This document shows, piece after piece, positions 1 to 64,000 of a DNA stretch of 64,000 nt. This DNA is from Chloroflexota bacterium (GTDB lineage Bacteria > Chloroflexota > Dehalococcoidia > Lucifugimonadales > UBA3495). The translations under genes were made by a program, and so were the position numbers. The notes beneath the pieces were generated by a model. That model saw only the letters and a program-made list of their open reading frames with translations, was not told the DNA's origin and searched no databases. Numbering within the stretch: position 1 is the stretch's first letter; every line of letters starts with the position of its first letter. The stretch covers positions 1 to 64,000 of the forward strand of contig JAPPCX010000116.1 in the NCBI GenBank assembly GCA_028875655.1. The letters are read 5' to 3'.

Positions 1-7
1 ATTTCGC

Positions 8-538
8 TTGCGCCCTCATCACCCTCAGGGCCGCAGGGTTATTAGGATAGGCTCTAAGTCCTTCGACGACGATGATACGGACCGCGCCTTGGACTCGATA
101 GAGCGTCTTCTGGTTGCAATCGGCGCCATGCCCGAGGCCGACAAGGTGAAGCGGATGAAAGAGGAACATCGCCGGATGCGTTACCAGTCCCCGCAAACCA
201 GCTCGCCGGTGTACCAACCGGCAACCTCTACCCAGGAACACCCCCAGCTGCATAACCGGTTCTCTCAACCCCCACCTGCTCAAAGGCAACCCGCCTCAAA
301 TTGGCCCAGAAGTATATCCATCAGACAGAATCTAATCGGCCGCGGAGTCATCCGGCACTTTGGGTTCAACGGCGTTAGGTACGAAATACCTCACGATGAA
401 CTGGTCCAAATAGTCGGCGAGGTGACGCCATGGTTGCGATCTCCTTCCTGGGTCAATATGGGTGGATATAGCACCAGCAATCCCTCCAAAGCCTTGTTAG
501 CTAGACTCCGCCCTTTCGCTCTGAACTTCTCTGACTGA
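8..538 (+). CDS. hypothetical protein, probably 5'-truncated by the window edge
   Basis: The reading frame is open back to the first bases of the window, so the TTG at position 8 may not be the true start. The 176 visible residues have three parts: a charged N-terminal stretch with an acidic DDDD run, a Pro/Gln/Ser-rich low-complexity linker (about residues 60-100), and a compact C-terminal segment (about 105-170) with mixed hydrophobic and charged residues (FGFNGVRYEIPHDELVQIV). I do not recognise a family. Base composition looks less GC-rich than in the following operon. The TGA at 536-538 is followed by about 95 bp holding only a promoter. That it is coding is supported by the structured C-terminus, but there is no functional evidence. 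Confidence 0.5.
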   Translation: MRPHHPQGRRVIRIGSKSFDDDDTDRALDSIERLLVAIGAMPEADKVKRMKEEHRRMRYQSPQTSSPVYQPATSTQEHPQLHNRFSQPPPAQRQPASNWPRSISIRQNLIGRGVIRHFGFNGVRYEIPHDELVQIVGEVTPWLRSPSWVNMGGYSTSNPSKALLARLRPFALNFSD

Positions 539-591
539 AACCCCCATCCCACACATCCTGTCCATCCATGCAAAACTAATCCGCCGCCCCG

Positions 592-600
592 TGCTATAAT
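592..600 (+). promoter_or_regulatory. extended -10 element upstream of the 2-oxoacid:ferredoxin oxidoreductase operon
   Basis: TGCTATAAT lies 34 bp upstream of the ATG at 635, and a GAGGAGG ribosome-binding site follows at 618-624. No convincing -35 hexamer is seen at the usual distance. A TG immediately before the -10 box can compensate for a weak -35. The same TGCTATAMT word recurs upstream of other genes in this window. Confidence 0.6.
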
Positions 601-634
601 GCCGCGCATCAAACACTGAGGAGGCCTCCCCGAA

Positions 635-1852
635 ATGAGCACTGTGGCAGTGGAGGTGGTGTACCGGGGGATTTTTCAGAAAACCCTGGCCCGGAACATC
701 GTCCGCACCATCGTTTTTGCCGCCCGCAAGGAAGGCAAAATAGGCACCGCTTTTGGCCGCTATGGCGACTCCCCCGAACGCAACGGCATCCCCGCCAAGC
801 AGTTCGCCATTGTATCCGACAGCCCCGAAGAACTTGAGGAAAACCTGGCCGTGTACGAAGCCCGCGAGGTTGACGTCACCATCAACGTGGACGACACCAT
901 GTGCAAGGGCGTCGAGTCCTGGGCCTGGTACGGCTTACAGCCCATCAACGCGCTGACCAAGCCGGGCGGAACGCTGATTGTCACGTCGCGGCAGACCGCC
1001 GACGCCCTGATCGAAGACATCCACCAGAAGGATTCAGCGTACAACCTGGCCATCGTTCCGGCGTCCACCAGCTTCTCCGGCCTGTGGGTGTACAAGGACG
1101 ACCACACCGATGTCCGAATCCTGGGCGCCCTGGCGAGGGTATGCCCGGAGTTGGTGAGTCTTGACTCCATGCTCGCGGCGCTGGAAGACCAGGGCTGGGG
1201 CGGCCTCAAACTGACCTCGGCCCGCAACACCCATGATCGCCTGGCCACCCGCCCCGTCGAACCCGGCGAGGGCAGCGAAGACGAGCCTTTCAGCTTCGAC
1301 CTGCCCGGCTGGAAGTCCATGGAAGAAGGGCTGGTTATCCGAGGCGTCGAAGGCGGCGCCGGATTCCGCGGCAGCTCGCTGGGAGAGGGCTACGATCCCA
1401 TCAACTCCAATGCCGCCGGCGACACCAGCTACCAACCCACCCGCAGCGCCGTTTTCAAGAAGTTCAGCACCCGCTCCATGCGGCCCGTGATCAACTTCGA
1501 CACCTGCATAAAGTGCACGCTCTGCTGGTTGCAGTGCCCCGACACCTGTTTCGACGTAACGCCCGACGGGCTGTACGACGCCAACATGGAAGCCTGCTGC
1601 GGCTGCGCGGTCTGCGAGGCCGTCTGCCCGGTGCCCGACTGCATCACCATGGTCAACGAGGCCGAGTTCAACGACAACAATAGCCAGTGGGAGCACTGGA
1701 CTAAGGACAAGGACGGCTACCACAAGTGGATGGCCGACCTGATCCAGGTGCAGAAAGAAAAGGACGCGACGCGGAGCCACGGGTATCACAGTCCGGGCAC
1801 CTACGAAGCCGAATCGGAAGCCGAAGTTGCCCTGACCGGAGACGATGACTAA
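635..1852 (+). CDS. 2-oxoacid:ferredoxin oxidoreductase, fused gamma and delta (ferredoxin) subunits
   Basis: The 405-residue protein joins two subunits that are separate in many pyruvate/2-oxoacid:ferredoxin oxidoreductases. Residues 1 to about 195 match the gamma subunit (catalytic-domain III fold). A linker follows, and then a bacterial-type 2x[4Fe-4S] ferredoxin from about residue 285. Its two clusters are CIKCTLCWLQCPD near residue 290 and CCGCAVCEAVCPVPDC near residue 320. The enzyme oxidatively decarboxylates a 2-oxoacid to acyl-CoA and passes electrons through these clusters to ferredoxin. It is first of three genes; its TAA shares its last base with the ATG of the alpha-subunit gene, implying translational coupling. 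The start is chosen from the strong GAGGAGG upstream. The substrate (pyruvate or another oxoacid) cannot be read from sequence. Confidence 0.88.
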   Translation: MSTVAVEVVYRGIFQKTLARNIVRTIVFAARKEGKIGTAFGRYGDSPERNGIPAKQFAIVSDSPEELEENLAVYEAREVDVTINVDDTMCKGVESWAWYGLQPINALTKPGGTLIVTSRQTADALIEDIHQKDSAYNLAIVPASTSFSGLWVYKDDHTDVRILGALARVCPELVSLDSMLAALEDQGWGGLKLTSARNTHDRLATRPVEPGEGSEDEPFSFDLPGWKSMEEGLVIRGVEGGAGFRGSSLGEGYDPINSNAAGDTSYQPTRSAVFKKFSTRSMRPVINFDTCIKCTLCWLQCPDTCFDVTPDGLYDANMEACCGCAVCEAVCPVPDCITMVNEAEFNDNNSQWEHWTKDKDGYHKWMADLIQVQKEKDATRSHGYHSPGTYEAESEAEVALTGDDD

Positions 1853-3084
1853 TGGCCACCCAAACCCTCCCCCAAACCGGGCGCCCGGACTCCGAGCGAG
1901 AAGAACTCATCAGCGGTAGCGAAGCCATCGCTATTGCCTGCTCTCTCGCCGACGTGGACGTGATCACCGCCTACCCAATCCGGCCCTACGACACAGTCAT
2001 GCAGTACGTGTCCAAGCTCAAGGCTGACGGCGCGTTCGACTGCGACTTCATAGTTGCCGAAAGCGAGCACTCCCAGTTCGAAATCGTCAAGCACGCCTCC
2101 GCTGTCGGCGCGCGCACCTTCTGCGGCTCCAGCGGCGTGGGCTGGTTCTACGCCTTCGAGGCCATCACCGTTACCGCCGGCCTGCGCCTCCCCGTGGTTG
2201 CCATGGTCGGCAACCGCGCGCTGGACGACCCCGGCGCGTTCGGCGTGGAGCACAACGACGCCATGGCCGTGCGCGACCTGGGCTGGATGCTTTACTGGGT
2301 GGGCACTGCCCAGGAGGCGCTGGACACCGCGCTGCTGGCGTGGCGCGTCGCCGAAGACCCCCGGGTTTTCCTGCCGGCCGCCATCTCCTGCGACGGTTCC
2401 TTCCTGACCCACTCCCAGGCTATCGTCAACGTGCCCACCCAGGAACAGGTTGACCAGTTCCTGCCCCAGTATGATCGCGGCCGGCTGCTGCTGCACCCCG
2501 ACAACCCCATCACCGTCGCTCCTCAGGTCAACGAAGACTGGCTCATGGAAATCCGCCGCCAGACGGACGACGCCATGCGCCGCACCAGCGACGTGATTCG
2601 GGAAGCCTACGACGAGTTCAAGCAGGTCTTTGGCCGCGGCGACGACAGCCCGTTCATCGAAGAGTACATGACGGACGACGCCGACATCGTCCTTGTCGGC
2701 ATGGGGACATTGGCCATGCCGGTGCGCGTTGCCGTTCGCCGGATGCGCGAGCAGGGCAAGAAGGTTGGCTTCCTGCGCGTCAAGTTCTTCCGTCCCTTTG
2801 CTACCGAGGAAATCCAGGAAGCGCTCAGCCGCTGCAAGGCGGTGGGCGTGATTGACCGCGACTATTCTTACGGCTCGCCCTCATACGGCGGTGTGCTGTT
2901 CAACGAAGTGCGTTCCGCCCTGTACGACCTGGACGACCGGCCCCTGGTGCAGAGTTTCGTGGCCGGTCTCGGAGGCCGGGAAGTCCTGGTGCGTGACGTC
3001 GAAGAGATGACGCAAATGGTGCAGGATTCCATCGATTCCGGCAAAGTCAAGCAAGTGAACACCTGGATAGGCGTCCGGGAATAG
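1852..3084 (+). CDS. 2-oxoacid:ferredoxin oxidoreductase alpha subunit
   Basis: The 410-residue protein has the alpha-subunit layout: an N-terminal Pyr-type ThDP-binding domain (LISGSEAIAIACSLADVDVITAYPI, residues about 20-45, shown by its SGSEAIAIA and AYPI segments) and a C-terminal transketolase-C-like domain (VLVGMGTLAMPVRVAVRRMREQGK region, about 280-300). It pairs with the beta subunit encoded next to bind thiamine diphosphate and CoA. Its ATG overlaps the preceding stop by one base and an 10-bp gap separates it from the beta gene, so the three genes form one operon. Length is typical for PorA-like subunits. Alternative 2-oxoacid substrates (2-oxoglutarate, branched-chain, oxalate) are not excluded. 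Confidence 0.88.
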   Translation: MATQTLPQTGRPDSEREELISGSEAIAIACSLADVDVITAYPIRPYDTVMQYVSKLKADGAFDCDFIVAESEHSQFEIVKHASAVGARTFCGSSGVGWFYAFEAITVTAGLRLPVVAMVGNRALDDPGAFGVEHNDAMAVRDLGWMLYWVGTAQEALDTALLAWRVAEDPRVFLPAAISCDGSFLTHSQAIVNVPTQEQVDQFLPQYDRGRLLLHPDNPITVAPQVNEDWLMEIRRQTDDAMRRTSDVIREAYDEFKQVFGRGDDSPFIEEYMTDDADIVLVGMGTLAMPVRVAVRRMREQGKKVGFLRVKFFRPFATEEIQEALSRCKAVGVIDRDYSYGSPSYGGVLFNEVRSALYDLDDRPLVQSFVAGLGGREVLVRDVEEMTQMVQDSIDSGKVKQVNTWIGVRE

Positions 3085-3094
3085 GAGAGCCGCT

Positions 3095-4111
3095 ATGACA
3101 ACCATGACCCAAGCCCCACCCCAGTCGGTCCAGGACCTGCCCCAGGTTCGGGGCGTCAAACAGATCCCGGTGTTCGAGGGGTTCACCTCCGGGCACCGCA
3201 CCTGCCAGGGCTGCGAATCCGCGCTGGTAATGCGGCTGATGATCAAAGCCGCCGGACCACGCACCATCGTGGTCGGCAGCACCGGCTGCATGTACGTCGC
3301 CAATACCACCTACTACAGCACGCCCTGGGTCGTGCCGTGGATGCACACCCAGCTCGGCTCCAGCGGCTCAGCCGCCACCGGCACCGCCGCCGGGCTGGCT
3401 TCGCTGATGCGCAAGGGCAAGATGCAGGAAGAACCCATCAACGTCATCGCCTTCTGCGGCGACGGCGGCGGCGTGGACATGGGATTGTCCGCAATCTCCG
3501 CGGCCTTGCAGCACGACGAGTACAACCTGCTCATCCTGTGCTACGACAACGAGTCCTACGCCAACACCGACATCCAGGTGTCCGGTTCCAGCCCCTGGGG
3601 CGCCAACTCCACCTTCTCGCCTCCCGGCAAGGTGCATCGCATCATGAACCACCGGTGGAAGAAGAACACCGCTCCCATGCTGGCCGCCGGCCACCCCGAC
3701 GTCCGCTACATCGCCACCGCCTGCGGTTCCTACGGCCCGGACTTCACCAACAAGATCCGGCGCGCGCTCACCATCGGCGGGCCGACCTTCATCCACAGCA
3801 TAGACCCGTGCCCCAAGGGTTGGGACTATGACCCCAAGTACTCCCACGAGTTGGGCATGCTGGCCGTGGAGACCGGGATCTGGGTGCAGTACGAAATCGT
3901 TGACGGCGAGTTGATCCTCAACGGACCGTCCCGCGCCATCGCCCGGGGCATCCGCCCGCGCAAGCCGGTAACGGAATACCTGCAGCGGCAGGGTCGGTTC
4001 GCCCACCTCACCGAGGAGGACCTCAAATTCTTCCAGGAAAAGATCGACGAATCGTGGGAGAAGTGGTGGATCGCCGGGATCGTTCCCTTCGGGCCCCAGG
4101 AAGAGAGCTAA
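3095..4111 (+). CDS. 2-oxoacid:ferredoxin oxidoreductase beta subunit (ThDP and [4Fe-4S])
   Basis: The 338-residue beta subunit contains the thiamine-diphosphate/Mg motif CGDGGGVDMG followed about 30 residues later by YDNESYANT. Four cysteines are arranged as expected for the proximal [4Fe-4S] cluster: CQGC near residue 45, the Cys of STGC near residue 68, and the Cys of DPCPKGW near residue 234. This subunit carries out decarboxylation with the alpha subunit and passes electrons to the ferredoxin domain of the gamma-delta fusion. GGAGAGCC upstream is a plausible ribosome-binding site. The operon ends here, with a strong hairpin downstream at 4162-4186. Confidence 0.9.
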   Translation: MTTMTQAPPQSVQDLPQVRGVKQIPVFEGFTSGHRTCQGCESALVMRLMIKAAGPRTIVVGSTGCMYVANTTYYSTPWVVPWMHTQLGSSGSAATGTAAGLASLMRKGKMQEEPINVIAFCGDGGGVDMGLSAISAALQHDEYNLLILCYDNESYANTDIQVSGSSPWGANSTFSPPGKVHRIMNHRWKKNTAPMLAAGHPDVRYIATACGSYGPDFTNKIRRALTIGGPTFIHSIDPCPKGWDYDPKYSHELGMLAVETGIWVQYEIVDGELILNGPSRAIARGIRPRKPVTEYLQRQGRFAHLTEEDLKFFQEKIDESWEKWWIAGIVPFGPQEES

Positions 4112-4161
4112 GGCCAGGGCGCAGAACCCTGTTTCGTTGTGAACCGGTTCGCATATCCAAA

Positions 4162-4186
4162 AGGGGCGGAGCAACACTCCGCCCCT
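4162..4186 (+). terminator. hairpin downstream of the 2-oxoacid:ferredoxin oxidoreductase operon
   Basis: A perfect 10-bp stem (AGGGGCGGAG / CTCCGCCCCT) encloses a 5-nt loop 50 bp after the operon stop codon. Only a short T-rich stretch follows rather than a clean U-tract, so it is a terminator-like hairpin. It also resembles the AGGGGCG...CGCCCCT repeat family seen at 5975-6002. Confidence 0.65.
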
Positions 4187-4227
4187 GATGCGTTTGTCGT
4201 GTTCTCCCTTTGATAGTTGCCATTATA

Positions 4228-4255
4228 TTGACCCTACGCCTTGTTATGCTAAACT
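4228..4255 (+). promoter_or_regulatory. sigma70-type promoter for the 171-residue hypothetical gene
   Basis: TTGACC (4228-4233), a 16-bp spacer ending in TGC, and TAAACT (4250-4255) make a good consensus promoter with an extended -10. The ATG it serves is at 4288. Confidence 0.65.
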
Positions 4256-4287
4256 TTTGACTTATCTGAAACCCGCGAGGCTGGGAA

Positions 4288-4803
4288 ATGGTAAAAGTAA
4301 CTCTGACGATGGAAGGTGATGCTGAAGAAGTGATCGCTGCCATTCGTAAACTGGCTGTAGGTGACGCAAGTTCTTTGACAACTGTGACGGAAACTGTTGA
4401 TGATGATCCGCCGGAGACAGCTCCGGAAGCAGCATCTGCATCCAGTGTGTCGCCGCCCGTTGCGCCCCCGGTTCCCGAAGGTATATGGACAATAGACCAC
4501 GTCCGGACCTTTTGGCGTTACTTGGCCCCTAACGCTCAACAGGTGTACCACCAGGTGGCCCACAGCAACGGATACGTGATGTCGCGTCAATCCCTGCTGG
4601 ACGCCATGGGCTTGACGGAACGTCAATTGTCGGGCCGGATGTCATCCGTGGGGCACTCCGTGCGGCGTATCCGCAACGCGCACAACGTTTCTCTGCCCCA
4701 CCCCATGGCCTTCGACCAGTCCAGCGACGACTACAAGATGCTGCCCGACGTTGCGGACGCCATCGTGCGGCTGAATCTGACACCCACCGCGTCAGAAGCG
4801 TGA
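4288..4803 (+). CDS. hypothetical protein with possible DNA-binding C-terminal domain
   Basis: I do not recognise the family. The 171 residues divide into a short N-terminal segment (MVKVTLTMEGDAEEVIAAIRKL, residues 1-22, by its MVKVTLTMEG start), an acidic Pro/Ala-rich linker (about 35-65), and a helical C-terminal domain (about 68-150). The last includes SRQSLLDAMGLTERQLSGRM and a basic SVGHSVRRIRN stretch, which could be a winged-helix-like unit. It has its own promoter and lies between two unrelated metabolic genes, 27 bp before the alpha-hydroxy-acid dehydrogenase, with which it may be co-transcribed. A regulatory role is an inference only. Confidence 0.6.
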   Translation: MVKVTLTMEGDAEEVIAAIRKLAVGDASSLTTVTETVDDDPPETAPEAASASSVSPPVAPPVPEGIWTIDHVRTFWRYLAPNAQQVYHQVAHSNGYVMSRQSLLDAMGLTERQLSGRMSSVGHSVRRIRNAHNVSLPHPMAFDQSSDDYKMLPDVADAIVRLNLTPTASEA

Positions 4804-4830
4804 TGTAATCAAAATGAAAGGAGAAGCCGG

Positions 4831-5952
4831 ATGAGACTGGACCCCATCAACCTCTACGACTACGAGGCCAGGGCGAAACAGATACTTCCCCACAACAACT
4901 GGGAGTTCATCGAAGCCGGTTCGATGGATGAGATCACCACCGCCCGCAACCGTTCCGCCTTCGAGTCGCTGACCCTGCGCCCTCGATTCTTGCGCGATAC
5001 GACGGAGCGGAAAGTCTCCACCACCGTTCTGGGGCAGGACATCAGCTTCCCGGTCATGATCGCCCCCACCGGGGGACATGGCAACGCCCACCCGGAAGCG
5101 GAGTGCGCTACCGCTCGGGGCGCCGGAATGTCGAACACCCTGATGATGTGCAGCACGTCGTCCAATTGCAGCTTGGAAGAAATCGCGGACGCGGCCACCG
5201 GCCCGCTCTGGTTCCAACTCTATCACCGCGGCTACGACCTGACCGAGGGTTTGGTCAAGCGGGCGGAAGCCGCCGGTTACCGGGCCATCGTCCTCACCGT
5301 CGATACTCCGGTGCCCAGCCCGAAGGAACGCGACGTCCGCAACCGTTACCAGCGCCCCGGCGAGCTGGGCAACTTCCGTGACCAGCAGGACCGCCTGTCC
5401 GAAGTCAGCGGCACCGACGAATCGCCGACCTGGGAAATGCCCCAGTCGCCGCCGCTGACGTGGCAGGAAATCGACTGGTTGCGCGGCTTGACCGACTTGC
5501 CCCTCGTGCTTAAAGGCGTTCGCGTCGCGGAAGACGCCAAGATGGCGGTGGACCACGGCGTGAACGGTATCCTGGTCTCCACTCACGGCGGACGCCAGCT
5601 TGACAGCACCATGTCCAGCATCGAGATGGTTCCCGAAATAGTCGCCGCCACCGGCGGCAAGGCGGAGGTCTATGTGGACTCGGGCGTGCGCCGGGGCAGC
5701 GATGTCCTGAAAGCCTTGGCGCTGGGAGCCACCGCCGTCGCCGTAGGCCGACCCCTCTACTGGGGCCTGGCGGTGAACGGCGCCGAGGGTGTCCACCATA
5801 TGCTCGAACTGCTGCGGGAAGAGTTCAACCGCGCCATGGCCTATTGCGGCCAGAACAGCGTGGATGACCTGGAAGACCGCCTGTTGAATGTGCCGCGCGA
5901 GTGGGGCCCGTTCCGCACCGAGAACGACATCGCAGAGCATTTGCCCTTCTAA
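4831..5952 (+). CDS. FMN-dependent alpha-hydroxy-acid dehydrogenase/oxidase
   Basis: The 373-residue protein is a TIM-barrel flavoenzyme of the LldD/glycolate oxidase/lactate monooxygenase family. It oxidises a 2-hydroxy acid to the 2-oxo acid. Visible motifs are the N-terminal FMN pocket IAPTGGHG, the LTVDTP strand, and the active-site segment STHGGRQLD near residue 250 with the catalytic His and substrate-binding Arg. That segment is usually SNHGGRQ, so Thr replaces Asn here. The phosphate-binding DSGVRRGSDVLKALALGA region and GRPLYWGLA follow. AAGGAGA precedes the ATG. Substrate specificity (lactate, glycolate, mandelate or other) cannot be assigned. Confidence 0.88.
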   Translation: MRLDPINLYDYEARAKQILPHNNWEFIEAGSMDEITTARNRSAFESLTLRPRFLRDTTERKVSTTVLGQDISFPVMIAPTGGHGNAHPEAECATARGAGMSNTLMMCSTSSNCSLEEIADAATGPLWFQLYHRGYDLTEGLVKRAEAAGYRAIVLTVDTPVPSPKERDVRNRYQRPGELGNFRDQQDRLSEVSGTDESPTWEMPQSPPLTWQEIDWLRGLTDLPLVLKGVRVAEDAKMAVDHGVNGILVSTHGGRQLDSTMSSIEMVPEIVAATGGKAEVYVDSGVRRGSDVLKALALGATAVAVGRPLYWGLAVNGAEGVHHMLELLREEFNRAMAYCGQNSVDDLEDRLLNVPREWGPFRTENDIAEHLPF

Positions 5953-5974
5953 AGGGCAGCGCGCGGGTTGTACG

Positions 5975-6002
5975 GTAGGGGCGAATGATTATTCGCCCCT
6001 AC
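5975..6002. terminator. perfect hairpin between convergent genes; member of the GTAGGGGCG repeat family
   Basis: A perfect 12-bp inverted repeat (GTAGGGGCGAAT / ATTCGCCCCTAC) with a 4-nt loop sits between the convergent dehydrogenase and hydrolase genes and could terminate both. Related sequences occur at 22943 and 47271, so it also belongs to a repeat family. Confidence 0.7.
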
Positions 6003-6009
6003 GCTCATT

Positions 6010-6795
6010 TCACGCATCTCGGCTGGTGCGCTGGCAGCCGGCGATAAACTCGCGCAGCAGCTGGTTGAATGCGTCAGCCTGCTCGAAGTGCGTCGAGTGC
6101 GCCGCGCCGGGCACTACCTCTAACCGGCTGCCGGGGATCAGGCGGCGCACCGCTTCAATGACGTGTACGGGAAATATCGCGTCTTCTTCACCCACTACCA
6201 GCAGCGTCGGAACCGTCATGGCCACCAGATCAGACGCCTGCGGCCCCTCCGGGTTGCGGAACATTTCGGACACCACGCTCACCGGCATCGGCTGGTTGAT
6301 GCGGCCGATTGAGCCGAACAGGAATGTCAAATCGGGATGGCCGGCGATGAAGCCGTCGCTCAATGCCCGGCGCAATGGTTCGTCCGGTGGATGCACCTCC
6401 GCCAGCAGTGACACCACCGAGGCGTCACCAATGCCCCCGGTAGTATCGGCCAGTACCAGGCCGCTCACACGCTCCGGTTTCTGCAACGCCACCCGCAGGC
6501 TTGAAATGCCGCCCATGGACTGTGCCACCAGAACGGTCCGGTCGATCTCCAGGTAGTCCAACAGCGCCAGAAGATCACCGCTCACCGTTGCCGGGTCGGG
6601 CGCGCCGGCGGGGCCTTTGGAAAGTCCCCATCCCCGTTGGTCGAAAATGACGCAGCGAAAATCCTGCTGAAACGACGCCACTTGTCGCCACCAGCTCAAG
6701 TGATTCCCGCCGCGGCCGTGGGCGAAAACTATCGCCGGCCCCGACCCGTGGCTTTCGTAAAACAGGCTCGCTCCGTTGATTTCTGCAAATGGCAT
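6010..6795 (-). CDS. alpha/beta-fold hydrolase
   Basis: The 261-residue protein has the alpha/beta-hydrolase layout: the oxyanion-hole segment FAHGRGGNHLSWW, the nucleophile elbow VAQSMGGISS with Ser as nucleophile, an acidic residue in VGEEDAIFP, and the catalytic His near the end in GAAHSTHFEQ. It could be an esterase, lactonase or C-C hydrolase; the substrate is unknown. The ATG at 6795 is preferred over upstream starts because AGGAG lies 7 nt before it and homology begins at MPFAEINGASLFYESHG. It follows tenA by 26 bp on the same strand, suggesting one transcript. Confidence 0.85.
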   Translation of the reverse strand: MPFAEINGASLFYESHGSGPAIVFAHGRGGNHLSWWRQVASFQQDFRCVIFDQRGWGLSKGPAGAPDPATVSGDLLALLDYLEIDRTVLVAQSMGGISSLRVALQKPERVSGLVLADTTGGIGDASVVSLLAEVHPPDEPLRRALSDGFIAGHPDLTFLFGSIGRINQPMPVSVVSEMFRNPEGPQASDLVAMTVPTLLVVGEEDAIFPVHVIEAVRRLIPGSRLEVVPGAAHSTHFEQADAFNQLLREFIAGCQRTSRDA

Positions 6796-6821
6796 TACAT
6801 TACTCCTGTGGTGTCGGGAGC

Positions 6822-7475
6822 CTAGACTGGCCACGCTTCTCCGCGGTAAGCGGCGTCCCAGAACATGTACTCATACCGACTGCTGACCATGAAGGCGTAC
6901 CGCATGGCTTCCCGTTCCTGGTCGCCCACTCGCTCAGCCATCTCATCCACAAAACCGCGCCAGGCATCCACGCTGGACTGGAGGAACCCTTCCACGTAGA
7001 AACGGGTCCACTGACCGTAAATCGGGTGCTCGGACTGGCCCACCTCGTCCTTCAACAGGTGGTAAGTCCACGGGCAGGGTAGCAACGCCGCCGCCGTGGG
7101 ACCCAGTCCGTACTGGCTCGCTATGGTCAGCATGTGGTTGACGTAGGCTGTGTTCGTCGGGGAGCGATGGGCGCTCTCTACCTCTGCCATGGTCAACCCG
7201 GCCGCTTCAATCAAACGATGGTGGAGAGGCCGTTCGACGGGAGTCATCACCCGGTGCGCCAGTTCTTGCAGCAGATCGGAATCGGGCGATTTGGCCAGGG
7301 CCAGCGCCACCGTGCGCCCGAATCCTTCCAGGTAGTGATAGTCCTGCCCCAAGTAGTATTGAAAAGTCTTTAGCGGCAGGGAGCCGTCCTTGATCTCCTT
7401 CAAGAACGGGTGCCGGAATATCGCCTCCCAGATGGGTTGTGCCTCGTCGCGTAGTTCCTGGCTGAATCCTGCCAT
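6822..7475 (-). CDS. tenA: TenA/thiaminase II family protein
   Basis: The 217-residue all-helical protein matches TenA (aminopyrimidine aminohydrolase/thiaminase II). This enzyme hydrolyses thiamine breakdown products to salvage the pyrimidine moiety. Characteristic segments are PIWEAIFRHPFLKEIKDGSL near the start, FQYYLGQDYHYL, and ALLPCPWTY near residue 130, whose Cys marks the TenA_C class with a catalytic cysteine. AGGAG stands 8 nt upstream of the ATG. No other thiamine biosynthesis gene adjoins it; several ThDP enzymes occur elsewhere in the window. Some TenA homologues have other amine-releasing roles. Confidence 0.88.
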   Translation of the reverse strand: MAGFSQELRDEAQPIWEAIFRHPFLKEIKDGSLPLKTFQYYLGQDYHYLEGFGRTVALALAKSPDSDLLQELAHRVMTPVERPLHHRLIEAAGLTMAEVESAHRSPTNTAYVNHMLTIASQYGLGPTAAALLPCPWTYHLLKDEVGQSEHPIYGQWTRFYVEGFLQSSVDAWRGFVDEMAERVGDQEREAMRYAFMVSSRYEYMFWDAAYRGEAWPV

Positions 7476-7504
7476 TCTTTACTCTCCTTGCCGTCAGTCC
7501 CGTC

Positions 7505-7550
7505 ATTCCCGCGAAAGAACGTCACCCCGTCCTTGATACGGGGCGGGAAT
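7505..7550. repeat. compound palindrome: ATTCCC...GGGAAT repeat with nested hairpin
   Basis: The outer arms ATTCCCGC (7505) and GCGGGAAT (ending 7550) are those of the 20-bp palindrome found elsewhere in the window. Here the 8-bp centre is replaced by a longer insert containing its own inverted repeat, CCCCGT/ACGGGG. It lies between tenA and the PIG-L gene. Confidence 0.75.
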
Positions 7551-7560
7551 CCAGTCCCCT

Positions 7561-8307
7561 CTAAAACGCCTCGTTGATCAGCACCAGTTCGGCGTAAGAT
7601 GCGTACTGACATCCAAATGCTGCGCCGGCTTCCCGAGCGTGAGCGGTGAGAAACTCAAAAGGACTGTTCCCAACGTCGCCCAGGTTTTCCAGGTAAACCT
7701 TGTGTTCCCGGAGCGAAGCCAGCCCGGTTTCCCAGTGGTCCGACACGTCAACCGCATGGGTCGGAAGAGTGGAACCGAACACCGCCACGAAGCGGACCTG
7801 GTTCCACGGCGCGTATCCTTCTGCCAACAGCTCCGGGAAAATCCAACGGTTCCCGGCGTCCCGCGCGGCGTCAAACACCGCCAGGCCAACCCAGCGATGG
7901 TCGGCCATGTTGAGATGCCCGCTGAAAAACTGGAGATGATGGTTGATGGTGAGTATCACGTCCGGTTTGTGCTTCCGAATCATACGGCTCAAATCGCGGC
8001 GCAGCGGAGCGCCGTACTCGATCACGCCGTCGGGATAGTCCAGGAACTCGACGGTATTGACGCCGACAACCCGAGCGCTGTTGATCTCTTCCTGCATCCG
8101 CAGCGGGCCGACTTCCGACGGATCCATCCCGTCGATGCCGGCCTCGCCCTTGCTTACCATCACGTACACCACGCGCTTGCCCTGGCCTGTCCACTTGGCA
8201 ATCGCGCTGGCAGCCCCGTATTCCAGGTCGTCAGGATGGGCCACGATGGCCAGCGCGTTTTGCCAATTTTCCGGCACCGGTTCAGATGGGGGTGGCCGTT
8301 CCTGCAT
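7561..8307 (-). CDS. PIG-L family deacetylase (LmbE-like)
   Basis: The 248-residue protein carries the zinc-site signature AHPDDLEYG near residue 20 and the later HLNMADHRWVG, both typical of N-acetylglucosaminyl-phosphatidylinositol/mycothiol-type deacetylases. These zinc hydrolases remove acetyl groups from GlcNAc-containing small molecules or glycans. The ATG at 8307 is chosen because GGAGG lies 5 nt upstream and family similarity starts there. It sits in a minus-strand series downstream of the hotdog protein gene (53-bp gap). The substrate is unknown; bacillithiol- or mycothiol-type roles are possible but unsupported here. Confidence 0.87.
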   Translation of the reverse strand: MQERPPPSEPVPENWQNALAIVAHPDDLEYGAASAIAKWTGQGKRVVYVMVSKGEAGIDGMDPSEVGPLRMQEEINSARVVGVNTVEFLDYPDGVIEYGAPLRRDLSRMIRKHKPDVILTINHHLQFFSGHLNMADHRWVGLAVFDAARDAGNRWIFPELLAEGYAPWNQVRFVAVFGSTLPTHAVDVSDHWETGLASLREHKVYLENLGDVGNSPFEFLTAHAREAGAAFGCQYASYAELVLINEAF

Positions 8308-8360
8308 GTTCCCTCCGTGGTCGATGCCGAGGCGCGACGCCCGCCCGCCTCGGCCGGATC

Positions 8361-9197
8361 TCAAAGCAATCGCGGGCTGGGCATAGTAGCAGATGCTTCA
8401 CCCACCGCAACCGTCTCATCCCGGTCGTTGCGAATGTCAACGATCAATGTGGTGTAGCGAGTGCCACGGTGATCTTCATCGCAGCGCACGATGATGGCAT
8501 CTGCCGCCAGCCGGTCGCCCGGCACTACAGGCGCGCGGTGCGCCATCGCCAGGCGCCCGCCCCAGCGAAAGTCATCGCCCAGGCGTCGCCCAACCTGTCC
8601 TTCAAGCCAGCCGGCCAGAAGCTGGGTCTCGCCTTGACCATCTATCGGCTTGGCAATGCCCATCAGCTCGCACCGCAGTTTTTCATAAGCGCGGAGCCGT
8701 TCGCCGTATGGCGCGACCCACTCGCCCAGCCGCAACGAATCGCCGACCAGCCCGGTGAATCCGCGCCCGGGCTGAACGGTTGGAGCGTCATTGCGGTGCT
8801 CCGCTGCCCGCTGAGGTTCGGCCTCCGTGTTGCCGATGGTAAAGGCCGCCTCGGACCGAAGGATCTCGGTGCCAATCTCGTCAACGGCAAAGGCCGACAC
8901 CCTCAACCACGGTGCGCCATCCTTTTCGCGAATTTCCTTGAGCCATCCGCCGACCTGGATGCGGCGCCCCGGGGTCGGTGGCCGAAGAAACTCAAACCTG
9001 CGCCAGGCCGTAGTCAGTCCGGAGATGCCGAATCGAGCGACTGCCATGGATTCGCAGTCGTCGGCGATCAGATTCGCATAGTTGCCGCAGTCTCCGGCCA
9101 ACGCCCGGTATCCGGCCATCACGTCATCGTTGATCAGGTATTCCAGGTTCCCCAGTTGCTCGCCGGCCGCCACGCCGCGAAACCTCGCGCTACGCAT
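8361..9197 (-). CDS. double-hotdog (MaoC/FAS1-like dehydratase) family protein
   Basis: The 278-residue protein looks like two hotdog-fold halves, as in MaoC-like hydratases and acyl-thioester dehydratases. The first half covers about 1-125, with YRALAGDCGNYANL and FEFLRPPTPGRRIQVGGWL. The second covers about 185-270, with RLAMAHRAPVVPGDRL and RYTTLIVDIRNDRDE. A canonical D...H hydratase pair is not clearly visible, so catalytic activity is uncertain. Its ATG overlaps the 3' end of the TPR gene by 8 bp, indicating translational coupling. Binding or dehydration of acyl-CoA thioesters is the family-based expectation. Confidence 0.6.
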   Translation of the reverse strand: MRSARFRGVAAGEQLGNLEYLINDDVMAGYRALAGDCGNYANLIADDCESMAVARFGISGLTTAWRRFEFLRPPTPGRRIQVGGWLKEIREKDGAPWLRVSAFAVDEIGTEILRSEAAFTIGNTEAEPQRAAEHRNDAPTVQPGRGFTGLVGDSLRLGEWVAPYGERLRAYEKLRCELMGIAKPIDGQGETQLLAGWLEGQVGRRLGDDFRWGGRLAMAHRAPVVPGDRLAADAIIVRCDEDHRGTRYTTLIVDIRNDRDETVAVGEASATMPSPRLL

Positions 9198-10245
9198 TGT
9201 CGCCTGCGCTGGTGAGACGGGTGTACTCCAGAAGGTCGGCGACTGCCTTTTCCTCGTCGCCCAACTCCCGACGGGACATGGCCCGGCCGCGAAACGCTTC
9301 GGCGAGTTTCGGGTTCAGCTCAATCGCCCTGCTGAACGCGGCCACGCCGGCGGCAAAATCACCGCAAGCGCAAAGGGAGTTTCCCAGTGACAGCCAGACG
9401 CCGGCCAACGTGCTGTCCCGGGCGATCGCCCGTTCGTACTGCTCGATAGCGGTTTGGTGATCGCCCAGATCCGCATGTGCGACGCCGCGATTGTGGAAAA
9501 GCGTCGCGGTGTCCATCCCGCAGGACTGCGCCGCGCCAAAGTCCGACAGCGCGCCCCCGGGATCACCCTGGTTGCGGCGGGCGATGCCACGGTTGTACAG
9601 CGCGTTGGCGAACGCCGGCACCGCCTCGATTGCGGCGTCATAATCGGAGATCGCGCTTGCGTAATCCCCACGGTCGCTGTGCAGATTTCCGCGCGCGTAA
9701 CGATAATCCGGCTCAGAGGGCCGCAATTCGATGGCCCGGTTGTAAAACGCCAATGCCGTGTCCCGGTCGCCAATGTCCCGGTGAGCGATGCCCAGATTGT
9801 AGTGGGCATTGGCGTGGTCGGGGTTGATCCGAATCGAAGTCTGGAAATCCTCGATAGCGTCCTGGTACCTGCCCAGCGAGATTCGGGCCACGCCGCGCGC
9901 GTAGTGATAGTCGGCGTCGTCCGGTTCCAGCTCAATCGCGGCGGTGTAGTCGCTGATGGCGTCTTCGTAGTAGCCCAGGTGCCGGCGCACGACGCCCCGG
10001 GCGTAGTACGGCACGGGATATTGCGGGTCGGCCAGGATCGCCCGTGTATAGTCGGCCACGGCTTGGTTCAAATCGCCGCCGTTCCGATAGGCAAGGCCTC
10101 GGTAGTAGTACGCCGGGGCGAACTCGTCGTTCATCTCCAGCGCACTGTCGAAGTCGTCGATTGCAGCCGCCAGTTGGCCGGCCCGCAGCGCCAGTTGCCC
10201 CCGCGCCGTGTAGTGAAATTCCGTTGGCAGGTCCCCAGCCATCAC
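9190..10245 (-). CDS. tetratricopeptide repeat protein
   Basis: Almost the whole 351-residue protein consists of about nine or ten tandem 34-residue TPR units. Each carries the expected Gly/Ala, Tyr and Pro positions (for example AIDDFDSALEMNDEFAPAYY and AIEDFQTSIRINPDHANAHY). No signal peptide or extra catalytic domain is visible. TPR arrays act as protein-protein scaffolds; partners are unknown. The stop codon overlaps the start of the hotdog gene, and the GNAT gene ends 12 bp upstream of its start, so all three are likely co-transcribed. Confidence 0.87.
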   Translation of the reverse strand: MMAGDLPTEFHYTARGQLALRAGQLAAAIDDFDSALEMNDEFAPAYYYRGLAYRNGGDLNQAVADYTRAILADPQYPVPYYARGVVRRHLGYYEDAISDYTAAIELEPDDADYHYARGVARISLGRYQDAIEDFQTSIRINPDHANAHYNLGIAHRDIGDRDTALAFYNRAIELRPSEPDYRYARGNLHSDRGDYASAISDYDAAIEAVPAFANALYNRGIARRNQGDPGGALSDFGAAQSCGMDTATLFHNRGVAHADLGDHQTAIEQYERAIARDSTLAGVWLSLGNSLCACGDFAAGVAAFSRAIELNPKLAEAFRGRAMSRRELGDEEKAVADLLEYTRLTSAGDNA

Positions 10246-10257
10246 GCAAATCCGATT

Positions 10258-10713
10258 CTACGACGGCCCGAATTCGGTTTCGTACAGGTCGTATTCGGAA
10301 TGGTGCATTCCCAACGACTCGTAGGTCCTTTTCGCGCCCAGATTCTCCCGCATCACGTACAACCGAATTCCCCGGACGTTGTCCTCCGCAGCGGCCAGTT
10401 CTTCCAGCCGGCGGTAAAGTCCCCGGTACACGCCTTTCCGCCGGTGTGCCGGCTCAACGTACACCGACTGTATCCACCAGATCCACCCGTTGCGCCAGTC
10501 GCTCCACTCGTAGGTGACCATCAACTGCCCCGCCGGCTCGCCATCCAGTTCCGACAACAGGTAGAAAGCCCTTCCCGGGTCGGCGAGGGCGGCTTCTACT
10601 CCCGGGGTCAGCACGTCCGGGTCCAGTTCCACGTCCTCCGATTCCAGGGCCATCGCAGCGTTGAAGCGCGCGATGGTGGCCGAGTCGGAGGTACTGGCGG
10701 TGCGGATTTGCAT
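10258..10713 (-). CDS. GNAT family N-acetyltransferase
   Basis: The 151-residue protein has the GNAT core: N-terminal IRTASTSDSATIARF, central strand IQSVYVEPAHRRKGVYRGLYRR containing the acetyl-CoA pyrophosphate-binding R-x-x-G-x-x/G segment, and C-terminal MRENLGAKRTYESLGM. The acceptor is unknown. The ATG at 10713 is preferred to the long upstream extension because GGAGG lies 9 nt upstream and the GNAT fold begins there. It is divergent from the M20 peptidase gene, with a 90-bp shared control region. Confidence 0.87.
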   Translation of the reverse strand: MQIRTASTSDSATIARFNAAMALESEDVELDPDVLTPGVEAALADPGRAFYLLSELDGEPAGQLMVTYEWSDWRNGWIWWIQSVYVEPAHRRKGVYRGLYRRLEELAAAEDNVRGIRLYVMRENLGAKRTYESLGMHHSEYDLYETEFGPS

Positions 10714-10758
10714 AACCTGGCCTCCTTGGTGGCAAATGTTCATTCTAATAACCTGCGA

Positions 10759-10764
10759 TATAAT
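10759..10764 (+). promoter_or_regulatory. -10 hexamer in the GNAT/M20 divergent region
   Basis: A perfect TATAAT lies 39 bp upstream of the M20 peptidase start, in a short AT-rich patch of the divergent intergenic region. A -35 match is poor, so this is a tentative promoter. Confidence 0.45.
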
Positions 10765-10803
10765 AGGCAACCTCAATTCAGCCGCCGACGCGCGAGGTGT
10801 CCC

Positions 10804-11886
10804 ATGCCAAACCATGAACGATTGGTCAACGATTTCAGCGACTTGGTGCGAATCGACAGCCCGTCCGGTGAGGAGTGGGACGTGGCGCTGCACGTGTCCG
10901 AACGGCTTAGCAACCTCGGATTCCAGGTAGCCCGCGATGATCATGGCAACGTGATCGCCCGCGAGGGCGGCGACAGCCCTCTGATACTGTCCGCGCACAT
11001 GGACACGGTGGACCCGGGTCGCAGCATCAAACCCCAGGTGGTGGGGGACCGTATCACGTCCGACGGCAGCACCATCCTGGGTGGGGACTGCAAGGCCGGC
11101 GTGGCGGCGATTTTGGAAGCGCTGGAATCAGTCAAGGAAGATGGCCGCCCCCGTCGTCCACTGGAAGTGATTTTCACTCGTGGCGAAGAAATCGGCCTCG
11201 TCGGCGCGTCCAACCTCGACTTTTCCATGATTCGCGGCACCGAGGCGGTGGTGTTCGACGGCAACGGCCCGGTCAACACCATCACCGGCGCCAGCCCGAC
11301 CTACATGGCGTTTGATGTCAACGTGCGTGGCCGGGGCGCCCACGCCGGCGTGGAACCCGAAAAGGGGTTGTCGGCCATCAAGATTGCCAGCGACCTGATC
11401 GCGGAACTCCCGCAGGGTCGCATCGACCAGGAAACCACGTTCAACGTGGCAACCATCACCGGCGGCACGGTACGCAACGCAGTTCCGTCGGAGGCATCAA
11501 TAACCGGCGAATTCCGCAGCATGAACATGGAATCCCTGGAACTGCTGCGCATGCAGTTGCTGGCCGCGGTCAACACCGTCCGCTCCCGTTACACTGACGC
11601 GGAAATCACTGAGAACCTGGAGATGATGTTCCAGATGTACCGCCTCGACCCCAACGAGGCCACTGCCCAGTTGGTCATGCGGGTCATGCGCGAGATGTCC
11701 CTGGAACCCAACATCAAGCCCTCCGGCGGCGGCACTGACGGCAACGTATTCCGGCTCAACGGTATCGAGAGTGTGGTCGTGGGGATGGCCACCAATCTAA
11801 TGCACACCATCGACGAATACGTGGTCATCCCCGACCTGTTGAACACCTCCCGGTTCTGCGAGGAGCTGATGACCTTCGGCGCGTAG
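10804..11886 (+). CDS. M20 family metallopeptidase, PepT-like
   Basis: The 360-residue enzyme shows dinuclear-zinc peptidase motifs in order: LSAHMDTVDPG (zinc His and Asp), LGGDCKAGVAAILEAL, FTRGEEIGLVGA (catalytic Glu pair), the dimerisation-domain GRGAHAGVEPEKG, and a C-terminal zinc His in LMHTIDEYV. These suit PepT-type tripeptidases or related M20 aminoacyl hydrolases. Start: the ATG at 10804 follows GAGGTG. A longer in-frame extension to 9454 lies antisense to real genes and is rejected. The gene stands alone and divergent from the GNAT operon. Its natural substrate is unknown. Confidence 0.88.
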   Translation: MPNHERLVNDFSDLVRIDSPSGEEWDVALHVSERLSNLGFQVARDDHGNVIAREGGDSPLILSAHMDTVDPGRSIKPQVVGDRITSDGSTILGGDCKAGVAAILEALESVKEDGRPRRPLEVIFTRGEEIGLVGASNLDFSMIRGTEAVVFDGNGPVNTITGASPTYMAFDVNVRGRGAHAGVEPEKGLSAIKIASDLIAELPQGRIDQETTFNVATITGGTVRNAVPSEASITGEFRSMNMESLELLRMQLLAAVNTVRSRYTDAEITENLEMMFQMYRLDPNEATAQLVMRVMREMSLEPNIKPSGGGTDGNVFRLNGIESVVVGMATNLMHTIDEYVVIPDLLNTSRFCEELMTFGA

Positions 11887-11921
11887 TGCCGGGCTGTTCC
11901 CGAGTTGAGTGACTTTGACAC

Positions 11922-11948
11922 CGCTCGTCCTGAGCCTGTCGAAGGATG
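11922..11948. repeat. GAGCCTGTCGAA interspersed repeat
   Basis: CGCTCGTCCTGAGCCTGTCG and the following GAAGGATG form one copy of a dispersed repeat with relatives at 42081, 47926 and 49933. It lies between the convergent M20 peptidase and RNase D genes. Confidence 0.7.
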
Positions 11949-11955
11949 TTTCCCG

Positions 11956-13089
11956 TTACTGTTCCCAGCCATCCACCAACTGCGTCAGCTCAGCGCCGAA
12001 CTCCGCGCGCTGCCAACGTCGCACGTCTCCCTCGCCGCCGGCCAGTTCGTGTGCCATGCTGCCGGCGTACAGGGCGATCCGCTCCAGGCTCGTGGTAGGC
12101 CAGATGTGACTGACCGCTATCCCCAGGTCGTCTGATAATTGCGCCCGCCACCGTTTCAGCGATTTTAGCCGCTCGCGGCGTTCCGGCGTCCACGGTTCGG
12201 GCGGCGCGTCGGGTCGCTCGGGTTTAGGTTCTTCCGGCCCGTCCCTCCCGCGTTGCATCGCCTCCAGCAGTTCGCCGAAGCATCGCCCCGCCAACATGCC
12301 GCCCGTTCCGCGTTCCACGATCCCATCGGACTGCGCCAGCGCGAGCAGGTCATCGTTGCTCGCCACCTGATGCACCGGCATATCCCACACGCAGGCTTTG
12401 CCGTCGCGAAAGGCGTACAATTCGCGCAGCACGGCCATTTGCCGCGGGTCCAGTGAGTCCCAGCCCTTGACGCGCCGGTAAGCCGTATCCAGGGGTTCCT
12501 CGGGCGGATGTCGCAAGGCGCTTACCCGGTCACACTCTTCCCGCACCCAATCTTGCCTGCCGGTTTTCTCCAGGTGGTAGTCCAACTCATCCACCAGAGT
12601 CAAGAGGTGGTGGACGTCGCTGGCTGCATAGTCCAAGGCTGACCTGGACAACGGCCTCAATCCCCAGTGCGACATCTGCAACTGCCGGTCTTTCGGGATC
12701 ACCACGCCGCAGAATTCTTCCAGCACTGCCCCCAAATTGGGCCGGCCAACGCCCAGGAAACGCGCCGCCATCCCGGTGTCGAACAGGTTGCTGACCGTGA
12801 AGCCGAAATCCCGGTGCAGGAACCGGACGTCTTCCTCCGAGCCATGCACGGCTTTCAGCACTGAGCCGTCGCCCAGTATGTTCCCCAGGACGGACAGGTC
12901 GTCCACTGTTATCGGGTCGAGCAGGTACGTCCTCTTGCCGTCTGAAATCTGTATCAGGCAGATGCGTTCCCGGTACGCGAACCTGCCATTCCGTTCCGTG
13001 TCCAAAGCCAGCCGCGGCGATTCGCTCAGCTCCGCGGCCACGGCGTCCCATTCAGCCTGTTCGCTGATATATCTGTACCGGTCAGGCAA
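11956..13089 (-). CDS. rnd: ribonuclease D-like 3'-5' exonuclease with HRDC domain
   Basis: The 377-residue protein joins a DEDD exonuclease domain to an HRDC region. The exonuclease motifs are LALDTERNGRFAYRERICLIQIS (motif I with D and E), VHGSEEDVRFL and NLFDTGMAARFLG (motif II), and YAASDVHHLLTL (motif III, YxxxD type). The HRDC-like helical region is at about 215-290, followed by a second helical C-terminal module. RNase D trims 3' ends of tRNA and other stable RNAs. The TTG at 13089 is chosen because it gives the usual RNase D N-terminus, and because a -10-like TACACT lies downstream of the only earlier start (GTG at 13158). That choice is uncertain. Confidence 0.82.
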   Translation of the reverse strand: MPDRYRYISEQAEWDAVAAELSESPRLALDTERNGRFAYRERICLIQISDGKRTYLLDPITVDDLSVLGNILGDGSVLKAVHGSEEDVRFLHRDFGFTVSNLFDTGMAARFLGVGRPNLGAVLEEFCGVVIPKDRQLQMSHWGLRPLSRSALDYAASDVHHLLTLVDELDYHLEKTGRQDWVREECDRVSALRHPPEEPLDTAYRRVKGWDSLDPRQMAVLRELYAFRDGKACVWDMPVHQVASNDDLLALAQSDGIVERGTGGMLAGRCFGELLEAMQRGRDGPEEPKPERPDAPPEPWTPERRERLKSLKRWRAQLSDDLGIAVSHIWPTTSLERIALYAGSMAHELAGGEGDVRRWQRAEFGAELTQLVDGWEQ

Positions 13090-13147
13090 ACCGTTTCCCT
13101 TTACCTTCCATGGTATCGTCCAATCGTGACGGAAATCATCAGCCCAA

Positions 13148-13207
13148 GTGTAGCACACCGGAGAGGGACTTGACGTAACGGACGTCTTTCGGGCCCCGTG
13201 CTATACT
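13148..13207. promoter_or_regulatory. divergent promoter region between rnd and the HpcH/HpaI gene
   Basis: On the plus strand TGCTATACT (13199-13207) is an extended -10 for the aldolase gene. On the minus strand TGCTACACT (-10 at 13153-13148) is a similar element pointing into rnd. Neither has a clear -35 at the standard distance. Confidence 0.5.
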
Positions 13208-13239
13208 CCGTGAGTCGCCCGCATGGGCAGCCAATCCCA

Positions 13240-13284
13240 CCCACGCTGCACGGACCCACACTGCACGGACCCACACTGCAAGGA
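13240..13284 (+). repeat. three tandem 15-bp repeats in a 5' leader
   Basis: The units are CCCACGCTGCACGGA, CCCACACTGCACGGA and CCCACACTGCAAGGA. The third unit changes CACGGA to CAAGGA and so creates the AAGGAG ribosome-binding site of the aldolase gene at 13297. The array lies between the -10 element and the start codon. Confidence 0.85.
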
Positions 13285-13296
13285 GAGTACACCTCG

Positions 13297-14079
13297 ATGA
13301 GCGGCGCAGATCTCAAAAACACTCTCGCCCAAGGTGGTCGCATCTTCGGCACAATGATCAGCATCAACCGCAGTCCCCGCTGGATCCCTATCCTGGACGA
13401 TGTGGGCCTGGACTACGTGATCATCGACACCGAGCACAGCCCCCGCAGCCGGGGCGAACTCGGCGACTATCTGACCATGTTCAACACCATCAGCGTGGTG
13501 CCCATCGTCCGCATCCCGATCCCGGATTCCCACTACGTCACCATGGCCATCGACGCCGGAGCGCAAGGTGTCCTTGCCCCCTACTGCGAGTCCGTGGACG
13601 AAGTGCGCGAGGTGGTCAAGGCCACCAAGTTCCGCCCGCTGAAGGGCGCGGCCGCGGAGCAGGCGCTGGAAACCGGCGACTTCCCCAGCGATGCCAGCCG
13701 GGAGTACCTGGAAGCGCGAAATCGCAACAACATCTGCATCATCGGCATTGAGAGCCAGGCCGCCGTTGATAACCTGGACTCCATCTTGGACGTGCCTCAA
13801 ATCGACGCCATTTTCGTCGGCCCCAACGACATGAGCATCTCGCTGGGCGTGCCCGACGACTACGGCCAGGAAATCTACAAGACCACCGTGAAGGGCATTA
13901 TTGACAAGTGCGAGGAGCGCAGCATACCCACCCTGGTCCACCACCAGACGCCGGAATTATCGGAGTACTGGATCGAGCAGGGAGCGCGCTTCGTCCTCCA
14001 CGGCACCGACCGGCGCGCTCTGGCGGAAGGATTCCGCACCGATTTCACTCGCTTGAGGAACAAAGCGGCCGGACTGTAG
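13297..14079 (+). CDS. HpcH/HpaI family aldolase
   Basis: The 260-residue TIM-barrel protein matches class II pyruvate-type aldolases (HpaI, 2-keto-3-deoxy-L-rhamnonate aldolase, macrophomate synthase group). These cleave 2-oxo-hydroxy acids to pyruvate plus an aldehyde using a divalent metal. Seen are the DTEHSPRS segment (active-site His region), PIVRIP, the metal-binding IGIESQAAVDNLD and GPNDMSISLG. The ATG at 13297 sits 8 nt after AAGGAGAG, itself the last part of a tandem repeat. Upstream in-frame codons run through that repeat and are excluded. The exact substrate is not predictable. Confidence 0.86.
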   Translation: MSGADLKNTLAQGGRIFGTMISINRSPRWIPILDDVGLDYVIIDTEHSPRSRGELGDYLTMFNTISVVPIVRIPIPDSHYVTMAIDAGAQGVLAPYCESVDEVREVVKATKFRPLKGAAAEQALETGDFPSDASREYLEARNRNNICIIGIESQAAVDNLDSILDVPQIDAIFVGPNDMSISLGVPDDYGQEIYKTTVKGIIDKCEERSIPTLVHHQTPELSEYWIEQGARFVLHGTDRRALAEGFRTDFTRLRNKAAGL

Positions 14080-14156
14080 CCGCAAGCAGCCGGCCCGATG
14101 CGCTCAGCCGCTGGACGCCTCCAGCGCTTCGGCGGCGCGAATTAACGCAATCCTTC

Positions 14157-14441
14157 TCAGTTCCGCGAACTGCCTTCCCAGCGCTCGCGGAGCGAAGCTA
14201 TGTACACCCTTTCGTACTCTCCGTGGTGCCCGGTTGAGGGATCGTCCGCCAGTCGCTCCGCCCACATGTATTCCACGTCCGCCCACACGATGGGAAAATT
14301 CGGCTGGTCAAAAAACGCCGCCACCGCGTCAAAGGGCGACGCCCCCTCCACGTAGCCAAGCATCTGGAAGTTGTCGTACAGGTTGCCCTGTTCCGACATG
14401 AACCGGCCCTTCATCGCCGCCATTATCAGATAGTTCGCCAT
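14157..14441 (-). CDS. small hypothetical protein
   Basis: The 94-residue acidic protein is not recognised. It has aromatic-rich segments (NFQMLGYVEGASPFDAVAAFFDQP, in part, and WADVEYMWAERL) and no signal peptide or membrane span. The composition fits a folded soluble protein such as a small alpha/beta domain. It lies downstream of the thiolase gene on the same strand, separated by a 55-bp gap occupied by a repeat, so co-transcription with the thiolase/OB-fold pair is possible. No functional inference is justified. Confidence 0.55.
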   Translation of the reverse strand: MANYLIMAAMKGRFMSEQGNLYDNFQMLGYVEGASPFDAVAAFFDQPNFPIVWADVEYMWAERLADDPSTGHHGEYERVYIASLRERWEGSSRN

Positions 14442-14456
14442 AGCGCAGCCAACCTG

Positions 14457-14491
14457 TCATTGCGAGGAGCGCAGCGACGTGGCAATCTCGA
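14457..14491. repeat. CATTGCGAG...GCAATCTCG interspersed palindrome
   Basis: GTCATTGCGAGGAGCGCAGC and the following GACGTGGCAATCTCG form a quasi-palindromic repeat between the hypothetical and thiolase genes. A second copy with an additional half-site lies at 15671-15730, on the other side of the thiolase gene. Very similar repeats are common in other bacteria, including Dehalococcoides-type genomes. Confidence 0.75.
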
Positions 14492-14496
14492 TACAC

Positions 14497-15651
14497 TTAT
14501 CGAGTCAGTATATGCACCGTCGTCACATCTCCCGCGCCTGAACACTGAGCCACTCCCACCCGGGGATTTTCCACCTGTCGGGGCCCGGCCTCGCCGCGCA
14601 GTTGCGTGACCGTCTCGTGAACCTGGCGGATGCCGGTCGCGCCGAAGGGATGCCCCATCGCCAACAACCCGCCGTCGGTGTTCACCGGGACGTCGCCGGT
14701 CAACGCCGTGCGGCCTTCCACCGTAGCCTGCCAGGCCTCGCCGTAGGGAAAGATGTGCAGGGCCTCAACCTGCTGCAACTCCCCGATGGTGGCCGCGTCG
14801 TGCACCTGCACGATGTCAACGTCCTCCGGGCCGATGCCCGCCATCTCGTAGGCTTGCAGCGCCGCCGGCTCGGTGCGGTACGGGCTGAACGCGGAGTGGT
14901 CGCTGCCCCGTCCGTTGTAGTTCCCCGAGGTCAGCGCGGCCGCGGCGATCCGTATGGCGCGGCCGCGGTCGATGCCGTAGGCATCCAAAGCGTCTCCGGC
15001 GCACAGGACGGCTGCTGCTCCGCCCTCGCTGGTGGGACAGCACTGGTAGAGCGTGAGCGGGTCGGCGATCAGGCGCGAGTTCAGCACGTCCTCCACTGAG
15101 TAGGTATCTTTCCGGTGCGCGTAGGGATTCATCGAGGCATTTTGCCGGGCCTTGACGGTGACCTGGGCAAAAGCTGACGGTGGCGCGCCCGTTTCTTCCA
15201 TGTACCGGGTCATGCGGAGCGCATAGCCGGCCATCATGTGATCGCCGCCGACGTAACGGGCCGGGCTGTTTTCCGCGGTCACCGTCACCGGCCCGCCGGG
15301 GACTTTCTCCGCCCCGAACGCCAACGCCATATCGAACACGCCGGAAGTGATCCCCCAGTACGCCTGCCAGAACGCCGTGGATCCGCTGGAGCAGGCATTC
15401 TCCACGTTGATGATGGGCACGCCCGTCAGCCCCAGTTGCGCCAGCGTGGTCTCCCCCACCGACATTCCGTGGTAATACACGTGGCCAAAGTAGGCCACGG
15501 GGATGGCCGTCCATGGCACGCCGGAGTCGCGGAGCGCGTCCACCACGGCATCACGTGCGAGGTCGGACAAACTCTGCTCCGGGAACCTGCCGAAAGAATG
15601 CAGGCCCACTCCGACTACGTAAACATCGCGTCCCGCTCGAAACTGCGTCAT
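14497..15651 (-). CDS. thiolase family protein (SCP-x/lipid-transfer type acetyl-CoA acetyltransferase)
   Basis: The 384-residue protein has the thiolase fold, with the acylated Cys in NVENACSSGSTAFWQA near residue 85 and the C-terminal active-site region NTDGGLLAMGHPFGATGIRQ with the catalytic His. The C-terminal Cys motif region is VGVAQCSGAGDVTTV. It belongs to the degradative/SCP-x-like branch that cleaves or condenses acyl-CoA. A DUF35 OB-fold gene lies just upstream on the same strand, a pairing that recurs for this branch; the two products usually form a complex. The 3-ketoacyl substrate is unknown. Confidence 0.87.
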   Translation of the reverse strand: MTQFRAGRDVYVVGVGLHSFGRFPEQSLSDLARDAVVDALRDSGVPWTAIPVAYFGHVYYHGMSVGETTLAQLGLTGVPIINVENACSSGSTAFWQAYWGITSGVFDMALAFGAEKVPGGPVTVTAENSPARYVGGDHMMAGYALRMTRYMEETGAPPSAFAQVTVKARQNASMNPYAHRKDTYSVEDVLNSRLIADPLTLYQCCPTSEGGAAAVLCAGDALDAYGIDRGRAIRIAAAALTSGNYNGRGSDHSAFSPYRTEPAALQAYEMAGIGPEDVDIVQVHDAATIGELQQVEALHIFPYGEAWQATVEGRTALTGDVPVNTDGGLLAMGHPFGATGIRQVHETVTQLRGEAGPRQVENPRVGVAQCSGAGDVTTVHILTR

Positions 15652-15670
15652 CTGTTCACCACCTGCTGAT

Positions 15671-15730
15671 AGTCATTGCGAGCATTCCCCACCTGAATGT
15701 CATTGCGAGCGAAGCGCGGCAATCTCGTCG
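15671..15730. repeat. CATTGCGAG repeat with extra half-site
   Basis: A half-site GTCATTGCGAG (15672-) is followed by a full copy, GTCATTGCGAGCGAAGCGCG and GCAATCTCG. It lies between the OB-fold and thiolase genes and is related to the copy at 14457. Confidence 0.7.
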
Positions 15731-15734
15731 CTCA

Positions 15735-16169
15735 TCATATGGGCCGCCACTTGTACACCACCCGCTCTGAATCCGGACCCTCCGGCATGGCAACGGGCCG
15801 CAGCGCCAGCGTCATGGGCATGCCCACCCGCAGCGCGTCATGGGAACATTCGATTACCTCGGCCAAAACGTGGGGGCCTTCCGGCAACTCCACTTCGCCC
15901 AGCACATACGGCACCGGGCCCGGCCAACCCGAAGGCGGCACGCGAACGATGGTGTAGCTATACAGGATGCCATCGGGCGCCAATTCGATTTGCTCCAACC
16001 GGGGCGACGCGCAGGACTGGCAGAAAGTCGCCGGTCCGAACACCACGACACCGCACTCCTGGCAGCGCATCCCCAGTAGGGTTCCCGCAGAACCGTCTTC
16101 GGCGTTCAAGCGGAGGCATCGTTCATCAACTGAAACAGGCACATGCAACTCGCAACGCCAATCCGGCAT
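15735..16169 (-). CDS. Zn-ribbon/OB-fold (DUF35) acyl-CoA-associated protein
   Basis: The 144-residue protein has a rubredoxin-like zinc ribbon, CQECG...CQSC, at about residues 35-55. An OB-fold follows, with the typical segments ILYSYTIVRVPPSGWPGPVPYVLGEVEL (in part) and GMPMTLAL. DUF35 proteins act as partners of SCP-x-type thiolases, and the thiolase gene follows directly. Start: the ATG at 16169 is the first plausible one. The upstream region 16170-16361 is divergent from the acyl-CoA synthetase gene and contains a repeat. Confidence 0.85.
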   Translation of the reverse strand: MPDWRCELHVPVSVDERCLRLNAEDGSAGTLLGMRCQECGVVVFGPATFCQSCASPRLEQIELAPDGILYSYTIVRVPPSGWPGPVPYVLGEVELPEGPHVLAEVIECSHDALRVGMPMTLALRPVAMPEGPDSERVVYKWRPI

Positions 16170-16324
16170 CGGCGTTTCAAAGAGTACGAGGAAGTTTAAG
16201 ACTGCCCCGGTACAGTGTCAAACCGCCGCACTACTATTGACCCTGCCCGGGCCTCGTGTTAGCGTGATTCCGCCTGCAATCAAACCGTGCATCTTCCGTC
16301 ATTCCCAAACCTACTGCCTTTGTC

Positions 16325-16344
16325 ATTCCCGCGCAGGCGGGAAT
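16325..16344. repeat. ATTCCC-N8-GGGAAT palindrome
   Basis: ATTCCCGCGCAGGCGGGAAT, in the 192-bp divergent interval between the OB-fold and acyl-CoA synthetase genes. The rest of that interval shows no gene and no clear promoter. The sequence is the same type as neisserial dRS3 repeats. Confidence 0.9.
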
Positions 16345-16361
16345 CCACCCGAGCTATTCGC

Positions 16362-17990
16362 ATGAGCAGCATTCTTGGTCTGGAACCGCTACCCGGTCGG
16401 CAATCCTGGGAGAAATCCCTGGGCGAATTTCTGGAAATCGTCACGGCCGCCTATCCCGATAAGGCTTTCGTCGAGATTGCCGGGCAGGAAATCACCTACC
16501 GGCAGTTGATGGAGCGGTGCCGGAAAGCCGCCGGCATGTTCCGTGCTCTGGGCATTGGCCAGGGCGACCGGGTTTGCCTGTTCCTCCCCAACGTGCCCGA
16601 AGTCCTCTACACCTGGTTCGGATTGGCTCTCATTGGCGGGATCGCCGTGACCATCAACACGGCGTACCGCCGGGACGAAATGGCTTACATCCTGAACAAC
16701 GCTGAGGCTTCAGCCCTCGTCGCTCACGAAAGCCTGGTTGATGTGGCGACCCAGGCCGCCGATATCGCCCCCTGCGTACGGCACCGGCTCCTGGTGGGTA
16801 ATGCTGAGGTGGCCGGTTGGCAGAACTATGGCCAGTTGCTGTCAAACACTGCGGCCATATCGGAACTGCCGCCCGTGGCTCCTACGGACATCTCGATGCT
16901 TCAGTACACCTCGGGCACCACCGGCAACCCCAAGGGTGTGCAGGTAACGCACCAGATGTACGTTTCGGCTGGACAGGGCTTCGCGCTCTGGACGCAGGCC
17001 ACGCCGGAGGACCGCTTCTTCACGTGCCTGCCCTACTTCCACGCCAACGCCCAGTACTACAGCACCATGGGGACGCTAGCATCCGGCGCCAGTCTCGTGG
17101 TGCAGGACCGATTCAGCGCGTCCCGGTTCTGGGAGCAGGTGCGGGACGCCCGCGCCACCGTGGTAAATTTCATTGGCATGATGATGCCGGTGCTGGCAAA
17201 AAATGACCCCCAGCCCGACGATCGCGACAACACCGTCCGGCTGTTTTATGGGTCGCCGGCCTTCTCGCCGGAGTTCCTGTCCGAATTTGAGGAACGGTTC
17301 GGCACCGACATTATCGTCGGCTTCGGCATGACTGAAACCTGCTACGGCACCATTGAGGCCATTCGCGGCGAGAGACGGCCCAACTCCTCCGGACAGCCCC
17401 GGCAGCATCCCGACCCGTCCTTTGACAACACCGTGCGCATCGTGGACGACGCCGGCAACGCCGTTCCCAACGGAACCCCCGGCGAAATCACCATCCGGAA
17501 CCCGGCCACCATGGCCGGCTACTGGCGCAACGAAACCGAAACCAACGCCTCCCTGCGCGACGGTTGGCTTTTCACCGGCGATCTGGGCTGGCTTGACGAC
17601 GACAATTACTTGTACTTCGTGGACCGCAAGAAGGACGTGATCCGGCGCCGGGGCGAAAACATATCGTCCCAGGAAGTCGAAGACGTCATCAAGCGCCACG
17701 AAAACGTGCTGGACTGCGCAATCATCGCGGTCCCGTCCGAACTGGGCGAGGACGAAGTCAAGGCTTACGTCACTCCGCGACCCGGGGAGACTGTCCGGCC
17801 TGAAGACGTCATTTACTGGTGCGCCGACAACCTGGCGTACTTCAAAGTCCCCCGCTATATTGAGGTGCGCGATGAACTGCCGCGCACGCCCAGCCTGAGG
17901 GTGCGCAAGGACATGCTGCGCCAGGAGCGGGAAGACCTGATCGCCGGTTGTTTCGACCGTGAAGAGGCTGGCATCCAGATTCGCCGTTGA
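16362..17990 (+). CDS. AMP-dependent acyl-CoA synthetase/ligase (ANL superfamily)
   Basis: The 542-residue protein has all ANL core motifs: the P-loop-like MLQYTSGTTGNPKGVQVTH near residue 185, the adenine-binding GFGMTETCYG, the A7/A8 region DGWLFTGDLGWLDDDNYLYFVDRKKDVIRRRGENIS (in part) and a C-terminal catalytic-Lys region LPRTPSLRVRKDMLR. In the Lys region the usual GKV/GKI is replaced by SLRV, so the exact catalytic lysine should be checked. It activates a carboxylic acid as acyl-AMP and then acyl-CoA; the sequence resembles the CaiC/crotonobetaine-ligase-like branch. The ATG at 16362 is used because upstream codons derive from the palindromic repeat. Confidence 0.86.
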   Translation: MSSILGLEPLPGRQSWEKSLGEFLEIVTAAYPDKAFVEIAGQEITYRQLMERCRKAAGMFRALGIGQGDRVCLFLPNVPEVLYTWFGLALIGGIAVTINTAYRRDEMAYILNNAEASALVAHESLVDVATQAADIAPCVRHRLLVGNAEVAGWQNYGQLLSNTAAISELPPVAPTDISMLQYTSGTTGNPKGVQVTHQMYVSAGQGFALWTQATPEDRFFTCLPYFHANAQYYSTMGTLASGASLVVQDRFSASRFWEQVRDARATVVNFIGMMMPVLAKNDPQPDDRDNTVRLFYGSPAFSPEFLSEFEERFGTDIIVGFGMTETCYGTIEAIRGERRPNSSGQPRQHPDPSFDNTVRIVDDAGNAVPNGTPGEITIRNPATMAGYWRNETETNASLRDGWLFTGDLGWLDDDNYLYFVDRKKDVIRRRGENISSQEVEDVIKRHENVLDCAIIAVPSELGEDEVKAYVTPRPGETVRPEDVIYWCADNLAYFKVPRYIEVRDELPRTPSLRVRKDMLRQEREDLIAGCFDREEAGIQIRR

Positions 17991-18034
17991 ATAAAATAAG
18001 GTCATAGACGCCGCGGCGGCATGGGAGATATTGA

Positions 18035-18379
18035 ATGATCAAGATTGAAGCAATTTTTCGTCCGGAACTGCTGAATAGCGTCAAGGACGCATTGAGCGAC
18101 GCCGGCATCATCGGACTGACGGTCACGCAGGTCAGCGGGCGCGGAGCCCAGGGCGGCGTGGAAGTCACGGCGGCGCGCGGCCTGGGAACCTACCACATCG
18201 ACATGTTGCCCAAGGTCAAGCTGGAAGTGGTAGTGAACGACCCTGATGTTGAAAAAGCGGTGGACGTGATCCGCACCAACGCGATTACCGGCAACCCTGG
18301 CGACGGCAAAATTTTCCTCTCCCCGGTGTCCGACGCCATCCGCATCCGCACCGGCGAACACGGCGCCGACGCCGTTTAG
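18035..18379 (+). CDS. PII-family nitrogen regulatory protein lacking the uridylylation tyrosine
   Basis: The 114-residue protein has the PII fold, with N-terminal MIKIEAIFRPELLNSVKDAL, LPKVKLEVVV, and C-terminal GDGKIFLSPVSDAIRIRTGE, which binds ATP/ADP and 2-oxoglutarate. The T-loop reads GRGAQGGVEVTAARGLGTYHID. It is about two residues longer than the usual QKGHTELYRGAEY form and lacks the Tyr modified by GlnD in proteobacteria. It should therefore signal by ligand binding rather than uridylylation. No amtB or glnA is adjacent; the acyl-CoA synthetase lies 44 bp upstream. A homologue outside nitrogen control is possible. Confidence 0.9.
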   Translation: MIKIEAIFRPELLNSVKDALSDAGIIGLTVTQVSGRGAQGGVEVTAARGLGTYHIDMLPKVKLEVVVNDPDVEKAVDVIRTNAITGNPGDGKIFLSPVSDAIRIRTGEHGADAV

Positions 18380-18402
18380 CGCAAAGACTGATGCCCCGTC
18401 CC

Positions 18403-18492
18403 TCACCGTAATTCCCAACCCTCACGGTGATTCAAACTCTCACCGTCATTCCCGCGCCACTCATACGTCATTCCCGCGAAAGCGGGAATCCA
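18403..18492. repeat. half-site array plus ATTCCC-N8-GGGAAT palindrome
   Basis: Degenerate units CACCGTAATTCCC, CACGGTGATTC and CACCGTCATTCCCGC lead into a full palindrome at 18470-18489 (ATTCCCGCGAAAGCGGGAAT). It fills most of the interval between the PII and EVE-domain genes. Confidence 0.8.
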
Positions 18493-18554
18493 GAAAGCAC
18501 TGCTGGACTCCGGCTTTGCCGGACCGGTATCTGGTAAATCCCGGAGCTGATCAA

Positions 18555-19037
18555 ATGCCCGAACCACGCTACTGGCTGTTCAAATCCGAGCCATCCTCAT
18601 ACTCCTACGAGGACCTGGAATCCGAGGGCGACCAGACCGCCGAATGGGACGGCGTGCGAAACTACCAGGCCCGCAACTTCATGCGCGACGACATGAAGGT
18701 AGGCGATTACGTCCTGTTCTACCACAGCAACGCCAAGCCGCCCGGAGTGATCGGAACAGCGCGCATCGTCCGCGAAGGCTACCCCGACGATTCGGCCTGG
18801 AACCCCGACTCTCGCTACTACGATCCCAAGTCCGATTCCGCCAATCCAACGTGGATGATGGTGGACATCAAGGCGGAACGCCGCCTCCCTCGCTTCATCA
18901 GCCTCAACGAGCTCAAAGCCAACCCAGCCCTGTCGGAGATGCTGGTCACCAAACGCGGCCAGCGCCTGTCAATACAGCCAGTAACCGCCGAGGAATGGGC
19001 CGAAGTGCTGGCCATGGCGGAGCGCCCCGAGGCGTGA
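18555..19037 (+). CDS. EVE domain-containing protein (THYN1-like)
   Basis: The 160-residue protein is a single EVE (PUA-like) domain: RYWLFKSEPSSYSYEDLE at the N-terminus, WDGVRNYQARNFMRDDMKVGD, VLFYHSNAKPPGVIGTARI and the aromatic-cage region DSANPTWMMVDIKAERRL, each typical of the family. EVE domains bind modified bases in DNA or RNA. The ATG at 18555 starts the domain; upstream residues are encoded by the end of the repeat array. The gene precedes plsY by 50 bp. Its precise ligand is unknown. Confidence 0.88.
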   Translation: MPEPRYWLFKSEPSSYSYEDLESEGDQTAEWDGVRNYQARNFMRDDMKVGDYVLFYHSNAKPPGVIGTARIVREGYPDDSAWNPDSRYYDPKSDSANPTWMMVDIKAERRLPRFISLNELKANPALSEMLVTKRGQRLSIQPVTAEEWAEVLAMAERPEA

Positions 19038-19087
19038 TTTCGCACCGGATCTTTTAGCCGCGAGCCAAGCACTCAACGGTTTTCTCG

Positions 19088-19705
19088 TTGCTGGTTTTGG
19101 CAATCACCGGAGCTGCTGCGGTTGGATACTTCCTCGGCAGCATCCCGACCGCGTGGATTGTTACCCGCCACCTGTCGGGAAAAAGCGCGGACATCAGGGT
19201 TCTGGGAGACCACAATGTTGGCGCCACGAATGTGGGCAGATTATTCAGTAGGCGTTGGGGCATTCTTGTAGGGGTGGTCGATATCGCCAAAGGTTTCGCG
19301 TCCGCCGGCATCTTCTTGCTGATCAGCGACCTGGTCGATCCTGGTTCCGGAGACGGGAACCTCCATTATCTCGTTATTGCCAGCGCAATCGGCGCGATGG
19401 TGGGACATATCTGGCCCATCTGGCTAAGGTTCCGAGGAGGCCGGGGAGCGGCTACTGCTGTGGGTGTCATCGGCGCAATGATTCCGGTGCCGATGTTGAT
19501 CTTGGCACTGCCTACGGCATTGATATTGGCTCGCAACGGCAACACCAGCTTGGCCTTTGGGTTCATCGTGTTGTGGTCCAACGTGATCGCCAAAGTATTC
19601 TTTGACTCGTCTTGGGATACGGTAATTTTCTCCTTCGGTCTTTTTGTCCTGGTGGTCCTGACTGATCCCAGGCTGAGGATAGTCAGGCAGCCCAACCCAC
19701 GGTAG
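19088..19705 (+). CDS. plsY: glycerol-3-phosphate acyltransferase PlsY
   Basis: The 205-residue integral membrane protein has about five hydrophobic segments and the three PlsY motifs: GSIPTAWIVTR near residue 17, the GDHNVGATNVGR loop near 40, and HIWPIWLRFRGGRGAATAVG near 105. PlsY transfers an acyl group from acyl-phosphate to glycerol-3-phosphate in phospholipid synthesis. The start is uncertain: TTG at 19088 gives the conserved N-terminus. It and the following P450 are visibly less GC-rich than their neighbours. Confidence 0.86.
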   Translation: MLVLAITGAAAVGYFLGSIPTAWIVTRHLSGKSADIRVLGDHNVGATNVGRLFSRRWGILVGVVDIAKGFASAGIFLLISDLVDPGSGDGNLHYLVIASAIGAMVGHIWPIWLRFRGGRGAATAVGVIGAMIPVPMLILALPTALILARNGNTSLAFGFIVLWSNVIAKVFFDSSWDTVIFSFGLFVLVVLTDPRLRIVRQPNPR

Positions 19706-19764
19706 CCAGGCCCGAATGCTGTCTGCCATCCTTTCCAAGTTACGCTGATCGTACCTCAGAAAAA

Positions 19765-21165
19765 ATGGAGATTTGCGCAGTGGTGACGACTCTCCCTCCC
19801 AACCCCAAAGTACCGCCGCGGATGCTTCCGCCGGGACCACCCGAACCACCAATTGTTGGCCAGGCGGTGGCGTATCACTGGAACCCCATCCCTCTGATGC
19901 GAGAGGCCGCCAGGTACGGAGATCTGGTAACGATGTCCGTCAAGCCTTGGCTTGTCTATCTGGTGAATCATCCGGAACTGATTCAAGAGGTTCTGGTTAC
20001 GAACCATCAACGAGTGGGTCGTTGGCGCAATGTAGAAGCTATGAAATACCTCATGGGGGACGGTCTGGTCACTTCCGACGATCCGATCCATCTGCGGCAA
20101 CGTCGTTTGATGCAACCCGTGTTCCGGCAGCAACTCATCGAATCCTACGCACAGATCATGATTGCGTACGCTGAAGAGCGATCACGGAGCTGGGAGGATG
20201 GAAGCCGCGTCAATATGGAACGTGAAATGCGCGACTTGACCCTGAATATCGTCGCGAAAACGCTGTTCGGAATCGACTTGTCCGACGAGGTCCGGCGTAT
20301 CGGCGCTGCGTTGGAGTTGAGCAACGCCTACATGAGCACACGATTCAATCAATATGAACGCATGCGTGCTTTATATCATCGACTCCCGTTGCCCCTTACG
20401 GTGCGCTTCAAGCACCACCTTGGCTACCTGAACCGGGTGGTTGAAGAATTGATCTCTCAGCGAAAGTCAACAGTGGACGAACGCTTTGACTTGCTGGCCG
20501 CGCTTCTGGAAATCAGAGACGACGAAGCAGTCAGCCCGAATATCGAGCCCATGACGGAACAACAGGTACGTGACGAGATCGTTACTATGCTCGCCGTGGG
20601 CCACGAAACCGTCACCGTGGCGCTGACTTGGACGTGGTATCTGTTGTGCACGCATCCGCGCGTCCAAACGCAGCTTCAGGCCGAATTGGACGCGGTATTG
20701 GCAGGACGATCGCCAACGTTGGATGATCTCCCTAATTTAGAGTTCACCGAAAAGGTCTTCCGCGAAGCCATGCGCCTCTACCCACCAATCTGGCGAATGG
20801 GCAGAGTTGCTATAGAGCCCCTGGAATTAGCGGGCTACGAGATCCCCGTGGGCGCGATGATGTGCCTGCCAACAATGATCGTACACCGGGATCCTCGTTT
20901 CTTTGACAATCCCGCGATGTTCCAACCGGAACGCTGGACACCGGAATTTCGGGACGGTCTGCACAGGTTCGCATACTTCCCGTTCGGTGGAGGTCCGCGT
21001 TTATGCATCGGCGAGGGGTTCGCATGGATGGAAGCCAAATTGATCTTGGCCACATTAGCCCAGCGTTGGATGGTGCAACCGGACCCGCAGCACCAAATCA
21101 GTTATCTCCCCCTGATCTCGCTTCGACCTAAAAATGGTATGCCAATGTTCCTGAGCCAGCGTTAA
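19765..21165 (+). CDS. cytochrome P450
   Basis: The 466-residue haem monooxygenase has the I-helix oxygen-activation motif VGHETVTVAL near residue 276, the K-helix EAMRLYPP (ExxR), a PERW meander, and the haem ligand loop FPFGGGPRLCIGEGFA near residue 413. It resembles CYP4/CYP102/CYP110-like bacterial P450s that hydroxylate fatty acids or terpenoids; the substrate is unknown. No ferredoxin or reductase gene adjoins it, so electrons must come from elsewhere. It lies 59 bp after plsY. Lower GC and more relaxed codon use than the surrounding genes suggest horizontal acquisition. Confidence 0.92.
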   Translation: MEICAVVTTLPPNPKVPPRMLPPGPPEPPIVGQAVAYHWNPIPLMREAARYGDLVTMSVKPWLVYLVNHPELIQEVLVTNHQRVGRWRNVEAMKYLMGDGLVTSDDPIHLRQRRLMQPVFRQQLIESYAQIMIAYAEERSRSWEDGSRVNMEREMRDLTLNIVAKTLFGIDLSDEVRRIGAALELSNAYMSTRFNQYERMRALYHRLPLPLTVRFKHHLGYLNRVVEELISQRKSTVDERFDLLAALLEIRDDEAVSPNIEPMTEQQVRDEIVTMLAVGHETVTVALTWTWYLLCTHPRVQTQLQAELDAVLAGRSPTLDDLPNLEFTEKVFREAMRLYPPIWRMGRVAIEPLELAGYEIPVGAMMCLPTMIVHRDPRFFDNPAMFQPERWTPEFRDGLHRFAYFPFGGGPRLCIGEGFAWMEAKLILATLAQRWMVQPDPQHQISYLPLISLRPKNGMPMFLSQR

Positions 21166-21239
21166 TCCCCTGCACGCACTGAATCGCGGCAAAACACGTT
21201 GGAATCCGTCCCCGTAGGTTTGCTACGTTCAGCCGAGGG

Positions 21240-22913
21240 TTACAACGCCCCGCTGATCGAAATGTCCAACAACGCCGGCCTCCCGCTCTCGAACGCCCTC
21301 TGAATCGCCGGCCCGATTTCCGCCGGGGCGTCCACTCGCTCGCCGTGGACGCCCATGGCCTGCGCCATCATCGCCAGGTCCAGGCGGTTGGCGAAGTCCA
21401 TGCCCACGTATTCGCTGTCGCGTTCCCGGTCGTCCAGCATGTCACGCAGGTACACCTCCATGTTCACCTTGAGGATGCGATAAGCCTGGTTGTTGCAGAT
21501 GGCGTACACCACCGGGATGTTGTAACGGCTCGCCGTCCACAGCGCCTGCACGGTGTACATGGACGCTCCGTCGCCCACCACGGCCAGCACCGGTCGGTCC
21601 GGATGGGCCAGCTTCACGCCCAACGCGCCCGGCATGGCCCAACCCAGCGCGCCGCCGCGTATGCCGTAGATGTCGCCGGGCTTTTCAAAGTCGAAGGCGC
21701 GATTCAGCGCCGGACGCGACGTGACCGCCTCGTCAGCGATGATGGTGCCCGGCGGGACTGCGGCAGCCAGTTCGTGCATCATCCGCTCCACGGGCATGGG
21801 CCGATTGTCCCAGTTAGCCTTGATGCGTTCCTGGTAGCGTTCGGCGTCGCGCTGCCGAGCGGCGGCCAGCGTGGCGGAGCGGGTCGCGGCGGCTTCCCGC
21901 TGGCTGCCTGTCATGTTGCCATCCAGCGATTCGGCCAGGTCGGCCATGCCGGCGGCGGGGTCGGCGAGAATACCCACTTCGGTGGGGTAGCTCTTTTCGA
22001 TCTCCCAATAGTTGCTGTCCATGTGGATCAGGCGAACGTCGGGTTTCAGGAACGGCACGTCCACGTACAGGAAGGACGCGAACACGTCGGTGCCAACCGC
22101 CAGCACGACGTCCGCATTCTCGAACTGCCGCGCGGTCGCAGGGCTGTTCAGGTTCAGCATTCCGCCCCATTGGGGGTGCGCGGTCGGGAAGTTCACCTCA
22201 GAATATGACGTTGCGACCACCCGCGCGCCGGTCTGCTCCGCGACGCGCACCACCTCATCCACCGCGCCGGCCTGCGCCACCCGGTCGCCCACGACGATCA
22301 CCGGATTCTCGGCGGACGCCAGCAGCTCAGTGGCCCGCGCCACGGCGTTCGTATCGGGCCTGATGCGGAAAAAGCCCTCGGATGACGGCACCGCGTCGAA
22401 GTCAATCTCCTCGTCCAGCGTGTTCCACGGGAAGGACACGAAGACCGGGCCGGTGGGCGGCGTCTTGGCCTCTTTGAAGGCGCGGCGGATGGCCACCGGG
22501 ATGTCCGATGCGTGGCGCACTTCCACGCTCCACTTGGTGTACTGCTCGGTCATCTCCACCAGGTCGCCCGACAGCACCGGCTCGCTGATCAGCATTCGGG
22601 TATCCGAGTTGCCAGCAGTGAGCACCAGCGGCGTCCCGCCCCGGAATGCGTTGTACAGCCCGCTGATGCCGTTGGCGAGTCCGCCGGCGATATGGATGTT
22701 GGCGAAAGCCGGCTTGCCGGTGGCGCGAGCGTAACCGTCCGCCATTCCCACCGCCGTGCCTTCCTGCAACGCCTGGACGTATTGCAGCTGCGGGTAATCC
22801 TGCAACCCATCGAGGAACGGCGTTTCGCTGGTGCCGGGGTTGCCAAAGATGTATTCCACTCCCTCTGCCACCAGCATCTCCGCCAAAGCGTGCTTGCCAA
22901 GCATCCGCGCCAT
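21240..22913 (-). CDS. thiamine-diphosphate-dependent enzyme (acetolactate synthase/benzoylformate decarboxylase-like)
   Basis: The 557-residue protein has the three-domain ThDP decarboxylase layout: an N-terminal Pyr domain with the cofactor-activating Glu in QALQEGTAVGMADGYARATG, a central domain with ENPVIVVGDRVA, and a C-terminal PP domain with GDGASMYTVQALWTASRYNIPVVYAICNNQ (Mg-binding GDG...NN, in part). The G-NPGTSETPFLD start is typical of benzoylformate decarboxylase or oxalyl-CoA decarboxylase-like proteins, more than anabolic acetolactate synthase. It follows a glyoxalase-like gene by 79 bp on the same strand in reverse order (this gene is downstream of none). Substrate unassigned. 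Confidence 0.85.
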   Translation of the reverse strand: MARMLGKHALAEMLVAEGVEYIFGNPGTSETPFLDGLQDYPQLQYVQALQEGTAVGMADGYARATGKPAFANIHIAGGLANGISGLYNAFRGGTPLVLTAGNSDTRMLISEPVLSGDLVEMTEQYTKWSVEVRHASDIPVAIRRAFKEAKTPPTGPVFVSFPWNTLDEEIDFDAVPSSEGFFRIRPDTNAVARATELLASAENPVIVVGDRVAQAGAVDEVVRVAEQTGARVVATSYSEVNFPTAHPQWGGMLNLNSPATARQFENADVVLAVGTDVFASFLYVDVPFLKPDVRLIHMDSNYWEIEKSYPTEVGILADPAAGMADLAESLDGNMTGSQREAAATRSATLAAARQRDAERYQERIKANWDNRPMPVERMMHELAAAVPPGTIIADEAVTSRPALNRAFDFEKPGDIYGIRGGALGWAMPGALGVKLAHPDRPVLAVVGDGASMYTVQALWTASRYNIPVVYAICNNQAYRILKVNMEVYLRDMLDDRERDSEYVGMDFANRLDLAMMAQAMGVHGERVDAPAEIGPAIQRAFESGRPALLDISISGAL

Positions 22914-22942
22914 AATCTTGCTCCTCTCTTATCAATTCATTC

Positions 22943-22970
22943 GTAGGGGCGCCCCTTGCGGGCGCCCACG
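22943..22970. repeat. imperfect GTAGGGGCGCC hairpin
   Basis: GTAGGGGCGCCCCTTGCGGG and CGCCCACG form an imperfect stem-loop between the ThDP enzyme and VOC genes. It belongs to the same family as the perfect hairpin at 5975-6002. Confidence 0.6.
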
Positions 22971-22992
22971 TATCGGAAATCCGTACCGTACC

Positions 22993-23400
22993 CTACTGGT
23001 AAACCATCCATTCCAGTAGGTTGTTATCGGGATCGCGAGCGTACAGGCTCACCGCCGGCAAGGCCCCGCGCAGCCGCGCGCCCTTGCGCGGTCCCGGCCC
23101 CCGCACGACTTCCACGCCGGCGGCGGCCAACATCTGCTGGCATTCTTCGACGCTACCATCCCAAACGAAGCAGATGTCAGTGCAGCCGGGCACGGCGGTG
23201 GGCCCCCGGTAATCAGCCAGGTAGCCTTCCGGGTGGACGTTGATCTTCGATTCGCCAACCTGGATGGAGAAAATGTTGGCAGATCCGGCGCGCCATTCCT
23301 CTTCGTCGTTTATGGCGAACCCCAGCTTCTTGTAAAACGCCATCAACCGCTCCGCATCGGCGGTGGGCATGGCGATGTGGTCAATTCCAACTGTGGACAT
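22993..23400 (-). CDS. VOC family protein (glyoxalase/dioxygenase-like)
   Basis: The 135-residue protein is a two-module vicinal-oxygen-chelate fold. Metal ligands are suggested by GIDHIAMPTADAE (His near residue 6), the SKINVHPEGY segment (His), and the final DPDNNLLEWMVY with Glu. Members include glyoxalase I, extradiol dioxygenases and antibiotic-binding proteins; its specific role cannot be set. It is on the same strand as the ThDP enzyme and the downstream-lying hydrolase (81-bp gap), so all may form one transcript. Confidence 0.85.
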   Translation of the reverse strand: MSTVGIDHIAMPTADAERLMAFYKKLGFAINDEEEWRAGSANIFSIQVGESKINVHPEGYLADYRGPTAVPGCTDICFVWDGSVEECQQMLAAAGVEVVRGPGPRKGARLRGALPAVSLYARDPDNNLLEWMVYQ

Positions 23401-23480
23401 GTCAGCGCTCCTCGTTTGATGGAGGGATTATACACAGCGCGGGCGCTCAACAGGGATCATTGGGTTTGTGCGACTCCGAG

Positions 23481-24302
23481 TTAGCGGCTCGCCTGCAAGA
23501 AATCCAGGACGATTCGCCGTGTGTCCAAAGCGGCATCGTTGGTCATCAGCCCGTGCTCCGCGCCCGGGATGACGTGCAGTTGCGAATGGGGGATGCCGGC
23601 GTGCAGTGCCTTGCTGCACTCCACCGGAATCCGGCTGTCGGCCTCGCCGTGAATGATGCTTACCGGCATTTTCAACTCGGTCAACCGCGTTTCCAGCGAA
23701 CCGCCGATGTCGATGTACGCCTGGTGCGTCGCCTCGATGCCGTCGAGGCGTCCGATGTTGTCTTGGACGATGCGGGCGAACCGTGCCGGGTCCTCTCCCG
23801 CCATTTGCGGAAAACGGTCCGACAGGCTCCGTTCCACTGCGGCGGCGCGGCCTTCCTGCGCCATGCGTTCCTTCAGGCGCCGCAACTCCTGCCGGCGCAC
23901 CTCCAGCTGCGCCTCCTGCGAGTAGGTCATCGTATTGACCAATATCAGCGATTCCGTCATCTCCGGATAATCCAGCGCAAACTGCATGGCGATGGGACCG
24001 CCGGCGGAGGAGCCGAGGATGTGGGCCTGAGCGACGCCGAGATGGTACAACAACCCCTTCAGGTCCCGCGCGCAGTTGGGAATGTCGTAGCCATCCGCCG
24101 GCGCATCCGATTGGCCACAAGCCCGGCGATCGTAGAAGATACAGCGGTATTCCGCGGAAAGCGCCGCCGCCTGGCGGTTGATGGTATCCTTGCTCCCATC
24201 TCCGCCGCCGAGACCCCCGTGAATCAACGCCAGTGTCGGAGCGTCCTCATCGCCAAAAACCTGGTAGTGCATCCGGTAGCCGTTAATCTCCGCAAAAGCC
24301 AT
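23481..24302 (-). CDS. alpha/beta hydrolase (proline iminopeptidase/haloperoxidase-like)
   Basis: The 273-residue protein has LIHGGLGGGDGS for the oxyanion hole, the nucleophile elbow LGSSAGGPIAMQF with catalytic Ser, an Asp in GEADSRIP and the catalytic His in PGAEHGLM. The N-terminal FAEINGYRMHYQVFG resembles the other hydrolase at 6010-6795, though the two are clearly distinct. A proline iminopeptidase-like, esterase or C-C hydrolase activity is possible. It begins a minus-strand cluster divergent from the large membrane protein genes. Confidence 0.85.
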   Translation of the reverse strand: MAFAEINGYRMHYQVFGDEDAPTLALIHGGLGGGDGSKDTINRQAAALSAEYRCIFYDRRACGQSDAPADGYDIPNCARDLKGLLYHLGVAQAHILGSSAGGPIAMQFALDYPEMTESLILVNTMTYSQEAQLEVRRQELRRLKERMAQEGRAAAVERSLSDRFPQMAGEDPARFARIVQDNIGRLDGIEATHQAYIDIGGSLETRLTELKMPVSIIHGEADSRIPVECSKALHAGIPHSQLHVIPGAEHGLMTNDAALDTRRIVLDFLQASR

Positions 24303-24396
24303 CGTCCAACCCTCAACGCAAACTGAAATTTCGGCCCAATATAGACGCCTTCCGCAAGGGCGGCAAGGACGACTAAAGTCTATGGAATTTGGGTGG

Positions 24397-24402
24397 TAAA
24401 AT
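24397..24402 (+). promoter_or_regulatory. -10 hexamer immediately before the first large membrane protein gene
   Basis: TAAAAT ends only 8 bp before the ATG at 24411, and no ribosome-binding site intervenes. If this is the promoter the mRNA would be leaderless. No good -35 is seen. Confidence 0.4.
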
Positions 24403-24410
24403 CCCGAATT

Positions 24411-26216
24411 ATGGTTGCCGAATCAATTCAACAAACGGACCGCAACGCCGCCGGAACGGGTTTTATGCTTACGGCGGTAGCTTCGTACTCGCTGATTCCC
24501 TTATTGGTTGCCAACGGCAGCGGATCAAATAATCCTTTCTTGTTCGGCGCGGGAATGGGATTGGGCAGCACGATAGGGCAAGCCTTGTTTCTTGCCGCCT
24601 TCTTCAGAGAATCTTTGTTCGGTAGAACTGTCCTATCCATTATCTTTCGACGCTTGCTGACCTGGACGATGCTGTTCGTAATCGTCACACAATTGGACTA
24701 TGGATTATTTGCCCTGTCCACTCGCTTCATAGATGTTTCCGTTGCGGCTATTTTATTTGAAACTTGGCCCATATTCTTGATAATGCTGACTGCATTCCTA
24801 TTCAGAGGGGCAAACCGGTATCGCAAAATAACACCAGATGTCGTGTTGCTACTGGTGATAGGGTTCTTAGGATTCTGGTTCGTAGCGTCCAGCCAGACCG
24901 GGGGTTTCGGAAATTGGGGCGATTCCAGAGTTGCGAGCACGCTGATTGGTATTTTTGTCGTTGTCTTAGCTATTGCGGCGACTTCCCTTGCTGCATTCGC
25001 GTTCAGATGGGGCGTAGATTTGGTTCGGCTACTACCCGAAGAAGTGACTAGAGACAAGAATCCCGACTTAGTCGAAATTTGCTGCATTATCACTGCCACG
25101 TGCATCGGAAATTTCATCGGAGGGGGAATAAAGGGTCTTATTGGGCTTGCAAGCGGTGAATCGATTTCTACTGAGGCAATTGCCATAGCCGTACTCTGCG
25201 GTGTCTTTGGTCACGCATTGGGGAACGTCGCTTGGCGAACTGCGAACGTAATGACCAACAACTTGGGTATAAATGCTATATCGTATGGCACTCCGATTTT
25301 CAGTTTGTTCTGGCTCTTCCTATTTGCGGAAGTAGATATCTCACGGGTCGATTACCTGATTATCGGTACCGCAGCTATCATCTCGGCCAACCTCCTCATC
25401 AACTTCGAGGCCGAGGTACGTTTCGGCTTTAAAGCGCTCATCCTGGCCTTATGGGGATGTGGCGCTTTCGTTTATCTGCGCGATGACTTTCTGCACCTGC
25501 TTCCCTTCGACGGATGGCTGTGGCCCCGTGAAACTTACCTGGGCGCGCTGGGGTTGTCGGCCACGGTATTCATCCTGCTGCTCACCTTCCGAGTGGCCCG
25601 CCTCGGCCCACGCACTCAAGGCGAGGACAATCGAATCTTCGCCCTGCACCGCAATTTGGAGATGCTGGCCCGCCGCAACCTGATTGACGGCAGCGTCAGC
25701 GAGCACATCCGCGGCATCGACAGCGCCCACAATCCCGAGGAACTCCGGGCCGCCTATACCCAGGCCAAGCTCTGCTTTGCCCAGGCTGCCGCCGTTGACC
25801 ATCCGCCCGCCGAGCGCAAGCTCCTGGCCGACGCCGAGGCCCAGCTGAATATGGTCACTCATTCCCGCCAGCAGGGCGTGGACTTCGGCGAGCTGTTTTC
25901 GCTGATCATCTTCGGCGGCAGCACCATAGCCCTGGCCATGCTGTCCCGTCCCGCCGTGGACGGATGGGTGGCGTTCCTCTATGAGGTGTTCAGCGTGTTA
26001 TTCTCGGCGGTGGCAGTATTCCTCATTGTCAACGTGTGGGATTTGCACCGGGAGCGCGCCGACCTGGTGCTCGCCAACCGCGACAACAGCCGGGAATATG
26101 GCGTCATCTTCCGGGACCCCAAGAATCGCCGCTTCGAGCAGAGCGTATCGGTGGTGATTGGATTGCTGATCATCCTGGCCTACGCCGGGCTGCTCTGGAA
26201 CAAGTGGCTGGGCTGA
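24411..26216 (+). CDS. large multi-pass membrane protein, EamA-like N-terminus (paralogue A)
   Basis: The 601-residue protein has about ten hydrophobic spans in residues 20-340, resembling a drug/metabolite (EamA) transporter. A second module follows: two more spans, a soluble helical segment (about 420-500) with conserved HSRQQGVDFGELF, then two or three spans around NVWDLHRERA and a final VIFRDPKNRRFEQ plus C-terminal span. The next gene encodes a full-length paralogue. No catalytic motif is recognised; transport or sensing is inference only. The first ~970 bp are visibly AT-richer than the remainder, which matches local composition. A leaderless start at 24411 is assumed. Confidence 0.75.
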   Translation: MVAESIQQTDRNAAGTGFMLTAVASYSLIPLLVANGSGSNNPFLFGAGMGLGSTIGQALFLAAFFRESLFGRTVLSIIFRRLLTWTMLFVIVTQLDYGLFALSTRFIDVSVAAILFETWPIFLIMLTAFLFRGANRYRKITPDVVLLLVIGFLGFWFVASSQTGGFGNWGDSRVASTLIGIFVVVLAIAATSLAAFAFRWGVDLVRLLPEEVTRDKNPDLVEICCIITATCIGNFIGGGIKGLIGLASGESISTEAIAIAVLCGVFGHALGNVAWRTANVMTNNLGINAISYGTPIFSLFWLFLFAEVDISRVDYLIIGTAAIISANLLINFEAEVRFGFKALILALWGCGAFVYLRDDFLHLLPFDGWLWPRETYLGALGLSATVFILLLTFRVARLGPRTQGEDNRIFALHRNLEMLARRNLIDGSVSEHIRGIDSAHNPEELRAAYTQAKLCFAQAAAVDHPPAERKLLADAEAQLNMVTHSRQQGVDFGELFSLIIFGGSTIALAMLSRPAVDGWVAFLYEVFSVLFSAVAVFLIVNVWDLHRERADLVLANRDNSREYGVIFRDPKNRRFEQSVSVVIGLLIILAYAGLLWNKWLG

Positions 26217-26232
26217 ACCGGGAGCTGCTCAA

Positions 26233-28056
26233 ATGAGAAACGCGCCCACGGCGGTAGCGCAACGCATCTACGATTCCTCCCTCGGCCGTGTCGCCAACGC
26301 CTACATGCTGGCGGCCGTGGTGATGTTTTCCGCCCTGCCTCTAATTATATCCTGGGGCGACGGCGGAAGAACACCCTTTCTGTTCAACGCCGCAATGAGC
26401 GCGGGGGTCGTGCTCGGCTGCCTGGTGTTTATGGCTCTCCGGTATCCTGCGCTGGTGTTCAACGCCGCCAGCCTGCGCCTGATCGCTATTCAGGCCATCG
26501 ACTCCAGGATCCTCCTCTCCATCGCCGCCAACTTCAACTTCGCCTTCCTGGCCTGGTCCAGCCGCTTTGTGGACGTGTCGATCAGCGCCATTCTGTTCGG
26601 CACCTGGCCCATATTTATCGTCATTATCCACGACCGGTTGTACCAGCACCGGGACCGATACCACCGCCTTTCCCCGCAAATCTTGTTGCTGCTGGCCCTC
26701 GGCCTGGTTGGCTTCGCATTCATCATCGTGGGTCAGGCCGGCGGCTTCGACAACGTTGAGACCGCCGGCCTGGCTGAGGTGGTCATTGGCGTCGTCCTGG
26801 CGGTGCTGGGCGCGATTGCAACTGCCTGCAATGCGTTCGGTTTCCACTGGGGCACTGACCTGGCCGATGACTTTCCCGGCGAAACCACGCAGGGCATCAG
26901 CCATGAATCCCTGGAGTTCTTCGGCCTGCTGGTTGCCTTCCTCATTGCCAACGCCGTCTCCGGCCTTTTGAACACCTTCGCCGGCATCAGCAGCGGCGAG
27001 GTGATGGACTCCAGGTCGCTCCTGATTGCAGTGGTCGTTGGCGGAGGCGCCAGCGCTATTGCAAACGCGGCCTGGCGAAAAGCCAACCTCGGCGCCCATC
27101 ACGCCGGCGTCAACGCCCTGGCTTTTGCCGCCCCCGTATTCAGCCTGGCGTGGCTTTTCTTCCTTGCCCAGGCGCAGCCGCAGAACTGGGACTACCTCAT
27201 TATCGGCATTATGGGCATCGTCATCGTCAACCTGCTCATCAACTCCGAGGCGGACATCCGGTTCGACTACAAGGCCTTGATGCTGGCGCTGTGGGTCTTT
27301 GGCGCTTTCGTATATTTGCGCGATGACGTATTGCGGTATCTGCCCTTTGGCGAATGGCATTGGCCCGGGGAAACTTACTTCGGCGCATTGGGACTGTCTG
27401 CTACCGTGTTTACGCTGCTACGGTCTTTCCGGGTAGCTCGCTTGTCCACCCAAACTCAGGACGAAGACAACCGGGTGTACACCCTGTTCCAGAATCTCGA
27501 CCTGCTGGCCCGAAGCAACGTGGTTGATCCGGTCGTCCGGCAATACGTCATCGATATCGACAAGGCGGTTACCCCGGAAGACCTGCAAACTGCCTACCTC
27601 AATACCAAGGGGTGCCTGGACCGCGCTGAAGCCGCCAACCCTGATCCTGGTGACCAAGCCCAACTCGCCGAGGCCGAAACCCTGCTCAACGTCATAGTTC
27701 ACTCCCGGCAGCAAGGCATCGACTTCGGCGAACTCTTCGCCCTGATCATCTTCGGCAGCATCACCGTGTTCCTCGGCTTGGTCTCCCGTCCGGGCGTAGC
27801 GGGCTGGATCGGATTCCTGGTTGAAATGCTGGTCGTACTATTCTCCGCGGTCATCGTCTTCCTCATTGTCAACGTATGGGACCTGCACCGCGAGCGGGCC
27901 GGCGAAATACTGGAGGAGAGCGAGGAGTACCAGGGCTACGGTGTAGTCTTCCGCGACGCCGTGAATCGCCGTTTCGAGCAGACCACGTCGATCGTCATCG
28001 GGCTGATGGTTACCATCTCCTTCGCCGCTTTGCTGTGGCAGAAGTGGCTGTCCTGA
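26233..28056 (+). CDS. large multi-pass membrane protein (paralogue B)
   Basis: This 607-residue protein parallels the preceding gene along its whole length. The C-terminal half is most alike (GAFVYLRDD, YFGALGLSATVF, HSRQQGIDFGELFALIIFG, NVWDLHRERA, FRDAVNRRFEQ). The N-terminal module again looks like an EamA/DMT carrier (FLFNAAMSAGVVLGCLVFM, LFGTWPIFIVIIHD, VNLLINSEADIRF). The start has GGGAG 10 nt upstream and lies 16 bp after the stop of paralogue A, so the two are co-transcribed. They may form a heteromeric complex. Composition is uniform and GC-rich, unlike the 5' half of paralogue A. Confidence 0.78.
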   Translation: MRNAPTAVAQRIYDSSLGRVANAYMLAAVVMFSALPLIISWGDGGRTPFLFNAAMSAGVVLGCLVFMALRYPALVFNAASLRLIAIQAIDSRILLSIAANFNFAFLAWSSRFVDVSISAILFGTWPIFIVIIHDRLYQHRDRYHRLSPQILLLLALGLVGFAFIIVGQAGGFDNVETAGLAEVVIGVVLAVLGAIATACNAFGFHWGTDLADDFPGETTQGISHESLEFFGLLVAFLIANAVSGLLNTFAGISSGEVMDSRSLLIAVVVGGGASAIANAAWRKANLGAHHAGVNALAFAAPVFSLAWLFFLAQAQPQNWDYLIIGIMGIVIVNLLINSEADIRFDYKALMLALWVFGAFVYLRDDVLRYLPFGEWHWPGETYFGALGLSATVFTLLRSFRVARLSTQTQDEDNRVYTLFQNLDLLARSNVVDPVVRQYVIDIDKAVTPEDLQTAYLNTKGCLDRAEAANPDPGDQAQLAEAETLLNVIVHSRQQGIDFGELFALIIFGSITVFLGLVSRPGVAGWIGFLVEMLVVLFSAVIVFLIVNVWDLHRERAGEILEESEEYQGYGVVFRDAVNRRFEQTTSIVIGLMVTISFAALLWQKWLS

Positions 28057-28065
28057 ACCCTATGC

Positions 28066-28071
28066 TAAAAT
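28066..28071 (+). promoter_or_regulatory. -10 element before the cysteine desulfurase gene
   Basis: TGCTAAAAT (28063-28071) is an extended -10 of the type seen repeatedly in this window, 25 bp before the ATG at 28097. No clear -35. Confidence 0.45.
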
Positions 28072-28096
28072 CACTGTGTAATCAGGTCAGATTGCC

Positions 28097-29293
28097 ATGA
28101 CCACGCAGAACCATATCTATTTTGACCATGCGGGCACCACGCCTATGGATGAGCGTGTGCTCGAAGCCATGCTGCCCTATTTCACCCGGCTGTACGGCAA
28201 CGCCTCCAGCGTACACACGGTGGGCCAGGAAGCCCGCTATGCCCTGGACTCCGCCCGGGAGCGAGTGGCCAAGGTGCTCAACTGCCGCAACCGCGAGGTC
28301 GTTTTCACCAGCGGCGGCACTGAGTCCGACAACTCGGCGATCCAGGGGGCGGCCTATGCTCTCGAAGAAACGGGCCGGCACGTAATTACCGCTGCCTCCG
28401 AACACCACGCGGTGCTCCATGCCTGCGAAGTGCTTGAAGACCGGGGCTGGGAAATTACCCGCCTGCCGGTGGACGACTACGGATTGGTGGACCCCCAGCG
28501 CGTCCGCAACGCCATCACCGAGCGCACCACCGTGGTTTCCATAATGTACGCCAACAACGAGATTGGCGCCATCAACCCCATCGCGGACATTTCGGCCGCG
28601 GTCAAGCAGCGCGCCGCGGAACTGCACCGCACCATCGTGATGCACACGGACGCGGTGCAGGGCGCGGGATTCCTGGACTTGGATGTGCGGCGCCTGGGCG
28701 TCGATATGATGAGCCTGTCCGCCCACAAGTTTTACGGGCCCAAGGGAGTCGGCGTTCTGTTCATCCGTCGCGGCGTCCCCTTTCTGCCGCTGATCACCGG
28801 AGGCGGTCAGGAGCGGGAGCGCCGTTCGGGAACCGAAAACGTCGCCGGCATCATGGGCCTTACTGCGGCTCTGGAGTTGGCCGACGCCCAGAGAGATGAG
28901 ATCAGCGCCCATTGCAGCAGACTGCGCGACCGCATCATCGACGAGATTTCGAGCCGTGTCCCGGACTGCGTCCTCAACGGCCATCCCACCGAAAGGCTGC
29001 CCAATAACGTCAACTTCTCCTTTGAGGGTGTGGAAGGAGAGCCGATCCTGCTCGGTCTGGATTTGCAGGGCATCGCCGCCAGCAGCGGCAGCGCGTGCAG
29101 CAGTGGCTCTCTGGAACCGTCCCACGTCCTGCTGGCCCTCGGCCAGACGGCAGATCTGGCCCGCGGGTCGCTGCGTATAACCCTGGGAAAACACAACACC
29201 GAAGCGGAGGTGGACCGATTGTTGTCCGTGCTCACCGGTCTGATCAGCGAATTGCGACAATTGCCTACGCTCTCGGGAGCCGCAGATGACTAG
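28097..29293 (+). CDS. cysteine desulfurase (NifS/IscS family)
   Basis: The 398-residue PLP enzyme takes sulfur from cysteine for Fe-S clusters or tRNA thiolation. Seen are [11 protein letters not shown] at the start, the [13 protein letters not shown] cofactor region, HTDAVQGAG, the PLP-binding Lys in [12 protein letters not shown] near residue 208, and the catalytic Cys in [17 protein letters not shown] near residue 330. The short loop around the Cys fits the NifS/IscS class I type. No iscU, mnmA or selenophosphate gene is adjacent. The stop codon overlaps the lipoprotein gene start by 8 bp. Confidence 0.92.
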
Positions 29294-29933
29294 CCGGAAC
29301 ACAGCCCTATGGCTGTTGGCCGCAGTCCTGGCAGTAGTCGTTATTGCCGGATCACTGGCCTGCTCGTCCCAGTCGCCAAACATCGGCCGGTATTACAAGG
29401 GCCGCGTCCTGCACGTCAGCATCGCCGACCTGGAGCGGACCGACGAGCTCCGCTGGACCACCTCCACCCGCGCGCCTCGGCAAGGCGCGACCGACGAGGA
29501 TTTCTATCGTCTCGTTCCGGAATCCGCCCAAAACGAACTCATCCTGCTGCGGGTCAAGGTAGAAAACCACACCGCGACCAACGCCATCGTCAACGTGAAC
29601 CACGAAGCCGCCCAACTGCGCGATTTCCTGCAAGGCCGCTATTTCCCGATTGACGTCGCTGAGAAAGCCCAGGAAGCCGGGGTGCCGGAAAGCTCCTCTG
29701 ACCGCTGCAACGTGCCGGTTAACCCGGATGATCACACGGCATGCGTCAAGTTCCTCTGGAATCCGCTCTACCCCGAACAGCAATCCGACGGCCAGGTCAA
29801 GTACGTTGAACGTGCCCAGGAACTGCCCAGAGGCACCGGGCTGGATGGCTGGATGGTGTTTGAAGTTCCCGAAGGAACGCAGATGCGCTCCTTCCGTTGG
29901 TCGGCCGGCGACACCGTAACCATCGACTTCTGA
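29286..29933 (+). CDS. predicted lipoprotein of unknown function
   Basis: The 215-residue protein begins with a type II signal peptide: a hydrophobic stretch then lipobox VIAGSLAC, with Cys at residue 26 as lipidation site. The mature part has [22 protein letters not shown] and ends with [27 protein letters not shown] (in part). That beta-rich pattern resembles DUF4352-type immunoglobulin-like lipoproteins. It should be anchored on the outer face of the cytoplasmic membrane. The ATG overlaps the cysteine desulfurase stop by 8 bp. Family assignment is tentative. Confidence 0.75.
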
Positions 29934-29951
29934 AGCCTGGCCTACAGTTTC

Positions 29952-30542
29952 ATGCCCCCGCCACCTTTGGGCCGGCGCGTCTTTCACCTGGTTGCCGCCA
30001 CCGGCACTACTTTGTTGTCGCTGGCGATTCCCGAACACCCCTACATGTTCCTCATCGGATCTGGCGCGTTGCTTGCGCTGGCGATGGAAGTAAGCCGCTT
30101 GCGCTCCCCCCGGTTGAACGCCGTTTACATGGCCGTCTTCGGCCCTATCCTGAAGCAGTCGGAATCTGCTGAAATCACCGGCGCCACGTGGTTCCTGATC
30201 GCGGCTTTTTTCACCTTCTTCTTCTATGGGCCGGAAGTCGCGCTGCCAGCGCTGCTGTTTGTCGCTATTGGAGATCCGGCCGCCGCACTGGTTGGGTCGC
30301 ACTTCCCCGGCCCTCGCTTGTGGGGCAAATCTCCCAGTGGGATTGCGGCATTCATCGCGGCGGCCCTGGGGGTCTGGGCAATCGTCTGCGCTGCTGGCTA
30401 CGGGCAATGGTCGTGGGCGATAGTTACCGGGGCAGTCGTTGCAGCGGCTGTGGAGTTCACCCCGACACCCATCGACGACAACCTGACCGTTCCGCTGATC
30501 GGCGGCGCCGTGTTGACGGCTGCGTTGGCCGCCGGACTCTAG
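29952..30542 (+). CDS. dolichol kinase/phytol kinase/CTP-diacylglycerol kinase-like membrane protein
   Basis: The 196-residue protein has five or six membrane spans and the signature of the SEC59/DGK1/VTE5 family: EITGATWFLIAAFFTFFFYGPE (first part), FVAIGDPAAALVGSHFPGPRLWGKSPSG with the GDPAA and GKS nucleotide-binding positions, and the C-terminal VEFTPTPIDDNLTVPLIGG. Such enzymes phosphorylate polyprenols, phytol or diacylglycerol using CTP. The gene follows the lipoprotein by 18 bp and is convergent with the M20 amidohydrolases. The substrate is uncertain. Confidence 0.82.
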   Translation: MPPPPLGRRVFHLVAATGTTLLSLAIPEHPYMFLIGSGALLALAMEVSRLRSPRLNAVYMAVFGPILKQSESAEITGATWFLIAAFFTFFFYGPEVALPALLFVAIGDPAAALVGSHFPGPRLWGKSPSGIAAFIAAALGVWAIVCAAGYGQWSWAIVTGAVVAAAVEFTPTPIDDNLTVPLIGGAVLTAALAAGL

Positions 30543-30560
30543 GAAACTCCGCCAGGACAA

Positions 30561-31913
30561 CTACCCCTGGCCAGCTCCGTCGTACTCCAGCACCTCGGCG
30601 CGTTGCCGTTGGAAGTTGAGGTAGGCGGAGCGGGACATGGCCGGACGGAACGACGATACAACCTGCCGGGCTTTCGTCGCATTGTCCGCAAGCAGGTCGA
30701 TGACAGCCATCGCCATGAGTTTCGCCGGATTCACCACCGCCTGCCGGTAGTCGGTGATCAGATACTCGGAGCTGTGTCCGGGGCCTTCCGCGCCCGCCGT
30801 GTACGGATGGATGGATGGCAGGATGTGGCTCAGGTCGCCCATGTCAGTGGAGCCGCCCCGGTTGCGCGATGGAGGCATCACCAGCACCTTGTTCTCGTCA
30901 AACAGGCCCACCGCGTTCTGGCGAAAAATGTCCATGAGGTGCTGGTCGTGCCGCATGGGCAGATAGCCGGGGATGTTGGTGATGGACACCGACGCTCCCA
31001 CCGCCAGCGCGCCGGCCCGGAAGCACCGGTCCACGATGTCCGAATTACGCACCACGGCTTCCGGCGTCCCCGAGCGCACACGCCATTCCAGCCGCACGTC
31101 CGCCGGCACCGCGCTCACCGCCTCGCCGCCTTTGGTCATGATGCCGTGGATGCGCACCGTGTCCTGGTCCCGGTAAAGTTCCCGGTTTGAATTGATGGCT
31201 TGCAGCGCAAACGTCGCCGCGTTCAGGGCGTTCACGCCCAGATGCGGCGCAGCCCCGGCATGCGCTCCCCGGCCGGTGAACCGCACGTACTTCACCACGT
31301 GCCCGTTACTCGTGCCGCCCATGGCGAAAGAGTGCGCCCCCATGTCGCTGGCGGTGTGGCACATCATGGCGATGTCCACGTCGTCGAACTCACCCAGCTT
31401 GATCAGCTCCTGCTTGCCGCCCATGAACTCGATCTTGCCCGACTCCCGCAGCTCCAGGCGACGTTGCACTTCGATAAACTCTTCCGCAGGCACCGCAAAG
31501 GGAACGATTTCCCCGCTCAACTCGCTGAGCACTTCGGGCTGCATCAGGCCAGTGACCGCGCCCAGCATCATGCCGATCTGGCAATGATGACCGCAGGCAT
31601 GGGCCGCGTTGGTGTCACCGGCGGCGTGCGGATGTCCGTCCACGATCAGGCTGTCCAGCTCACCGATAACGGCGACTCGTGGCCCGTTGCCACCTCCGCC
31701 CTTCACCGACCCCTTCAACCCGGTCAGCGCCAACCCTGGCCGGAACTTGACCCCCAGCCTTGCGAACTGCTCGGCGACTACCCGCGCCGTGCGATATTCG
31801 CTGTACCCCGGCTCAGGGTGTTCCAGGATGTCGCGAGACACCGCGATCAACTCATCGCTGTGCCGGTCAATGGCGGCGCAGGCCGCCTGTTTCAGTTCTT
31901 CGCGCGTTGCCAT
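30561..31913 (-). CDS. M20 family amidohydrolase (AbgB/p-aminobenzoyl-glutamate hydrolase-like), copy 1
   Basis: The 450-residue zinc hydrolase has GELDSLIVDGHPHA (metal ligands), NAAHACGHHCQIGMMLGA (zinc His/Cys pair region), PAEEFIEVQRR (catalytic Glu pair), the dimerisation-domain RFTGRGAHAGAAPHLGVNALNAA (first part) and the final GPGHSSEY with a metal His. It is the AbgB-type branch that removes acyl or glutamyl groups. ATG at 31913 has GAGGT upstream and is preferred to a codon 9 bp earlier. A paralogue lies immediately upstream on the same strand, separated by a palindromic repeat. Confidence 0.87.
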   Translation of the reverse strand: MATREELKQAACAAIDRHSDELIAVSRDILEHPEPGYSEYRTARVVAEQFARLGVKFRPGLALTGLKGSVKGGGGNGPRVAVIGELDSLIVDGHPHAAGDTNAAHACGHHCQIGMMLGAVTGLMQPEVLSELSGEIVPFAVPAEEFIEVQRRLELRESGKIEFMGGKQELIKLGEFDDVDIAMMCHTASDMGAHSFAMGGTSNGHVVKYVRFTGRGAHAGAAPHLGVNALNAATFALQAINSNRELYRDQDTVRIHGIMTKGGEAVSAVPADVRLEWRVRSGTPEAVVRNSDIVDRCFRAGALAVGASVSITNIPGYLPMRHDQHLMDIFRQNAVGLFDENKVLVMPPSRNRGGSTDMGDLSHILPSIHPYTAGAEGPGHSSEYLITDYRQAVVNPAKLMAMAVIDLLADNATKARQVVSSFRPAMSRSAYLNFQRQRAEVLEYDGAGQG

Positions 31914-31976
31914 AGACCTCACACCGTCATTACCATGAACATTTACGAACCGTGATTTGAACCTCTGTCAACCGTC

Positions 31977-31996
31977 ATTCCCGCGAAAGCGGGAAT
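31977..31996. repeat. ATTCCC-N8-GGGAAT palindrome between the two M20 amidohydrolase genes
   Basis: ATTCCCGCGAAAGCGGGAAT, preceded by half-sites ACCGTCATTACC (31923-) and CCGTCATTCCC. It occupies the 107-bp interval between the tandem paralogues. Confidence 0.9.
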
Positions 31997-32020
31997 CCGG
32001 TTCTCCTTGCAAAGAGAATC

Positions 32021-33352
32021 CTATACCTCCGTGTACGATTCCTCCGACGCCAGCGTGCGCATGAAGTTCACATACTCCCGCGAGGTCATTTCCGGCCTGT
32101 GGTTGGCCACGACGCTGTTGGCTTCCGCCGCCCCGTCGGCCATCAGGTCGATCACGGTTGCGGTCATGGCCTTCGCGCCCGTTATCACCGCCAGCTGGTA
32201 GTCCTGGATGACATAGTCTGCGCCGTGTCCGATGCCGGTGGCTCCACCTACGTAGGGGTGAAGCACCGGCATGATGGCGCTGATGTCGCCCATGTCCGTG
32301 CTGCCCGTGCGGTGCGGGTTCCAGCCCACGTTGTCGGAACCCACGAGAGTCTCGGCATTGGCCCGGAAAATCTCCTGCATCCGGCTGTTCTGCAGCATCG
32401 GCAGGTAGCCGGGAATCGTCTGGATGTTCACCGTCGCGCCCACCGCCATCGCGCCGGCGCGCAATGCTCGGTCAACCTTCCGGTTGGCGTCCATGATGGC
32501 GTCCAGCGTTTTGCCGCGCACGAACGTCTCCATGCGCACGTCGGCCGGCACCGCCGACACTGCTTCTCCGCCCTTGGTGATGATGGGATGCACGCGCACC
32601 GTGTCGGTGTCCAGGAAGGTTTCCCGGTTGAAGTGGATGGCCGACATTGCCAGCGTGGCAGCGTTCAGCGCGTTGATGCCCAGGTGGGGCGAGCCGCCGG
32701 CGTGGGCGCCCTTACCGACGAACTGGATCTTCTTCGCCACCGTCCCGTTGTTGGTGCCAGTGGTCGCCAGTTGTTTTTCAATAGGCGTGCTGGTGGTGTG
32801 CATCATCATCGACAAGTGCACGTCGTCCAACTCGCCCAGCCGGATGAACTCCGGCTTGCCGCCCAGGAACTCAATCTTGCCTTCCCGGCGCAGGCTGTCG
32901 CGGTACTCGATCTCGATATACTCTTCGGCCGGCACGGCAATGGGAACGATGCGCCCGCTGAGGTGAGGCAGCACGTCCTCCTGCATCAACGCCATCGTGG
33001 ACCCCAGCATCATGGCAATCTGGCAGTGATGGCCGCAGGCGTGGGCTGCGCCGGTTTCGGCGTTCGCGTGGGGGTGTTCGTTGACGATCAGGCTGTCCAA
33101 CTCGCCCAGGATCGCCATGGTCGGCCCTTCGCTGCCGCCAATGATCTCTCCCCGCAGTCCGGTAACACCCAGGCCGCTGCGGAAGGGAACGCCCATTTCG
33201 CCGAACATGTCGCCGACCAGCGCGGCCGTCTTGAACTCGCGGAATCCGGGTTCTGGGTTAGCCAGAATCTGCTGGGAAATCCGCACCAACTCATCCGCGC
33301 GCCGGTCAATCTCGGCAAACGCCCGATCCTTCAATTCCGCTTTGCTGGGCAT
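32021..33352 (-). CDS. M20 family amidohydrolase, copy 2
   Basis: The 443-residue protein has the same motif set as its neighbour: GELDSLIVNEHPHA, GAAHACGHHCQIAMMLGS, PAEEYIEIEYRD, QFVGKGAHAGGSPHLGINALNAA (first part) and GIGHGADYV. The two are clearly paralogous through the whole length but well diverged, so the tandem duplication is old. Related enzymes act on N-acyl amino acids, p-aminobenzoyl-glutamate or other amides. Upstream 33353-33455 contains no gene; nothing beyond short AT-rich stretches is seen there. Confidence 0.87.
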   Translation of the reverse strand: MPSKAELKDRAFAEIDRRADELVRISQQILANPEPGFREFKTAALVGDMFGEMGVPFRSGLGVTGLRGEIIGGSEGPTMAILGELDSLIVNEHPHANAETGAAHACGHHCQIAMMLGSTMALMQEDVLPHLSGRIVPIAVPAEEYIEIEYRDSLRREGKIEFLGGKPEFIRLGELDDVHLSMMMHTTSTPIEKQLATTGTNNGTVAKKIQFVGKGAHAGGSPHLGINALNAATLAMSAIHFNRETFLDTDTVRVHPIITKGGEAVSAVPADVRMETFVRGKTLDAIMDANRKVDRALRAGAMAVGATVNIQTIPGYLPMLQNSRMQEIFRANAETLVGSDNVGWNPHRTGSTDMGDISAIMPVLHPYVGGATGIGHGADYVIQDYQLAVITGAKAMTATVIDLMADGAAEANSVVANHRPEMTSREYVNFMRTLASEESYTEV

Positions 33353-33455
33353 GACCCGCCCCTCCGAAATGGCAATCTGCGCAGCGACACGCGCCGGCCC
33401 GCCGATACTAACATAACGCGCAAAGTCTGCCTATCGCGGGGATGGGTAGGAAATT

Positions 33456-34352
33456 CTACGTGGGCAACAATCCCGACGCGAACAGCTCGTCGGGGAGTTG
33501 GTTCACTGACGCGGCAATTTCCTCCAAGTCTGACGGCGGTTCCGCCAGCGTCTTGGCAACCTTGTCGTTTAGAAACCCGTGCATTTCAGTCAATGGTCGG
33601 TTGTTTCTGATTTGAATAAAGCCGACTTGATTATTCTCGGCGGTTTGACGAGCGTTGGAACGGGGTCCAATTTGGTCAAATATCACCATGCCGCCGGTTC
33701 CCACGCGGGTGATTTTGTCCTCAATAACCTCCTGATTCCCCCGTTCAATCAGTCCCATCTCTACCCTGATACGCCCACGCCGGCTGGCGATTTCCACGTC
33801 GATTTCCCGAGGCACTTCCGCATCTCTTTGCATATTCAGCCAGAAATCGGTTCCTTCTTCCAAGCCCAAGATAGTAAGTCCGGCGCGCAGAAAGGCCCTC
33901 TCAAGCGTTTTGCCCGCCGTTGATTTCCGCGAGCCGCGTATGGTTAACGTAGCAGCGCCCGCCCAAAGCATTAGCATCCCATCATCAAACGAACCCTCAG
34001 GATAGCCCGCGCTGAGCTCCCTAACGTGCCGCGCTACTTCCTCTAGGTAATCCAGCCGTTCATCCCTGCGGATGCCCAAGTTCTGAGCCGTCTTGTTGGT
34101 CAGGCCAAGCAGCCACCATGCCAAATCGTTCCCGGCGGTGTCTAGCTCGTCCTTGATCGCGGCCATCCATTCCCCATGGCCGGCGTCAACCGGCAACCGC
34201 TGCCGAACTGCCGCCAACTGCTGGTAAGCGTCCAGTAACTGGTTCCGGGTCTGTCCTTCAGTGTACAAACGATAGTTGTAACCTTGGAACAGCGCCGTCA
34301 CTATCTGCCGCACTCCCTCGGCAGAGTTGAGGTCATACAGGTTCGGCGTCAC
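33456..34352 (-). CDS. type II restriction endonuclease (CfrBI-like)
   Basis: The 298-residue protein follows a DNA methyltransferase gene and overlaps it by 20 bp. Its C-terminal third holds a PD-(D/E)XK-like nuclease core: REIDVEIASRRGRIRVEMGLIERGNQEVIEDK, in which the Asp/Glu of EIDVEI and the E of VEMG are candidate metal ligands (first 20 residues shown in parts only). The N-terminal region is helical. I associate it with the CfrBI family of restriction enzymes from overall pattern; recognition sequence is not predictable from sequence alone. The GTG at 34352 is chosen because it gives VTPNLYDLNSAEG and overlaps the methyltransferase stop. Together the pair forms a restriction-modification system. 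Confidence 0.7.
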   Translation of the reverse strand: MTPNLYDLNSAEGVRQIVTALFQGYNYRLYTEGQTRNQLLDAYQQLAAVRQRLPVDAGHGEWMAAIKDELDTAGNDLAWWLLGLTNKTAQNLGIRRDERLDYLEEVARHVRELSAGYPEGSFDDGMLMLWAGAATLTIRGSRKSTAGKTLERAFLRAGLTILGLEEGTDFWLNMQRDAEVPREIDVEIASRRGRIRVEMGLIERGNQEVIEDKITRVGTGGMVIFDQIGPRSNARQTAENNQVGFIQIRNNRPLTEMHGFLNDKVAKTLAEPPSDLEEIAASVNQLPDELFASGLLPT

Positions 34353-35499
34353 GCTCCGCGCTCCAGTAATACTGTAGGTCGTCGAAGTCCACCGCAGCAT
34401 TGAAGCCGAACTGCCCCAACTCCCGGCGCATCGTCTCAAAATAATCCGCGCGCTTTTCTACCACCACGAAGCGGCGTCCCATGGTGGCGGCAACTCGTCC
34501 CACCGTCCCCGTGCCGGCGAACGGGTCCAGCACGCAGTCACCCTCGAAGGAGTAATACCGTATCACTCGGCTCACCAATTCGTCCGGAAACACAGCCGGG
34601 TGCGCCTTGTGGCTGGACGGGGTTATGTCCCAAACGTTCGTCTTGTCATAATCCCCCAGTATCAGCGAATTCTCCACTGCCTCCGGGTCGGGATGATTGC
34701 GCAAGTTCCAGTCAATCAGCCGGTCGGTTTTCTTGCGATACACCAGCACGTACTCCGTAACTGTCACCGGCTTGTACTGCAATGGCTGGCGGTCGGCGGC
34801 GAAGCGTCGTCCCCGGCCCAGGTGCCAGCCCGCGCCCTCGGGCTTCCGCCAGATAATGTCGTCAATGAACTCAAAGCCTATTTCGTTCAGTATGGGATGT
34901 AGGTCAAAGGGAATGGGCAGCCGCCTGCTGGCCGTGCTGCGAGACGTTCGCCGCACCAGCACTGGCGATACGTTCACCACCAGGAACCGCCCTTCGGCCA
35001 GCACGTCGTGGCACGCCGCAAAGACCTCACCCAGAAATGCCAGGTAGGACGGATAGTCAACGTACTCTGCGCACTCTATCTTGGCGTTGAAGTAAGGCGG
35101 CGACGTAAAAACCAGTTGCGCGCTGTCCGGCGGAAACTCCGCCAGCGCCGGGCGGCAGTCGCCGAGTACGGCTTTGTTGGGAATCGGCGGGAAAGCGATG
35201 CGGGACTTTCTTCCATCGCGTTGGGGCCGGTGCTCGTGGCGTTGCTGACGCAACCGCTCGGCCACCATGGTCGGCGCGGGTGCACGGTAAATCTCGCCGT
35301 TCGCGTCAACCTGAATTTCACCCACCGGCTGACTGGGAGTTGATTCCGACACCAGTGCCACCCGCCATAGGCCAAGCCGTTCATCCCACTCCGGCAACCC
35401 CAGGGCAAGCCGGCCTCCATCCTCGCCGGGCATCCACTCCCACAGCCAGCTTTGAGCTAGCCCGCGCACGTCGTCCGTCAACAATTTCTCACCAATCAT
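34333..35499 (-). CDS. site-specific DNA methyltransferase of a type II R-M system
   Basis: The 388-residue protein has an N-terminal domain of about 110 residues that is not recognised, then an N6_N4_Mtase catalytic domain. Motif IV is TSPPYF (SPPY suggests N4-cytosine or N6-adenine methylation) and comes before motif I DPFAGTGTVG near the C-terminus, the beta-class order. GDCRPALAEFPPDSAQLVF precedes motif IV. It protects host DNA from the restriction enzyme encoded just downstream. The ATG at 35499 is a reasoned choice; the frame stays open to 35610 and no strong ribosome-binding site decides it. Confidence 0.85.
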   Translation of the reverse strand: MIGEKLLTDDVRGLAQSWLWEWMPGEDGGRLALGLPEWDERLGLWRVALVSESTPSQPVGEIQVDANGEIYRAPAPTMVAERLRQQRHEHRPQRDGRKSRIAFPPIPNKAVLGDCRPALAEFPPDSAQLVFTSPPYFNAKIECAEYVDYPSYLAFLGEVFAACHDVLAEGRFLVVNVSPVLVRRTSRSTASRRLPIPFDLHPILNEIGFEFIDDIIWRKPEGAGWHLGRGRRFAADRQPLQYKPVTVTEYVLVYRKKTDRLIDWNLRNHPDPEAVENSLILGDYDKTNVWDITPSSHKAHPAVFPDELVSRVIRYYSFEGDCVLDPFAGTGTVGRVAATMGRRFVVVEKRADYFETMRRELGQFGFNAAVDFDDLQYYWSAERDAEPV

Positions 35500-35610
35500 G
35501 CCGCAATTGTCGCAGGTAGCCGCCACCTTCTGCAAGGACCGGTTGTCACCAGTCTGGGGCCTTGCGTTTGTCCCCGTCTCGATAGCCGATTCGCCTCTGG
35601 CGGGCGGCAA

Positions 35611-35896
35611 TACACTGACACTTCCCCCTTGCCCTCGTAATTAACATATCTGTATCATGATAACCGGGCCTCAATCCATCCTGCGACCCAGGCCCCGATC
35701 CATCCAGTGCCCGCGTCCAAACAGTGCAATTACCCTCCCCTCAGGTCCTCTCACCTAACCTGCCAAATTCCCTTAAATCCCCCATCAGACCGCTCAATCC
35801 GACCCTGTTTCACCCCCAATCCACGATCAACCTCTACTCAAACGGAAGGAAATGAGCGGAAAATCGCCTTTTTTCCCCTCCCGCTATAATCACCGT
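35611..35896. other. intergenic region, C-rich on the plus strand, with -10 element at 35885-35890
   Basis: No gene is seen between the R-M system and glycerate kinase. A short AT-rich patch lies at 35640-35660 (possible minus-strand promoter for the methyltransferase). From about 35730 to 35845 the plus strand is strikingly poor in G and rich in C and T, a strand asymmetry not seen in other gaps. TATAAT at 35885-35890 ends 6 bp before the glycerate kinase ATG, so that transcript would be leaderless. Confidence 0.6.
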
Positions 35897-37048
35897 ATGC
35901 CCTTCCGCATCGTCATCGCTCCCCAGGCGTTCAAGCAGAGCGTCTCCGCCCGTGCCGCAGCAGTCGCTATTCAGAAAGGAGTTTTGCGGGCGGTTCCGGA
36001 TGCCGAAACCGTCCTGATTCCGGTGGCCGACGGTGGCGACGGCACCCTTGCCGCCCTCATCGACACCACCGGTGGGCGCTACTTCACCGCTCAAGTCGCC
36101 GGCCCGTTGGGAGATGCCATCCCGGCGCAGTGGGGAGTCATGAGCGACGGCGAAACGGCTGTGATCGAGATGGCCCTGGCGTCCGGCCTCGCCCTGATCT
36201 CGGACCATCGCCGGGACCCCCGCACGGCCAGCACCTACGGCACGGGCCAACTGATGGGCGTGGCCCTGGACGCCGGCTATACCCGAATCATCGTGGGACT
36301 CGGCGGCAGCGCCACCAACGACGGTGGAACCGGCATGGCCTCCGCGCTGGGCGCGCGATTCGTGGACGCTGCCGGCGAGGCGCTACCGCCCGGAGGCGCG
36401 GCGCTGGCCAATCTGCACGCCATTGACACTTCCGGCCTCCACCCTGGCCTCGCCGGCGCCACCATCATAGGCGCAACCGACGTTACCAATCCCTTGTGCG
36501 GCGCAACCGGCGCGTCGGCCATCTTCGGCCCTCAGAAGGGGGCGACTCCCGAAATGGTACAGGAACTTGACGGCTGCCTCGGCAACCTGGCCCGCGTAAT
36601 CCAATCCGAGCTCGGTATTGACGTGCTGTACACCCCCGGCTCCGGCGCGGCCGGAGGGCTGGGCGCGGGCCTCATCGCATTCACCAACTGCGAGCTTCGT
36701 TCCGGCATCGACATGGTGTGCGACGCCCTGGACTTTGATCGCCACGCCGCAACCGCCGACCTGGTGATTACCGGCGAGGGGCGCGCCGACCGTTCCACCG
36801 CCTTTGACAAAGCCCCCGTGGGCATTGCCCGGCGCAGCCGGGCTTTCGGGGTTCCCACCCTGCTCCTGGCCGGCAGCCTGGGCGAGGGTTACGACGCGCT
36901 ATACCAACACGGCATCGACGCCATCATCCCCATCGCCGAAGAACCGGCCACCCTGGAAGCCAGCCTGCAAAACGGCGCCGAGCTGCTGGAACGCGCCGCC
37001 GAACGCGCCCTCCGCCTCTACAACCTGGGCCGTTCTCGCTCATCCTGA
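35897..37048 (+). CDS. glycerate kinase (GckA/GarK family)
   Basis: The 383-residue protein matches the GarK/GlxK family that phosphorylates D-glycerate: RIVIAPQAFKQSVSARAAA at the N-terminus, IPVADGGDGTLAALI, the glycine-rich IIVGLGGSATNDGGTGMASALG (in part), GATDVTNPLCG, GSGAAGGLGAGL and ITGEGRADRSTAFDKAPVG near the end. The ATG at 35897 is used because a -10 box (TATAAT) lies 6 bp upstream and family similarity starts there. It overlaps the SRPBCC gene by one base (TGATG), so the two are coupled. The product links glycolate/glycerate metabolism to glycolysis. Confidence 0.9.
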   Translation: MPFRIVIAPQAFKQSVSARAAAVAIQKGVLRAVPDAETVLIPVADGGDGTLAALIDTTGGRYFTAQVAGPLGDAIPAQWGVMSDGETAVIEMALASGLALISDHRRDPRTASTYGTGQLMGVALDAGYTRIIVGLGGSATNDGGTGMASALGARFVDAAGEALPPGGAALANLHAIDTSGLHPGLAGATIIGATDVTNPLCGATGASAIFGPQKGATPEMVQELDGCLGNLARVIQSELGIDVLYTPGSGAAGGLGAGLIAFTNCELRSGIDMVCDALDFDRHAATADLVITGEGRADRSTAFDKAPVGIARRSRAFGVPTLLLAGSLGEGYDALYQHGIDAIIPIAEEPATLEASLQNGAELLERAAERALRLYNLGRSRSS

Positions 37049-37488
37049 TGCCCTTCACCCTGGAAAGCAGCCAATGGCTCCCACGCCCGCCGGAAGAAAT
37101 CTTCCCTTTCTACTCTGACGCGTTCCGTTTGGAGGAGTTAACCCCGCCCCTGTTGCATTTCCACGTGGTCACGCCGCCACCAATCGAGATGCGATCCGGC
37201 GTGGAGATCGACTACCGGCTGCGGCTGCACGGCATACCCATGGGATGGCGCAGCCGCATCACCGCGTGGGAGCCTCCCCATCGGTTCGTGGATGAGCAGG
37301 TCAGGGGGCCATACCGCCTCTGGCGGCATGAGCACACTTTCATCCCGCAGGACGACGGGACGCTGGTCAGGGATGTCGTAGAGTACGATATGCTCGGCGG
37401 CTGGCTGGCCGATAAACTGCTGGTGCGCCGCGACCTGTGCCGCATTTTCGCCTATCGCCAGGAACGGCTTGCCGAGATCTTCGCCTGA
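37048..37488 (+). CDS. SRPBCC family protein
   Basis: The 146-residue protein has the START/Bet v1-like ligand-binding pattern: SSQWLPRPPEEIFPFYSDAFRLEELTPP (start), IDYRLRLHGIPMGWRSRITAWEPPHRFVDEQ (middle) and ending in a long C-terminal helix (each quoted in parts of under 20 residues: EEIFPFYSDAFRLEEL, GWRSRITAWEPPHRFVDEQ). Such domains bind hydrophobic ligands or act as aromatase/cyclase-like proteins. The ATG shares its A with the glycerate kinase stop. Function unknown. Confidence 0.8.
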   Translation: MPFTLESSQWLPRPPEEIFPFYSDAFRLEELTPPLLHFHVVTPPPIEMRSGVEIDYRLRLHGIPMGWRSRITAWEPPHRFVDEQVRGPYRLWRHEHTFIPQDDGTLVRDVVEYDMLGGWLADKLLVRRDLCRIFAYRQERLAEIFA

Positions 37489-37493
37489 ATTAG

Positions 37494-37895
37494 TCAGGTT
37501 ATCCGCTCGCCAACGAACCGCACCACGATGCCAGCCAATTCGATGGCGCGTTCGGCGTCAACGTCGTCAAACGCCTCTGCCGGTATCCCGCTGGGCAGAT
37601 AGGTCGGATAGCGTGTGATGTCGTAGTACTTGTCCAGTTGGCGCGCCTCCGCCTTGATGGTGTCGAAGAACATCTCAAAGATCTTGGCGTCTTCGCAAAG
37701 GTCAATCAGCGAGCTACCCCAGACATCCTCCGCTCCCCGGCGGTACAAGTACGCCTTCACCGCCTTTTCAGCGGCCTGATGGCACAGGAAACAGGCCACG
37801 TTGTACCGTTCGCCCTGGCGGTTAAAAGCCGCGTCCTCAAGGTCGCGTTCCGCCTGCCGGAACCAACGAGCGCCTTCCGCAGCGAAATCAGGCAT
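37494..37895 (-). CDS. HEPN domain protein, toxin-like partner of an MNT pair
   Basis: The 133-residue helical protein is a HEPN domain: [21 protein letters not shown], then [24 protein letters not shown]. Minimal HEPN proteins paired with MNT nucleotidyltransferases form toxin-antitoxin modules in which the HEPN protein is an RNase with an Rx4-6H motif near its C-terminus. That motif is not obvious here (C-terminus [13 protein letters not shown]), so RNase activity is doubtful. The ATG at 37895 overlaps the MNT stop by 8 bp. The pair lies at the end of the lutABC transcript. Confidence 0.8.
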
Positions 37896-38229
37896 CAAAA
37901 ACCACCCTTCCTTGTTTGCAGGCCGAATACAGGGCCGGCAACGTTTCTTGCAGTTGATCAAACTCCTCGGGCGTATAAACCTGGTAGGTCATACCCACCT
38001 GGGCGTCCAGGTGGTACGAGAAGAAATCCGCCCGTCTTCCGAATGGTCGGTCCGTATCGTGGACGAAAATGAAATCCAGCGTGCTCGAAGGCGAGATGTC
38101 GCCACTCACAAAATCCCCGATCAGGATAGCCTTCTCGATTCCCAGCGTGGGGAAAACGTCCATGGTCTCCGACAGTTGCTGCTCCAGCATCTGGCGGCGA
38201 AATTGTATAAACCCCACGCGCATCGGCAT
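37888..38229 (-). CDS. MNT-like nucleotidyltransferase-fold protein with degenerate active site
   Basis: The 113-residue protein aligns with minimal nucleotidyltransferases of HEPN-MNT pairs. The usual core GSxxRGxxxxxSDxDLxV appears as [19 protein letters not shown]: Ser of the GS motif is Asp, and the first of the two catalytic Asp is Thr. A normal AMPylating or nucleotidyl-transfer activity is therefore unlikely. It may still bind the HEPN partner. GAGGA lies 7 nt before the ATG at 38229, and only 3 bp separate it from the lutC stop, so it is translated from the lut transcript. Confidence 0.72.
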
Positions 38230-38232
38230 TTT

Positions 38233-38997
38233 CTATTCCTCGTCCAGCAACACCATGTGGACCTCGCGCGGGCCATGCACACCCACCACAATGGTCTGCT
38301 CAATGTCCGCGGTGCGGCTGGGCCCCGTGATGAAATTCAGGTAGCTGCCCATGTCACCGTTGCCTCGCGCCGCGTTTTGATGAAACTCCAGACGCCGCAG
38401 CGCGAACAGGTCGTCCAGCGTGTCCAGGATGTCTTGCGGGCGCACAATCGCCACGTGTACCGGAGGCACTACAGACACCAGCCGACTCAGGCCCTGACGC
38501 GGCAGCACGATCACCGACCCGGTCTCTGCGATAGCATAGTCCGCTCCCGTGATGCCCATGCCGGATTCAGCGAGCCGTCTCCGCACCGCTTCCCGGCAGT
38601 CCGGGCCGTGGTACACGACCGGCCAGCACATCGCGCCGACGCCGGCCAGTGCAGCGTCAATCGGGACGCTTTCAAACACCGCTTGTTCCGACCTGGCAAC
38701 CGAGGTCGCGCCCAGTTGCTTCGCCAGCGACACAACATAATCCAGCGCTTCTTCAACTCCGCCGCATCGCGCCACGTTCCAGCCACGCAGAGCCGCAGTT
38801 TCGCTCAATCGGCGCGACAAGTCCGGCAGCTCGCGCGCCACTCGTTCGCGCACCGTCTCGGCCCGTTCGGTCAGTGCGGCCAGGTCATCCTGCAACGGCG
38901 CATACGGACTGGCCGGTGGCTCATCCGCGCGCCCCAAGGCCTCGCGCACCGAGGCCAGGAATTCAGCGGTTGGGATACCGATATTGACCATGCTCAT
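38233..38997 (-). CDS. lutC: LUD-domain protein LutC (lactate utilisation)
   Basis: The 254-residue protein is the LutC/YkgG subunit of the LutABC complex that oxidises L-lactate to pyruvate. LUD-domain features are YVVSLAKQLGATSVARSEQAV, MGITGADYAIAETGSVIVLPRQGLSRLVS (first part) and the C-terminal GPSRTADIEQTIVVGVHGPRE (in part). The GPSxTADIE segment is characteristic of LutC. It lies 45 bp downstream of lutB and 3 bp upstream of the MNT gene on one minus-strand operon. Confidence 0.9.
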   Translation of the reverse strand: MSMVNIGIPTAEFLASVREALGRADEPPASPYAPLQDDLAALTERAETVRERVARELPDLSRRLSETAALRGWNVARCGGVEEALDYVVSLAKQLGATSVARSEQAVFESVPIDAALAGVGAMCWPVVYHGPDCREAVRRRLAESGMGITGADYAIAETGSVIVLPRQGLSRLVSVVPPVHVAIVRPQDILDTLDDLFALRRLEFHQNAARGNGDMGSYLNFITGPSRTADIEQTIVVGVHGPREVHMVLLDEE

Positions 38998-39042
38998 CGC
39001 AAATGCTACTTATTGGGATACCTTTGTTCCGGCCATAATTCT

Positions 39043-40488
39043 TCAGTTTCCGCCTTTGGACAGCTCATCACGCCACCGATCCCGGAAGCTCCGACCCGCC
39101 GGAACCGGCAAATCCCTGGCGCGGGTCCACCTGGAAACCAAAGGCAGCCGGGTTTGCCGGATTTTGCCCGACCGGGCCAGCGGCGCGGTCAACGCACGTC
39201 CTACCAGTCTGCCCAGCCGCAACAGCCAGGGACTCGACATAACGGTGGCGAAACCCTGGGCCAGCGCTTTATCGGTATCCGAGACGGTTCGCTGGTTAGT
39301 GTCGTCGCTTTCCGCCTGCTGGCGCCGCAGGTGCAGCAGCATCCGCGGGATGTTGATCTGCACTGGACAGGCGTCCCGGCACGCGCCGCACAACGTGGAT
39401 GCGTTGGGCAGGTCTTTGGCCTGCGCCACTCCGACCAGGCCCGGCGTTACAATGGAGCCAATCGGCCCCGGATACACCCACCCGTAGGCGTGGCCGCCCA
39501 CTCGCTGGTAAATCGGGCATACGTTGAGGCAGGCCCCGCACCGGATGCAGTACAGCGATTCCCGCAGCGCGGGATCCTGCAGCAGGCGGCTGCGCCCGTT
39601 ATCGACGATGACCAGGTGAAATTCCTCCGGCCCGTCCTCGTCGTCCGCCCGCCTCGGCCCCGTCACCATGCTCATGTACGACGTGATGCGCTGCCCCGTG
39701 GCAGAGCGGGGCAGCAGCCGCAGAAACACCGCCAGGTCCTGCAACGACGGGATCACTTTCTCCATGCCGGCCAGGCCCACGTGAATGCGCGGCGCCGACG
39801 TGCAGAGCCGGCCGTTCCCCTCGTTAGTGATGATGACCAGTGATCCGGTTTCCGCGACCAGGAAGTTGGCTCCGCTGATCCCCATGTCCGCTTCCAGGAA
39901 CTTCTGCCGCAAGGCTACCCGGGCGATCCGCGCCATTTCCTCAATGTCCTCGGAATAGGGCACGCCTAGTTGTTCCGCGAAGAGCTGGGCTACCTGCCCA
40001 CGGGTCTTGTGCAGGGCCGGCGCCACCAGGTGCGACGGCGTTTCCTCGGCCAGTTGGATGATGTACTCGCCCAGGTCGGTCTCGAATACGTCGATCCCTT
40101 GCTCCTCCAGAACGTGGTTCAGACCCAACTCCTCGGAGACCATTGACTTGCTCTTGGTGACCGTTCTGACACCCTGTTGGCGGGCAATCTCGGACACGAT
40201 GGCATTGGCCTGTGCCGCGTCCCGCGCGAAATGCGCCTGCCCGCCGGCGGCCCGGACGTTGCGTTCCAGCATCGCCAGGTAGTAGTCAAGGTGGGCGATG
40301 GTGTGTTCTTTGATGCTGCGGGCCTGCTGACGCCAGTCCTCCCACACGTCCTCGGTCACTTCGGCTATCGCTTCCCGGCGCGTGCCGTCGAACCCGCTGC
40401 CGGCGCGGCGCAACGCCTGCCGCAACTGCTCATCACGCACCGCCGCCTGGGACGCCGGCACGAATTCGCGGGTTGCCACCTCCGCCAT
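39043..40488 (-). CDS. lutB: iron-sulfur protein LutB (lactate utilisation)
   Basis: The 481-residue protein joins an LUD domain (residues about 70-310, with VTKSKSMVSEELGLN, ADMGISGANFLVAETGSLVIITNEGNGRL in part, MVTGPRRADDEDGPEE in part) to a ferredoxin-like 2x[4Fe-4S] region. The clusters are CIRCGACLNVCPIYQRVGGHAY and LCGACRDACPVQINIPRMLL. A DUF3390-like C-terminus follows. It is the electron-transfer subunit of LutABC. The gene is 3 bp after lutA and translationally coupled. Confidence 0.92.
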   Translation of the reverse strand: MAEVATREFVPASQAAVRDEQLRQALRRAGSGFDGTRREAIAEVTEDVWEDWRQQARSIKEHTIAHLDYYLAMLERNVRAAGGQAHFARDAAQANAIVSEIARQQGVRTVTKSKSMVSEELGLNHVLEEQGIDVFETDLGEYIIQLAEETPSHLVAPALHKTRGQVAQLFAEQLGVPYSEDIEEMARIARVALRQKFLEADMGISGANFLVAETGSLVIITNEGNGRLCTSAPRIHVGLAGMEKVIPSLQDLAVFLRLLPRSATGQRITSYMSMVTGPRRADDEDGPEEFHLVIVDNGRSRLLQDPALRESLYCIRCGACLNVCPIYQRVGGHAYGWVYPGPIGSIVTPGLVGVAQAKDLPNASTLCGACRDACPVQINIPRMLLHLRRQQAESDDTNQRTVSDTDKALAQGFATVMSSPWLLRLGRLVGRALTAPLARSGKIRQTRLPLVSRWTRARDLPVPAGRSFRDRWRDELSKGGN

Positions 40489-40491
40489 CGG

Positions 40492-41301
40492 TCAGCCCTC
40501 GCCGCCGTCCAGGATCTGCGCAACGTGCTGGACCGAAACGGGCAGATTCTGCCGGCTGATTGCCCCGCCGATGTGCATCAGGCACCCCATGTCGCAGGCG
40601 GTTACGGTCTCGGCGCCGCTCTGCCGTATCGAGGCCAACTTGTCCGCCAGCATCTCCTCGGAAATATGCGGGTACTTGACGGCGAACGTCCCGCCGAATC
40701 CGCAACACTGCTCCGCGTCGGGCAGCTCCACCAGTTCCACGCTGCCGGCGTTGTTCAGCAACTGCTGCGGGGCCTCTCTTACTCGCATCTCGCGCAGGAG
40801 GTGGCACGACGGGTGATAAGTCACCGTTCGCGTCGCCGTCGGTCCGTCTGCCGGCAGTGTGTCCACACCCAGCACGTCGGTTAAAAATTCGGTGAATTCG
40901 TACACCCGGTCCCGCAGGGCCTCAGCGCGTTCCAGCAAGTCCGGGTCGTCCGCAAAGAGGTCCTCGTAAAACACCCGCAGCATCGCCCCGCACGAACCCG
41001 AGGGCACCACGACATACTCCGACCCGTCGAGGGCGTCCAGCGTGCGTATTGCCAGTTTCCTGGCTTCCTGCGTGAAACCGGAGTTGTACAGCGGCTGCCC
41101 GCAGCATGTCTGCCCTTCGGGAAAATCCACTTCCACCCCGCAGCGCCGCAGAACCCGCACCACGCTTACGCCCACTTCCGGGTGCAGTTGGTCGATGATG
41201 CAGGTGACAAAAAGGGATGCCCGGATGGGCGGCGGCTGGGTCAAAGCAATCTCCCGCGCAAATCGCCGGGCAAGGTTAGCAGAGCCACCCCATTCCGGCA
41301 A
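40492..41301 (-). CDS. lutA: (Fe-S)-binding protein LutA with two CCG domains
   Basis: The 269-residue protein has two cysteine-rich CCG domains as in heterodisulfide reductase subunit D and GlcF: the first with TCCGQPLYNSGFTQEARKLA and the second with YHPSCHLLREMRV and CCGFGGTFAVKYPHISEEM. It is the third LutABC subunit. The start is uncertain: family similarity starts at ASLFVTCIID (about residue 28), so the ATG at 41301 may be too early, but no better-supported codon was found. It begins the operon lutA-lutB-lutC-MNT-HEPN. Confidence 0.9.
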   Translation of the reverse strand: MPEWGGSANLARRFAREIALTQPPPIRASLFVTCIIDQLHPEVGVSVVRVLRRCGVEVDFPEGQTCCGQPLYNSGFTQEARKLAIRTLDALDGSEYVVVPSGSCGAMLRVFYEDLFADDPDLLERAEALRDRVYEFTEFLTDVLGVDTLPADGPTATRTVTYHPSCHLLREMRVREAPQQLLNNAGSVELVELPDAEQCCGFGGTFAVKYPHISEEMLADKLASIRQSGAETVTACDMGCLMHIGGAISRQNLPVSVQHVAQILDGGEG

Positions 41302-41342
41302 GGCAACCTCTACCCCCTGAGGTTGTGCAAAATAACCTCGTC

Positions 41343-41362
41343 ATTCCCGTGTAAGCGGGAAT
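41343..41362. repeat. ATTCCC-N8-GGGAAT palindrome upstream of lutA
   Basis: ATTCCCGTGTAAGCGGGAAT in the 109-bp divergent gap between lutA and the 231-residue hypothetical gene. Two positions of the usual centre are changed (GTGTAAGC). Confidence 0.9.
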
Positions 41363-41410
41363 CCAGTATCATACCTCCGATTACAACACGCCCGACCGGA
41401 GACCACCTCA

Positions 41411-42106
41411 ATGGCCGAAGAACTCACCAGGATCACCCGCCCCGCGGCCGGAAACTACCAGGGCAAGCGCAAGCTGCTGCTGGCTCCGTTGATTCAACTG
41501 CCCGTGCCTCCCGATGCGATGCCTCCGGAAGGCGCCGAGATCATGGCCCGGTATTGGGAACAGGTTGACGTTCAGGTGCGCGCCGTTCAGAACGCCCTGG
41601 GCAGCGTCAGACACGTGTATCACGAGAACACCCCCGAGGGCGGCGCCGACGGCCTGGGATACCTGGAAGCCAGCGGCCAAAGCAGCCACAACATCGTCAA
41701 GTCGCTGACGGAAGACGGCGCAACCCTGGAGTCCACCGAATCCATGGAAATCATGGCCGAATCCCTCGACCTGCAGCGCTGCCTGATGCAGCCACTGATG
41801 AGTCCGGCGGTTGCTAACCGGTTGCAGGAATGGTACGCCGAGGCCGCCCGCCGGCGCTACGAATTCATCGCCGAGGCCATCAACTCGACTTTGCCCGAGG
41901 ATGAAACCGGCCTGCTGCTGATCAACGAACGCCACCAGGTGCAGTTCCCGCCCGACCTGGAAGTAATTTACGTCGCCCCGCCGGCCCTGGACGAGTTCCG
42001 CCGCTGGCTCCAGAACTGGACCGAGCAACTGCAACGCGAGATGTCAGCCCCAACCGGTGATTCTGAATCCGAACTGCCCGCTCATGGTGAGCCTGTCGAA
42101 CCATGA
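41411..42106 (+). CDS. conserved-looking hypothetical protein ending in repeat-encoded residues
   Basis: The 231-residue soluble protein is not recognised. It is rich in Glu and Gln, with helical segments such as PEGAEIMARYWEQVDVQVRAV and EWYAEAARRRYEFIAEAINS, and NERHQVQFPPDLEVIYVAPPALDEF (in part) near the C-terminus. It lacks a signal peptide. Bases 42081-42106 belong to the dispersed GAGCCTGTCGAA repeat, which supplies the last residues AHGEPVEP and the stop codon, so the original C-terminus has been replaced or extended. It lies 62 bp before the DUF917 gene. Confidence 0.65.
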   Translation: MAEELTRITRPAAGNYQGKRKLLLAPLIQLPVPPDAMPPEGAEIMARYWEQVDVQVRAVQNALGSVRHVYHENTPEGGADGLGYLEASGQSSHNIVKSLTEDGATLESTESMEIMAESLDLQRCLMQPLMSPAVANRLQEWYAEAARRRYEFIAEAINSTLPEDETGLLLINERHQVQFPPDLEVIYVAPPALDEFRRWLQNWTEQLQREMSAPTGDSESELPAHGEPVEP

Positions 42107-42149
42107 TCCCGGCAAAAAGAAAGTCCTTCCACAAGCTCAGGACGAGCGG
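42081..42149. repeat. inverted pair of GAGCCTGTCGAA-type repeats
   Basis: CTCATGGTGAGCCTGTCGAA (from 42081) and, 24 bp later, the related sequence in opposite orientation CTTCCACAAGCTCAGGACGA (from 42125). The left copy encodes the C-terminus of the 231-residue protein; the right copy lies just before the DUF917 gene. Confidence 0.75.
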
Positions 42150-42167
42150 ATAAAGTCGATATTCGCC

Positions 42168-43238
42168 ATGTGGACCGCAACCGAAGACGTCCTGCCCCAC
42201 ATCGCCATCGGCGCCGGCATCCTGGGCACCGGCGGCGGCGGCAACCCGTACATCGGCCAGCTGCGGGCCCGCGAAGCCATCCGCAAGTGGGGACCCGTCA
42301 ACGTGCTGTCCCCTGACGAACTCCCCGAAGATGCTCGGGTAATTTGCGTGGGCGGTATCGGCGCGCCCACCGTAGGCGTCGAAAAAGTCCGCGATCTCCA
42401 GTCCTACCACGCCCTCCGCGCTATCGAGGATTTTGTCGGTGAGCCGGCGACTGTGCTGATTTCCAACGAGATAGGCGGCAGCAACTCCGTGGAGCCGCTC
42501 ATCGCGGCTGCCAAGGCCGGCCTCCCGGTGGTGGACGCCGACGGCATGGGCCGGGCCTTCCCGGAGTTCCAGATGAAGACCTTTTTCGTCTATGGCGTTC
42601 CGTGCTGCCCCATGGCGGTGGCCGACGAAAAAGGCAACTCGATCATTGTGCGCGACACCATCTCTCCGGTTTGGGCAGAGAGGCTGGCCCGCGCCGCTAC
42701 CATCCAGATGGGTTGCGTCGCCTGCTACGCCGTAGCCCCGATGACACCCGAGCAGGTCAGACGCACCGCCGTTCCCAACACCCTTTCGCTGGCCCGCGAC
42801 CTGGGCATAGCCGTGCAAAACGCCCGAGACTCCGGTGGCGATCCCTTGCGGGCCATCCTGGAAACCTGCCCCGGCCGCATACTGTTCACCGGCAAGGTGG
42901 TGGACGTTGACCGGCGCACCACCTCAGGGTTCGCGCGCGGCTCCCTGACCATCGACGGTATCGACGCCTGGCACGGCAGCGCTATGACCATCGACTTTCA
43001 GAACGAAAACCTGGTTGCCCGCGTGGACGGGGAAATCGTCTGCACCGTGCCCGACCTCATCTGCGCCGTTACCACCGACACCGGCGAGCCGGTTACTACC
43101 GATCTGATGCGATACGGGCTGCGCGTCGCCATCCTGGGCTTTCCCGCGCCGGCGCTGTGGGCAACTCCCGAAGGCCTTGCCGTCGCCGGCCCCCGCGCCT
43201 TCGGCTACGACACCGACTATGTACCGCTGACGGTTTAG
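42168..43238 (+). CDS. DUF917 family protein, partner of hydantoinase
   Basis: The 356-residue protein matches DUF917 (S-methyl-thiohydantoin desulfurase-like): AIGAGILGTGGGGNPYIGQL at the N-terminus, ISNEIGGSNSVEPLIAAAKA and PVVDADGMGRAFPEFQM in the central nucleotide-like fold, and CAVTTDTGEPVTTDLMRYG toward the end. DUF917 genes commonly neighbour hydantoinase/oxoprolinase genes, as here (10-bp gap). The ATG at 42168 is preferred to an extension running through the repeat. The biochemical function is not firmly established for the family. Confidence 0.85.
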   Translation: MWTATEDVLPHIAIGAGILGTGGGGNPYIGQLRAREAIRKWGPVNVLSPDELPEDARVICVGGIGAPTVGVEKVRDLQSYHALRAIEDFVGEPATVLISNEIGGSNSVEPLIAAAKAGLPVVDADGMGRAFPEFQMKTFFVYGVPCCPMAVADEKGNSIIVRDTISPVWAERLARAATIQMGCVACYAVAPMTPEQVRRTAVPNTLSLARDLGIAVQNARDSGGDPLRAILETCPGRILFTGKVVDVDRRTTSGFARGSLTIDGIDAWHGSAMTIDFQNENLVARVDGEIVCTVPDLICAVTTDTGEPVTTDLMRYGLRVAILGFPAPALWATPEGLAVAGPRAFGYDTDYVPLTV

Positions 43239-43248
43239 GAAACGCGCG

Positions 43249-44802
43249 ATGTTCGTCGGCGTGGACGTGGGAGGCACCAACACCGATGCCGTTTTGATGG
43301 ACGGCCGGCAACTCACCGGAGCCGCGAAAGTCCCCACCACCACAGACGTGACCACCGGTATCGCCGGTGCGGTATCCGAGTTGCTGGCTCAGACGGGCCA
43401 CCGGGGCCTGGTGCAGGCCGTGGTGGTGGGAACCACCCATTTCACCAACGCCCTGCTGGAGCGCGCCAACCTGGCTCCCACCGCCGTCATGCGTTTGTCG
43501 CTGCCGGCCACCGAACTGCTGCCGCCCCTGGTCGAATGGCCCGATGATCTGAAAGACGCCATCGGCGGCCAAGCCTACATGGTCGGCGGCGGCAACGAGT
43601 TTGACGGACGGGAAATCTCACCGCTGGACCGCCAGGCCATCCGGGATGCCGTCATTGACATGAAGGCGCGCGGGATTCGCTCTGTCGCGGTCAACGGCGT
43701 TTTCTCACCCGTGGATCCCGCGCAGGAACTGGAAGCCGCCGGCGTTATCGCGGATGCCGCTCCCGACCTGCGCGTCTGCCTGGCCCACGAAAACGGCCGT
43801 ATCGGTTTGCTGGAACGGGAAAACGCCGCCGCGCTCAACGCCTGCCTCGGCGAAATCGCCGGGTCCACCATCCAGGGCATCGAGCAGGCCCTTGAAATGC
43901 TGGGCCTGGACGTTCCGTTGTTCATGAGTCAGAACGACGGTACGCTGATGGACACGTCGTTCGCCCACCGGTTCCCGGTGTTGACCATATCGTCCGGCCC
44001 CACCAACAGCATGCGCGGGGCAGCCTGGTTGACCGGCATCTCCGACGGCATCGTCGTTGACATCGGAGGAACCTCCACCGATGTGGGCGCTCTGGTTCAG
44101 GGTTTCCCGCGGGAGTCGGCGGTGGCGGTTGAACTGGCCGGCGTCCGCACCAATTTCCGCATCCCCGACGTTGAGTCCATCGCCCTCGGTGGCGGCAGCG
44201 TCGTCACCCCGCATCCCTTGCGCATTGGCCCCGAAAGCGTGGGTTACCGGCTCACCCGCACAGCGTTGGTATTCGGCGGCGACACCCTCACCGCCACTGA
44301 TGTGGCCGTCGCCGCCGGCCTCGGGCAAATCGGCGACCCCGAGTTGGTCGCCAACCTCGAATCGGAGATGGTCAAACGAGGCGCCGCCGAAATTCAGCAG
44401 CGCGTCGAAACCCTGATCGACCGCATGAAACTCAGCGGTGGCGACGTGCCGGTGGTTCTGGTGGGTGGCGGCAGCATCCTGCTCGGCGATGCTCTGTCCG
44501 GGGCCAGCCGGGTGCTGCGCCCCGAGCACGCGCATGTCGCCAACGCCATCGGCGCGGCCATCGCCCAGGTGAGTGGACAAGTGGAGCGCGTGTACTCGCT
44601 CGAAAGCGGCAGCCGAGATGAAGCCATCGCCGATTGCACCAGGGAGGCTATCGCCCGGGCCACGGCGGCCGGCGCGGACCCGTCCACCGTGGAAGTTGTT
44701 GACGTCGAAGAAGTGCCCCTGACCTACGTGCCCAGCAACGCCACCCGCGTCCGCGTCAAAGCCGTCGGCGACATCTCGGCCTCCGCCCTCCGCCCGGCTT
44801 AA
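43249..44802 (+). CDS. hydantoinase/oxoprolinase family protein (HyuA-like)
   Basis: The 517-residue protein has the N-terminal ATP-binding pattern GVDVGGTNTDAVLM, the VVVGTTHFTNALLER segment, NDGTLMDTSFAHRFPVLTISSGPTNSMRGAAWLTG (in part) and DIGGTSTDVGALVQGFPRES in the actin-like domain. It is an ATP-dependent hydrolase of the hydantoinase/oxoprolinase group. Its TAA (44800-44802) is part of the 8-bp target duplication made by the adjoining insertion element, so its reading frame is intact. The hairpin that may have terminated its mRNA now lies beyond the element at 47271-47295. Confidence 0.88.
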   Translation: MFVGVDVGGTNTDAVLMDGRQLTGAAKVPTTTDVTTGIAGAVSELLAQTGHRGLVQAVVVGTTHFTNALLERANLAPTAVMRLSLPATELLPPLVEWPDDLKDAIGGQAYMVGGGNEFDGREISPLDRQAIRDAVIDMKARGIRSVAVNGVFSPVDPAQELEAAGVIADAAPDLRVCLAHENGRIGLLERENAAALNACLGEIAGSTIQGIEQALEMLGLDVPLFMSQNDGTLMDTSFAHRFPVLTISSGPTNSMRGAAWLTGISDGIVVDIGGTSTDVGALVQGFPRESAVAVELAGVRTNFRIPDVESIALGGGSVVTPHPLRIGPESVGYRLTRTALVFGGDTLTATDVAVAAGLGQIGDPELVANLESEMVKRGAAEIQQRVETLIDRMKLSGGDVPVVLVGGGSILLGDALSGASRVLRPEHAHVANAIGAAIAQVSGQVERVYSLESGSRDEAIADCTREAIARATAAGADPSTVEVVDVEEVPLTYVPSNATRVRVKAVGDISASALRPA

Positions 44803-44807
44803 ACAAG
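44800..44807. repeat. target-site duplication, left copy (TAAACAAG)
   Basis: TAAACAAG directly precedes the left terminal repeat; it contains the stop codon of the hydantoinase gene. The identical octamer at 47260-47267 directly follows the right terminal repeat. Confidence 0.93.
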
Positions 44808-44832
44808 GGTAACTATCCCTTGACAACACAGG
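44808..44832 (+). repeat. left terminal inverted repeat, with embedded -35 box
   Basis: Twenty-five bases identical to the reverse complement of 47235-47259. TTGACA (44820-44825) lies inside it. Confidence 0.93.
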
Positions 44833-44847
44833 GTTAGATGCTATACT
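44820..44847 (+). promoter_or_regulatory. promoter for the passenger methyltransferase gene
   Basis: TTGACA (44820-44825), a 16-bp spacer ending in TGC, and TATACT (44842-44847). The -35 lies in the left terminal repeat of the element. It rules out the ATG at 44838 as the translation start. Confidence 0.75.
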
Positions 44848-44897
44848 CCGTGCGCCGGGATGGGAGGATGATAGCATGGGAGTGGCACGGAGGTAGC

Positions 44898-46222
44898 GTG
44901 ACAGACGCAAACCGGCTGTACTTCGGCGACTGCCTGGACGTCATGCGGGAGTTCATCCCCGATGAGTCCGTTGACCTGATTTGCACCGACCCGCCGTTCA
45001 ACAGCAAGCGGCTCTACAACGCATTCATCGGCGGCGCGCAGTTCGTCGCCTTCGATGACACCTGGCAGTGGTATGAGGCCGTCGGCGACTTCCACGAGGT
45101 GGCCCAGCAGCCGGCCTACCGGGGCCTCATGGAAGGGCTGCGCATGATGCTGGGGGAAGGCCCGCAGCTCGCCTACCTGTCATACATGGCGAACCGGCTG
45201 CTGGAATGCCGGCGCGTGCTGAAGCCCACCGGGTCAATCTACCTTCATTGCGACCCCGCAATGAGCCACTACCTCAAGACTGTGTTGGATGGACTTTGGG
45301 GGGGGGGGGGAACTTTCGGAACGAAGTCATTTGGTGCTATCACGCAGGCGGAGCATCGCGCCGATATTTTCCGCGCAAGCACGATGTGGTTTTGCTGTAT
45401 GGGAAGAATAGCCGACAGGCTTTGCATCACCCCATTCGCGGTGTACCGTACAGGGACATCTATGCCTACGACAAATCCGGCAACCTCCAAACCCAAAACG
45501 GCTACCATCCTGACGGCAAGATGATGTCTGACTGGTGGGAAATAGCGCAAATGTCCTCAGTATCAAAAGAACGGATGGGATACCCGACTCAAAAGCCAGT
45601 GGCATTATATGAGCGGATGGCAATGGCTAGCAGCAACGAAGATGACATCATTCTTGACCCGTTCTGCGGCTGCGGGACAACGCTACATGCGGCGCAAAAC
45701 CTCAACCGGCGTTGGATCGGGATAGACATCTGCGTCAACGCCTGCAAGGTCATCGAACAGAGGCTCAAGGGCCACTTCGACAGTCTATGGAACGAAGTTG
45801 AGTTTGTGGGGATGCCCAAGACCCGCGATGATGCCCAGTTCATGGCCGGCAGCGACCCGTTCCGGTTTGAGCGCTGGGCGGCGTCCCTGGTGGACGGCAT
45901 GGAGGCCAACCGCAAGCAGCGCGGCGACGGCGGGATTGACGGCTGGGGCCGTCTGCCGCTGCGCAAGGGCCGGTTCGTCGATATGGTGTCCCAGGTGAAG
46001 GGCGGCCACACCAACCCCGGCCACGTCCAGGCATTCAATGGAGCGCGACAGCAGGCCGGCGCCGACCTCGGTATATTCACCTGTTTTGAAGAGCGAGTAA
46101 CTGCCGGAATGCGCAACGCGGCGGTGAGCGCCGGCGTGTTCATGGACGCGCCGGTAGTCCAGATTTACACGATTGAGGACTACTTCGAGGGACGCAAACC
46201 GGCCATGCCGGTATCGGCGTAA
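44898..46222 (+). pseudogene. passenger DNA methyltransferase fused to Mrr-like nuclease, frameshifted at a G13 run
   Basis: Two frames join at 45298-45310. Upstream (from GTG 44898 after CGGAGG): LYFGDCLDVM, the beta-class motif IV TDPPFNSKRLYN and VLKPTGSIYLHCD. Downstream: NFRNEVIWCY, GYPTQKPVALYERM, the AdoMet motif DPFCGCGTT, then from about 45860 a C-terminal domain RFERWAASLVDGMEANRKQ, RGDGGIDG and MVSQVKGG, resembling Mrr-type PD-(D/E)XK nucleases (GID...QVK). With 13 G the upstream frame stops at 45524. With 11 G the join reads LWGGGNFRN, the normal family spacing; with 14 G it has one extra Gly. It may be phase-variable, inactivated, or an assembly error. Restored length is about 440 residues. 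Type III-like or combined methylase-nuclease role is inference. Confidence 0.85.
45298..45310 (+). repeat. poly-G tract (13 G) at the methyltransferase frameshift
   Basis: Thirteen consecutive G, the longest homopolymer noticed in the window. It lies in the conserved region between methyltransferase motif IV and the AdoMet motif. Its length decides the reading frame. Confidence 0.95.
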
Positions 46223-46233
46223 GGAGTGAGATC

Positions 46234-46392
46234 ATGCCCAGGAAACAGACCGAAACGCCGAAGCCGGAAGATGACGGCAAGGCGTGGGAACGGTTCAACG
46301 CGCTGCTGAGCCGGGCTAGTCAGCCCGTAGGCAAGAAGGTATCTGCCCCAGCAAAGTCTGAAACATCGGGGCCGCGTCGTGCCGGTGATTGA
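46234..46392 (+). CDS. 52-residue small protein encoded after the methyltransferase
   Basis: AAGGAGTGAG gives a strong ribosome-binding site 4-10 nt before the ATG, which is 11 bp after the methyltransferase stop. The product starts MPRKQTETPKPEDDGKAWER and continues FNALLSRASQPVGKK, a basic/acidic helical peptide. Its last 77 bp overlap the 3' end of the transposase gene in the antisense direction, so the tail could have been captured when the two modules were joined. Small proteins of this style often accompany such methyltransferases, but I cannot name a family. Confidence 0.55.
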   Translation: MPRKQTETPKPEDDGKAWERFNALLSRASQPVGKKVSAPAKSETSGPRRAGD

Positions 46393-47212
46393 ACCGGAAC
46401 ACGTAGGAATCGAGATAGCCTTGCAGGTGCTTGGGACTGACGACGTGGTTCACCCCGTCGATACCGCGCTTGGTGTTCGACCAGAACCCTTCGATGTTGT
46501 TGGTATGGGCGCGACCGGCGACGTACTGCTTGGCGGAATGGACTACCGACCAATGGGCATAGCCCAGGCTGGACAGGCGGTTGTACGCGCCGTGTTCGTC
46601 GGTGAAGACGACGGCGCGGTTGGGGTGAACGTGGTCTTGCACCATCGGGATGATGGTATCGGCGCGGTTGTCGGGCTGGACCTTGACGACGGCGTTGCCC
46701 TCGCGCTCCACCATGCCGACGACGGTAGTCTTGCCGACCGGCCCGCCCCCGGCGTGAAGTTTCTTGCCTTCATGCTTGTTGGCCTCTTTCCCACCGATAT
46801 AGGTTTCGTCAATCTCCACGTCGCCGAACAGTTGCAGCCCGTCTTCCTGGGCCATGAGTTCCCGGATCTGCTTGAACATCCGCCACGCGGTTTTGTAGGT
46901 GACGCCGGTTTCGCGTTCCAGCTGCTTGGCGGATATGCCCGTGCGGGTAGAGGCCATGAGGAACATGGCGTAGAACCACGTTCGCAGGGGTGTGCTGGAC
47001 TTGTGAAAGATGGTGTCGGCGCAAGGCGAAACGTGGGCGGAACACCGGACACAGGCGAAGACCTTGCGGCCCTGAATACGGCAGTGGGCGGTGATTTCGC
47101 CGCAATGCTGGCAGTGGATACCATCGGGCCAGCGCAAGTCTTTCAGGTATTCGAGGCAAGCATCCTCGGTCGGGAACTTGTCGTTGAACTGTTTCAGCGT
47201 GTACTTTTCCAT
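46316..47212 (-). CDS. IS1595-family transposase (ISXO2-like, DDE type)
   Basis: The 298-residue protein starts with a zinc-ribbon domain (HCQHCGEITAHCRIQGRKVFACVRC in parts: CQHC and CVRC pairs) and helical region FHKSSTPLRTWFYAMFLMA. The catalytic domain has DVEIDETYIGGKEANKHEGK (first Asp), VVFTDEHGAYNRL (second Asp) and HTNNIEGFWSNTKRG (third acidic residue). ETYIGGK is typical of this family. The start codon at 47212 is only 6 bp from a -10 box, so the mRNA would be leaderless. The gene appears intact, so the element may be active. Confidence 0.93.
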   Translation of the reverse strand: MEKYTLKQFNDKFPTEDACLEYLKDLRWPDGIHCQHCGEITAHCRIQGRKVFACVRCSAHVSPCADTIFHKSSTPLRTWFYAMFLMASTRTGISAKQLERETGVTYKTAWRMFKQIRELMAQEDGLQLFGDVEIDETYIGGKEANKHEGKKLHAGGGPVGKTTVVGMVEREGNAVVKVQPDNRADTIIPMVQDHVHPNRAVVFTDEHGAYNRLSSLGYAHWSVVHSAKQYVAGRAHTNNIEGFWSNTKRGIDGVNHVVSPKHLQGYLDSYVFRFNHRHDAAPMFQTLLGQIPSCLRAD

Positions 47213-47218
47213 GCCCCG

Positions 47219-47247
47219 ATGATAGCAAAATCCGCCTGTGTTGTCAA
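47219..47247 (-). promoter_or_regulatory. promoter for the transposase, embedded in the right terminal repeat
   Basis: On the minus strand TTGACA (47247-47242), a 17-bp spacer and TATCAT (47224-47219) form a consensus-like promoter. The -35 is in the right terminal repeat, mirror image of the left-end arrangement. Confidence 0.75.
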
Positions 47248-47259
47248 GGGATAGTTACC
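47235..47259 (-). repeat. right terminal inverted repeat
   Basis: Reverse complement of 44808-44832 over all 25 bases; begins CCTGTGTTGTCAAGGGATAG on the plus strand. Confidence 0.93.
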
Positions 47260-47267
47260 TAAACAAG
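47260..47267. repeat. target-site duplication, right copy (TAAACAAG)
   Basis: Identical to 44800-44807 and immediately outside the right terminal repeat. Confidence 0.93.
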
Positions 47268-47270
47268 CGC

Positions 47271-47295
47271 AGGGGCAACCACGAGGGCTGCCCCT
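47271..47295. terminator. hairpin that probably followed the hydantoinase gene before the insertion
   Basis: AGGGGCA (47271-47277) pairs with TGCCCCT (47289-47295) around an 11-nt loop. In the pre-insertion sequence it would start 10 bp after the hydantoinase stop codon. No clear U-tract follows. It is related to the AGGGGCG repeat family. Confidence 0.55.
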
Positions 47296-47350
47296 ATCCT
47301 GCTAATCCCGTGATCCGGCGAATCCGGGTTCTGACAAACGTCGCTCAATT

Positions 47351-47447
47351 GGCGGGAGTGCGAGGGAGTCGAACCCACCTACCCCGCTCGTCACGAGGCA
47401 TAACGGATTTGAAGTCCGCAAGAGCCACCGGGCCCCATCCACTCCCG
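47351..47447 (-). tRNA. selC: tRNA-Sec (selenocysteine, anticodon TCA)
   Basis: Read on the minus strand the 97-nt sequence starts GCGGGAGT and ends ACTCCCGC, an 8-bp acceptor stem extendable to 9 bp (GCGGGAGTG/CACTCCCGC). There is a long D stem (GGGCC/GGCTC), the anticodon arm GCGGA-CTTCAAA-TCCGT with anticodon TCA, a long variable arm CTCG-TGA-CGAG, and a TTCGACT T-loop. A TCA anticodon with long variable arm and extended acceptor marks tRNA-Sec. The T stem contains one T-T mismatch (GTGGG/CCCTC). No 3' CCA is encoded. It implies that this organism decodes UGA as selenocysteine; selA, selB and selD are not in the window. Confidence 0.93.
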
Positions 47448-47472
47448 CAACGCGCGGGCGAGCCTGGTCGTG

Positions 47473-47802
47473 CTAGCTCTCCAACACGGCGTCAATCTTG
47501 CGCTTCAGGGCAGGCTTGGGCTGCGCGCCCACAACCTGATCCACCGGCTGCCCATCCTTGAAGAAAAGCAGGGCGGGGATGCTGCGGATGCCATAGCGAG
47601 CCGCGATGTCCGGGTCGCTGTCAACGTCCAGCTTGGCTACGTTCAGCTTGCCTTCGTACTCCAGCGCCAGGTCATGCACTGCCGGAGCGATCATTTTGCA
47701 GGGCCCGCACCATTCCGCCCAGAAGTCCACCATCACGGGGAGTTCTGAGTCCATCACGCTGCTTTGCCAGTTTTCTCCGTTCACGTCCATCGGTTCGGGC
47801 AT
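47473..47802 (-). CDS. trxA: thioredoxin
   Basis: The 109-residue protein has the thioredoxin fold with active-site WCGPCK near residue 31, VDFWAEWCGPCK strand-helix junction, the cis-Pro loop RSIPALLFFKDG near residue 75 and a C-terminal helix. It reduces disulfides in the cytoplasm. CGTGGAGGAATTGAG places a strong ribosome-binding site before the ATG at 47802. The gene is transcribed from the TTGACC/TATAAT promoter at 47883-47910 and ends 26 bp before tRNA-Sec on the same strand. Confidence 0.93.
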   Translation of the reverse strand: MPEPMDVNGENWQSSVMDSELPVMVDFWAEWCGPCKMIAPAVHDLALEYEGKLNVAKLDVDSDPDIAARYGIRSIPALLFFKDGQPVDQVVGAQPKPALKRKIDAVLES

Positions 47803-47882
47803 CTCAATTCCTCCACGTTAGCTCTGTGCCATTTGGAAAGCCGGCCACCCAGAGGCAGGGCCGCCGGCAATCTATAATGCCA

Positions 47883-47910
47883 TATTATACCCCGCTCTCG
47901 ACCCGGTCAA
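47883..47910 (-). promoter_or_regulatory. sigma70-type promoter of the thioredoxin gene
   Basis: On the minus strand TTGACC (47910-47905), a 16-bp spacer and a perfect TATAAT (47888-47883), about 80 bp upstream of the thioredoxin ATG. Confidence 0.75.
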
Positions 47911-47925
47911 CCAACCGCCCCCGGC

Positions 47926-48036
47926 GTTCATGGTGAGCCTGTCGAACCACATTATCGCGCCAATCGCCGTCATTCCCACATCTCCCACCGTCATTCCCGC
48001 TCGCACCATCGCCGTCATTCCCGCGAAAGCGGGAAT
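47926..48036. repeat. repeat cluster: GAGCCTGTCGAA copy, two half-sites and one full palindrome
   Basis: GTTCATGGTGAGCCTGTCGA (47926-) is followed by half-sites CCGTCATTCCC at 47969 and 47990, and a complete ATTCCCGCGAAAGCGGGAAT at 48017-48036. The cluster fills the gap between the divergent thioredoxin and methyltransferase-Maf genes. Confidence 0.85.
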
Positions 48037-48069
48037 CCAGCGATGGCTATAGGTGATAGTATATTTGCC

Positions 48070-50091
48070 ATGATCCAGACCGCCGCCATCGTCCCTCCGC
48101 CTCTCCAACGCGGCGACGTCATCGACCTCGATCTGCTCTCCTGGGGCCGTTTGGGAGAGGCCATGGCAACCCACGACGGCCGCGACGTTTTCGTGTTCGG
48201 CGGCATCCCGGGCGAGAGCGTTTCCGCGGAAGTGGTCGCCGTTCGCCGCAAATACGTCGCAGCCCAGGTGCTCAGCGTGAACCGTCCGTCGCCCCATCGT
48301 GTCGGCCCGCCGTGCCCATATTTCGGCCGGTGCACCGGATGTCAGTGGCAGCACGTATCCTACGCAGCGCAGCTCAACGCCAAAGCCGGCATCGTCGCGG
48401 ACGCGCTGGAACGGATCGGCAATTTCCACAATCCCCAGGTGCTGGATGCCATCCCGTCGCCCAAACCCTTCGGCTACCGTAATCACGCCCGTTTCAACGT
48501 CTGGCGTTCCACCGGCAGCCTGGGATTCACCCATCGCGAGCGGCGCCGGTTTGTCCAAATCGACCGCTGCCTGCTGATGAATGACCGCACCAACGAGCTG
48601 TTGGCGCAGCTTCAAGACCGCTGTAATGAAACCTCCGCCCTGTCCATACGCGCCTCTGATGCCACCGGCGACTACCTCGTCCAGCCCACCCTCAAAAATT
48701 CGGATGTGCCGGTGCCCACCGGCCAGAAACGCTACCGTGAATCGGTCGCCGGCCACGAGTTCTGGGTCGCATCCCCCTCGTTCTTCCAGGTCAACGTCGA
48801 ACAGGCCGGCAGGTTGGCGGAGCTGGCAATAGACGCGCTCCGGCTGTCCGGCGCCGAGACCGTCGTGGACGCCTACGCCGGCGTGGGCGCATTCTCGGTC
48901 CTGCTTGCCCCCCACGCCGCTCGGGTCATCGGAATCGAAGAGTCCACGGCTGCCATCGCCGACGCTGTGGAAAATGCGGCCAACCTCCCCAACGTGGAAT
49001 TCATCAGCGGCAAGGTCGAGGATGTCCTGCCTGGCCTCGAAGTCATACCCGACGCGGTTGTGTTGGACCCCTCGCGCACCGGCTGTCAGCCGTCCGTTCT
49101 GGAAACGCTGCTCGAGCTGGCTCCCCCCCGCATCGCCTACGTGTCCTGCAACCCGCAGACCCTCGCCCGCGACCTCGCCATGCTGTGCCAGCGTTACCGC
49201 GTTGAGTCGTTACAACCCGTGGATATGTTCCCGCAAACACATCACGTGGAATGCCTGGCGTCCTTGAGCCTCAAACCCGCTCAGGCCGAAATTGTGCTGG
49301 CATCGGCATCGCCCCGCCGCCGCGCCCTGCTCTCCGACCTGAACATCGACTTTCGCGTCGCTCCGTCCAACATACCGGAAGACCCTGAACCCGGTGAACC
49401 CCCGGAGTGGATGGTGCGGCGCTTGTCCCGGGAAAAGGCCCTGGCGGTCGCCGAGCAGGAGTCCGCGGATTCGGGCTACTACGTCGCCGCCGACAGCACG
49501 GTAGTGCTCGACGGCGAGTCCATCGCCAAACCCGCCGACGCCGGCGAAGCCCGGGATATGCTCACCCGCCTGCGGGGCACCGCGCACCAGGTCACCACCG
49601 GCATCACCGTGTACGATGCCGCGACCCGCCGGTGCGTCACCGAGTCCCACACCGCGGACGTGCTGATGCGCGATTTCAGCGACACCGAGATGGAGCGGTC
49701 CATCGCCAGCGGAACACCTATGGACAAGGCCGGTGCTTACGCTATCCAGGACGACGAGTTCCGCCCGGCATCTTTGCAGAGCGGTTGTTACTCCAATGTC
49801 ATGGGCCTGCCCGCCTGCCGCGTGGTCGAGATCCTGGCCGAAATGGGCTGCGAATTGCCCGACCGCGCCGACATGACCGTGCCACCGGGTTGCACCATGT
49901 CCTGCCCCCTCAGCCATCCCCAACCTTCAACCGCTCATGGTGAGCCTGTCGAACCACATCCCGCATCCTCAACCGCATCCCACATCCCACCCGTCATACC
50001 CACATCTCCCACCGTCATTCCCGCGTCTCCCACTGTCATTCCCGCGAAGGCGGGAATCCAGAAACTCCCTGATTCGGAAGCCTCGCCGTGA
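48070..50091 (+). CDS. fusion of 23S rRNA/tRNA uridine-C5 methyltransferase (TrmA/RlmD-like) and Maf nucleotide pyrophosphatase
   Basis: The 673-residue protein joins two known enzymes. Residues 1-400: TRAM-like N-terminus, the [4Fe-4S] motif PCPYFGRCTGCQWQH near 80, AdoMet motif VVDAYAGVGAFSVLLAP, catalytic Cys in SCNPQTLARDLAML near 360, and the typical end VDMFPQTHHVECLASL. This half methylates uridine C5 in 23S rRNA or tRNA. Residues about 405-620: Maf, with VLASASPRRRALL, AADSTVVLDGESIAKP and MLTRLRGTAHQVTTGI; it hydrolyses non-canonical or modified NTPs. The last ~50 residues are encoded by repeats (49933-50057). The ATG at 48070 is chosen because a -10-like TATATT lies just upstream. 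No stop or second start separates the domains. Confidence 0.88.
   Translation: MIQTAAIVPPPLQRGDVIDLDLLSWGRLGEAMATHDGRDVFVFGGIPGESVSAEVVAVRRKYVAAQVLSVNRPSPHRVGPPCPYFGRCTGCQWQHVSYAAQLNAKAGIVADALERIGNFHNPQVLDAIPSPKPFGYRNHARFNVWRSTGSLGFTHRERRRFVQIDRCLLMNDRTNELLAQLQDRCNETSALSIRASDATGDYLVQPTLKNSDVPVPTGQKRYRESVAGHEFWVASPSFFQVNVEQAGRLAELAIDALRLSGAETVVDAYAGVGAFSVLLAPHAARVIGIEESTAAIADAVENAANLPNVEFISGKVEDVLPGLEVIPDAVVLDPSRTGCQPSVLETLLELAPPRIAYVSCNPQTLARDLAMLCQRYRVESLQPVDMFPQTHHVECLASLSLKPAQAEIVLASASPRRRALLSDLNIDFRVAPSNIPEDPEPGEPPEWMVRRLSREKALAVAEQESADSGYYVAADSTVVLDGESIAKPADAGEARDMLTRLRGTAHQVTTGITVYDAATRRCVTESHTADVLMRDFSDTEMERSIASGTPMDKAGAYAIQDDEFRPASLQSGCYSNVMGLPACRVVEILAEMGCELPDRADMTVPPGCTMSCPLSHPQPSTAHGEPVEPHPASSTASHIPPVIPTSPTVIPASPTVIPAKAGIQKLPDSEASP
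49933..50057. repeat. repeat cluster encoding the C-terminal tail of the methyltransferase-Maf protein
   Basis: GCTCATGGTGAGCCTGTCGA (49933-) then half-sites CCGTCATACCC (49991), CCGTCATTCCC (50012) and a full palindrome at 50038-50057 (centre GCGAAGGC). All are in frame and translated as AHGEPVEP...IPTSPTVIPASPTVIPAKAGIQ. Confidence 0.85.
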
Positions 50092-50426
50092 ACGTCTTCG
50101 GTATCGGAACCCTGGAACTGCTGGTGATCCTGCTGGTGGCCTTCGTCGCCCTCGGCCCCGGCAAGACCGTGGAAGTCGCTCGCACCCTCGGGCGCATGGC
50201 CCGTGAGGCGCGCCGCACGTTCACCGACATCATGGACGCGGCATCATTGTCCGATGACGACGTCGGCGCTCGACGGGACCGGCCCAACTCCAATGCCGGT
50301 TCGAGCGCCCCGGCCCAGCCCCCTTCTGACCCGCTGTCCATGCCCTCGCATCTCCAGGAGCCTGCGGATCAACGGCCCGCCGAACCGGACGATGCCGAGA
50401 CAGGACCGTCCTCCGCTCAACGATGA
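50088..50426 (+). CDS. tatB: Sec-independent protein translocase TatB/TatA-like
   Basis: The 112-residue protein has one N-terminal span (IGTLELLVILLVAFVALGPGK, residues 6-26, with FGIGTLELLVIL), the Gly-Pro hinge LGPGK, an amphipathic helix (VEVARTLGRMAREARRTF) and an unstructured acidic/Pro-rich tail. These are TatA/B features; the FG-IGTLELL start, hinge and position before tatC favour TatB. It works with TatC to export folded twin-arginine proteins. The GTG start overlaps the Maf fusion stop in GTGA, so translation is coupled. Confidence 0.85.
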   Translation: MNVFGIGTLELLVILLVAFVALGPGKTVEVARTLGRMAREARRTFTDIMDAASLSDDDVGARRDRPNSNAGSSAPAQPPSDPLSMPSHLQEPADQRPAEPDDAETGPSSAQR

Positions 50427-51322
50427 TTACCGATATCGTGTCCCGCTGGGAGCAGTTTGGCGACTGGCGACTGGCGGCGGTCGCCGGATTCGTCGCCCTG
50501 CTGGTGCTGATCGTTGCGGTGTCCTGGCTGGTTTCTCGACGCCGCGCGCCGGGCGAACCTCAAAGCAGCGCTCGCGAGCCCCTGCCCTTACGGGAGCACT
50601 TCCGCGAACTGCGCTCTCGCGTCTTGATTTCCATGGTCGCCCTGCTGGTTGGGTCGGCCGTCTGTTTCTATTTCTACGAGGAAATCCTGACCTTTCTCAT
50701 CACGCCGGCCCGTCGAGTCGCCGGCGACGACGTTTCCATAATCTACACGGAGGTTACTGAACTCCTCAGCACCACCGTCAAGGTATCACTGCTGGGCGGG
50801 CTGGTGTTGGCGCTCCCCGTCATCCTCTACCACGCCATCCGGTTCGTAGCCCCCGGCCTTACGCCCAAGGAGCGGCGCGTCCTGTTTTCGTTCCTGCCGG
50901 CCGCGCTGTTGGCTTTCGTCGCTGGCATGGCTTTCGGCTATTTCGTGATGATCCCGCCCGCGTTGCGGTTCCTGCTCACCTTCGGCGGCGACGTGGCCGA
51001 GCCGCTGATCCGCATCAGCAACATCGTCAATATCATGATCCGGCTGCTGTTCTGGCTCGGTATAGCCTTTGAAACTCCCCTTGTGATGTACGTCCTGGCC
51101 TTTCTGGGCATTGTCAACGCGCGGGGCTTTTCTCGGTTCCGCCGGCTCTGGCTGGTGGTGTCATTCGTCATCGCCGCCGCCATCACGCCTACCATCGACC
51201 CATTGAACCAGGCCATAGTAGCCGGGCCGCTCATCGTGCTCTATGAGCTTGGCGTGCTGCTGGCGCGTTTCGCCGGCCGGCACTCAACCACCGCCTTGAG
51301 CGCAGAACCCGCCAGCGAGTGA
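50423..51322 (+). CDS. tatC: Sec-independent protein translocase TatC, with extra N-terminal span
   Basis: The 299-residue protein has the six-span TatC core beginning at LREHFRELRSRVLIS (about residue 53), followed by YEEILTFLITPAR, the YHAIRFVAPGLTPKERR loop and ITPTIDPLNQ. An additional hydrophobic segment (residues 18-38, VAGFVALLVLIVAVSWLVSRR) precedes this core, giving seven predicted spans; usual TatC has six. It binds the twin-arginine signal peptide. The ATG overlaps the tatB stop by 4 bp (ATGA). A minus-strand terminator follows. Confidence 0.9.
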   Translation: MITDIVSRWEQFGDWRLAAVAGFVALLVLIVAVSWLVSRRRAPGEPQSSAREPLPLREHFRELRSRVLISMVALLVGSAVCFYFYEEILTFLITPARRVAGDDVSIIYTEVTELLSTTVKVSLLGGLVLALPVILYHAIRFVAPGLTPKERRVLFSFLPAALLAFVAGMAFGYFVMIPPALRFLLTFGGDVAEPLIRISNIVNIMIRLLFWLGIAFETPLVMYVLAFLGIVNARGFSRFRRLWLVVSFVIAAAITPTIDPLNQAIVAGPLIVLYELGVLLARFAGRHSTTALSAEPASE

Positions 51323-51329
51323 GCAATTC

Positions 51330-51362
51330 AAAAAAAACCCTCTCCCCTGGTGAGAGAGGGTT
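51330..51362 (-). terminator. intrinsic terminator for the tatA transcript
   Basis: A 9-bp stem (AACCCTCTC / GAGAGGGTT, 51336-51344 and 51354-51362) with a 9-nt loop is preceded on the plus strand by eight A. Read on the minus strand this is hairpin plus eight U. It may also stop tatC transcription, but the U-tract suits only the minus strand. Confidence 0.8.
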
Positions 51363-51386
51363 AAGGTGAAGGGAACTCTGCTAGGT

Positions 51387-51710
51387 TCACGCCTGCGGGA
51401 TGGTGAACACGGTATTGCCGTCGGTGTCGTGGCGATGATTCGCCAGCCCGACTAGAATCCGGTTAGTCTGCTGAATTTCCATCCGTAATTCGTTGATCGC
51501 ATTCTCAATGCGGTCAAGTCGGTCATCAATACCATCAATACGGTCATCAATGCCATCAATACGAGAATCAATGCCGTCAAAGCGGACATCCATTTGGATA
51601 ACCCGCTGGGACAGCTTCCCAAAGGCTACTGCGGCGCCAATGGCCGCTACAAAAATCGCAAAGCCGACCCCTGCCACCGTCCCGAGGGTTGCCAATTCAA
51701 CGACCGTCAT
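51387..51710 (-). CDS. small membrane protein with heptad-repeat coiled coil
   Basis: The 107-residue protein has one N-terminal membrane span (LGTVAGVGFAIFVAAIGAAVAF) and a coiled coil from about residue 38 to 80 built on seven-residue repeats (RIDGIDD). At DNA level these are four 21-bp tandem units at 51499-51582. The C-terminus is a soluble tail. It resembles DUF1640-like or signal-transduction-linker coiled coils, with no firm family. It lies 40 bp downstream of tatA on the same strand, between tatA and the terminator, so it is co-expressed with tatA. Confidence 0.75.
   Translation of the reverse strand: MTVVELATLGTVAGVGFAIFVAAIGAAVAFGKLSQRVIQMDVRFDGIDSRIDGIDDRIDGIDDRLDRIENAINELRMEIQQTNRILVGLANHRHDTDGNTVFTIPQA
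51499..51582 (-). repeat. 21-bp tandem repeats encoding heptads
   Basis: About four units; the clearest are CGGTCATCAATACCATCAAT (51520-51540, plus A), the same with one change (51541-51561) and a more diverged copy (51562-51582). Their 7-residue periodicity underlies the coiled coil; unit number could vary without frameshift. Confidence 0.8.
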
Positions 51711-51750
51711 GGGTTTCTCCGTTCACCCGGCGCCCACAAAAGTGCCGTCG

Positions 51751-51957
51751 TCAAGACTGCCGTTCCTCCGAACCGGCCTCGGTCGAACTCCCCTCACGCC
51801 TCGCCACCTCATCCTCACCGGTCACCGACGTCTTGAACGATCTAATGCCCTTGCCCAGCGCGGAACCCACGCCCGGCAACCGCGACGCTCCAAAAATCAG
51901 CAGGACGACCACCAGGATCAGAAGCAGTTCGGTCATTCCCAAAGGACCAATACGCAT
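51751..51957 (-). CDS. tatA: Sec-independent protein translocase TatA
   Basis: The 68-residue protein has one span (MTELLLILVVVLLIFGA), the hinge GASRLPGVGSALGKGIRSFK and a short acidic tail, the typical TatA layout. It forms the protein-conducting assembly recruited by TatBC. It lies on the minus strand facing tatB-tatC, rather than in one tatABC operon, and precedes the coiled-coil protein gene by 40 bp. Start is the ATG at 51957; a divergent promoter region is shared with the E3 gene. Confidence 0.9.
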   Translation of the reverse strand: MRIGPLGMTELLLILVVVLLIFGASRLPGVGSALGKGIRSFKTSVTGEDEVARREGSSTEAGSEERQS

Positions 51958-52098
51958 CGTTCCACATGCTCCAAGTTTGATGTGCCTATTTTATCAGATG
52001 CGCCCGGATTCCACCAAGACGCGGCCGACGAGTCCGGTGCGGACGCGGCGTCAACCTGCCCACCGGCGGGCCTGGTCCCGCGCAGCGCCCGCCCCACC

Positions 52099-52127
52099 TT
52101 GCCGCTCATCAACCCTGCCGCTATAAT
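52099..52127 (+). promoter_or_regulatory. sigma70-type promoter of the 2-oxoacid dehydrogenase complex operon
   Basis: TTGCCG (52099-52104), a 17-bp spacer and TATAAT (52122-52127). The E3 start codon is at 52209. The rest of the 250-bp divergent region with tatA holds nothing recognisable. Confidence 0.7.
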
Positions 52128-52208
52128 GCGCCAATAAGCGCAGCCCCAATCTTGCCATCGGCTTTGGCAGTTGGCGGGTTGCGCCAAACTAGTGGGCTGG
52201 TCAGTTTG

Positions 52209-53609
52209 ATGGCAACCGATGCAGGGTATGATGTAGCAGTAATCGGCGGCGGGCCGGGTGGCTATGTGGCTGCCATCCGAGCCGGTCAATTGGGCCTCAA
52301 AGCCTGCGTCATCGAACGGGAAGCCCTCGGCGGCGTTTGCCTCAACTGGGGTTGCATCCCCTCCAAGGCGCTGCTGAAAAACGCCGAAATCGTGTCCTAT
52401 GTCCGGCGCGCCGACCAGTTCGGCCTCGCGTTCGACAACTTCCGCGCCGACTATTCAGTAGCAATGAAGCGCAGCCGCCAGGTCGTGGATCGCATGACCC
52501 GCGGCGTCGCGTTCCTGCTCCGCAAAAACGGCGTTGACCACATCGAGGGCAACGCGCGCATCGTCTCCGCCCGCGCCATCGACGTTGCCGGACCCGACGG
52601 ACAGGTTTCCCGCGTCAACACCCGCAACATCGTCGTCGCCACCGGCGCTCGCCCCCGCAGCATCCCGCCGCTCCCGGTGGACGGACAGCGCATCATCACC
52701 AGTCGTGAGAGCATCGTAGCCGACGACGTGCCCGGTTCCATCGCCATCATCGGCGGCGGCGCAATCGGCGTCGAGTTCGCCTACATCTATCGCATGTACG
52801 GCGCCGACGTTACGGTGATCGAACTGCTGCCCCGTATCGTCCCCAACGAGGACGAGGAGATCAGCCAGCAGTTGGAGCGCGCCTTCAACCGCCACGGCAT
52901 CAAGATGCAGACCGGCGCCGGCGTCACCAACGCCCAGGCCGACCCTGCCGGCGTAACGCTGACCATCGAAAAGGACGGAGTATCGGAAACGGCACGGTTC
53001 GACAAAGTGCTCGTCGCCATCGGCGTGCTCCCCAATACTGAGAACCTCGGGCTCGAAGACATCGGCGTCGCCACCGAGCGCGGCTACATCAATATCGACG
53101 ACCGGATGGCCACCAACGTCCCCGGCATCTACGCCGTGGGCGACGTTACCGGCAAACTCGCCCTGGCCCACGTCGCGTCCGCTCAGGGCGTAATTGCCGT
53201 TGAAGACATCGCCGGCGAGGAAACTCAGCCGCTGGACTACACTTACCTGCCCAAGGCCACCTACTGCCATCCCCAGGTTGCCTCCTTCGGCCTCACCGAA
53301 GCCCAGGCCATCGAGCAGGGCTACGACGTTAAAGTCGGCCGGTTCAACGTCCAGGCCAGCGGCAAGGCAGCAGCCATGGGGGAAAACGACGGCCTGGTAA
53401 AGCTGGTTATTGATGCCAGTTATGGCGAACTGCTGGGCGGCCACATGTGCGGCCCGGAAGTCACCGAGCTTCTTGCCGAACTCCAGATGACCCACCTGCT
53501 GGAGGGTACTACTGCCGAACTGGGCTGGGCCGTCCACGCCCATCCCAGCGTCGCCGAAATGGTCCATGAAGCCGCCCTGGACGCCGAAGGCCGCGCCCTG
53601 CACATGTAG
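52209..53609 (+). CDS. lpdA: dihydrolipoyl dehydrogenase (E3)
   Basis: The 466-residue flavoprotein has the FAD-binding DVAVIGGGPGGYVAAIRA, the redox-active disulfide GGVCLNWGCIPSKALL, the NAD-binding IAIIGGGAIGVEFAYIYR, FAD-binding GIYAVGDVTG and the C-terminal His-Glu pair AHAHPSVAE type (here VHAHPSVAEMVHEAAL). It reoxidises the dihydrolipoyl arm of E2. The ATG at 52209 is chosen from the N-terminal FAD motif. It is first in the operon E3-E1alpha-E1beta-E2. A truncated repeat half-site lies just after it (53629-). Confidence 0.92.
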   Translation: MATDAGYDVAVIGGGPGGYVAAIRAGQLGLKACVIEREALGGVCLNWGCIPSKALLKNAEIVSYVRRADQFGLAFDNFRADYSVAMKRSRQVVDRMTRGVAFLLRKNGVDHIEGNARIVSARAIDVAGPDGQVSRVNTRNIVVATGARPRSIPPLPVDGQRIITSRESIVADDVPGSIAIIGGGAIGVEFAYIYRMYGADVTVIELLPRIVPNEDEEISQQLERAFNRHGIKMQTGAGVTNAQADPAGVTLTIEKDGVSETARFDKVLVAIGVLPNTENLGLEDIGVATERGYINIDDRMATNVPGIYAVGDVTGKLALAHVASAQGVIAVEDIAGEETQPLDYTYLPKATYCHPQVASFGLTEAQAIEQGYDVKVGRFNVQASGKAAAMGENDGLVKLVIDASYGELLGGHMCGPEVTELLAELQMTHLLEGTTAELGWAVHAHPSVAEMVHEAALDAEGRALHM

Positions 53610-53671
53610 CGGCAAGCGCCCTCAATTCGTCATTCCCGCGAAACCAAAATCACTGCCTGCGAGGAAGGGAT

Positions 53672-54682
53672 ATGCTCAAAGCAGCGGACGTTCCCGATCT
53701 GACCAAAGACGACCTGCTGGGTTTCTACCGGCAGATGAAGCTCATCCGTGAGTTTGAACGAGAGTCCGAGCGGCAGTACACGCGAGGCAACATCAAGGGG
53801 TTTCTCCACGTCTATAACGGCGAGGAGGCCATCGCCGTCGGCGCGATCAACACCCTGCGCGAGGACGACTACATCGTCACCCATTACCGAGACCACGGCC
53901 AGGCGTTGGCGCGCGGCATGGGCAGCAAGGAAGTCATGGCCGAGCTCATGGGCAAAGCCACCGGCTGCAGCAATGGCAAGGGCGGCTCCATGCACCTGTT
54001 CAGCTCCGATCTGAACTTCATGGGCGGTTACGCCATCGTAGGCGGCCAGTTGTGCATTGCCGCCGGCATCGCCCTCGCCGTCCAGTATCGCGGCGACGAT
54101 CAGGTGGTGCTCTGCTTCTTCGGCGACGGCGCAGTCAACGAGGGCGAGTTCCACGAGGCCATGAACCTGGCCGCCATCTGGAACCTCCCCGTCATCTTTT
54201 TCTGTGAGCACAACCTCTACGGCATGGGCGCCTCATCCAAGGAAACCCTAGTGATGTGGGACTCCCTTCACGAGATGGCCGCCGCCTACGGCATGGACCG
54301 TTACGAAGTTGACGGCAACGATGTGCTTGAAGTCCGCGACCTGATGCAGAGAATAAACGCCGACGTGCGCGCCGGCAAAGGCCCCGCCTTCGTCGTCGCC
54401 CGCACCTACCGACTGCGCGGCCACTCCGTCGCCGACCCGGCGGACTACCGCCCCGACGACGAGGTCCAATACTGGGAGAGTCAGGATCCCATTCCGCGCT
54501 TCCGTGATTGGCTGACCGAGGAAGGCATCGCCACCGTGGAGGACTTCGACGAGATCGACGCCAGCGTTGATGAAGAGGTCGTCATCGCCGCCGAGTTCGG
54601 AGAGTCCTCACCGTGGCCCGAACCTGCCGATCTTTACGACGGCGTTTACACCGACCGACCGACCGAGGGAATTCCCACTTAG
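53672..54682 (+). CDS. pdhA: 2-oxoacid dehydrogenase E1 component, alpha subunit (pyruvate/acetoin type)
   Basis: The 336-residue protein has the ThDP-binding signature FFGDGAVNEGEFHEAMNLAAIWNLPVIFFCEHN (GDG...N, in part) and the HYRDHGQALARGM segment near residue 72, with GGSMHLFSSDLNFMGGYAIVG. The alpha subunit, with beta, decarboxylates the 2-oxoacid and transfers the acyl group to lipoyl-E2. AGGAAGGG lies before the ATG. Composition fits the pyruvate dehydrogenase/acetoin dehydrogenase alpha branch; pyruvate is the likely substrate given a complete E3-E1-E2 set. Confidence 0.9.
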   Translation: MLKAADVPDLTKDDLLGFYRQMKLIREFERESERQYTRGNIKGFLHVYNGEEAIAVGAINTLREDDYIVTHYRDHGQALARGMGSKEVMAELMGKATGCSNGKGGSMHLFSSDLNFMGGYAIVGGQLCIAAGIALAVQYRGDDQVVLCFFGDGAVNEGEFHEAMNLAAIWNLPVIFFCEHNLYGMGASSKETLVMWDSLHEMAAAYGMDRYEVDGNDVLEVRDLMQRINADVRAGKGPAFVVARTYRLRGHSVADPADYRPDDEVQYWESQDPIPRFRDWLTEEGIATVEDFDEIDASVDEEVVIAAEFGESSPWPEPADLYDGVYTDRPTEGIPT

Positions 54683-54711
54683 CGACCCTGCCCATCACAA
54701 GAGGAATTACT

Positions 54712-55695
54712 ATGTCGGTCATCACCTACCGCGAAGCCGTATCCTCCGTACTCCGCGAGGCCCTTGATGAAGATGAACGCGTCTTCCTGATGGGCGAGGA
54801 CATCGGGCCTTACGGCGGCGCGTTCGCCGTAACCCAGGGATTCACCGAAAAATACGGCAAGAAACGCATCAAAGACTCCCCGCTGGCCGAATCGGTCATC
54901 GTCGGCGCCGGCGTCGGCGCGGCCATGGCCGGCCTTCGCCCGGTGGTCGAGCTGATGACCATCAATTTCAGCCTCCTGGCCATGGACCAGATCGTCAACC
55001 ACGCCGCGAAAATCCGTTACATGTCCGGCGGCCAGTTCTCCATCCCCCTTATAATTCGCACTGTCACCGGCGCCGGCGCGTCCGTGGGGGCGACCCACTC
55101 CCAGTCTTTCGAAGGCATGTACGCCTCCATACCCGGCCTGACCGTCGTCACTCCCGCCACGCCCAGCGACGTGATCGGCCTGTTCCGCTCCTGCCGCGAA
55201 CTCAACGATCCGGTGTTGTTCGTCGAACACATCCTGCTCTACGGCACCCGCGGCGAAGCCCCCAGCGTGGGCGATTACCGCGTACCTATCGGCAAGGCCG
55301 ACGTCCGCCGCAGCGGCAAGGACATCACCCTCTGCGGCTATTCCCGCATGGCCAACGTCGCCGAGCAGGCCGCCGGCATCCTGGCTCAGGAGGGCATTGA
55401 AGCCGACGTCATCGACCTGCGCACTTTGCGACCGCTCGATTCCGAAACTCTCGTCAACTCGGTCAAAAAGACCCACCGGGCCCTCATGGTCGAGGAGACC
55501 ACCCGCATCGGCGGTTTCGCCGGCGAGCTCGTCTCCCAGATCCAGGAAGACGCCTTTGACTACCTCGACGCCCCCGTGGCCCGCGTCGCCGGCGCGGAGG
55601 TCCCAATGCCCTATTCGTACCCCCTCGAAATGGCCGCCATCCCCAGCGTCGATGCCGTCGCGGCGGCAGCCCGAAAGCTGGTCAACGGCTCCTAA
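54712..55695 (+). CDS. pdhB: 2-oxoacid dehydrogenase E1 component, beta subunit
   Basis: The 327-residue protein has EDIGPYGGAFAVTQGFTEKYGKKRIKDSPLAES (in part), the NHAAKIRYMSGGQFSIPLIIR segment and the C-terminal transketolase-C domain (ALMVEETTRIGGFAGELVSQI, shown in part). It pairs with the alpha subunit for ThDP catalysis. ATG at 54712 follows AGAGGA, and residues upstream in this frame overlap the alpha-subunit gene and are rejected. It lies 29 bp after the alpha gene. Confidence 0.91.
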   Translation: MSVITYREAVSSVLREALDEDERVFLMGEDIGPYGGAFAVTQGFTEKYGKKRIKDSPLAESVIVGAGVGAAMAGLRPVVELMTINFSLLAMDQIVNHAAKIRYMSGGQFSIPLIIRTVTGAGASVGATHSQSFEGMYASIPGLTVVTPATPSDVIGLFRSCRELNDPVLFVEHILLYGTRGEAPSVGDYRVPIGKADVRRSGKDITLCGYSRMANVAEQAAGILAQEGIEADVIDLRTLRPLDSETLVNSVKKTHRALMVEETTRIGGFAGELVSQIQEDAFDYLDAPVARVAGAEVPMPYSYPLEMAAIPSVDAVAAAARKLVNGS

Positions 55696-55736
55696 CCTGT
55701 TCATTCCGCACAACCACAGCATCATAGGAGAATATC

Positions 55737-56984
55737 GTGGCAACCAACGTCGTCATGCCACAGATGGGATACGATATGCGCGAAGGCACCGTCGTCCGCT
55801 GGTACAAGCAGGAGGGCGAAACGGTGGATCGCGGCGAGGTTATCGCCGACATCGAAACCGACAAGGCCACTGTGGAGTTTGAAGCCTACACCGGCGGCGT
55901 CCTGGGCAGAATCGTCGCCCAGGAAGGGGTCGCCATACCTGTCGGTGAACTGATCGCTATCATCACCGAACCCGGCGAGTCAGTGCCCGAAGTGGAGGCC
56001 GCTGCTGCTCCGCCGGCCGCTGCCCCGGCTCCTGCTCCCGTACCCGCTGCTGCCCCGGCCCCCGAACCCGCACCCGTTGCCGCCCCCGCTCCAGCCTCTA
56101 CCGACGGCCAGGTGCGCGCCTCCCCCATCGCCCGCCGCCTCGCCCGCGAACGCGGCATTGACCTGGCACTGGTCACCGGAACCGGCCCCAACGGTCGCAT
56201 CACCGAGCGCGATATCGAGGGCTACCAGCCGGCCGCCCCCGAACCGGCCCCGGCTCCGGCGGCAGCTCCCGCCCCTGTAGCCCAGCCGGCTGCCGCGCCC
56301 ACCGATTCGCGTATCGAGCTCAGCCGCATGCGCCAGACCATCGCGCGGGTGACCTCAGACAGCAAGGCCAACGCGCCTCATTTCTACGTCACCGCCGAGA
56401 TTGACATGGGCAAGGCCATGGCCCTCCGCCGCGACGTCAACGACGCCTCCGACCCCGACAACCGCGTCAGCGTCAACGACCTTATGGTCAAGGCGTGCGC
56501 CCTGGCCCTAGCCAAGCACCCCAAGTTCAACTCGTTCTACCGGGGCGATTACCTGGAAGTCCACGGCGCAATGAACATCGGCATCGCCATCGCCTTGGAA
56601 TCCGGCCTGATCCTCCCCGGCGTCAGTAACTGCGAGAGCAAGTCGCTGCTCCAGATTGCCGCCGCCACCAAGGACCTCATCAGCCGCGCCAACAGCGGCG
56701 CCCTCCGCAACGAGGAGTACAGCTCCACCACGTTCAGCATCAGCAACATGGGCATGTTCGATGTGGAAAGCTTCACCGCCATCATCTATCCGCCCCACGC
56801 GGCGATTCTCGCCGTGGGCAGCGTCAAGCAGGCGCCTGTCGTGCGCGACGGCGAACTGTCCGTAGGCACGATGATGAAAGCCACCCTGTCCACCGACCAC
56901 CGCGTCGCCGACGGCGCAGAGGCGGCCCAGTTCCTCATGGAAATCAAGCGCGTCCTCGAAAACCCCGTCAGCCTGCTACTGTAA
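55737..56984 (+). CDS. dihydrolipoamide acyltransferase (E2), one lipoyl domain
   Basis: The 415-residue E2 has one N-terminal lipoyl domain with the lipoylated Lys in DIETDKATVEFEAYT near residue 42. An Ala/Pro linker follows (about 80-130), then the peripheral-subunit-binding domain ASPIARRLARERGIDLALV, a second Ala/Pro linker and the catalytic domain from about 195. The C-terminal motif is STDHRVADGAEAAQFL with the catalytic His and Asp-Gly. It transfers the acyl group to CoA. The GTG start follows TAGGAGAA. Last gene of the complex operon. Confidence 0.9.
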   Translation: MATNVVMPQMGYDMREGTVVRWYKQEGETVDRGEVIADIETDKATVEFEAYTGGVLGRIVAQEGVAIPVGELIAIITEPGESVPEVEAAAAPPAAAPAPAPVPAAAPAPEPAPVAAPAPASTDGQVRASPIARRLARERGIDLALVTGTGPNGRITERDIEGYQPAAPEPAPAPAAAPAPVAQPAAAPTDSRIELSRMRQTIARVTSDSKANAPHFYVTAEIDMGKAMALRRDVNDASDPDNRVSVNDLMVKACALALAKHPKFNSFYRGDYLEVHGAMNIGIAIALESGLILPGVSNCESKSLLQIAAATKDLISRANSGALRNEEYSSTTFSISNMGMFDVESFTAIIYPPHAAILAVGSVKQAPVVRDGELSVGTMMKATLSTDHRVADGAEAAQFLMEIKRVLENPVSLLL

Positions 56985-57024
56985 TGCCCGTTTGCAAGCG
57001 ACGTCGCTCCCGCGTACTTCCGTC

Positions 57025-57044
57025 ATTCCCGCGAAAGCGGGAAT
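57025..57044. repeat. ATTCCC-N8-GGGAAT palindrome after the E2 gene
   Basis: ATTCCCGCGAAAGCGGGAAT in the 88-bp gap between the E2 gene and the ThDP enzyme gene. Confidence 0.9.
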
Positions 57045-57072
57045 CCAGTCTCCAAGTTAACGGAGTCTCACC

Positions 57073-58713
57073 ATGCCACAAATGACCGGCGGCCAGGCTG
57101 TGGTCGCATCCCTTCAAGCCCAGGGTGTCGATACCGTTTTCGGCATCATCTCCGTTCATACTCTGGACCTTTTCGACGCGCTGTTCGATAGCCAGGACGA
57201 TGTGAGATTCATTGGCGGACGCTTGGAGTTGGGCTGCGGCTACATGGCCGACGGCTACTCCCGGGCCACCGGCAAGCCCGGCGTCCTGCTCACCAGCACC
57301 GGCCCCGGCGCCGCCGATTCGGTGGGAGCCATGGGCGAAGCGTATTTCTCGGCATCCTCCATCCTCCAGGTTACCACCAACGTCGAAACCGAGTTCATCG
57401 GCAGCGGCAAGATGGCCACCCACGAAACTAAAGACCAGTTGGGCATGTTCGCCGCCGTCACCGACTGGAACGCCCAGATCGGACAAATCGAGTCCATCCC
57501 CGACCACTTCGTTGAGGCTTTCGTCCGCTTTCAGGAACGCCGTCCCCGCCCCATCGAGCTTGAAGTCCCCACTGACCTGCTGGGCCAACAAGCCGATGTT
57601 GAGGTGCTGCAACCCCGCGATCCGGATGTGCCCCAAGGCGACCCGGTTCAGGTCGAACGCGCGTGGAACCTCCTCCGCAACGCCAGGCGTCCGGTGATCT
57701 TCCTGGGCGAGGAAATCCACACCACCGGCGGCGCGGATGACATAATCCAACTAGCCGAACGCCTCGGCGCGCCTGTCGTCACCGGCGATGGCGCAAAAGG
57801 CACGTTCCCCGAAAACCACCCGCTCTCCCTCGGCATGGCCCTGGGCAACCGCATCTGGGGACAGAACCCGGTGCTGGACTGGCTAGGCGATTGCGACGTC
57901 GCCCTCGTGCTGGGCAGCAACCTGCCCTATCGTTCCACCTCCGGCGTCGGGCTGAAACTGCCGGAGAAAATCGTCCACGTCATGCTCGACGGCGACTACA
58001 TCGGCCGCAACTACGAAACCGAGGTCGGCATCCCCGCCAATAGCGGCGCCGTCGTCCGCCAGTTCCTCGGCGCCGCCGGCGACGCGGACCTGGGCGCCGG
58101 CGACGACTACCGCAAAGAAGTTGCTGCCCTCAAAGATCAGATCTACTCCGGCTTGCAGGAGCATTGGGGCCCCGAGCTAAAAGCTTGGGAGTCCATCCGC
58201 TCCGTAATTCCCGATGACACCATCTTCGCGCTGGACGCCACCGTTCCTGCCAACCGCGCCGTGCGCTGCCTGCAAATGAACCGGCCCCGCAGCTACATGT
58301 ATCCCCACGGTTGGGCCGGGCTGGGATTTGCCTACCCCGCGTCCATGGGCGCGAAAGTTGGCCGACCGGACAGCCCGGTGATCTGCGTATCCGGCGATGG
58401 AGGCTTCCAGTACAACGCCCAGGAACTCGGCACCGCCGTGCAGTACGGCATCAACCCTATCGTCATGATATTCAACGACTCCGCCTGGGGCGTCCTCAAG
58501 GGCTACCAGCGCGACCGCGGCAGCAAGCCGATGGCCACCGATCTGGTCAACCCCGACTTTATCAAGCTGTTCGATTCCTACGGCATCGGCGGAACCCGAG
58601 TCCACAATGTCGGCGAGATGACCCGCGCCGTCCAGGACGCCGTCGCCGCCGACAAAATCCACCTCATCGAAGTCGTCATGCCCGACGGCTTTCCCGCTTT
58701 CTGCCGTGGATGA
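57073..58713 (+). CDS. thiamine-diphosphate-dependent enzyme, acetolactate synthase-like
   Basis: The 546-residue protein has the three-domain ThDP fold: TGGQAVVASLQAQGVDTVFGI at the N-terminus, GGRLELGCGYMADGYSRATGKPG with a Glu at the cofactor-activating position, a central domain with PVIFLGEEIHTTGGADD, and the PP domain GDGGFQYNAQELGTAVQYGINPIVMIFND (in part). It groups with acetolactate synthase large-subunit-like proteins of catabolic or unknown function; no regulatory subunit gene follows. It is not closely similar to the ThDP enzyme at 21240. The stop overlaps the ThyX fusion start by 8 bp. Confidence 0.84.
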   Translation: MPQMTGGQAVVASLQAQGVDTVFGIISVHTLDLFDALFDSQDDVRFIGGRLELGCGYMADGYSRATGKPGVLLTSTGPGAADSVGAMGEAYFSASSILQVTTNVETEFIGSGKMATHETKDQLGMFAAVTDWNAQIGQIESIPDHFVEAFVRFQERRPRPIELEVPTDLLGQQADVEVLQPRDPDVPQGDPVQVERAWNLLRNARRPVIFLGEEIHTTGGADDIIQLAERLGAPVVTGDGAKGTFPENHPLSLGMALGNRIWGQNPVLDWLGDCDVALVLGSNLPYRSTSGVGLKLPEKIVHVMLDGDYIGRNYETEVGIPANSGAVVRQFLGAAGDADLGAGDDYRKEVAALKDQIYSGLQEHWGPELKAWESIRSVIPDDTIFALDATVPANRAVRCLQMNRPRSYMYPHGWAGLGFAYPASMGAKVGRPDSPVICVSGDGGFQYNAQELGTAVQYGINPIVMIFNDSAWGVLKGYQRDRGSKPMATDLVNPDFIKLFDSYGIGGTRVHNVGEMTRAVQDAVAADKIHLIEVVMPDGFPAFCRG

Positions 58714-60133
58714 ACTCCACCGCCGGCGCATCTACCCCCTATCGCCTCGTGACCTCTCCGAGGAGCAAATCGCCGTCACCTTCGCGATGACCTCCCGGTC
58801 TCCCGAGCCGTTCGATGAAATCGCCCGACGGGTCACCGAAGAAAGCGCCGCCAGTTTCAACGAACGCTGGGTCGTCGGCTACGGACACGCCTCCGTAGCC
58901 GAGCACGCCGTCCTGCACCTCGCCGTCGAGAACATATCCCGCCTGGCCTGCGATACTCTTGAGGACAACCGCCTCGCCTCCTACACCGAAAAATCTTCCC
59001 GTTACCAGGTCATCGACCCCGACAGCTTCCACGTACCCCAGGAACTGGACCCGTCGCCAGCATTACGCGAAACTTACTTAACAACTTGCCGCAACCTTTT
59101 CGCCACCTATCACCAACTGATTGACGGGACGTTGGATTACCTCCGCCGAACGCTCCCACAACGCGAAAACGAGCGCGACTCCGCCTACAATCTCCGCCTC
59201 CGACGCCTCGCCACCGACGCTTGCCGTGCCATACTGCCGGCCGCAACCCTCACCAACGTCGGCGTAACCGCCAACGCCCGCACCTTGGAACACGCCATTA
59301 CCAAGCTGATGTCGTCCGCGCTGGCCGAAGAACGCGAGATCGGGCTCGAACTGCGCGAGCAGGGCCGCAACATCACCCCGACGCTGGTGAAATACGCCGA
59401 CCACAATCCCTACCTTGCGGAGCTACGGGCCGTCGTCCCGGAAGATACCCGAACCTGCCCCACAGCGGACTGGAAAACCCGCGTCGCCCTGCTCGACTAC
59501 GACTCCGGCGCCTCCCGCAAACTTGCCGCCGCCCTGCTGTTCCGCAATGAGGGGAGCTACTCGGATGCTCTCGCCCGATCCTCAGCCTTGTCCGAGCAGG
59601 ACCGGTTGGCCCTCATCCACGACGCGGTTCGCGGTATCGGTCCCCATGACCCGCCTCCCCGCGAGTTCGAGTTGGTCGGCTATACCTTCGAGTTCACCTT
59701 CGACTATGGCGCTTTGCGTGAGTTCCGCCGCCACCGTATGCAGACCTACCTGTCCCAGCCGCTGACCGTCTCCAACGGGTACCACATACCAGACCTCATC
59801 AGGGACGCCGGTTTGGAAGCGCCCTTTGAACGCGCCATCAATGACGCCGATACGGCTTTCCATGGCCTGCAATCCGCCGCCGCGGGATCCGCCCTCGCGC
59901 AGTATCTGGTCACCCACGCCCACCGCCAGCGGGTGCTGTCCCGCCTGAGCCTCAGGGAGTGCTACCACCTTTTCAAACTGCGCGCTTCCCAACAGGCCCA
60001 CGAGTCCATCCGCGTACCCATCGTCGAAGCCATGCGGCTCGCCGTGGAAGTGCAGCCGGAGCTTTTCCGCTACCTGCCGCTGCGAAACGCCCCCAACTGG
60101 TGGCCTTTTACGGGTCGGAGCAATCCCGCGTGA
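58706..60133 (+). CDS. fused two-half FAD-dependent thymidylate synthase (ThyX-like)
   Basis: The 475-residue protein appears to be two ThyX-like halves in tandem. The first (about 1-230) has GYGHASVAEHAVLHLAVENIS and ASYTEKSSRYQ, matching the second part of the canonical RHRxxSxNExSxRY signature but not RHR. The second (about 250-475) has FRRHRMQTYLSQPLTVSNGY, keeping RHR but not the rest. The usual ThyX is 220-250 residues and acts as a homotetramer, with active sites formed between subunits. Here the complementary pieces may build one site. It would convert dUMP to dTMP with FAD and methylene-tetrahydrofolate. GTG start overlaps the ThDP gene stop. Confidence 0.8.
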   Translation: MDELHRRRIYPLSPRDLSEEQIAVTFAMTSRSPEPFDEIARRVTEESAASFNERWVVGYGHASVAEHAVLHLAVENISRLACDTLEDNRLASYTEKSSRYQVIDPDSFHVPQELDPSPALRETYLTTCRNLFATYHQLIDGTLDYLRRTLPQRENERDSAYNLRLRRLATDACRAILPAATLTNVGVTANARTLEHAITKLMSSALAEEREIGLELREQGRNITPTLVKYADHNPYLAELRAVVPEDTRTCPTADWKTRVALLDYDSGASRKLAAALLFRNEGSYSDALARSSALSEQDRLALIHDAVRGIGPHDPPPREFELVGYTFEFTFDYGALREFRRHRMQTYLSQPLTVSNGYHIPDLIRDAGLEAPFERAINDADTAFHGLQSAAAGSALAQYLVTHAHRQRVLSRLSLRECYHLFKLRASQQAHESIRVPIVEAMRLAVEVQPELFRYLPLRNAPNWWPFTGRSNPA

Positions 60134-60275
60134 ACCCGCAGTTGCGGCAGGTTATCTTGCAACTGCGCTCCTGCATCCGCGCCCCGCAGATCTCGCAGTC
60201 CAGACCGTCGTCCCTTCGTACCTTCGTCGGAAGCGTCGGTTTCGGCATGGGTGTGTTCGTTCTCTGAACGGCCAT
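60108..60275 (-). CDS. 55-residue zinc-ribbon protein
   Basis: This small gene was found by reading the minus strand. AGGAGGTGAAGGAGA precedes the ATG at 60275, an exceptionally strong ribosome-binding site. The product, 55 residues, contains LDCEICGARMQERSCKITCR and NCGFTRDCSDP. The Cys pattern C-x2-C...C-x3-C-x2-C...C suggests one zinc ribbon. Similar small proteins with CxxCG...C..CG..RDCSD are widespread in bacteria but their role is unknown to me. Its 3' end overlaps the ThyX fusion by 26 bp in the antisense direction. It lies 22 bp downstream of the anti-sigma gene and may be co-transcribed with it. Confidence 0.8.
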   Translation of the reverse strand: MAVQRTNTPMPKPTLPTKVRRDDGLDCEICGARMQERSCKITCRNCGFTRDCSDP

Positions 60276-60297
60276 TCTCCTTCACCTCCTGGTTAGA

Positions 60298-61419
60298 TTA
60301 TCGGGGCGGCATCGGCGGCCCGGGTATGATTAACGCCGACAGGAGTCGCTCGCCAGTGGGATTGGTCGGGCCGTGCCGTTCGTCCGGCATGAGCGCAACC
60401 TGCCGGTACTGGAAGATCGATTCGTCCATCTCCAGTTGTTTCACTCCCGCCCCGTCGTCGTCATTGACCACCACCCGGTCAACCATCACCTGGTGCCCGC
60501 CTCGCACCAGCCAGATCTGGTACGTGTCGGCCGGCATCCCCGATACCATCAGCACCCCGCGCCGGCCGTTGGGCTCCACCATCAATACTCCCTTCGCCTC
60601 CGGCTCGGTCCCCATGGGGGAACTCATCGCCACTTTCTCGGTTTCCGGTTGCGCCGACAGCACCGTCGCTTCGATCACTTCGGCCATGTCCTGCTTCATC
60701 CGGTCCACTTGCTCGGCGTTGGACACGATCATGTCGTCCGCTTTGGACGCGCCGTCCGTGCTTTGACCCGCGCCGCCATCAACTGCGCCGCCACCTGCGC
60801 TCGCCCGAGCATTCGGCGCTGCGGCCGCCATTACGCGGTCGCCGTCGGTCGTCCGTGCCGCGATGGCGCCGGCCGCCGGCGAATCCACAAAATCCCGTTC
60901 GTTGGCAACCCGTCCGGCGCCAGCTTCAAAACTTCCTGTACCCTGCCCAGCTGACGCCAGCCCGGCCATGCTCGCAACCAGTTCCCGCTCAGATTCCACC
61001 GCCGCCGTCAGTTCGTTGATCTCTCGTTGCTGCAACGACATCACCCCGACCGATACGGCAAGGAGCACACCCAAAACGCCCACCGCCGCCGGCGTCAGCC
61101 ACCGGCGCAACCTTCTCATTGACCATCGGGGATCCGCCGCCGGCAACGGGGCAGCAGCCGGCTCCTCTCGACCCGTGGCCGCTGCCAGCACCCGGCCCTT
61201 CAATCCCGTCGGCAACTCCGCTTCTGGCGCCCCGCCCGTCAACCGCGCTGACGTTTCCTGAAACCCCAGCAGCACTTCCTGGCAGTGCAGGCACTGGACC
61301 ACATGATGGAACACCGCCTGGAACTCGGCGTCGTCCAGCGCGTTCAACGCGAAAGCCGCCAGCTCGCCTTCGGGGTGCGGGCTGTCCTCCTGCGGGTGAC
61401 TGTAGTTATCAGGCCACAT
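60298..61419 (-). CDS. anti-sigma factor, zinc-binding RskA-like
   Basis: The 373-residue protein has an N-terminal anti-sigma domain with the zinc site HHVVQCLHC near residue 37 (HxxxCxxC). A single membrane span follows (WLTPAAVGVLGVLLAVSVGVM, about 110-130), then a large extracytoplasmic part with a Gly/Ala-rich linker and a C-terminal anti-sigma-K domain (RGVLMVSGMPADTYQIWLV, about 290-370). It would hold the ECF sigma factor encoded upstream until a signal releases it. Its ATG overlaps the sigma gene 3' end by 11 bp. RskA-type proteins release sigma after regulated proteolysis. Confidence 0.87.
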   Translation of the reverse strand: MWPDNYSHPQEDSPHPEGELAAFALNALDDAEFQAVFHHVVQCLHCQEVLLGFQETSARLTGGAPEAELPTGLKGRVLAAATGREEPAAAPLPAADPRWSMRRLRRWLTPAAVGVLGVLLAVSVGVMSLQQREINELTAAVESERELVASMAGLASAGQGTGSFEAGAGRVANERDFVDSPAAGAIAARTTDGDRVMAAAAPNARASAGGGAVDGGAGQSTDGASKADDMIVSNAEQVDRMKQDMAEVIEATVLSAQPETEKVAMSSPMGTEPEAKGVLMVEPNGRRGVLMVSGMPADTYQIWLVRGGHQVMVDRVVVNDDDGAGVKQLEMDESIFQYRQVALMPDERHGPTNPTGERLLSALIIPGPPMPPR

Positions 61420-61981
61420 ACTCTTCCAACGCCGCCTTGAGCTTCTGCATGCCCAATCTCATGCGTGTCTTGACCGTTCCCAGCGGTATGTCCAGCATCC
61501 TCGCGATTTCGGACTGGCTGTAGCCGTGCCACGCCGACAGGTAAAGAGGCTGGCTCTGTTCCTCCGGCAATTCCAGCATCGCCGCCCGCACCAGCCGGGC
61601 GTTGAAACTCCGCTCCACTTCCTGTTCAACGCTCAACTTCTGGTCCGGCACGCGGAGCAGCGTCTCCATTTCCGGTTGGGCGGTATGATCGGTGGTGCGC
61701 CGCCGCGAACGGTAGAAATCAACAATTTTATGGTGGGCTACGGACATAATCCAGGTGCCCGGCGCCGACATCTCCGGTCGGTAGCTCCCCGCCTTTTGCC
61801 AGATGTTGGAAAAGACCTCCTGCACGGCGTCTTCCGCCAACCCCTCGTCCTTCAACACCGACATGGCCAGGGAATAGACGCGTTGGGCATAACGGTCGTA
61901 AATGGCTTCCAGCCCCGACTCGTTCCCGGCGCCTATATCGAGTATGTGCTGCGTGTCTTCGCTGCGATTGTAATCCGACAC
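61409..61981 (-). CDS. ECF RNA polymerase sigma factor
   Basis: The 190-residue protein has region 2 (YDRYAQRVYSLAMSVLKDEGLAEDAVQEVFSNIW in part, the DAVQEVF segment typical of -10 recognition) and region 4 (LPEEQSQPLYLSAWHGYSQSEIARMLDIPLGTVKTRMRLGMQKLK in part, an HTH for the -35). A flexible acidic/basic linker joins them. It directs polymerase to a stress or envelope regulon. It precedes and overlaps the anti-sigma gene. It belongs to the SigK/RpoE-type group. The upstream 183 bp holds repeats rather than a recognisable autoregulated promoter. Confidence 0.92.
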   Translation of the reverse strand: MSDYNRSEDTQHILDIGAGNESGLEAIYDRYAQRVYSLAMSVLKDEGLAEDAVQEVFSNIWQKAGSYRPEMSAPGTWIMSVAHHKIVDFYRSRRRTTDHTAQPEMETLLRVPDQKLSVEQEVERSFNARLVRAAMLELPEEQSQPLYLSAWHGYSQSEIARMLDIPLGTVKTRMRLGMQKLKAALEEYVA

Positions 61982-62061
61982 GACTCCCCCGGTATCTCCA
62001 GCGTCCAGTTCCTTCCCCGATGTCTGCTATACGCTCTCGCTCGTCAATCGGATTCACCAAC

Positions 62062-62115
62062 GCCTCTAACCGTCGTTCCCGCACCTTTGACCGTCATTCC
62101 CGCGAAAGCGGGAAT
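62062..62115. repeat. half-site plus ATTCCC-N8-GGGAAT palindrome
   Basis: Half-sites TAACCGTCGTTCCCGC (62068-) and TTGACCGTCATTCCC run into a full palindrome at 62096-62115. It fills most of the gap between the sigma gene and the MmgE/PrpD gene. Confidence 0.85.
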
Positions 62116-62164
62116 CCAGCAAATCCCCCAATCCAGTGAATCCTGATTCTGATAATTCTTGTCC

Positions 62165-63517
62165 CTACACTACCAGGCTGTCAAAAATGCCGCGCAGGTT
62201 CGGAAGGTTCTCCAGTGACCAGATCAACTCCAGCGCCTGCTCGCATTGCTGCTCGGTGACGGTGGGGCAGGCCAACCGCCGGAATTTCGCGTCAACCTCG
62301 GCGTCGCTCAGCGGGTTCTTCCCGTGACCCTTGGGGTAGCTGGTGGACGCGACCTCGGTCTGCCCATTGCTCTTGATGACCTCGATTCGGCAGTTGTACT
62401 GCTCCGGGTATCGCTCGGTGAACTCCGGGTTCTCGTCGATTCGCATCTTGTTGATGATGGTTCGCAGCCCGGCATCCGCGATCCGGTCCGGCGCAAAGGT
62501 TGCCGGAGTCACCGCGCCGTCCCGCAGTCCCACCGCCGTCAAAAACGGGATGCTGTGGTCGGCCGTTTCCCGCGTCTTCGGGTCCCATTTCTCAGGTTCG
62601 GTGGATGCGCTGCTGACCGCCGAGTTGTACGACTGAATCTTGATCGACGCTATGTCGTCCGGCTGCACCATCTCATGCAACTGGATCGCCAGGTCTATCG
62701 GCGCCTGCGTGTGAATCTGCGAGGGATAGAACTTGAAGATCGTGTTCAGTATTCGAAACGGCGAATCCTCGCCGCCCAGCGCCTCAATCTCCACCGGATA
62801 GCCGATCGCCTGCTCCCACAGTCCCTTGCGCCCCTCGAACGGTTCAAACGGCCCGGTCATGCCCTCCGCCGCCAACTGGGCCGCAAAGACTCCCGACCTC
62901 GTGGCCGCCGCCGCCGCGCAGCCCTTCCACATGGACAGCTCACCCATCCGCGTCACCCGCAGCGGCACGTTGGGCACCGCCGCCAGCGAAATCGCGTGGC
63001 CCATCTGCTCCTCGTCCAGCCCCAGCACCTTCCCGGCGGCGCACGCCGCGCCGATCACGCTGAATATCCCCTGGTCCCACTGGTTGTCCGGCACCTGGTC
63101 GGCGATCCGGCAGAACGCTTCGTAAGCCAGCGCGATCGCCGTAATCAGCGTCTTGCCGTCCGCCTCCGCGCTGTCGGCCACGGCCAGCGCCGCCGGAATC
63201 ATATCCGAGGGATGGCCACCACCCGGCGAGAAATATGAGTCGTTGCAGTCCAGGTACCGCACCATTACGCCGTTAGCGAACCCGGCCATGTCCAGCGAGG
63301 AGTAGTCGTTGGTTCCCAGGATGCGCGACGGCGTGCCACTGGTGATGTCTCCGGCCAGTTTCCGCGCCACTTTGGCCGGCTCGCTCAGGTATCCGCCAAC
63401 AGCGCAACCCAGCGTGTCGGCCACCGTCCGCTTCACCTGGTGTATTACTTCTGGCGGTAGATCCTCATACGACAGGTTGCAGGCATACGAACTCAGCAAT
63501 TCGGTAGTGCGATCCAT
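62165..63517 (-). CDS. MmgE/PrpD family protein
   Basis: The 450-residue protein matches the MmgE/PrpD family (2-methylcitrate dehydratase, iminodisuccinate epimerase, cis-aconitate decarboxylase relatives). Segments seen are VKRTVADTLGCAVGGYL near the N-terminus, FANGVMVRYLDCNDSYFSPGGGHPSDMIPAALAVADS in parts (the family HPSD motif), and QIHTQAPIDLAIQLHE with His in the catalytic region. The substrate is unknown and no prpB/prpC lies nearby. ATG at 63517. Confidence 0.87.
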   Translation of the reverse strand: MDRTTELLSSYACNLSYEDLPPEVIHQVKRTVADTLGCAVGGYLSEPAKVARKLAGDITSGTPSRILGTNDYSSLDMAGFANGVMVRYLDCNDSYFSPGGGHPSDMIPAALAVADSAEADGKTLITAIALAYEAFCRIADQVPDNQWDQGIFSVIGAACAAGKVLGLDEEQMGHAISLAAVPNVPLRVTRMGELSMWKGCAAAAATRSGVFAAQLAAEGMTGPFEPFEGRKGLWEQAIGYPVEIEALGGEDSPFRILNTIFKFYPSQIHTQAPIDLAIQLHEMVQPDDIASIKIQSYNSAVSSASTEPEKWDPKTRETADHSIPFLTAVGLRDGAVTPATFAPDRIADAGLRTIINKMRIDENPEFTERYPEQYNCRIEVIKSNGQTEVASTSYPKGHGKNPLSDAEVDAKFRRLACPTVTEQQCEQALELIWSLENLPNLRGIFDSLVV

Positions 63518-63581
63518 AAATCCTCGATTCCTCTCTTCCGCAGCGGCTCGGCCCGCGCTTTCTATTTCTATTGTATCGCGG

Positions 63582-64000
63582 CTATTTGATCACCGCCTCT
63601 GCGATCCGCTCCAGTTGCGCCGCCATTTCCTCCTCAGTATCGCAGTGCTCGGGACGCACTACCACGCGATCCGCGCCGGCGTTCAGCAGATCCTGCACCA
63701 ACTGTCCGTCAGGGGCCTGACCGTAAATCGAAATGCTGAGCGACTTCGGATCTCTCCCCCGCGCCGTCGCCAGTTCGTCCAGCCTGGCGCGGCTATCCTC
63801 CACCTCCTGCGGAGTGATGCGGTTGGGAAGCCAACCGTCGCCCCACGTCGCCACTCGCTGCAGTACCCGCCGCGCCAGCCCGCCCAGGATTACCGGCGGA
63901 TGCGGCTGCTGAATGGGCTTCGGGTTACACTTCACCGCCGGAAAATCGTAGTACGTGCCGTGAAACTCGGCCTCGTCCTTCGTCCACAGCTCCTTCATCA
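63582..64000 (-). CDS. LLM class flavin-dependent oxidoreductase (5'-truncated)
   Basis: The 138 visible residues are the C-terminal part of a luciferase-like (F420- or FMN-dependent) monooxygenase TIM barrel: FPAVKCNPKPIQQPHPPVILGG, then ATWGDGWLPNRITPQEV and RLDELATARGRDPKSLSISIYG. The start lies beyond the right edge of the window, so the apparent ATG at 63998 is internal. SAR202-type Chloroflexota are known to encode many such enzymes, consistent with the overall content. Substrate unknown. Confidence 0.85.
   Translation of the reverse strand, partial: MKELWTKDEAEFHGTYYDFPAVKCNPKPIQQPHPPVILGGLARRVLQRVATWGDGWLPNRITPQEVEDSRARLDELATARGRDPKSLSISIYGQAPDGQLVQDLLNAGADRVVVRPEHCDTEEEMAAQLERIAEAVIK

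What the first reader, a model, noticed from the sequence alone, without database searches (positions are those of the whole stretch)
48070..50091. Fusion of rRNA/tRNA uridine methyltransferase and Maf pyrophosphatase
Seen: complete TrmA/RlmD-type methyltransferase with Fe-S cysteines and catalytic Cys, directly followed in one frame by a complete Maf domain. Known: Maf proteins hydrolyse modified nucleotides such as m5U and pseudouridine triphosphates. Inference: joining an enzyme that makes 5-methyluridine in RNA to one that removes m5UTP-like nucleotides after RNA turnover would be a making-and-cleaning pair. This functional link would be unusual and testable.
Basis: partly seen in the sequence, partly recalled or inferred. 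Interest (0 to 1): 0.7.

Follow-up and report, generated by a model that had tools for sequence, protein, structure and literature searches.

The report
RlmD methyltransferase–Maf pyrophosphatase fusion enzyme
One bacterial gene makes a single protein that joins an enzyme adding methyl groups to uridines in RNA to an enzyme of the kind that destroys such methylated uridine nucleotides, and the join is kept in dozens of related species, which suggests the two jobs are linked.

Summary
Window 48043-50091 (+) is one open frame. It encodes a complete RlmD-type Fe-S m5U RNA methyltransferase (residues ~19-409) followed, after about six residues, by a complete Maf domain (416-600). It is not a chimera. 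The same fusion is open in 81 analysed Chloroflexota genomes from 21 family groups (39-90% identity), several of them single-contig. One has the exact chromosome size of an isolated Dehalogenimonas strain. In unfused relatives the two genes are usually neighbours on one strand: 74 of 77 near relatives holding both are fused or adjacent. In samples from other phyla they lie apart. Fused and split states changed at least six times on the tree. All tested catalytic residues are conserved in both domains. The Maf domain carries the YhdE signature (R-[T/S]-Q), whose characterised members prefer m5UTP. In this genome it is the only Maf, the methyltransferase is the only RlmD/TrmA-type enzyme, and no TrmFO was found. 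AlphaFold2 predicts a well-defined two-domain particle. The last ~50 residues are repeat-derived. No paper describing this fusion was found in the searched library.

The parts
48043..50091 (+). fused gene, 682 aa: RlmD-type m5U RNA methyltransferase + Maf
48097..49269 (+). RlmD-type methyltransferase (residues 19-409): weak TRAM-like N-terminus 22-77, Fe-S Cys 91/97/100/176, Q249, D342, nucleophile C369, base E403
49270..49287 (+). inter-domain linker (residues 410-415), no Met codon; 7-36 aa in relatives by the measure
49288..49842 (+). Maf domain, YhdE type (residues 416-600): S423, R425, R426, E446, K465, D484, S485, K496, Q569
49932..50088 (+). C-terminal tail translated from a dispersed genomic repeat (...PVIPTSPTVIPASPTVIPAKAGIQ...), absent from the sister species
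47925..48040 (.). upstream copy of the same repeat, ending just before the start codon

Best explanation
A genuine bifunctional enzyme. The N-terminal half methylates C5 of uridine in RNA with SAM, most likely 23S rRNA U1939 and possibly U747 as RlmCD does. The C-terminal half is a YhdE-type Maf nucleotide pyrophosphatase that cuts m5UTP, and also pseudo-UTP, dTTP and UTP, to the monophosphate. The genes were neighbours in a Chloroflexota lineage and fused, or split again, several times. The likely advantage is that m5U producer and m5U-nucleotide cleaner are made in fixed ratio, so that m5UTP formed after RNA turnover is not reincorporated. Shown: fusion, conservation, intact active sites, subfamily signature. 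Inferred: activities, RNA target, housekeeping benefit.
For: Open fusion in 81 non-redundant genomes and 21 family groups. Catalytic residues conserved in both domains: all tested ones invariant in 81/81 except Q249 (80 plus one unknown letter) and E446 (79 E, 2 D). Among 99 relatives, 77 hold both genes: 52 fused, 22 adjacent, 3 apart (my count); in unfused loci 48 of 50 gaps are 170 nt or less. Outside Chloroflexota, 13 of 13 assessable genomes of the Thermanaeromonas phylum and all assessable ones have them apart. At least 6 forced, 9 parsimonious fused/split changes. ATG codons are rare at the fused junction (7/82) against 31/50 near split maf starts. Sole Maf, sole RlmD-family enzyme, no TrmFO over cut-off. 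Domain distances correlate, r=0.86 in fused proteins. YhdE kcat/KM: m5UTP 5.7e5, dTTP 2.9e5, UTP 2.2e5 (PMC3899018). AF2 pLDDT 93.9/pTM 0.91, and 93.0/0.89 for a Dehalogenimonas-like homologue.
Against: No activity measured. No direct substrate flow: m5U is made in RNA, and Maf acts on free triphosphates after decay and phosphorylation. m5UTP was undetectable in E. [quoted passage not shown] Four relatives have RlmD without Maf. Adjacency beyond Chloroflexota was not seen.
Confidence: 0.5

Rival explanations
1. Both halves are active but independent. The genes sat in one operon with a few bases between them, and loss of the stop codon joined them; the fusion is tolerated or only helps co-expression.
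For: Unfused relatives have gaps of -1 to 170 nt, some with a single in-frame stop between the genes (L051, L058...VRD*MTVQLILAS...), so fusion needs one mutation. Both states coexist on the tree. Linkers vary in length and sequence between families.
Against: Long retention across 21 family groups with both active sites intact; AF2 pTM about 0.9 suggests a fixed domain arrangement; a similar linker (EKEQAF..RQ) in several families; the pair is kept together across families.
Confidence: 0.37
2. Maf here acts as a growth or division brake on dTTP/UTP pools, and the fusion ties that brake to ribosome maturation rather than to m5U clean-up.
For: YhdE inhibits growth in E. coli through its pyrophosphatase activity and overexpression gives filaments (PMC4319933); E. 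coli metabolite data point to dTTP and UTP as in vivo substrates.
Against: No regulatory element seen in the protein; m5UTP is the better substrate of characterised YhdE.
Confidence: 0.1
3. Chimera, misassembly or lost stop codon: not a real fusion.
For: The window comes from a 123-contig assembly.
Against: The same fusion is open in 81 genomes, several single-contig.
Confidence: 0.01

Closest known systems
RlmD (RumA) / RlmCD 23S rRNA m5U methyltransferases
   Same: TIGR00479 over cut-off; fold match to spRlmCD Z 43.0 over 394 residues and E. coli RumA Z 41.1; Fe-S cysteines, nucleophile and base conserved
   Different: carries a C-terminal Maf domain; RNA target unproven. The Fe-S cysteines appear replaced in the aligned part of spRlmCD
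Maf nucleotide pyrophosphatase, YhdE subfamily
   Same: R-[T/S]-Q signature; fold match to YhdE Z 25.0 at 36% identity
   Different: not free-standing; the second signature residue is Ser instead of Thr in 37 of 81 fused proteins, including this one
Human ASMTL and archaeal Maf-methyltransferase gene pairs
   Same: a YhdE-type Maf covalently joined to, or encoded beside, a predicted methyltransferase (PMC3899018)
   Different: in ASMTL Maf is N-terminal and the methyltransferase is of another class (acetylserotonin O-methyltransferase-like), not an RNA m5U enzyme
P. abyssi tRNA (uracil-54,C5)-methyltransferase
   Same: same enzyme superfamily, Z 36.1; shows that RumA-like enzymes can act on tRNA U54
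   Different: archaeal, unfused

Membership tests
RlmD/TrmA m5U RNA methyltransferase | profile match over the curated cut-off | tested here: met
   TIGR00479 324.5 bits against 183.55
RlmD/TrmA m5U RNA methyltransferase | catalytic Cys in the SCNP/SCDP motif, base Glu, SAM-site residues | tested here: met
   C369, E403, D342 invariant in 81/81; Q249 in 80 plus one unknown letter
RlmD (Fe-S branch) | four Fe-S cysteines | tested here: met
   C91, C97, C100, C176 invariant in 81/81
RlmD | methylates U1939 of 23S rRNA | not testable with these tools
   needs LC-MS of rRNA; RlmCD and tRNA U54 targets not excluded
Maf, YhdE subfamily | Maf fold and profile | tested here: met
   PF02545 168 bits; YhdE Z 25.0, rmsd 1.9, 186 residues
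Maf, YhdE subfamily | signature R-T-Q rather than W-Q-E | tested here: met
   R425 and Q569 in 81/81; second position T in 44, S in 37. Ser is a conservative departure
Maf, YhdE subfamily | pyrophosphatase activity on dTTP/UTP/m5UTP/pseudo-UTP | not testable with these tools
   catalytic residues present only
ASMTL-type Maf-methyltransferase fusion | N-terminal Maf with an ASMT-like methyltransferase | tested here: not met
   order reversed and methyltransferase of the RlmD type

The most novel reading that the evidence does not exclude
The two domains form one rigid machine in which Maf works together with the RNA methyltransferase, for example cleaning m5UTP/pseudo-UTP locally or using its nucleotide pocket to gate methylation during ribosome assembly, rather than merely being co-expressed.
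Probability: 0.12. Interest if true: 0.75.

Novelty: new variant of a known kind. Interest (0 to 1): 0.5.

Why it matters
The physiological role of Maf proteins is still debated between cell-division arrest and clean-up of modified nucleotides. A fusion to an enzyme that makes m5U in RNA, kept across a bacterial class and apparently present in an isolated Dehalogenimonas strain, is gene-fusion evidence for the clean-up role and gives one protein in which both activities can be tested together.

Tried and rejected
Chimera or misassembly: rejected by 81 genomes. Internal start making Maf separately: ATG near the junction is rare (7/82), but GTG/TTG codons are common there (67/82 have some start codon; 12/82 with a weak Shine-Dalgarno match), so it is unlikely but not excluded. 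YceF (m7GTP) type Maf: rejected by signature residues. Fusion on plasmids: none covers 80% of the query. Literature on an RlmD-Maf fusion: none found in the held open-access library; subscription journals and domain-architecture databases were not searchable. Co-occurrence of RlmD and Maf is strong overall (p about 2e-7) but trivial where fused; restricted to unfused genomes it is weak (12/4/0/3, p=0.036). The tree was a quick search with 37 weak forks, so only six changes are firmly forced. Fetched split loci were partly chosen because both hits were listed, so the 48/50 adjacency figure is biased; the count is the fairer one.

Full report
OBSERVATION. The frame 48043-50091 (+) is open over 682 codons. 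NCBIfam TIGR00479 (RlmD) scores 324.5 bits and Pfam Maf 168 bits; the methyltransferase ends near residue 409 and Maf begins at 416. Against solved structures the halves match RlmCD/RumA and YhdE/Maf by sequence and by predicted fold: spRlmCD Z 43.0, RumA Z 41.1, YhdE Z 25.0, B. subtilis Maf Z 24.6, human ASMTL Maf domain Z 24.1.

NOT AN ARTEFACT. In the same genus every genome with a hit carries the fusion (13 genomes). From the fetched loci I classified 83 as fused. After leaving out L017, which has a stop inside Maf, and L180, which has large in-frame inserts, 81 fused proteins from 21 family codes remain, 39-90% identical to this one. Several are on single-contig genomes. One of these, L055 in G240, lies on a 1,772,240-base contig; this equals the chromosome size published for the isolated 'Candidatus Dehalogenimonas loeffleri' strain W (PMC11737167). 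That identification rests on size alone.

ORIGIN. Where the genes are not fused they are mostly neighbours on one strand. Counting the 99 relatives with the frames, 77 hold both genes: 52 fused, 22 adjacent, 3 apart. Among unfused fetched loci 48 of 50 gaps are 170 nt or less, and L051 and L058 have a single in-frame stop between the genes. In genomes outside Chloroflexota where both genes could be placed they lie apart. On a tree of both domains with the linker left out, the fused/split state needs 9 changes, at least 6 forced by well-supported branches (quick search). Gain and loss cannot be told apart. Domain distances correlate between the two halves (r 0.86 in fused, 0.76 in split), so the pair has been inherited together.

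BOTH HALVES ARE INTACT. In 81 of 81 fused proteins the four Fe-S cysteines, the nucleophile Cys369, the base Glu403, and Maf S423, R425, R426, K465, D484, K496 and Q569 are unchanged. Q249 is Q in 80 with one unknown letter; E446 is E in 79 and D in 2. The Maf signature is R-[T/S]-Q, the YhdE type, whose members hydrolyse m5UTP, pseudo-UTP, m5CTP, dTTP, UTP and CTP; E. coli YhdE has kcat/KM 5.7e5 for m5UTP against 2.9e5 for dTTP and 2.2e5 for UTP (PMC3899018). This protein has Ser at the second signature position, as do 37 of 81.

GENOME CONTEXT. In the window's genome this is the only Maf and the only RlmD/TrmA-type enzyme over cut-off; the remaining TIGR00479 matches that are listed are weak ones to the generic methyltransferase region. 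No TrmFO passes the cut-off in any of 60 relatives. The protein may therefore be the sole source of m5U in RNA in this organism. Neighbours are a thioredoxin gene on the other strand upstream and TatA/TatC genes downstream, which say nothing about the function.

STRUCTURE. AlphaFold2 with 63 aligned fused proteins gives mean pLDDT 93.9 and pTM 0.91; the Dehalogenimonas-like homologue L055, with a different linker, gives 93.0 and 0.89, with the linker predicted as a helix. Such pTM values for a ~390 + ~190 residue tandem suggest a defined relative placement of the domains. I did not see the aligned-error matrix or coordinates, so the interface is not described.

MECHANISM. Shown: one polypeptide-coding frame, conserved, with two intact active sites. 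Follows from family knowledge: SAM-dependent C5-methylation of uridine in RNA, and hydrolysis of a pyrimidine triphosphate to monophosphate and pyrophosphate. Inferred: that m5UTP is the relevant substrate and that joining the two is useful. A direct hand-over is not possible, because m5U is made inside RNA; a fixed production ratio or shared location is the plausible benefit. The plain rival is operon compaction with functionally neutral fusion, which I put at 0.37.

COMPARISON AND NOVELTY. Both parts are known families. Maf-methyltransferase fusions are known in eukaryotes (ASMTL), and a Maf gene sits beside a methyltransferase gene in Staphylothermus (PMC3899018), but ASMTL has a different methyltransferase class and domain order. 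I found no description of an RlmD-Maf fusion. I file it as a new variant of a known kind.

Noticed in passing
window 47350-47446 (-): A tRNA-Sec gene (anticodon tca) lies about 600 bases upstream of the fusion gene, suggesting the organism uses selenocysteine.
   Followed up: no
window 47925-48040 and 49932-50061: A composite repeat (core CATTCCCGCGAANGCGGGAATCCAG, 111 exact copies in the genome) flanks the gene on both sides in the same orientation; the downstream copy is translated as a C-terminal tail.
   Followed up: partly
L180 1443-4370 (+): A family member in a single-contig genome (G025) has the fusion with large in-frame low-complexity inserts (GAGDS-type repeats, one holding the reversed palindromic repeat) inside the methyltransferase; the frame is 976 codons and open.
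   Followed up: partly
L017 1477-2907 (+): Fused frame broken by a stop inside the Maf domain: a sequencing error or a decaying gene.
   Followed up: no
window 46316-47212 (-): IS1595/ISXO2-type transposase with zinc ribbon next to the locus.
   Followed up: no
window 45206-46222 (+): DNA methylase (N6_N4_Mtase) with a C-terminal Mrr/NA-iREase-like domain, possibly a combined restriction-modification protein.
   Followed up: no
fused proteins, residue 370: The motif after the catalytic Cys reads SCD in 52 of 81 fused proteins and SCN in 20, including this one.
   Followed up: no
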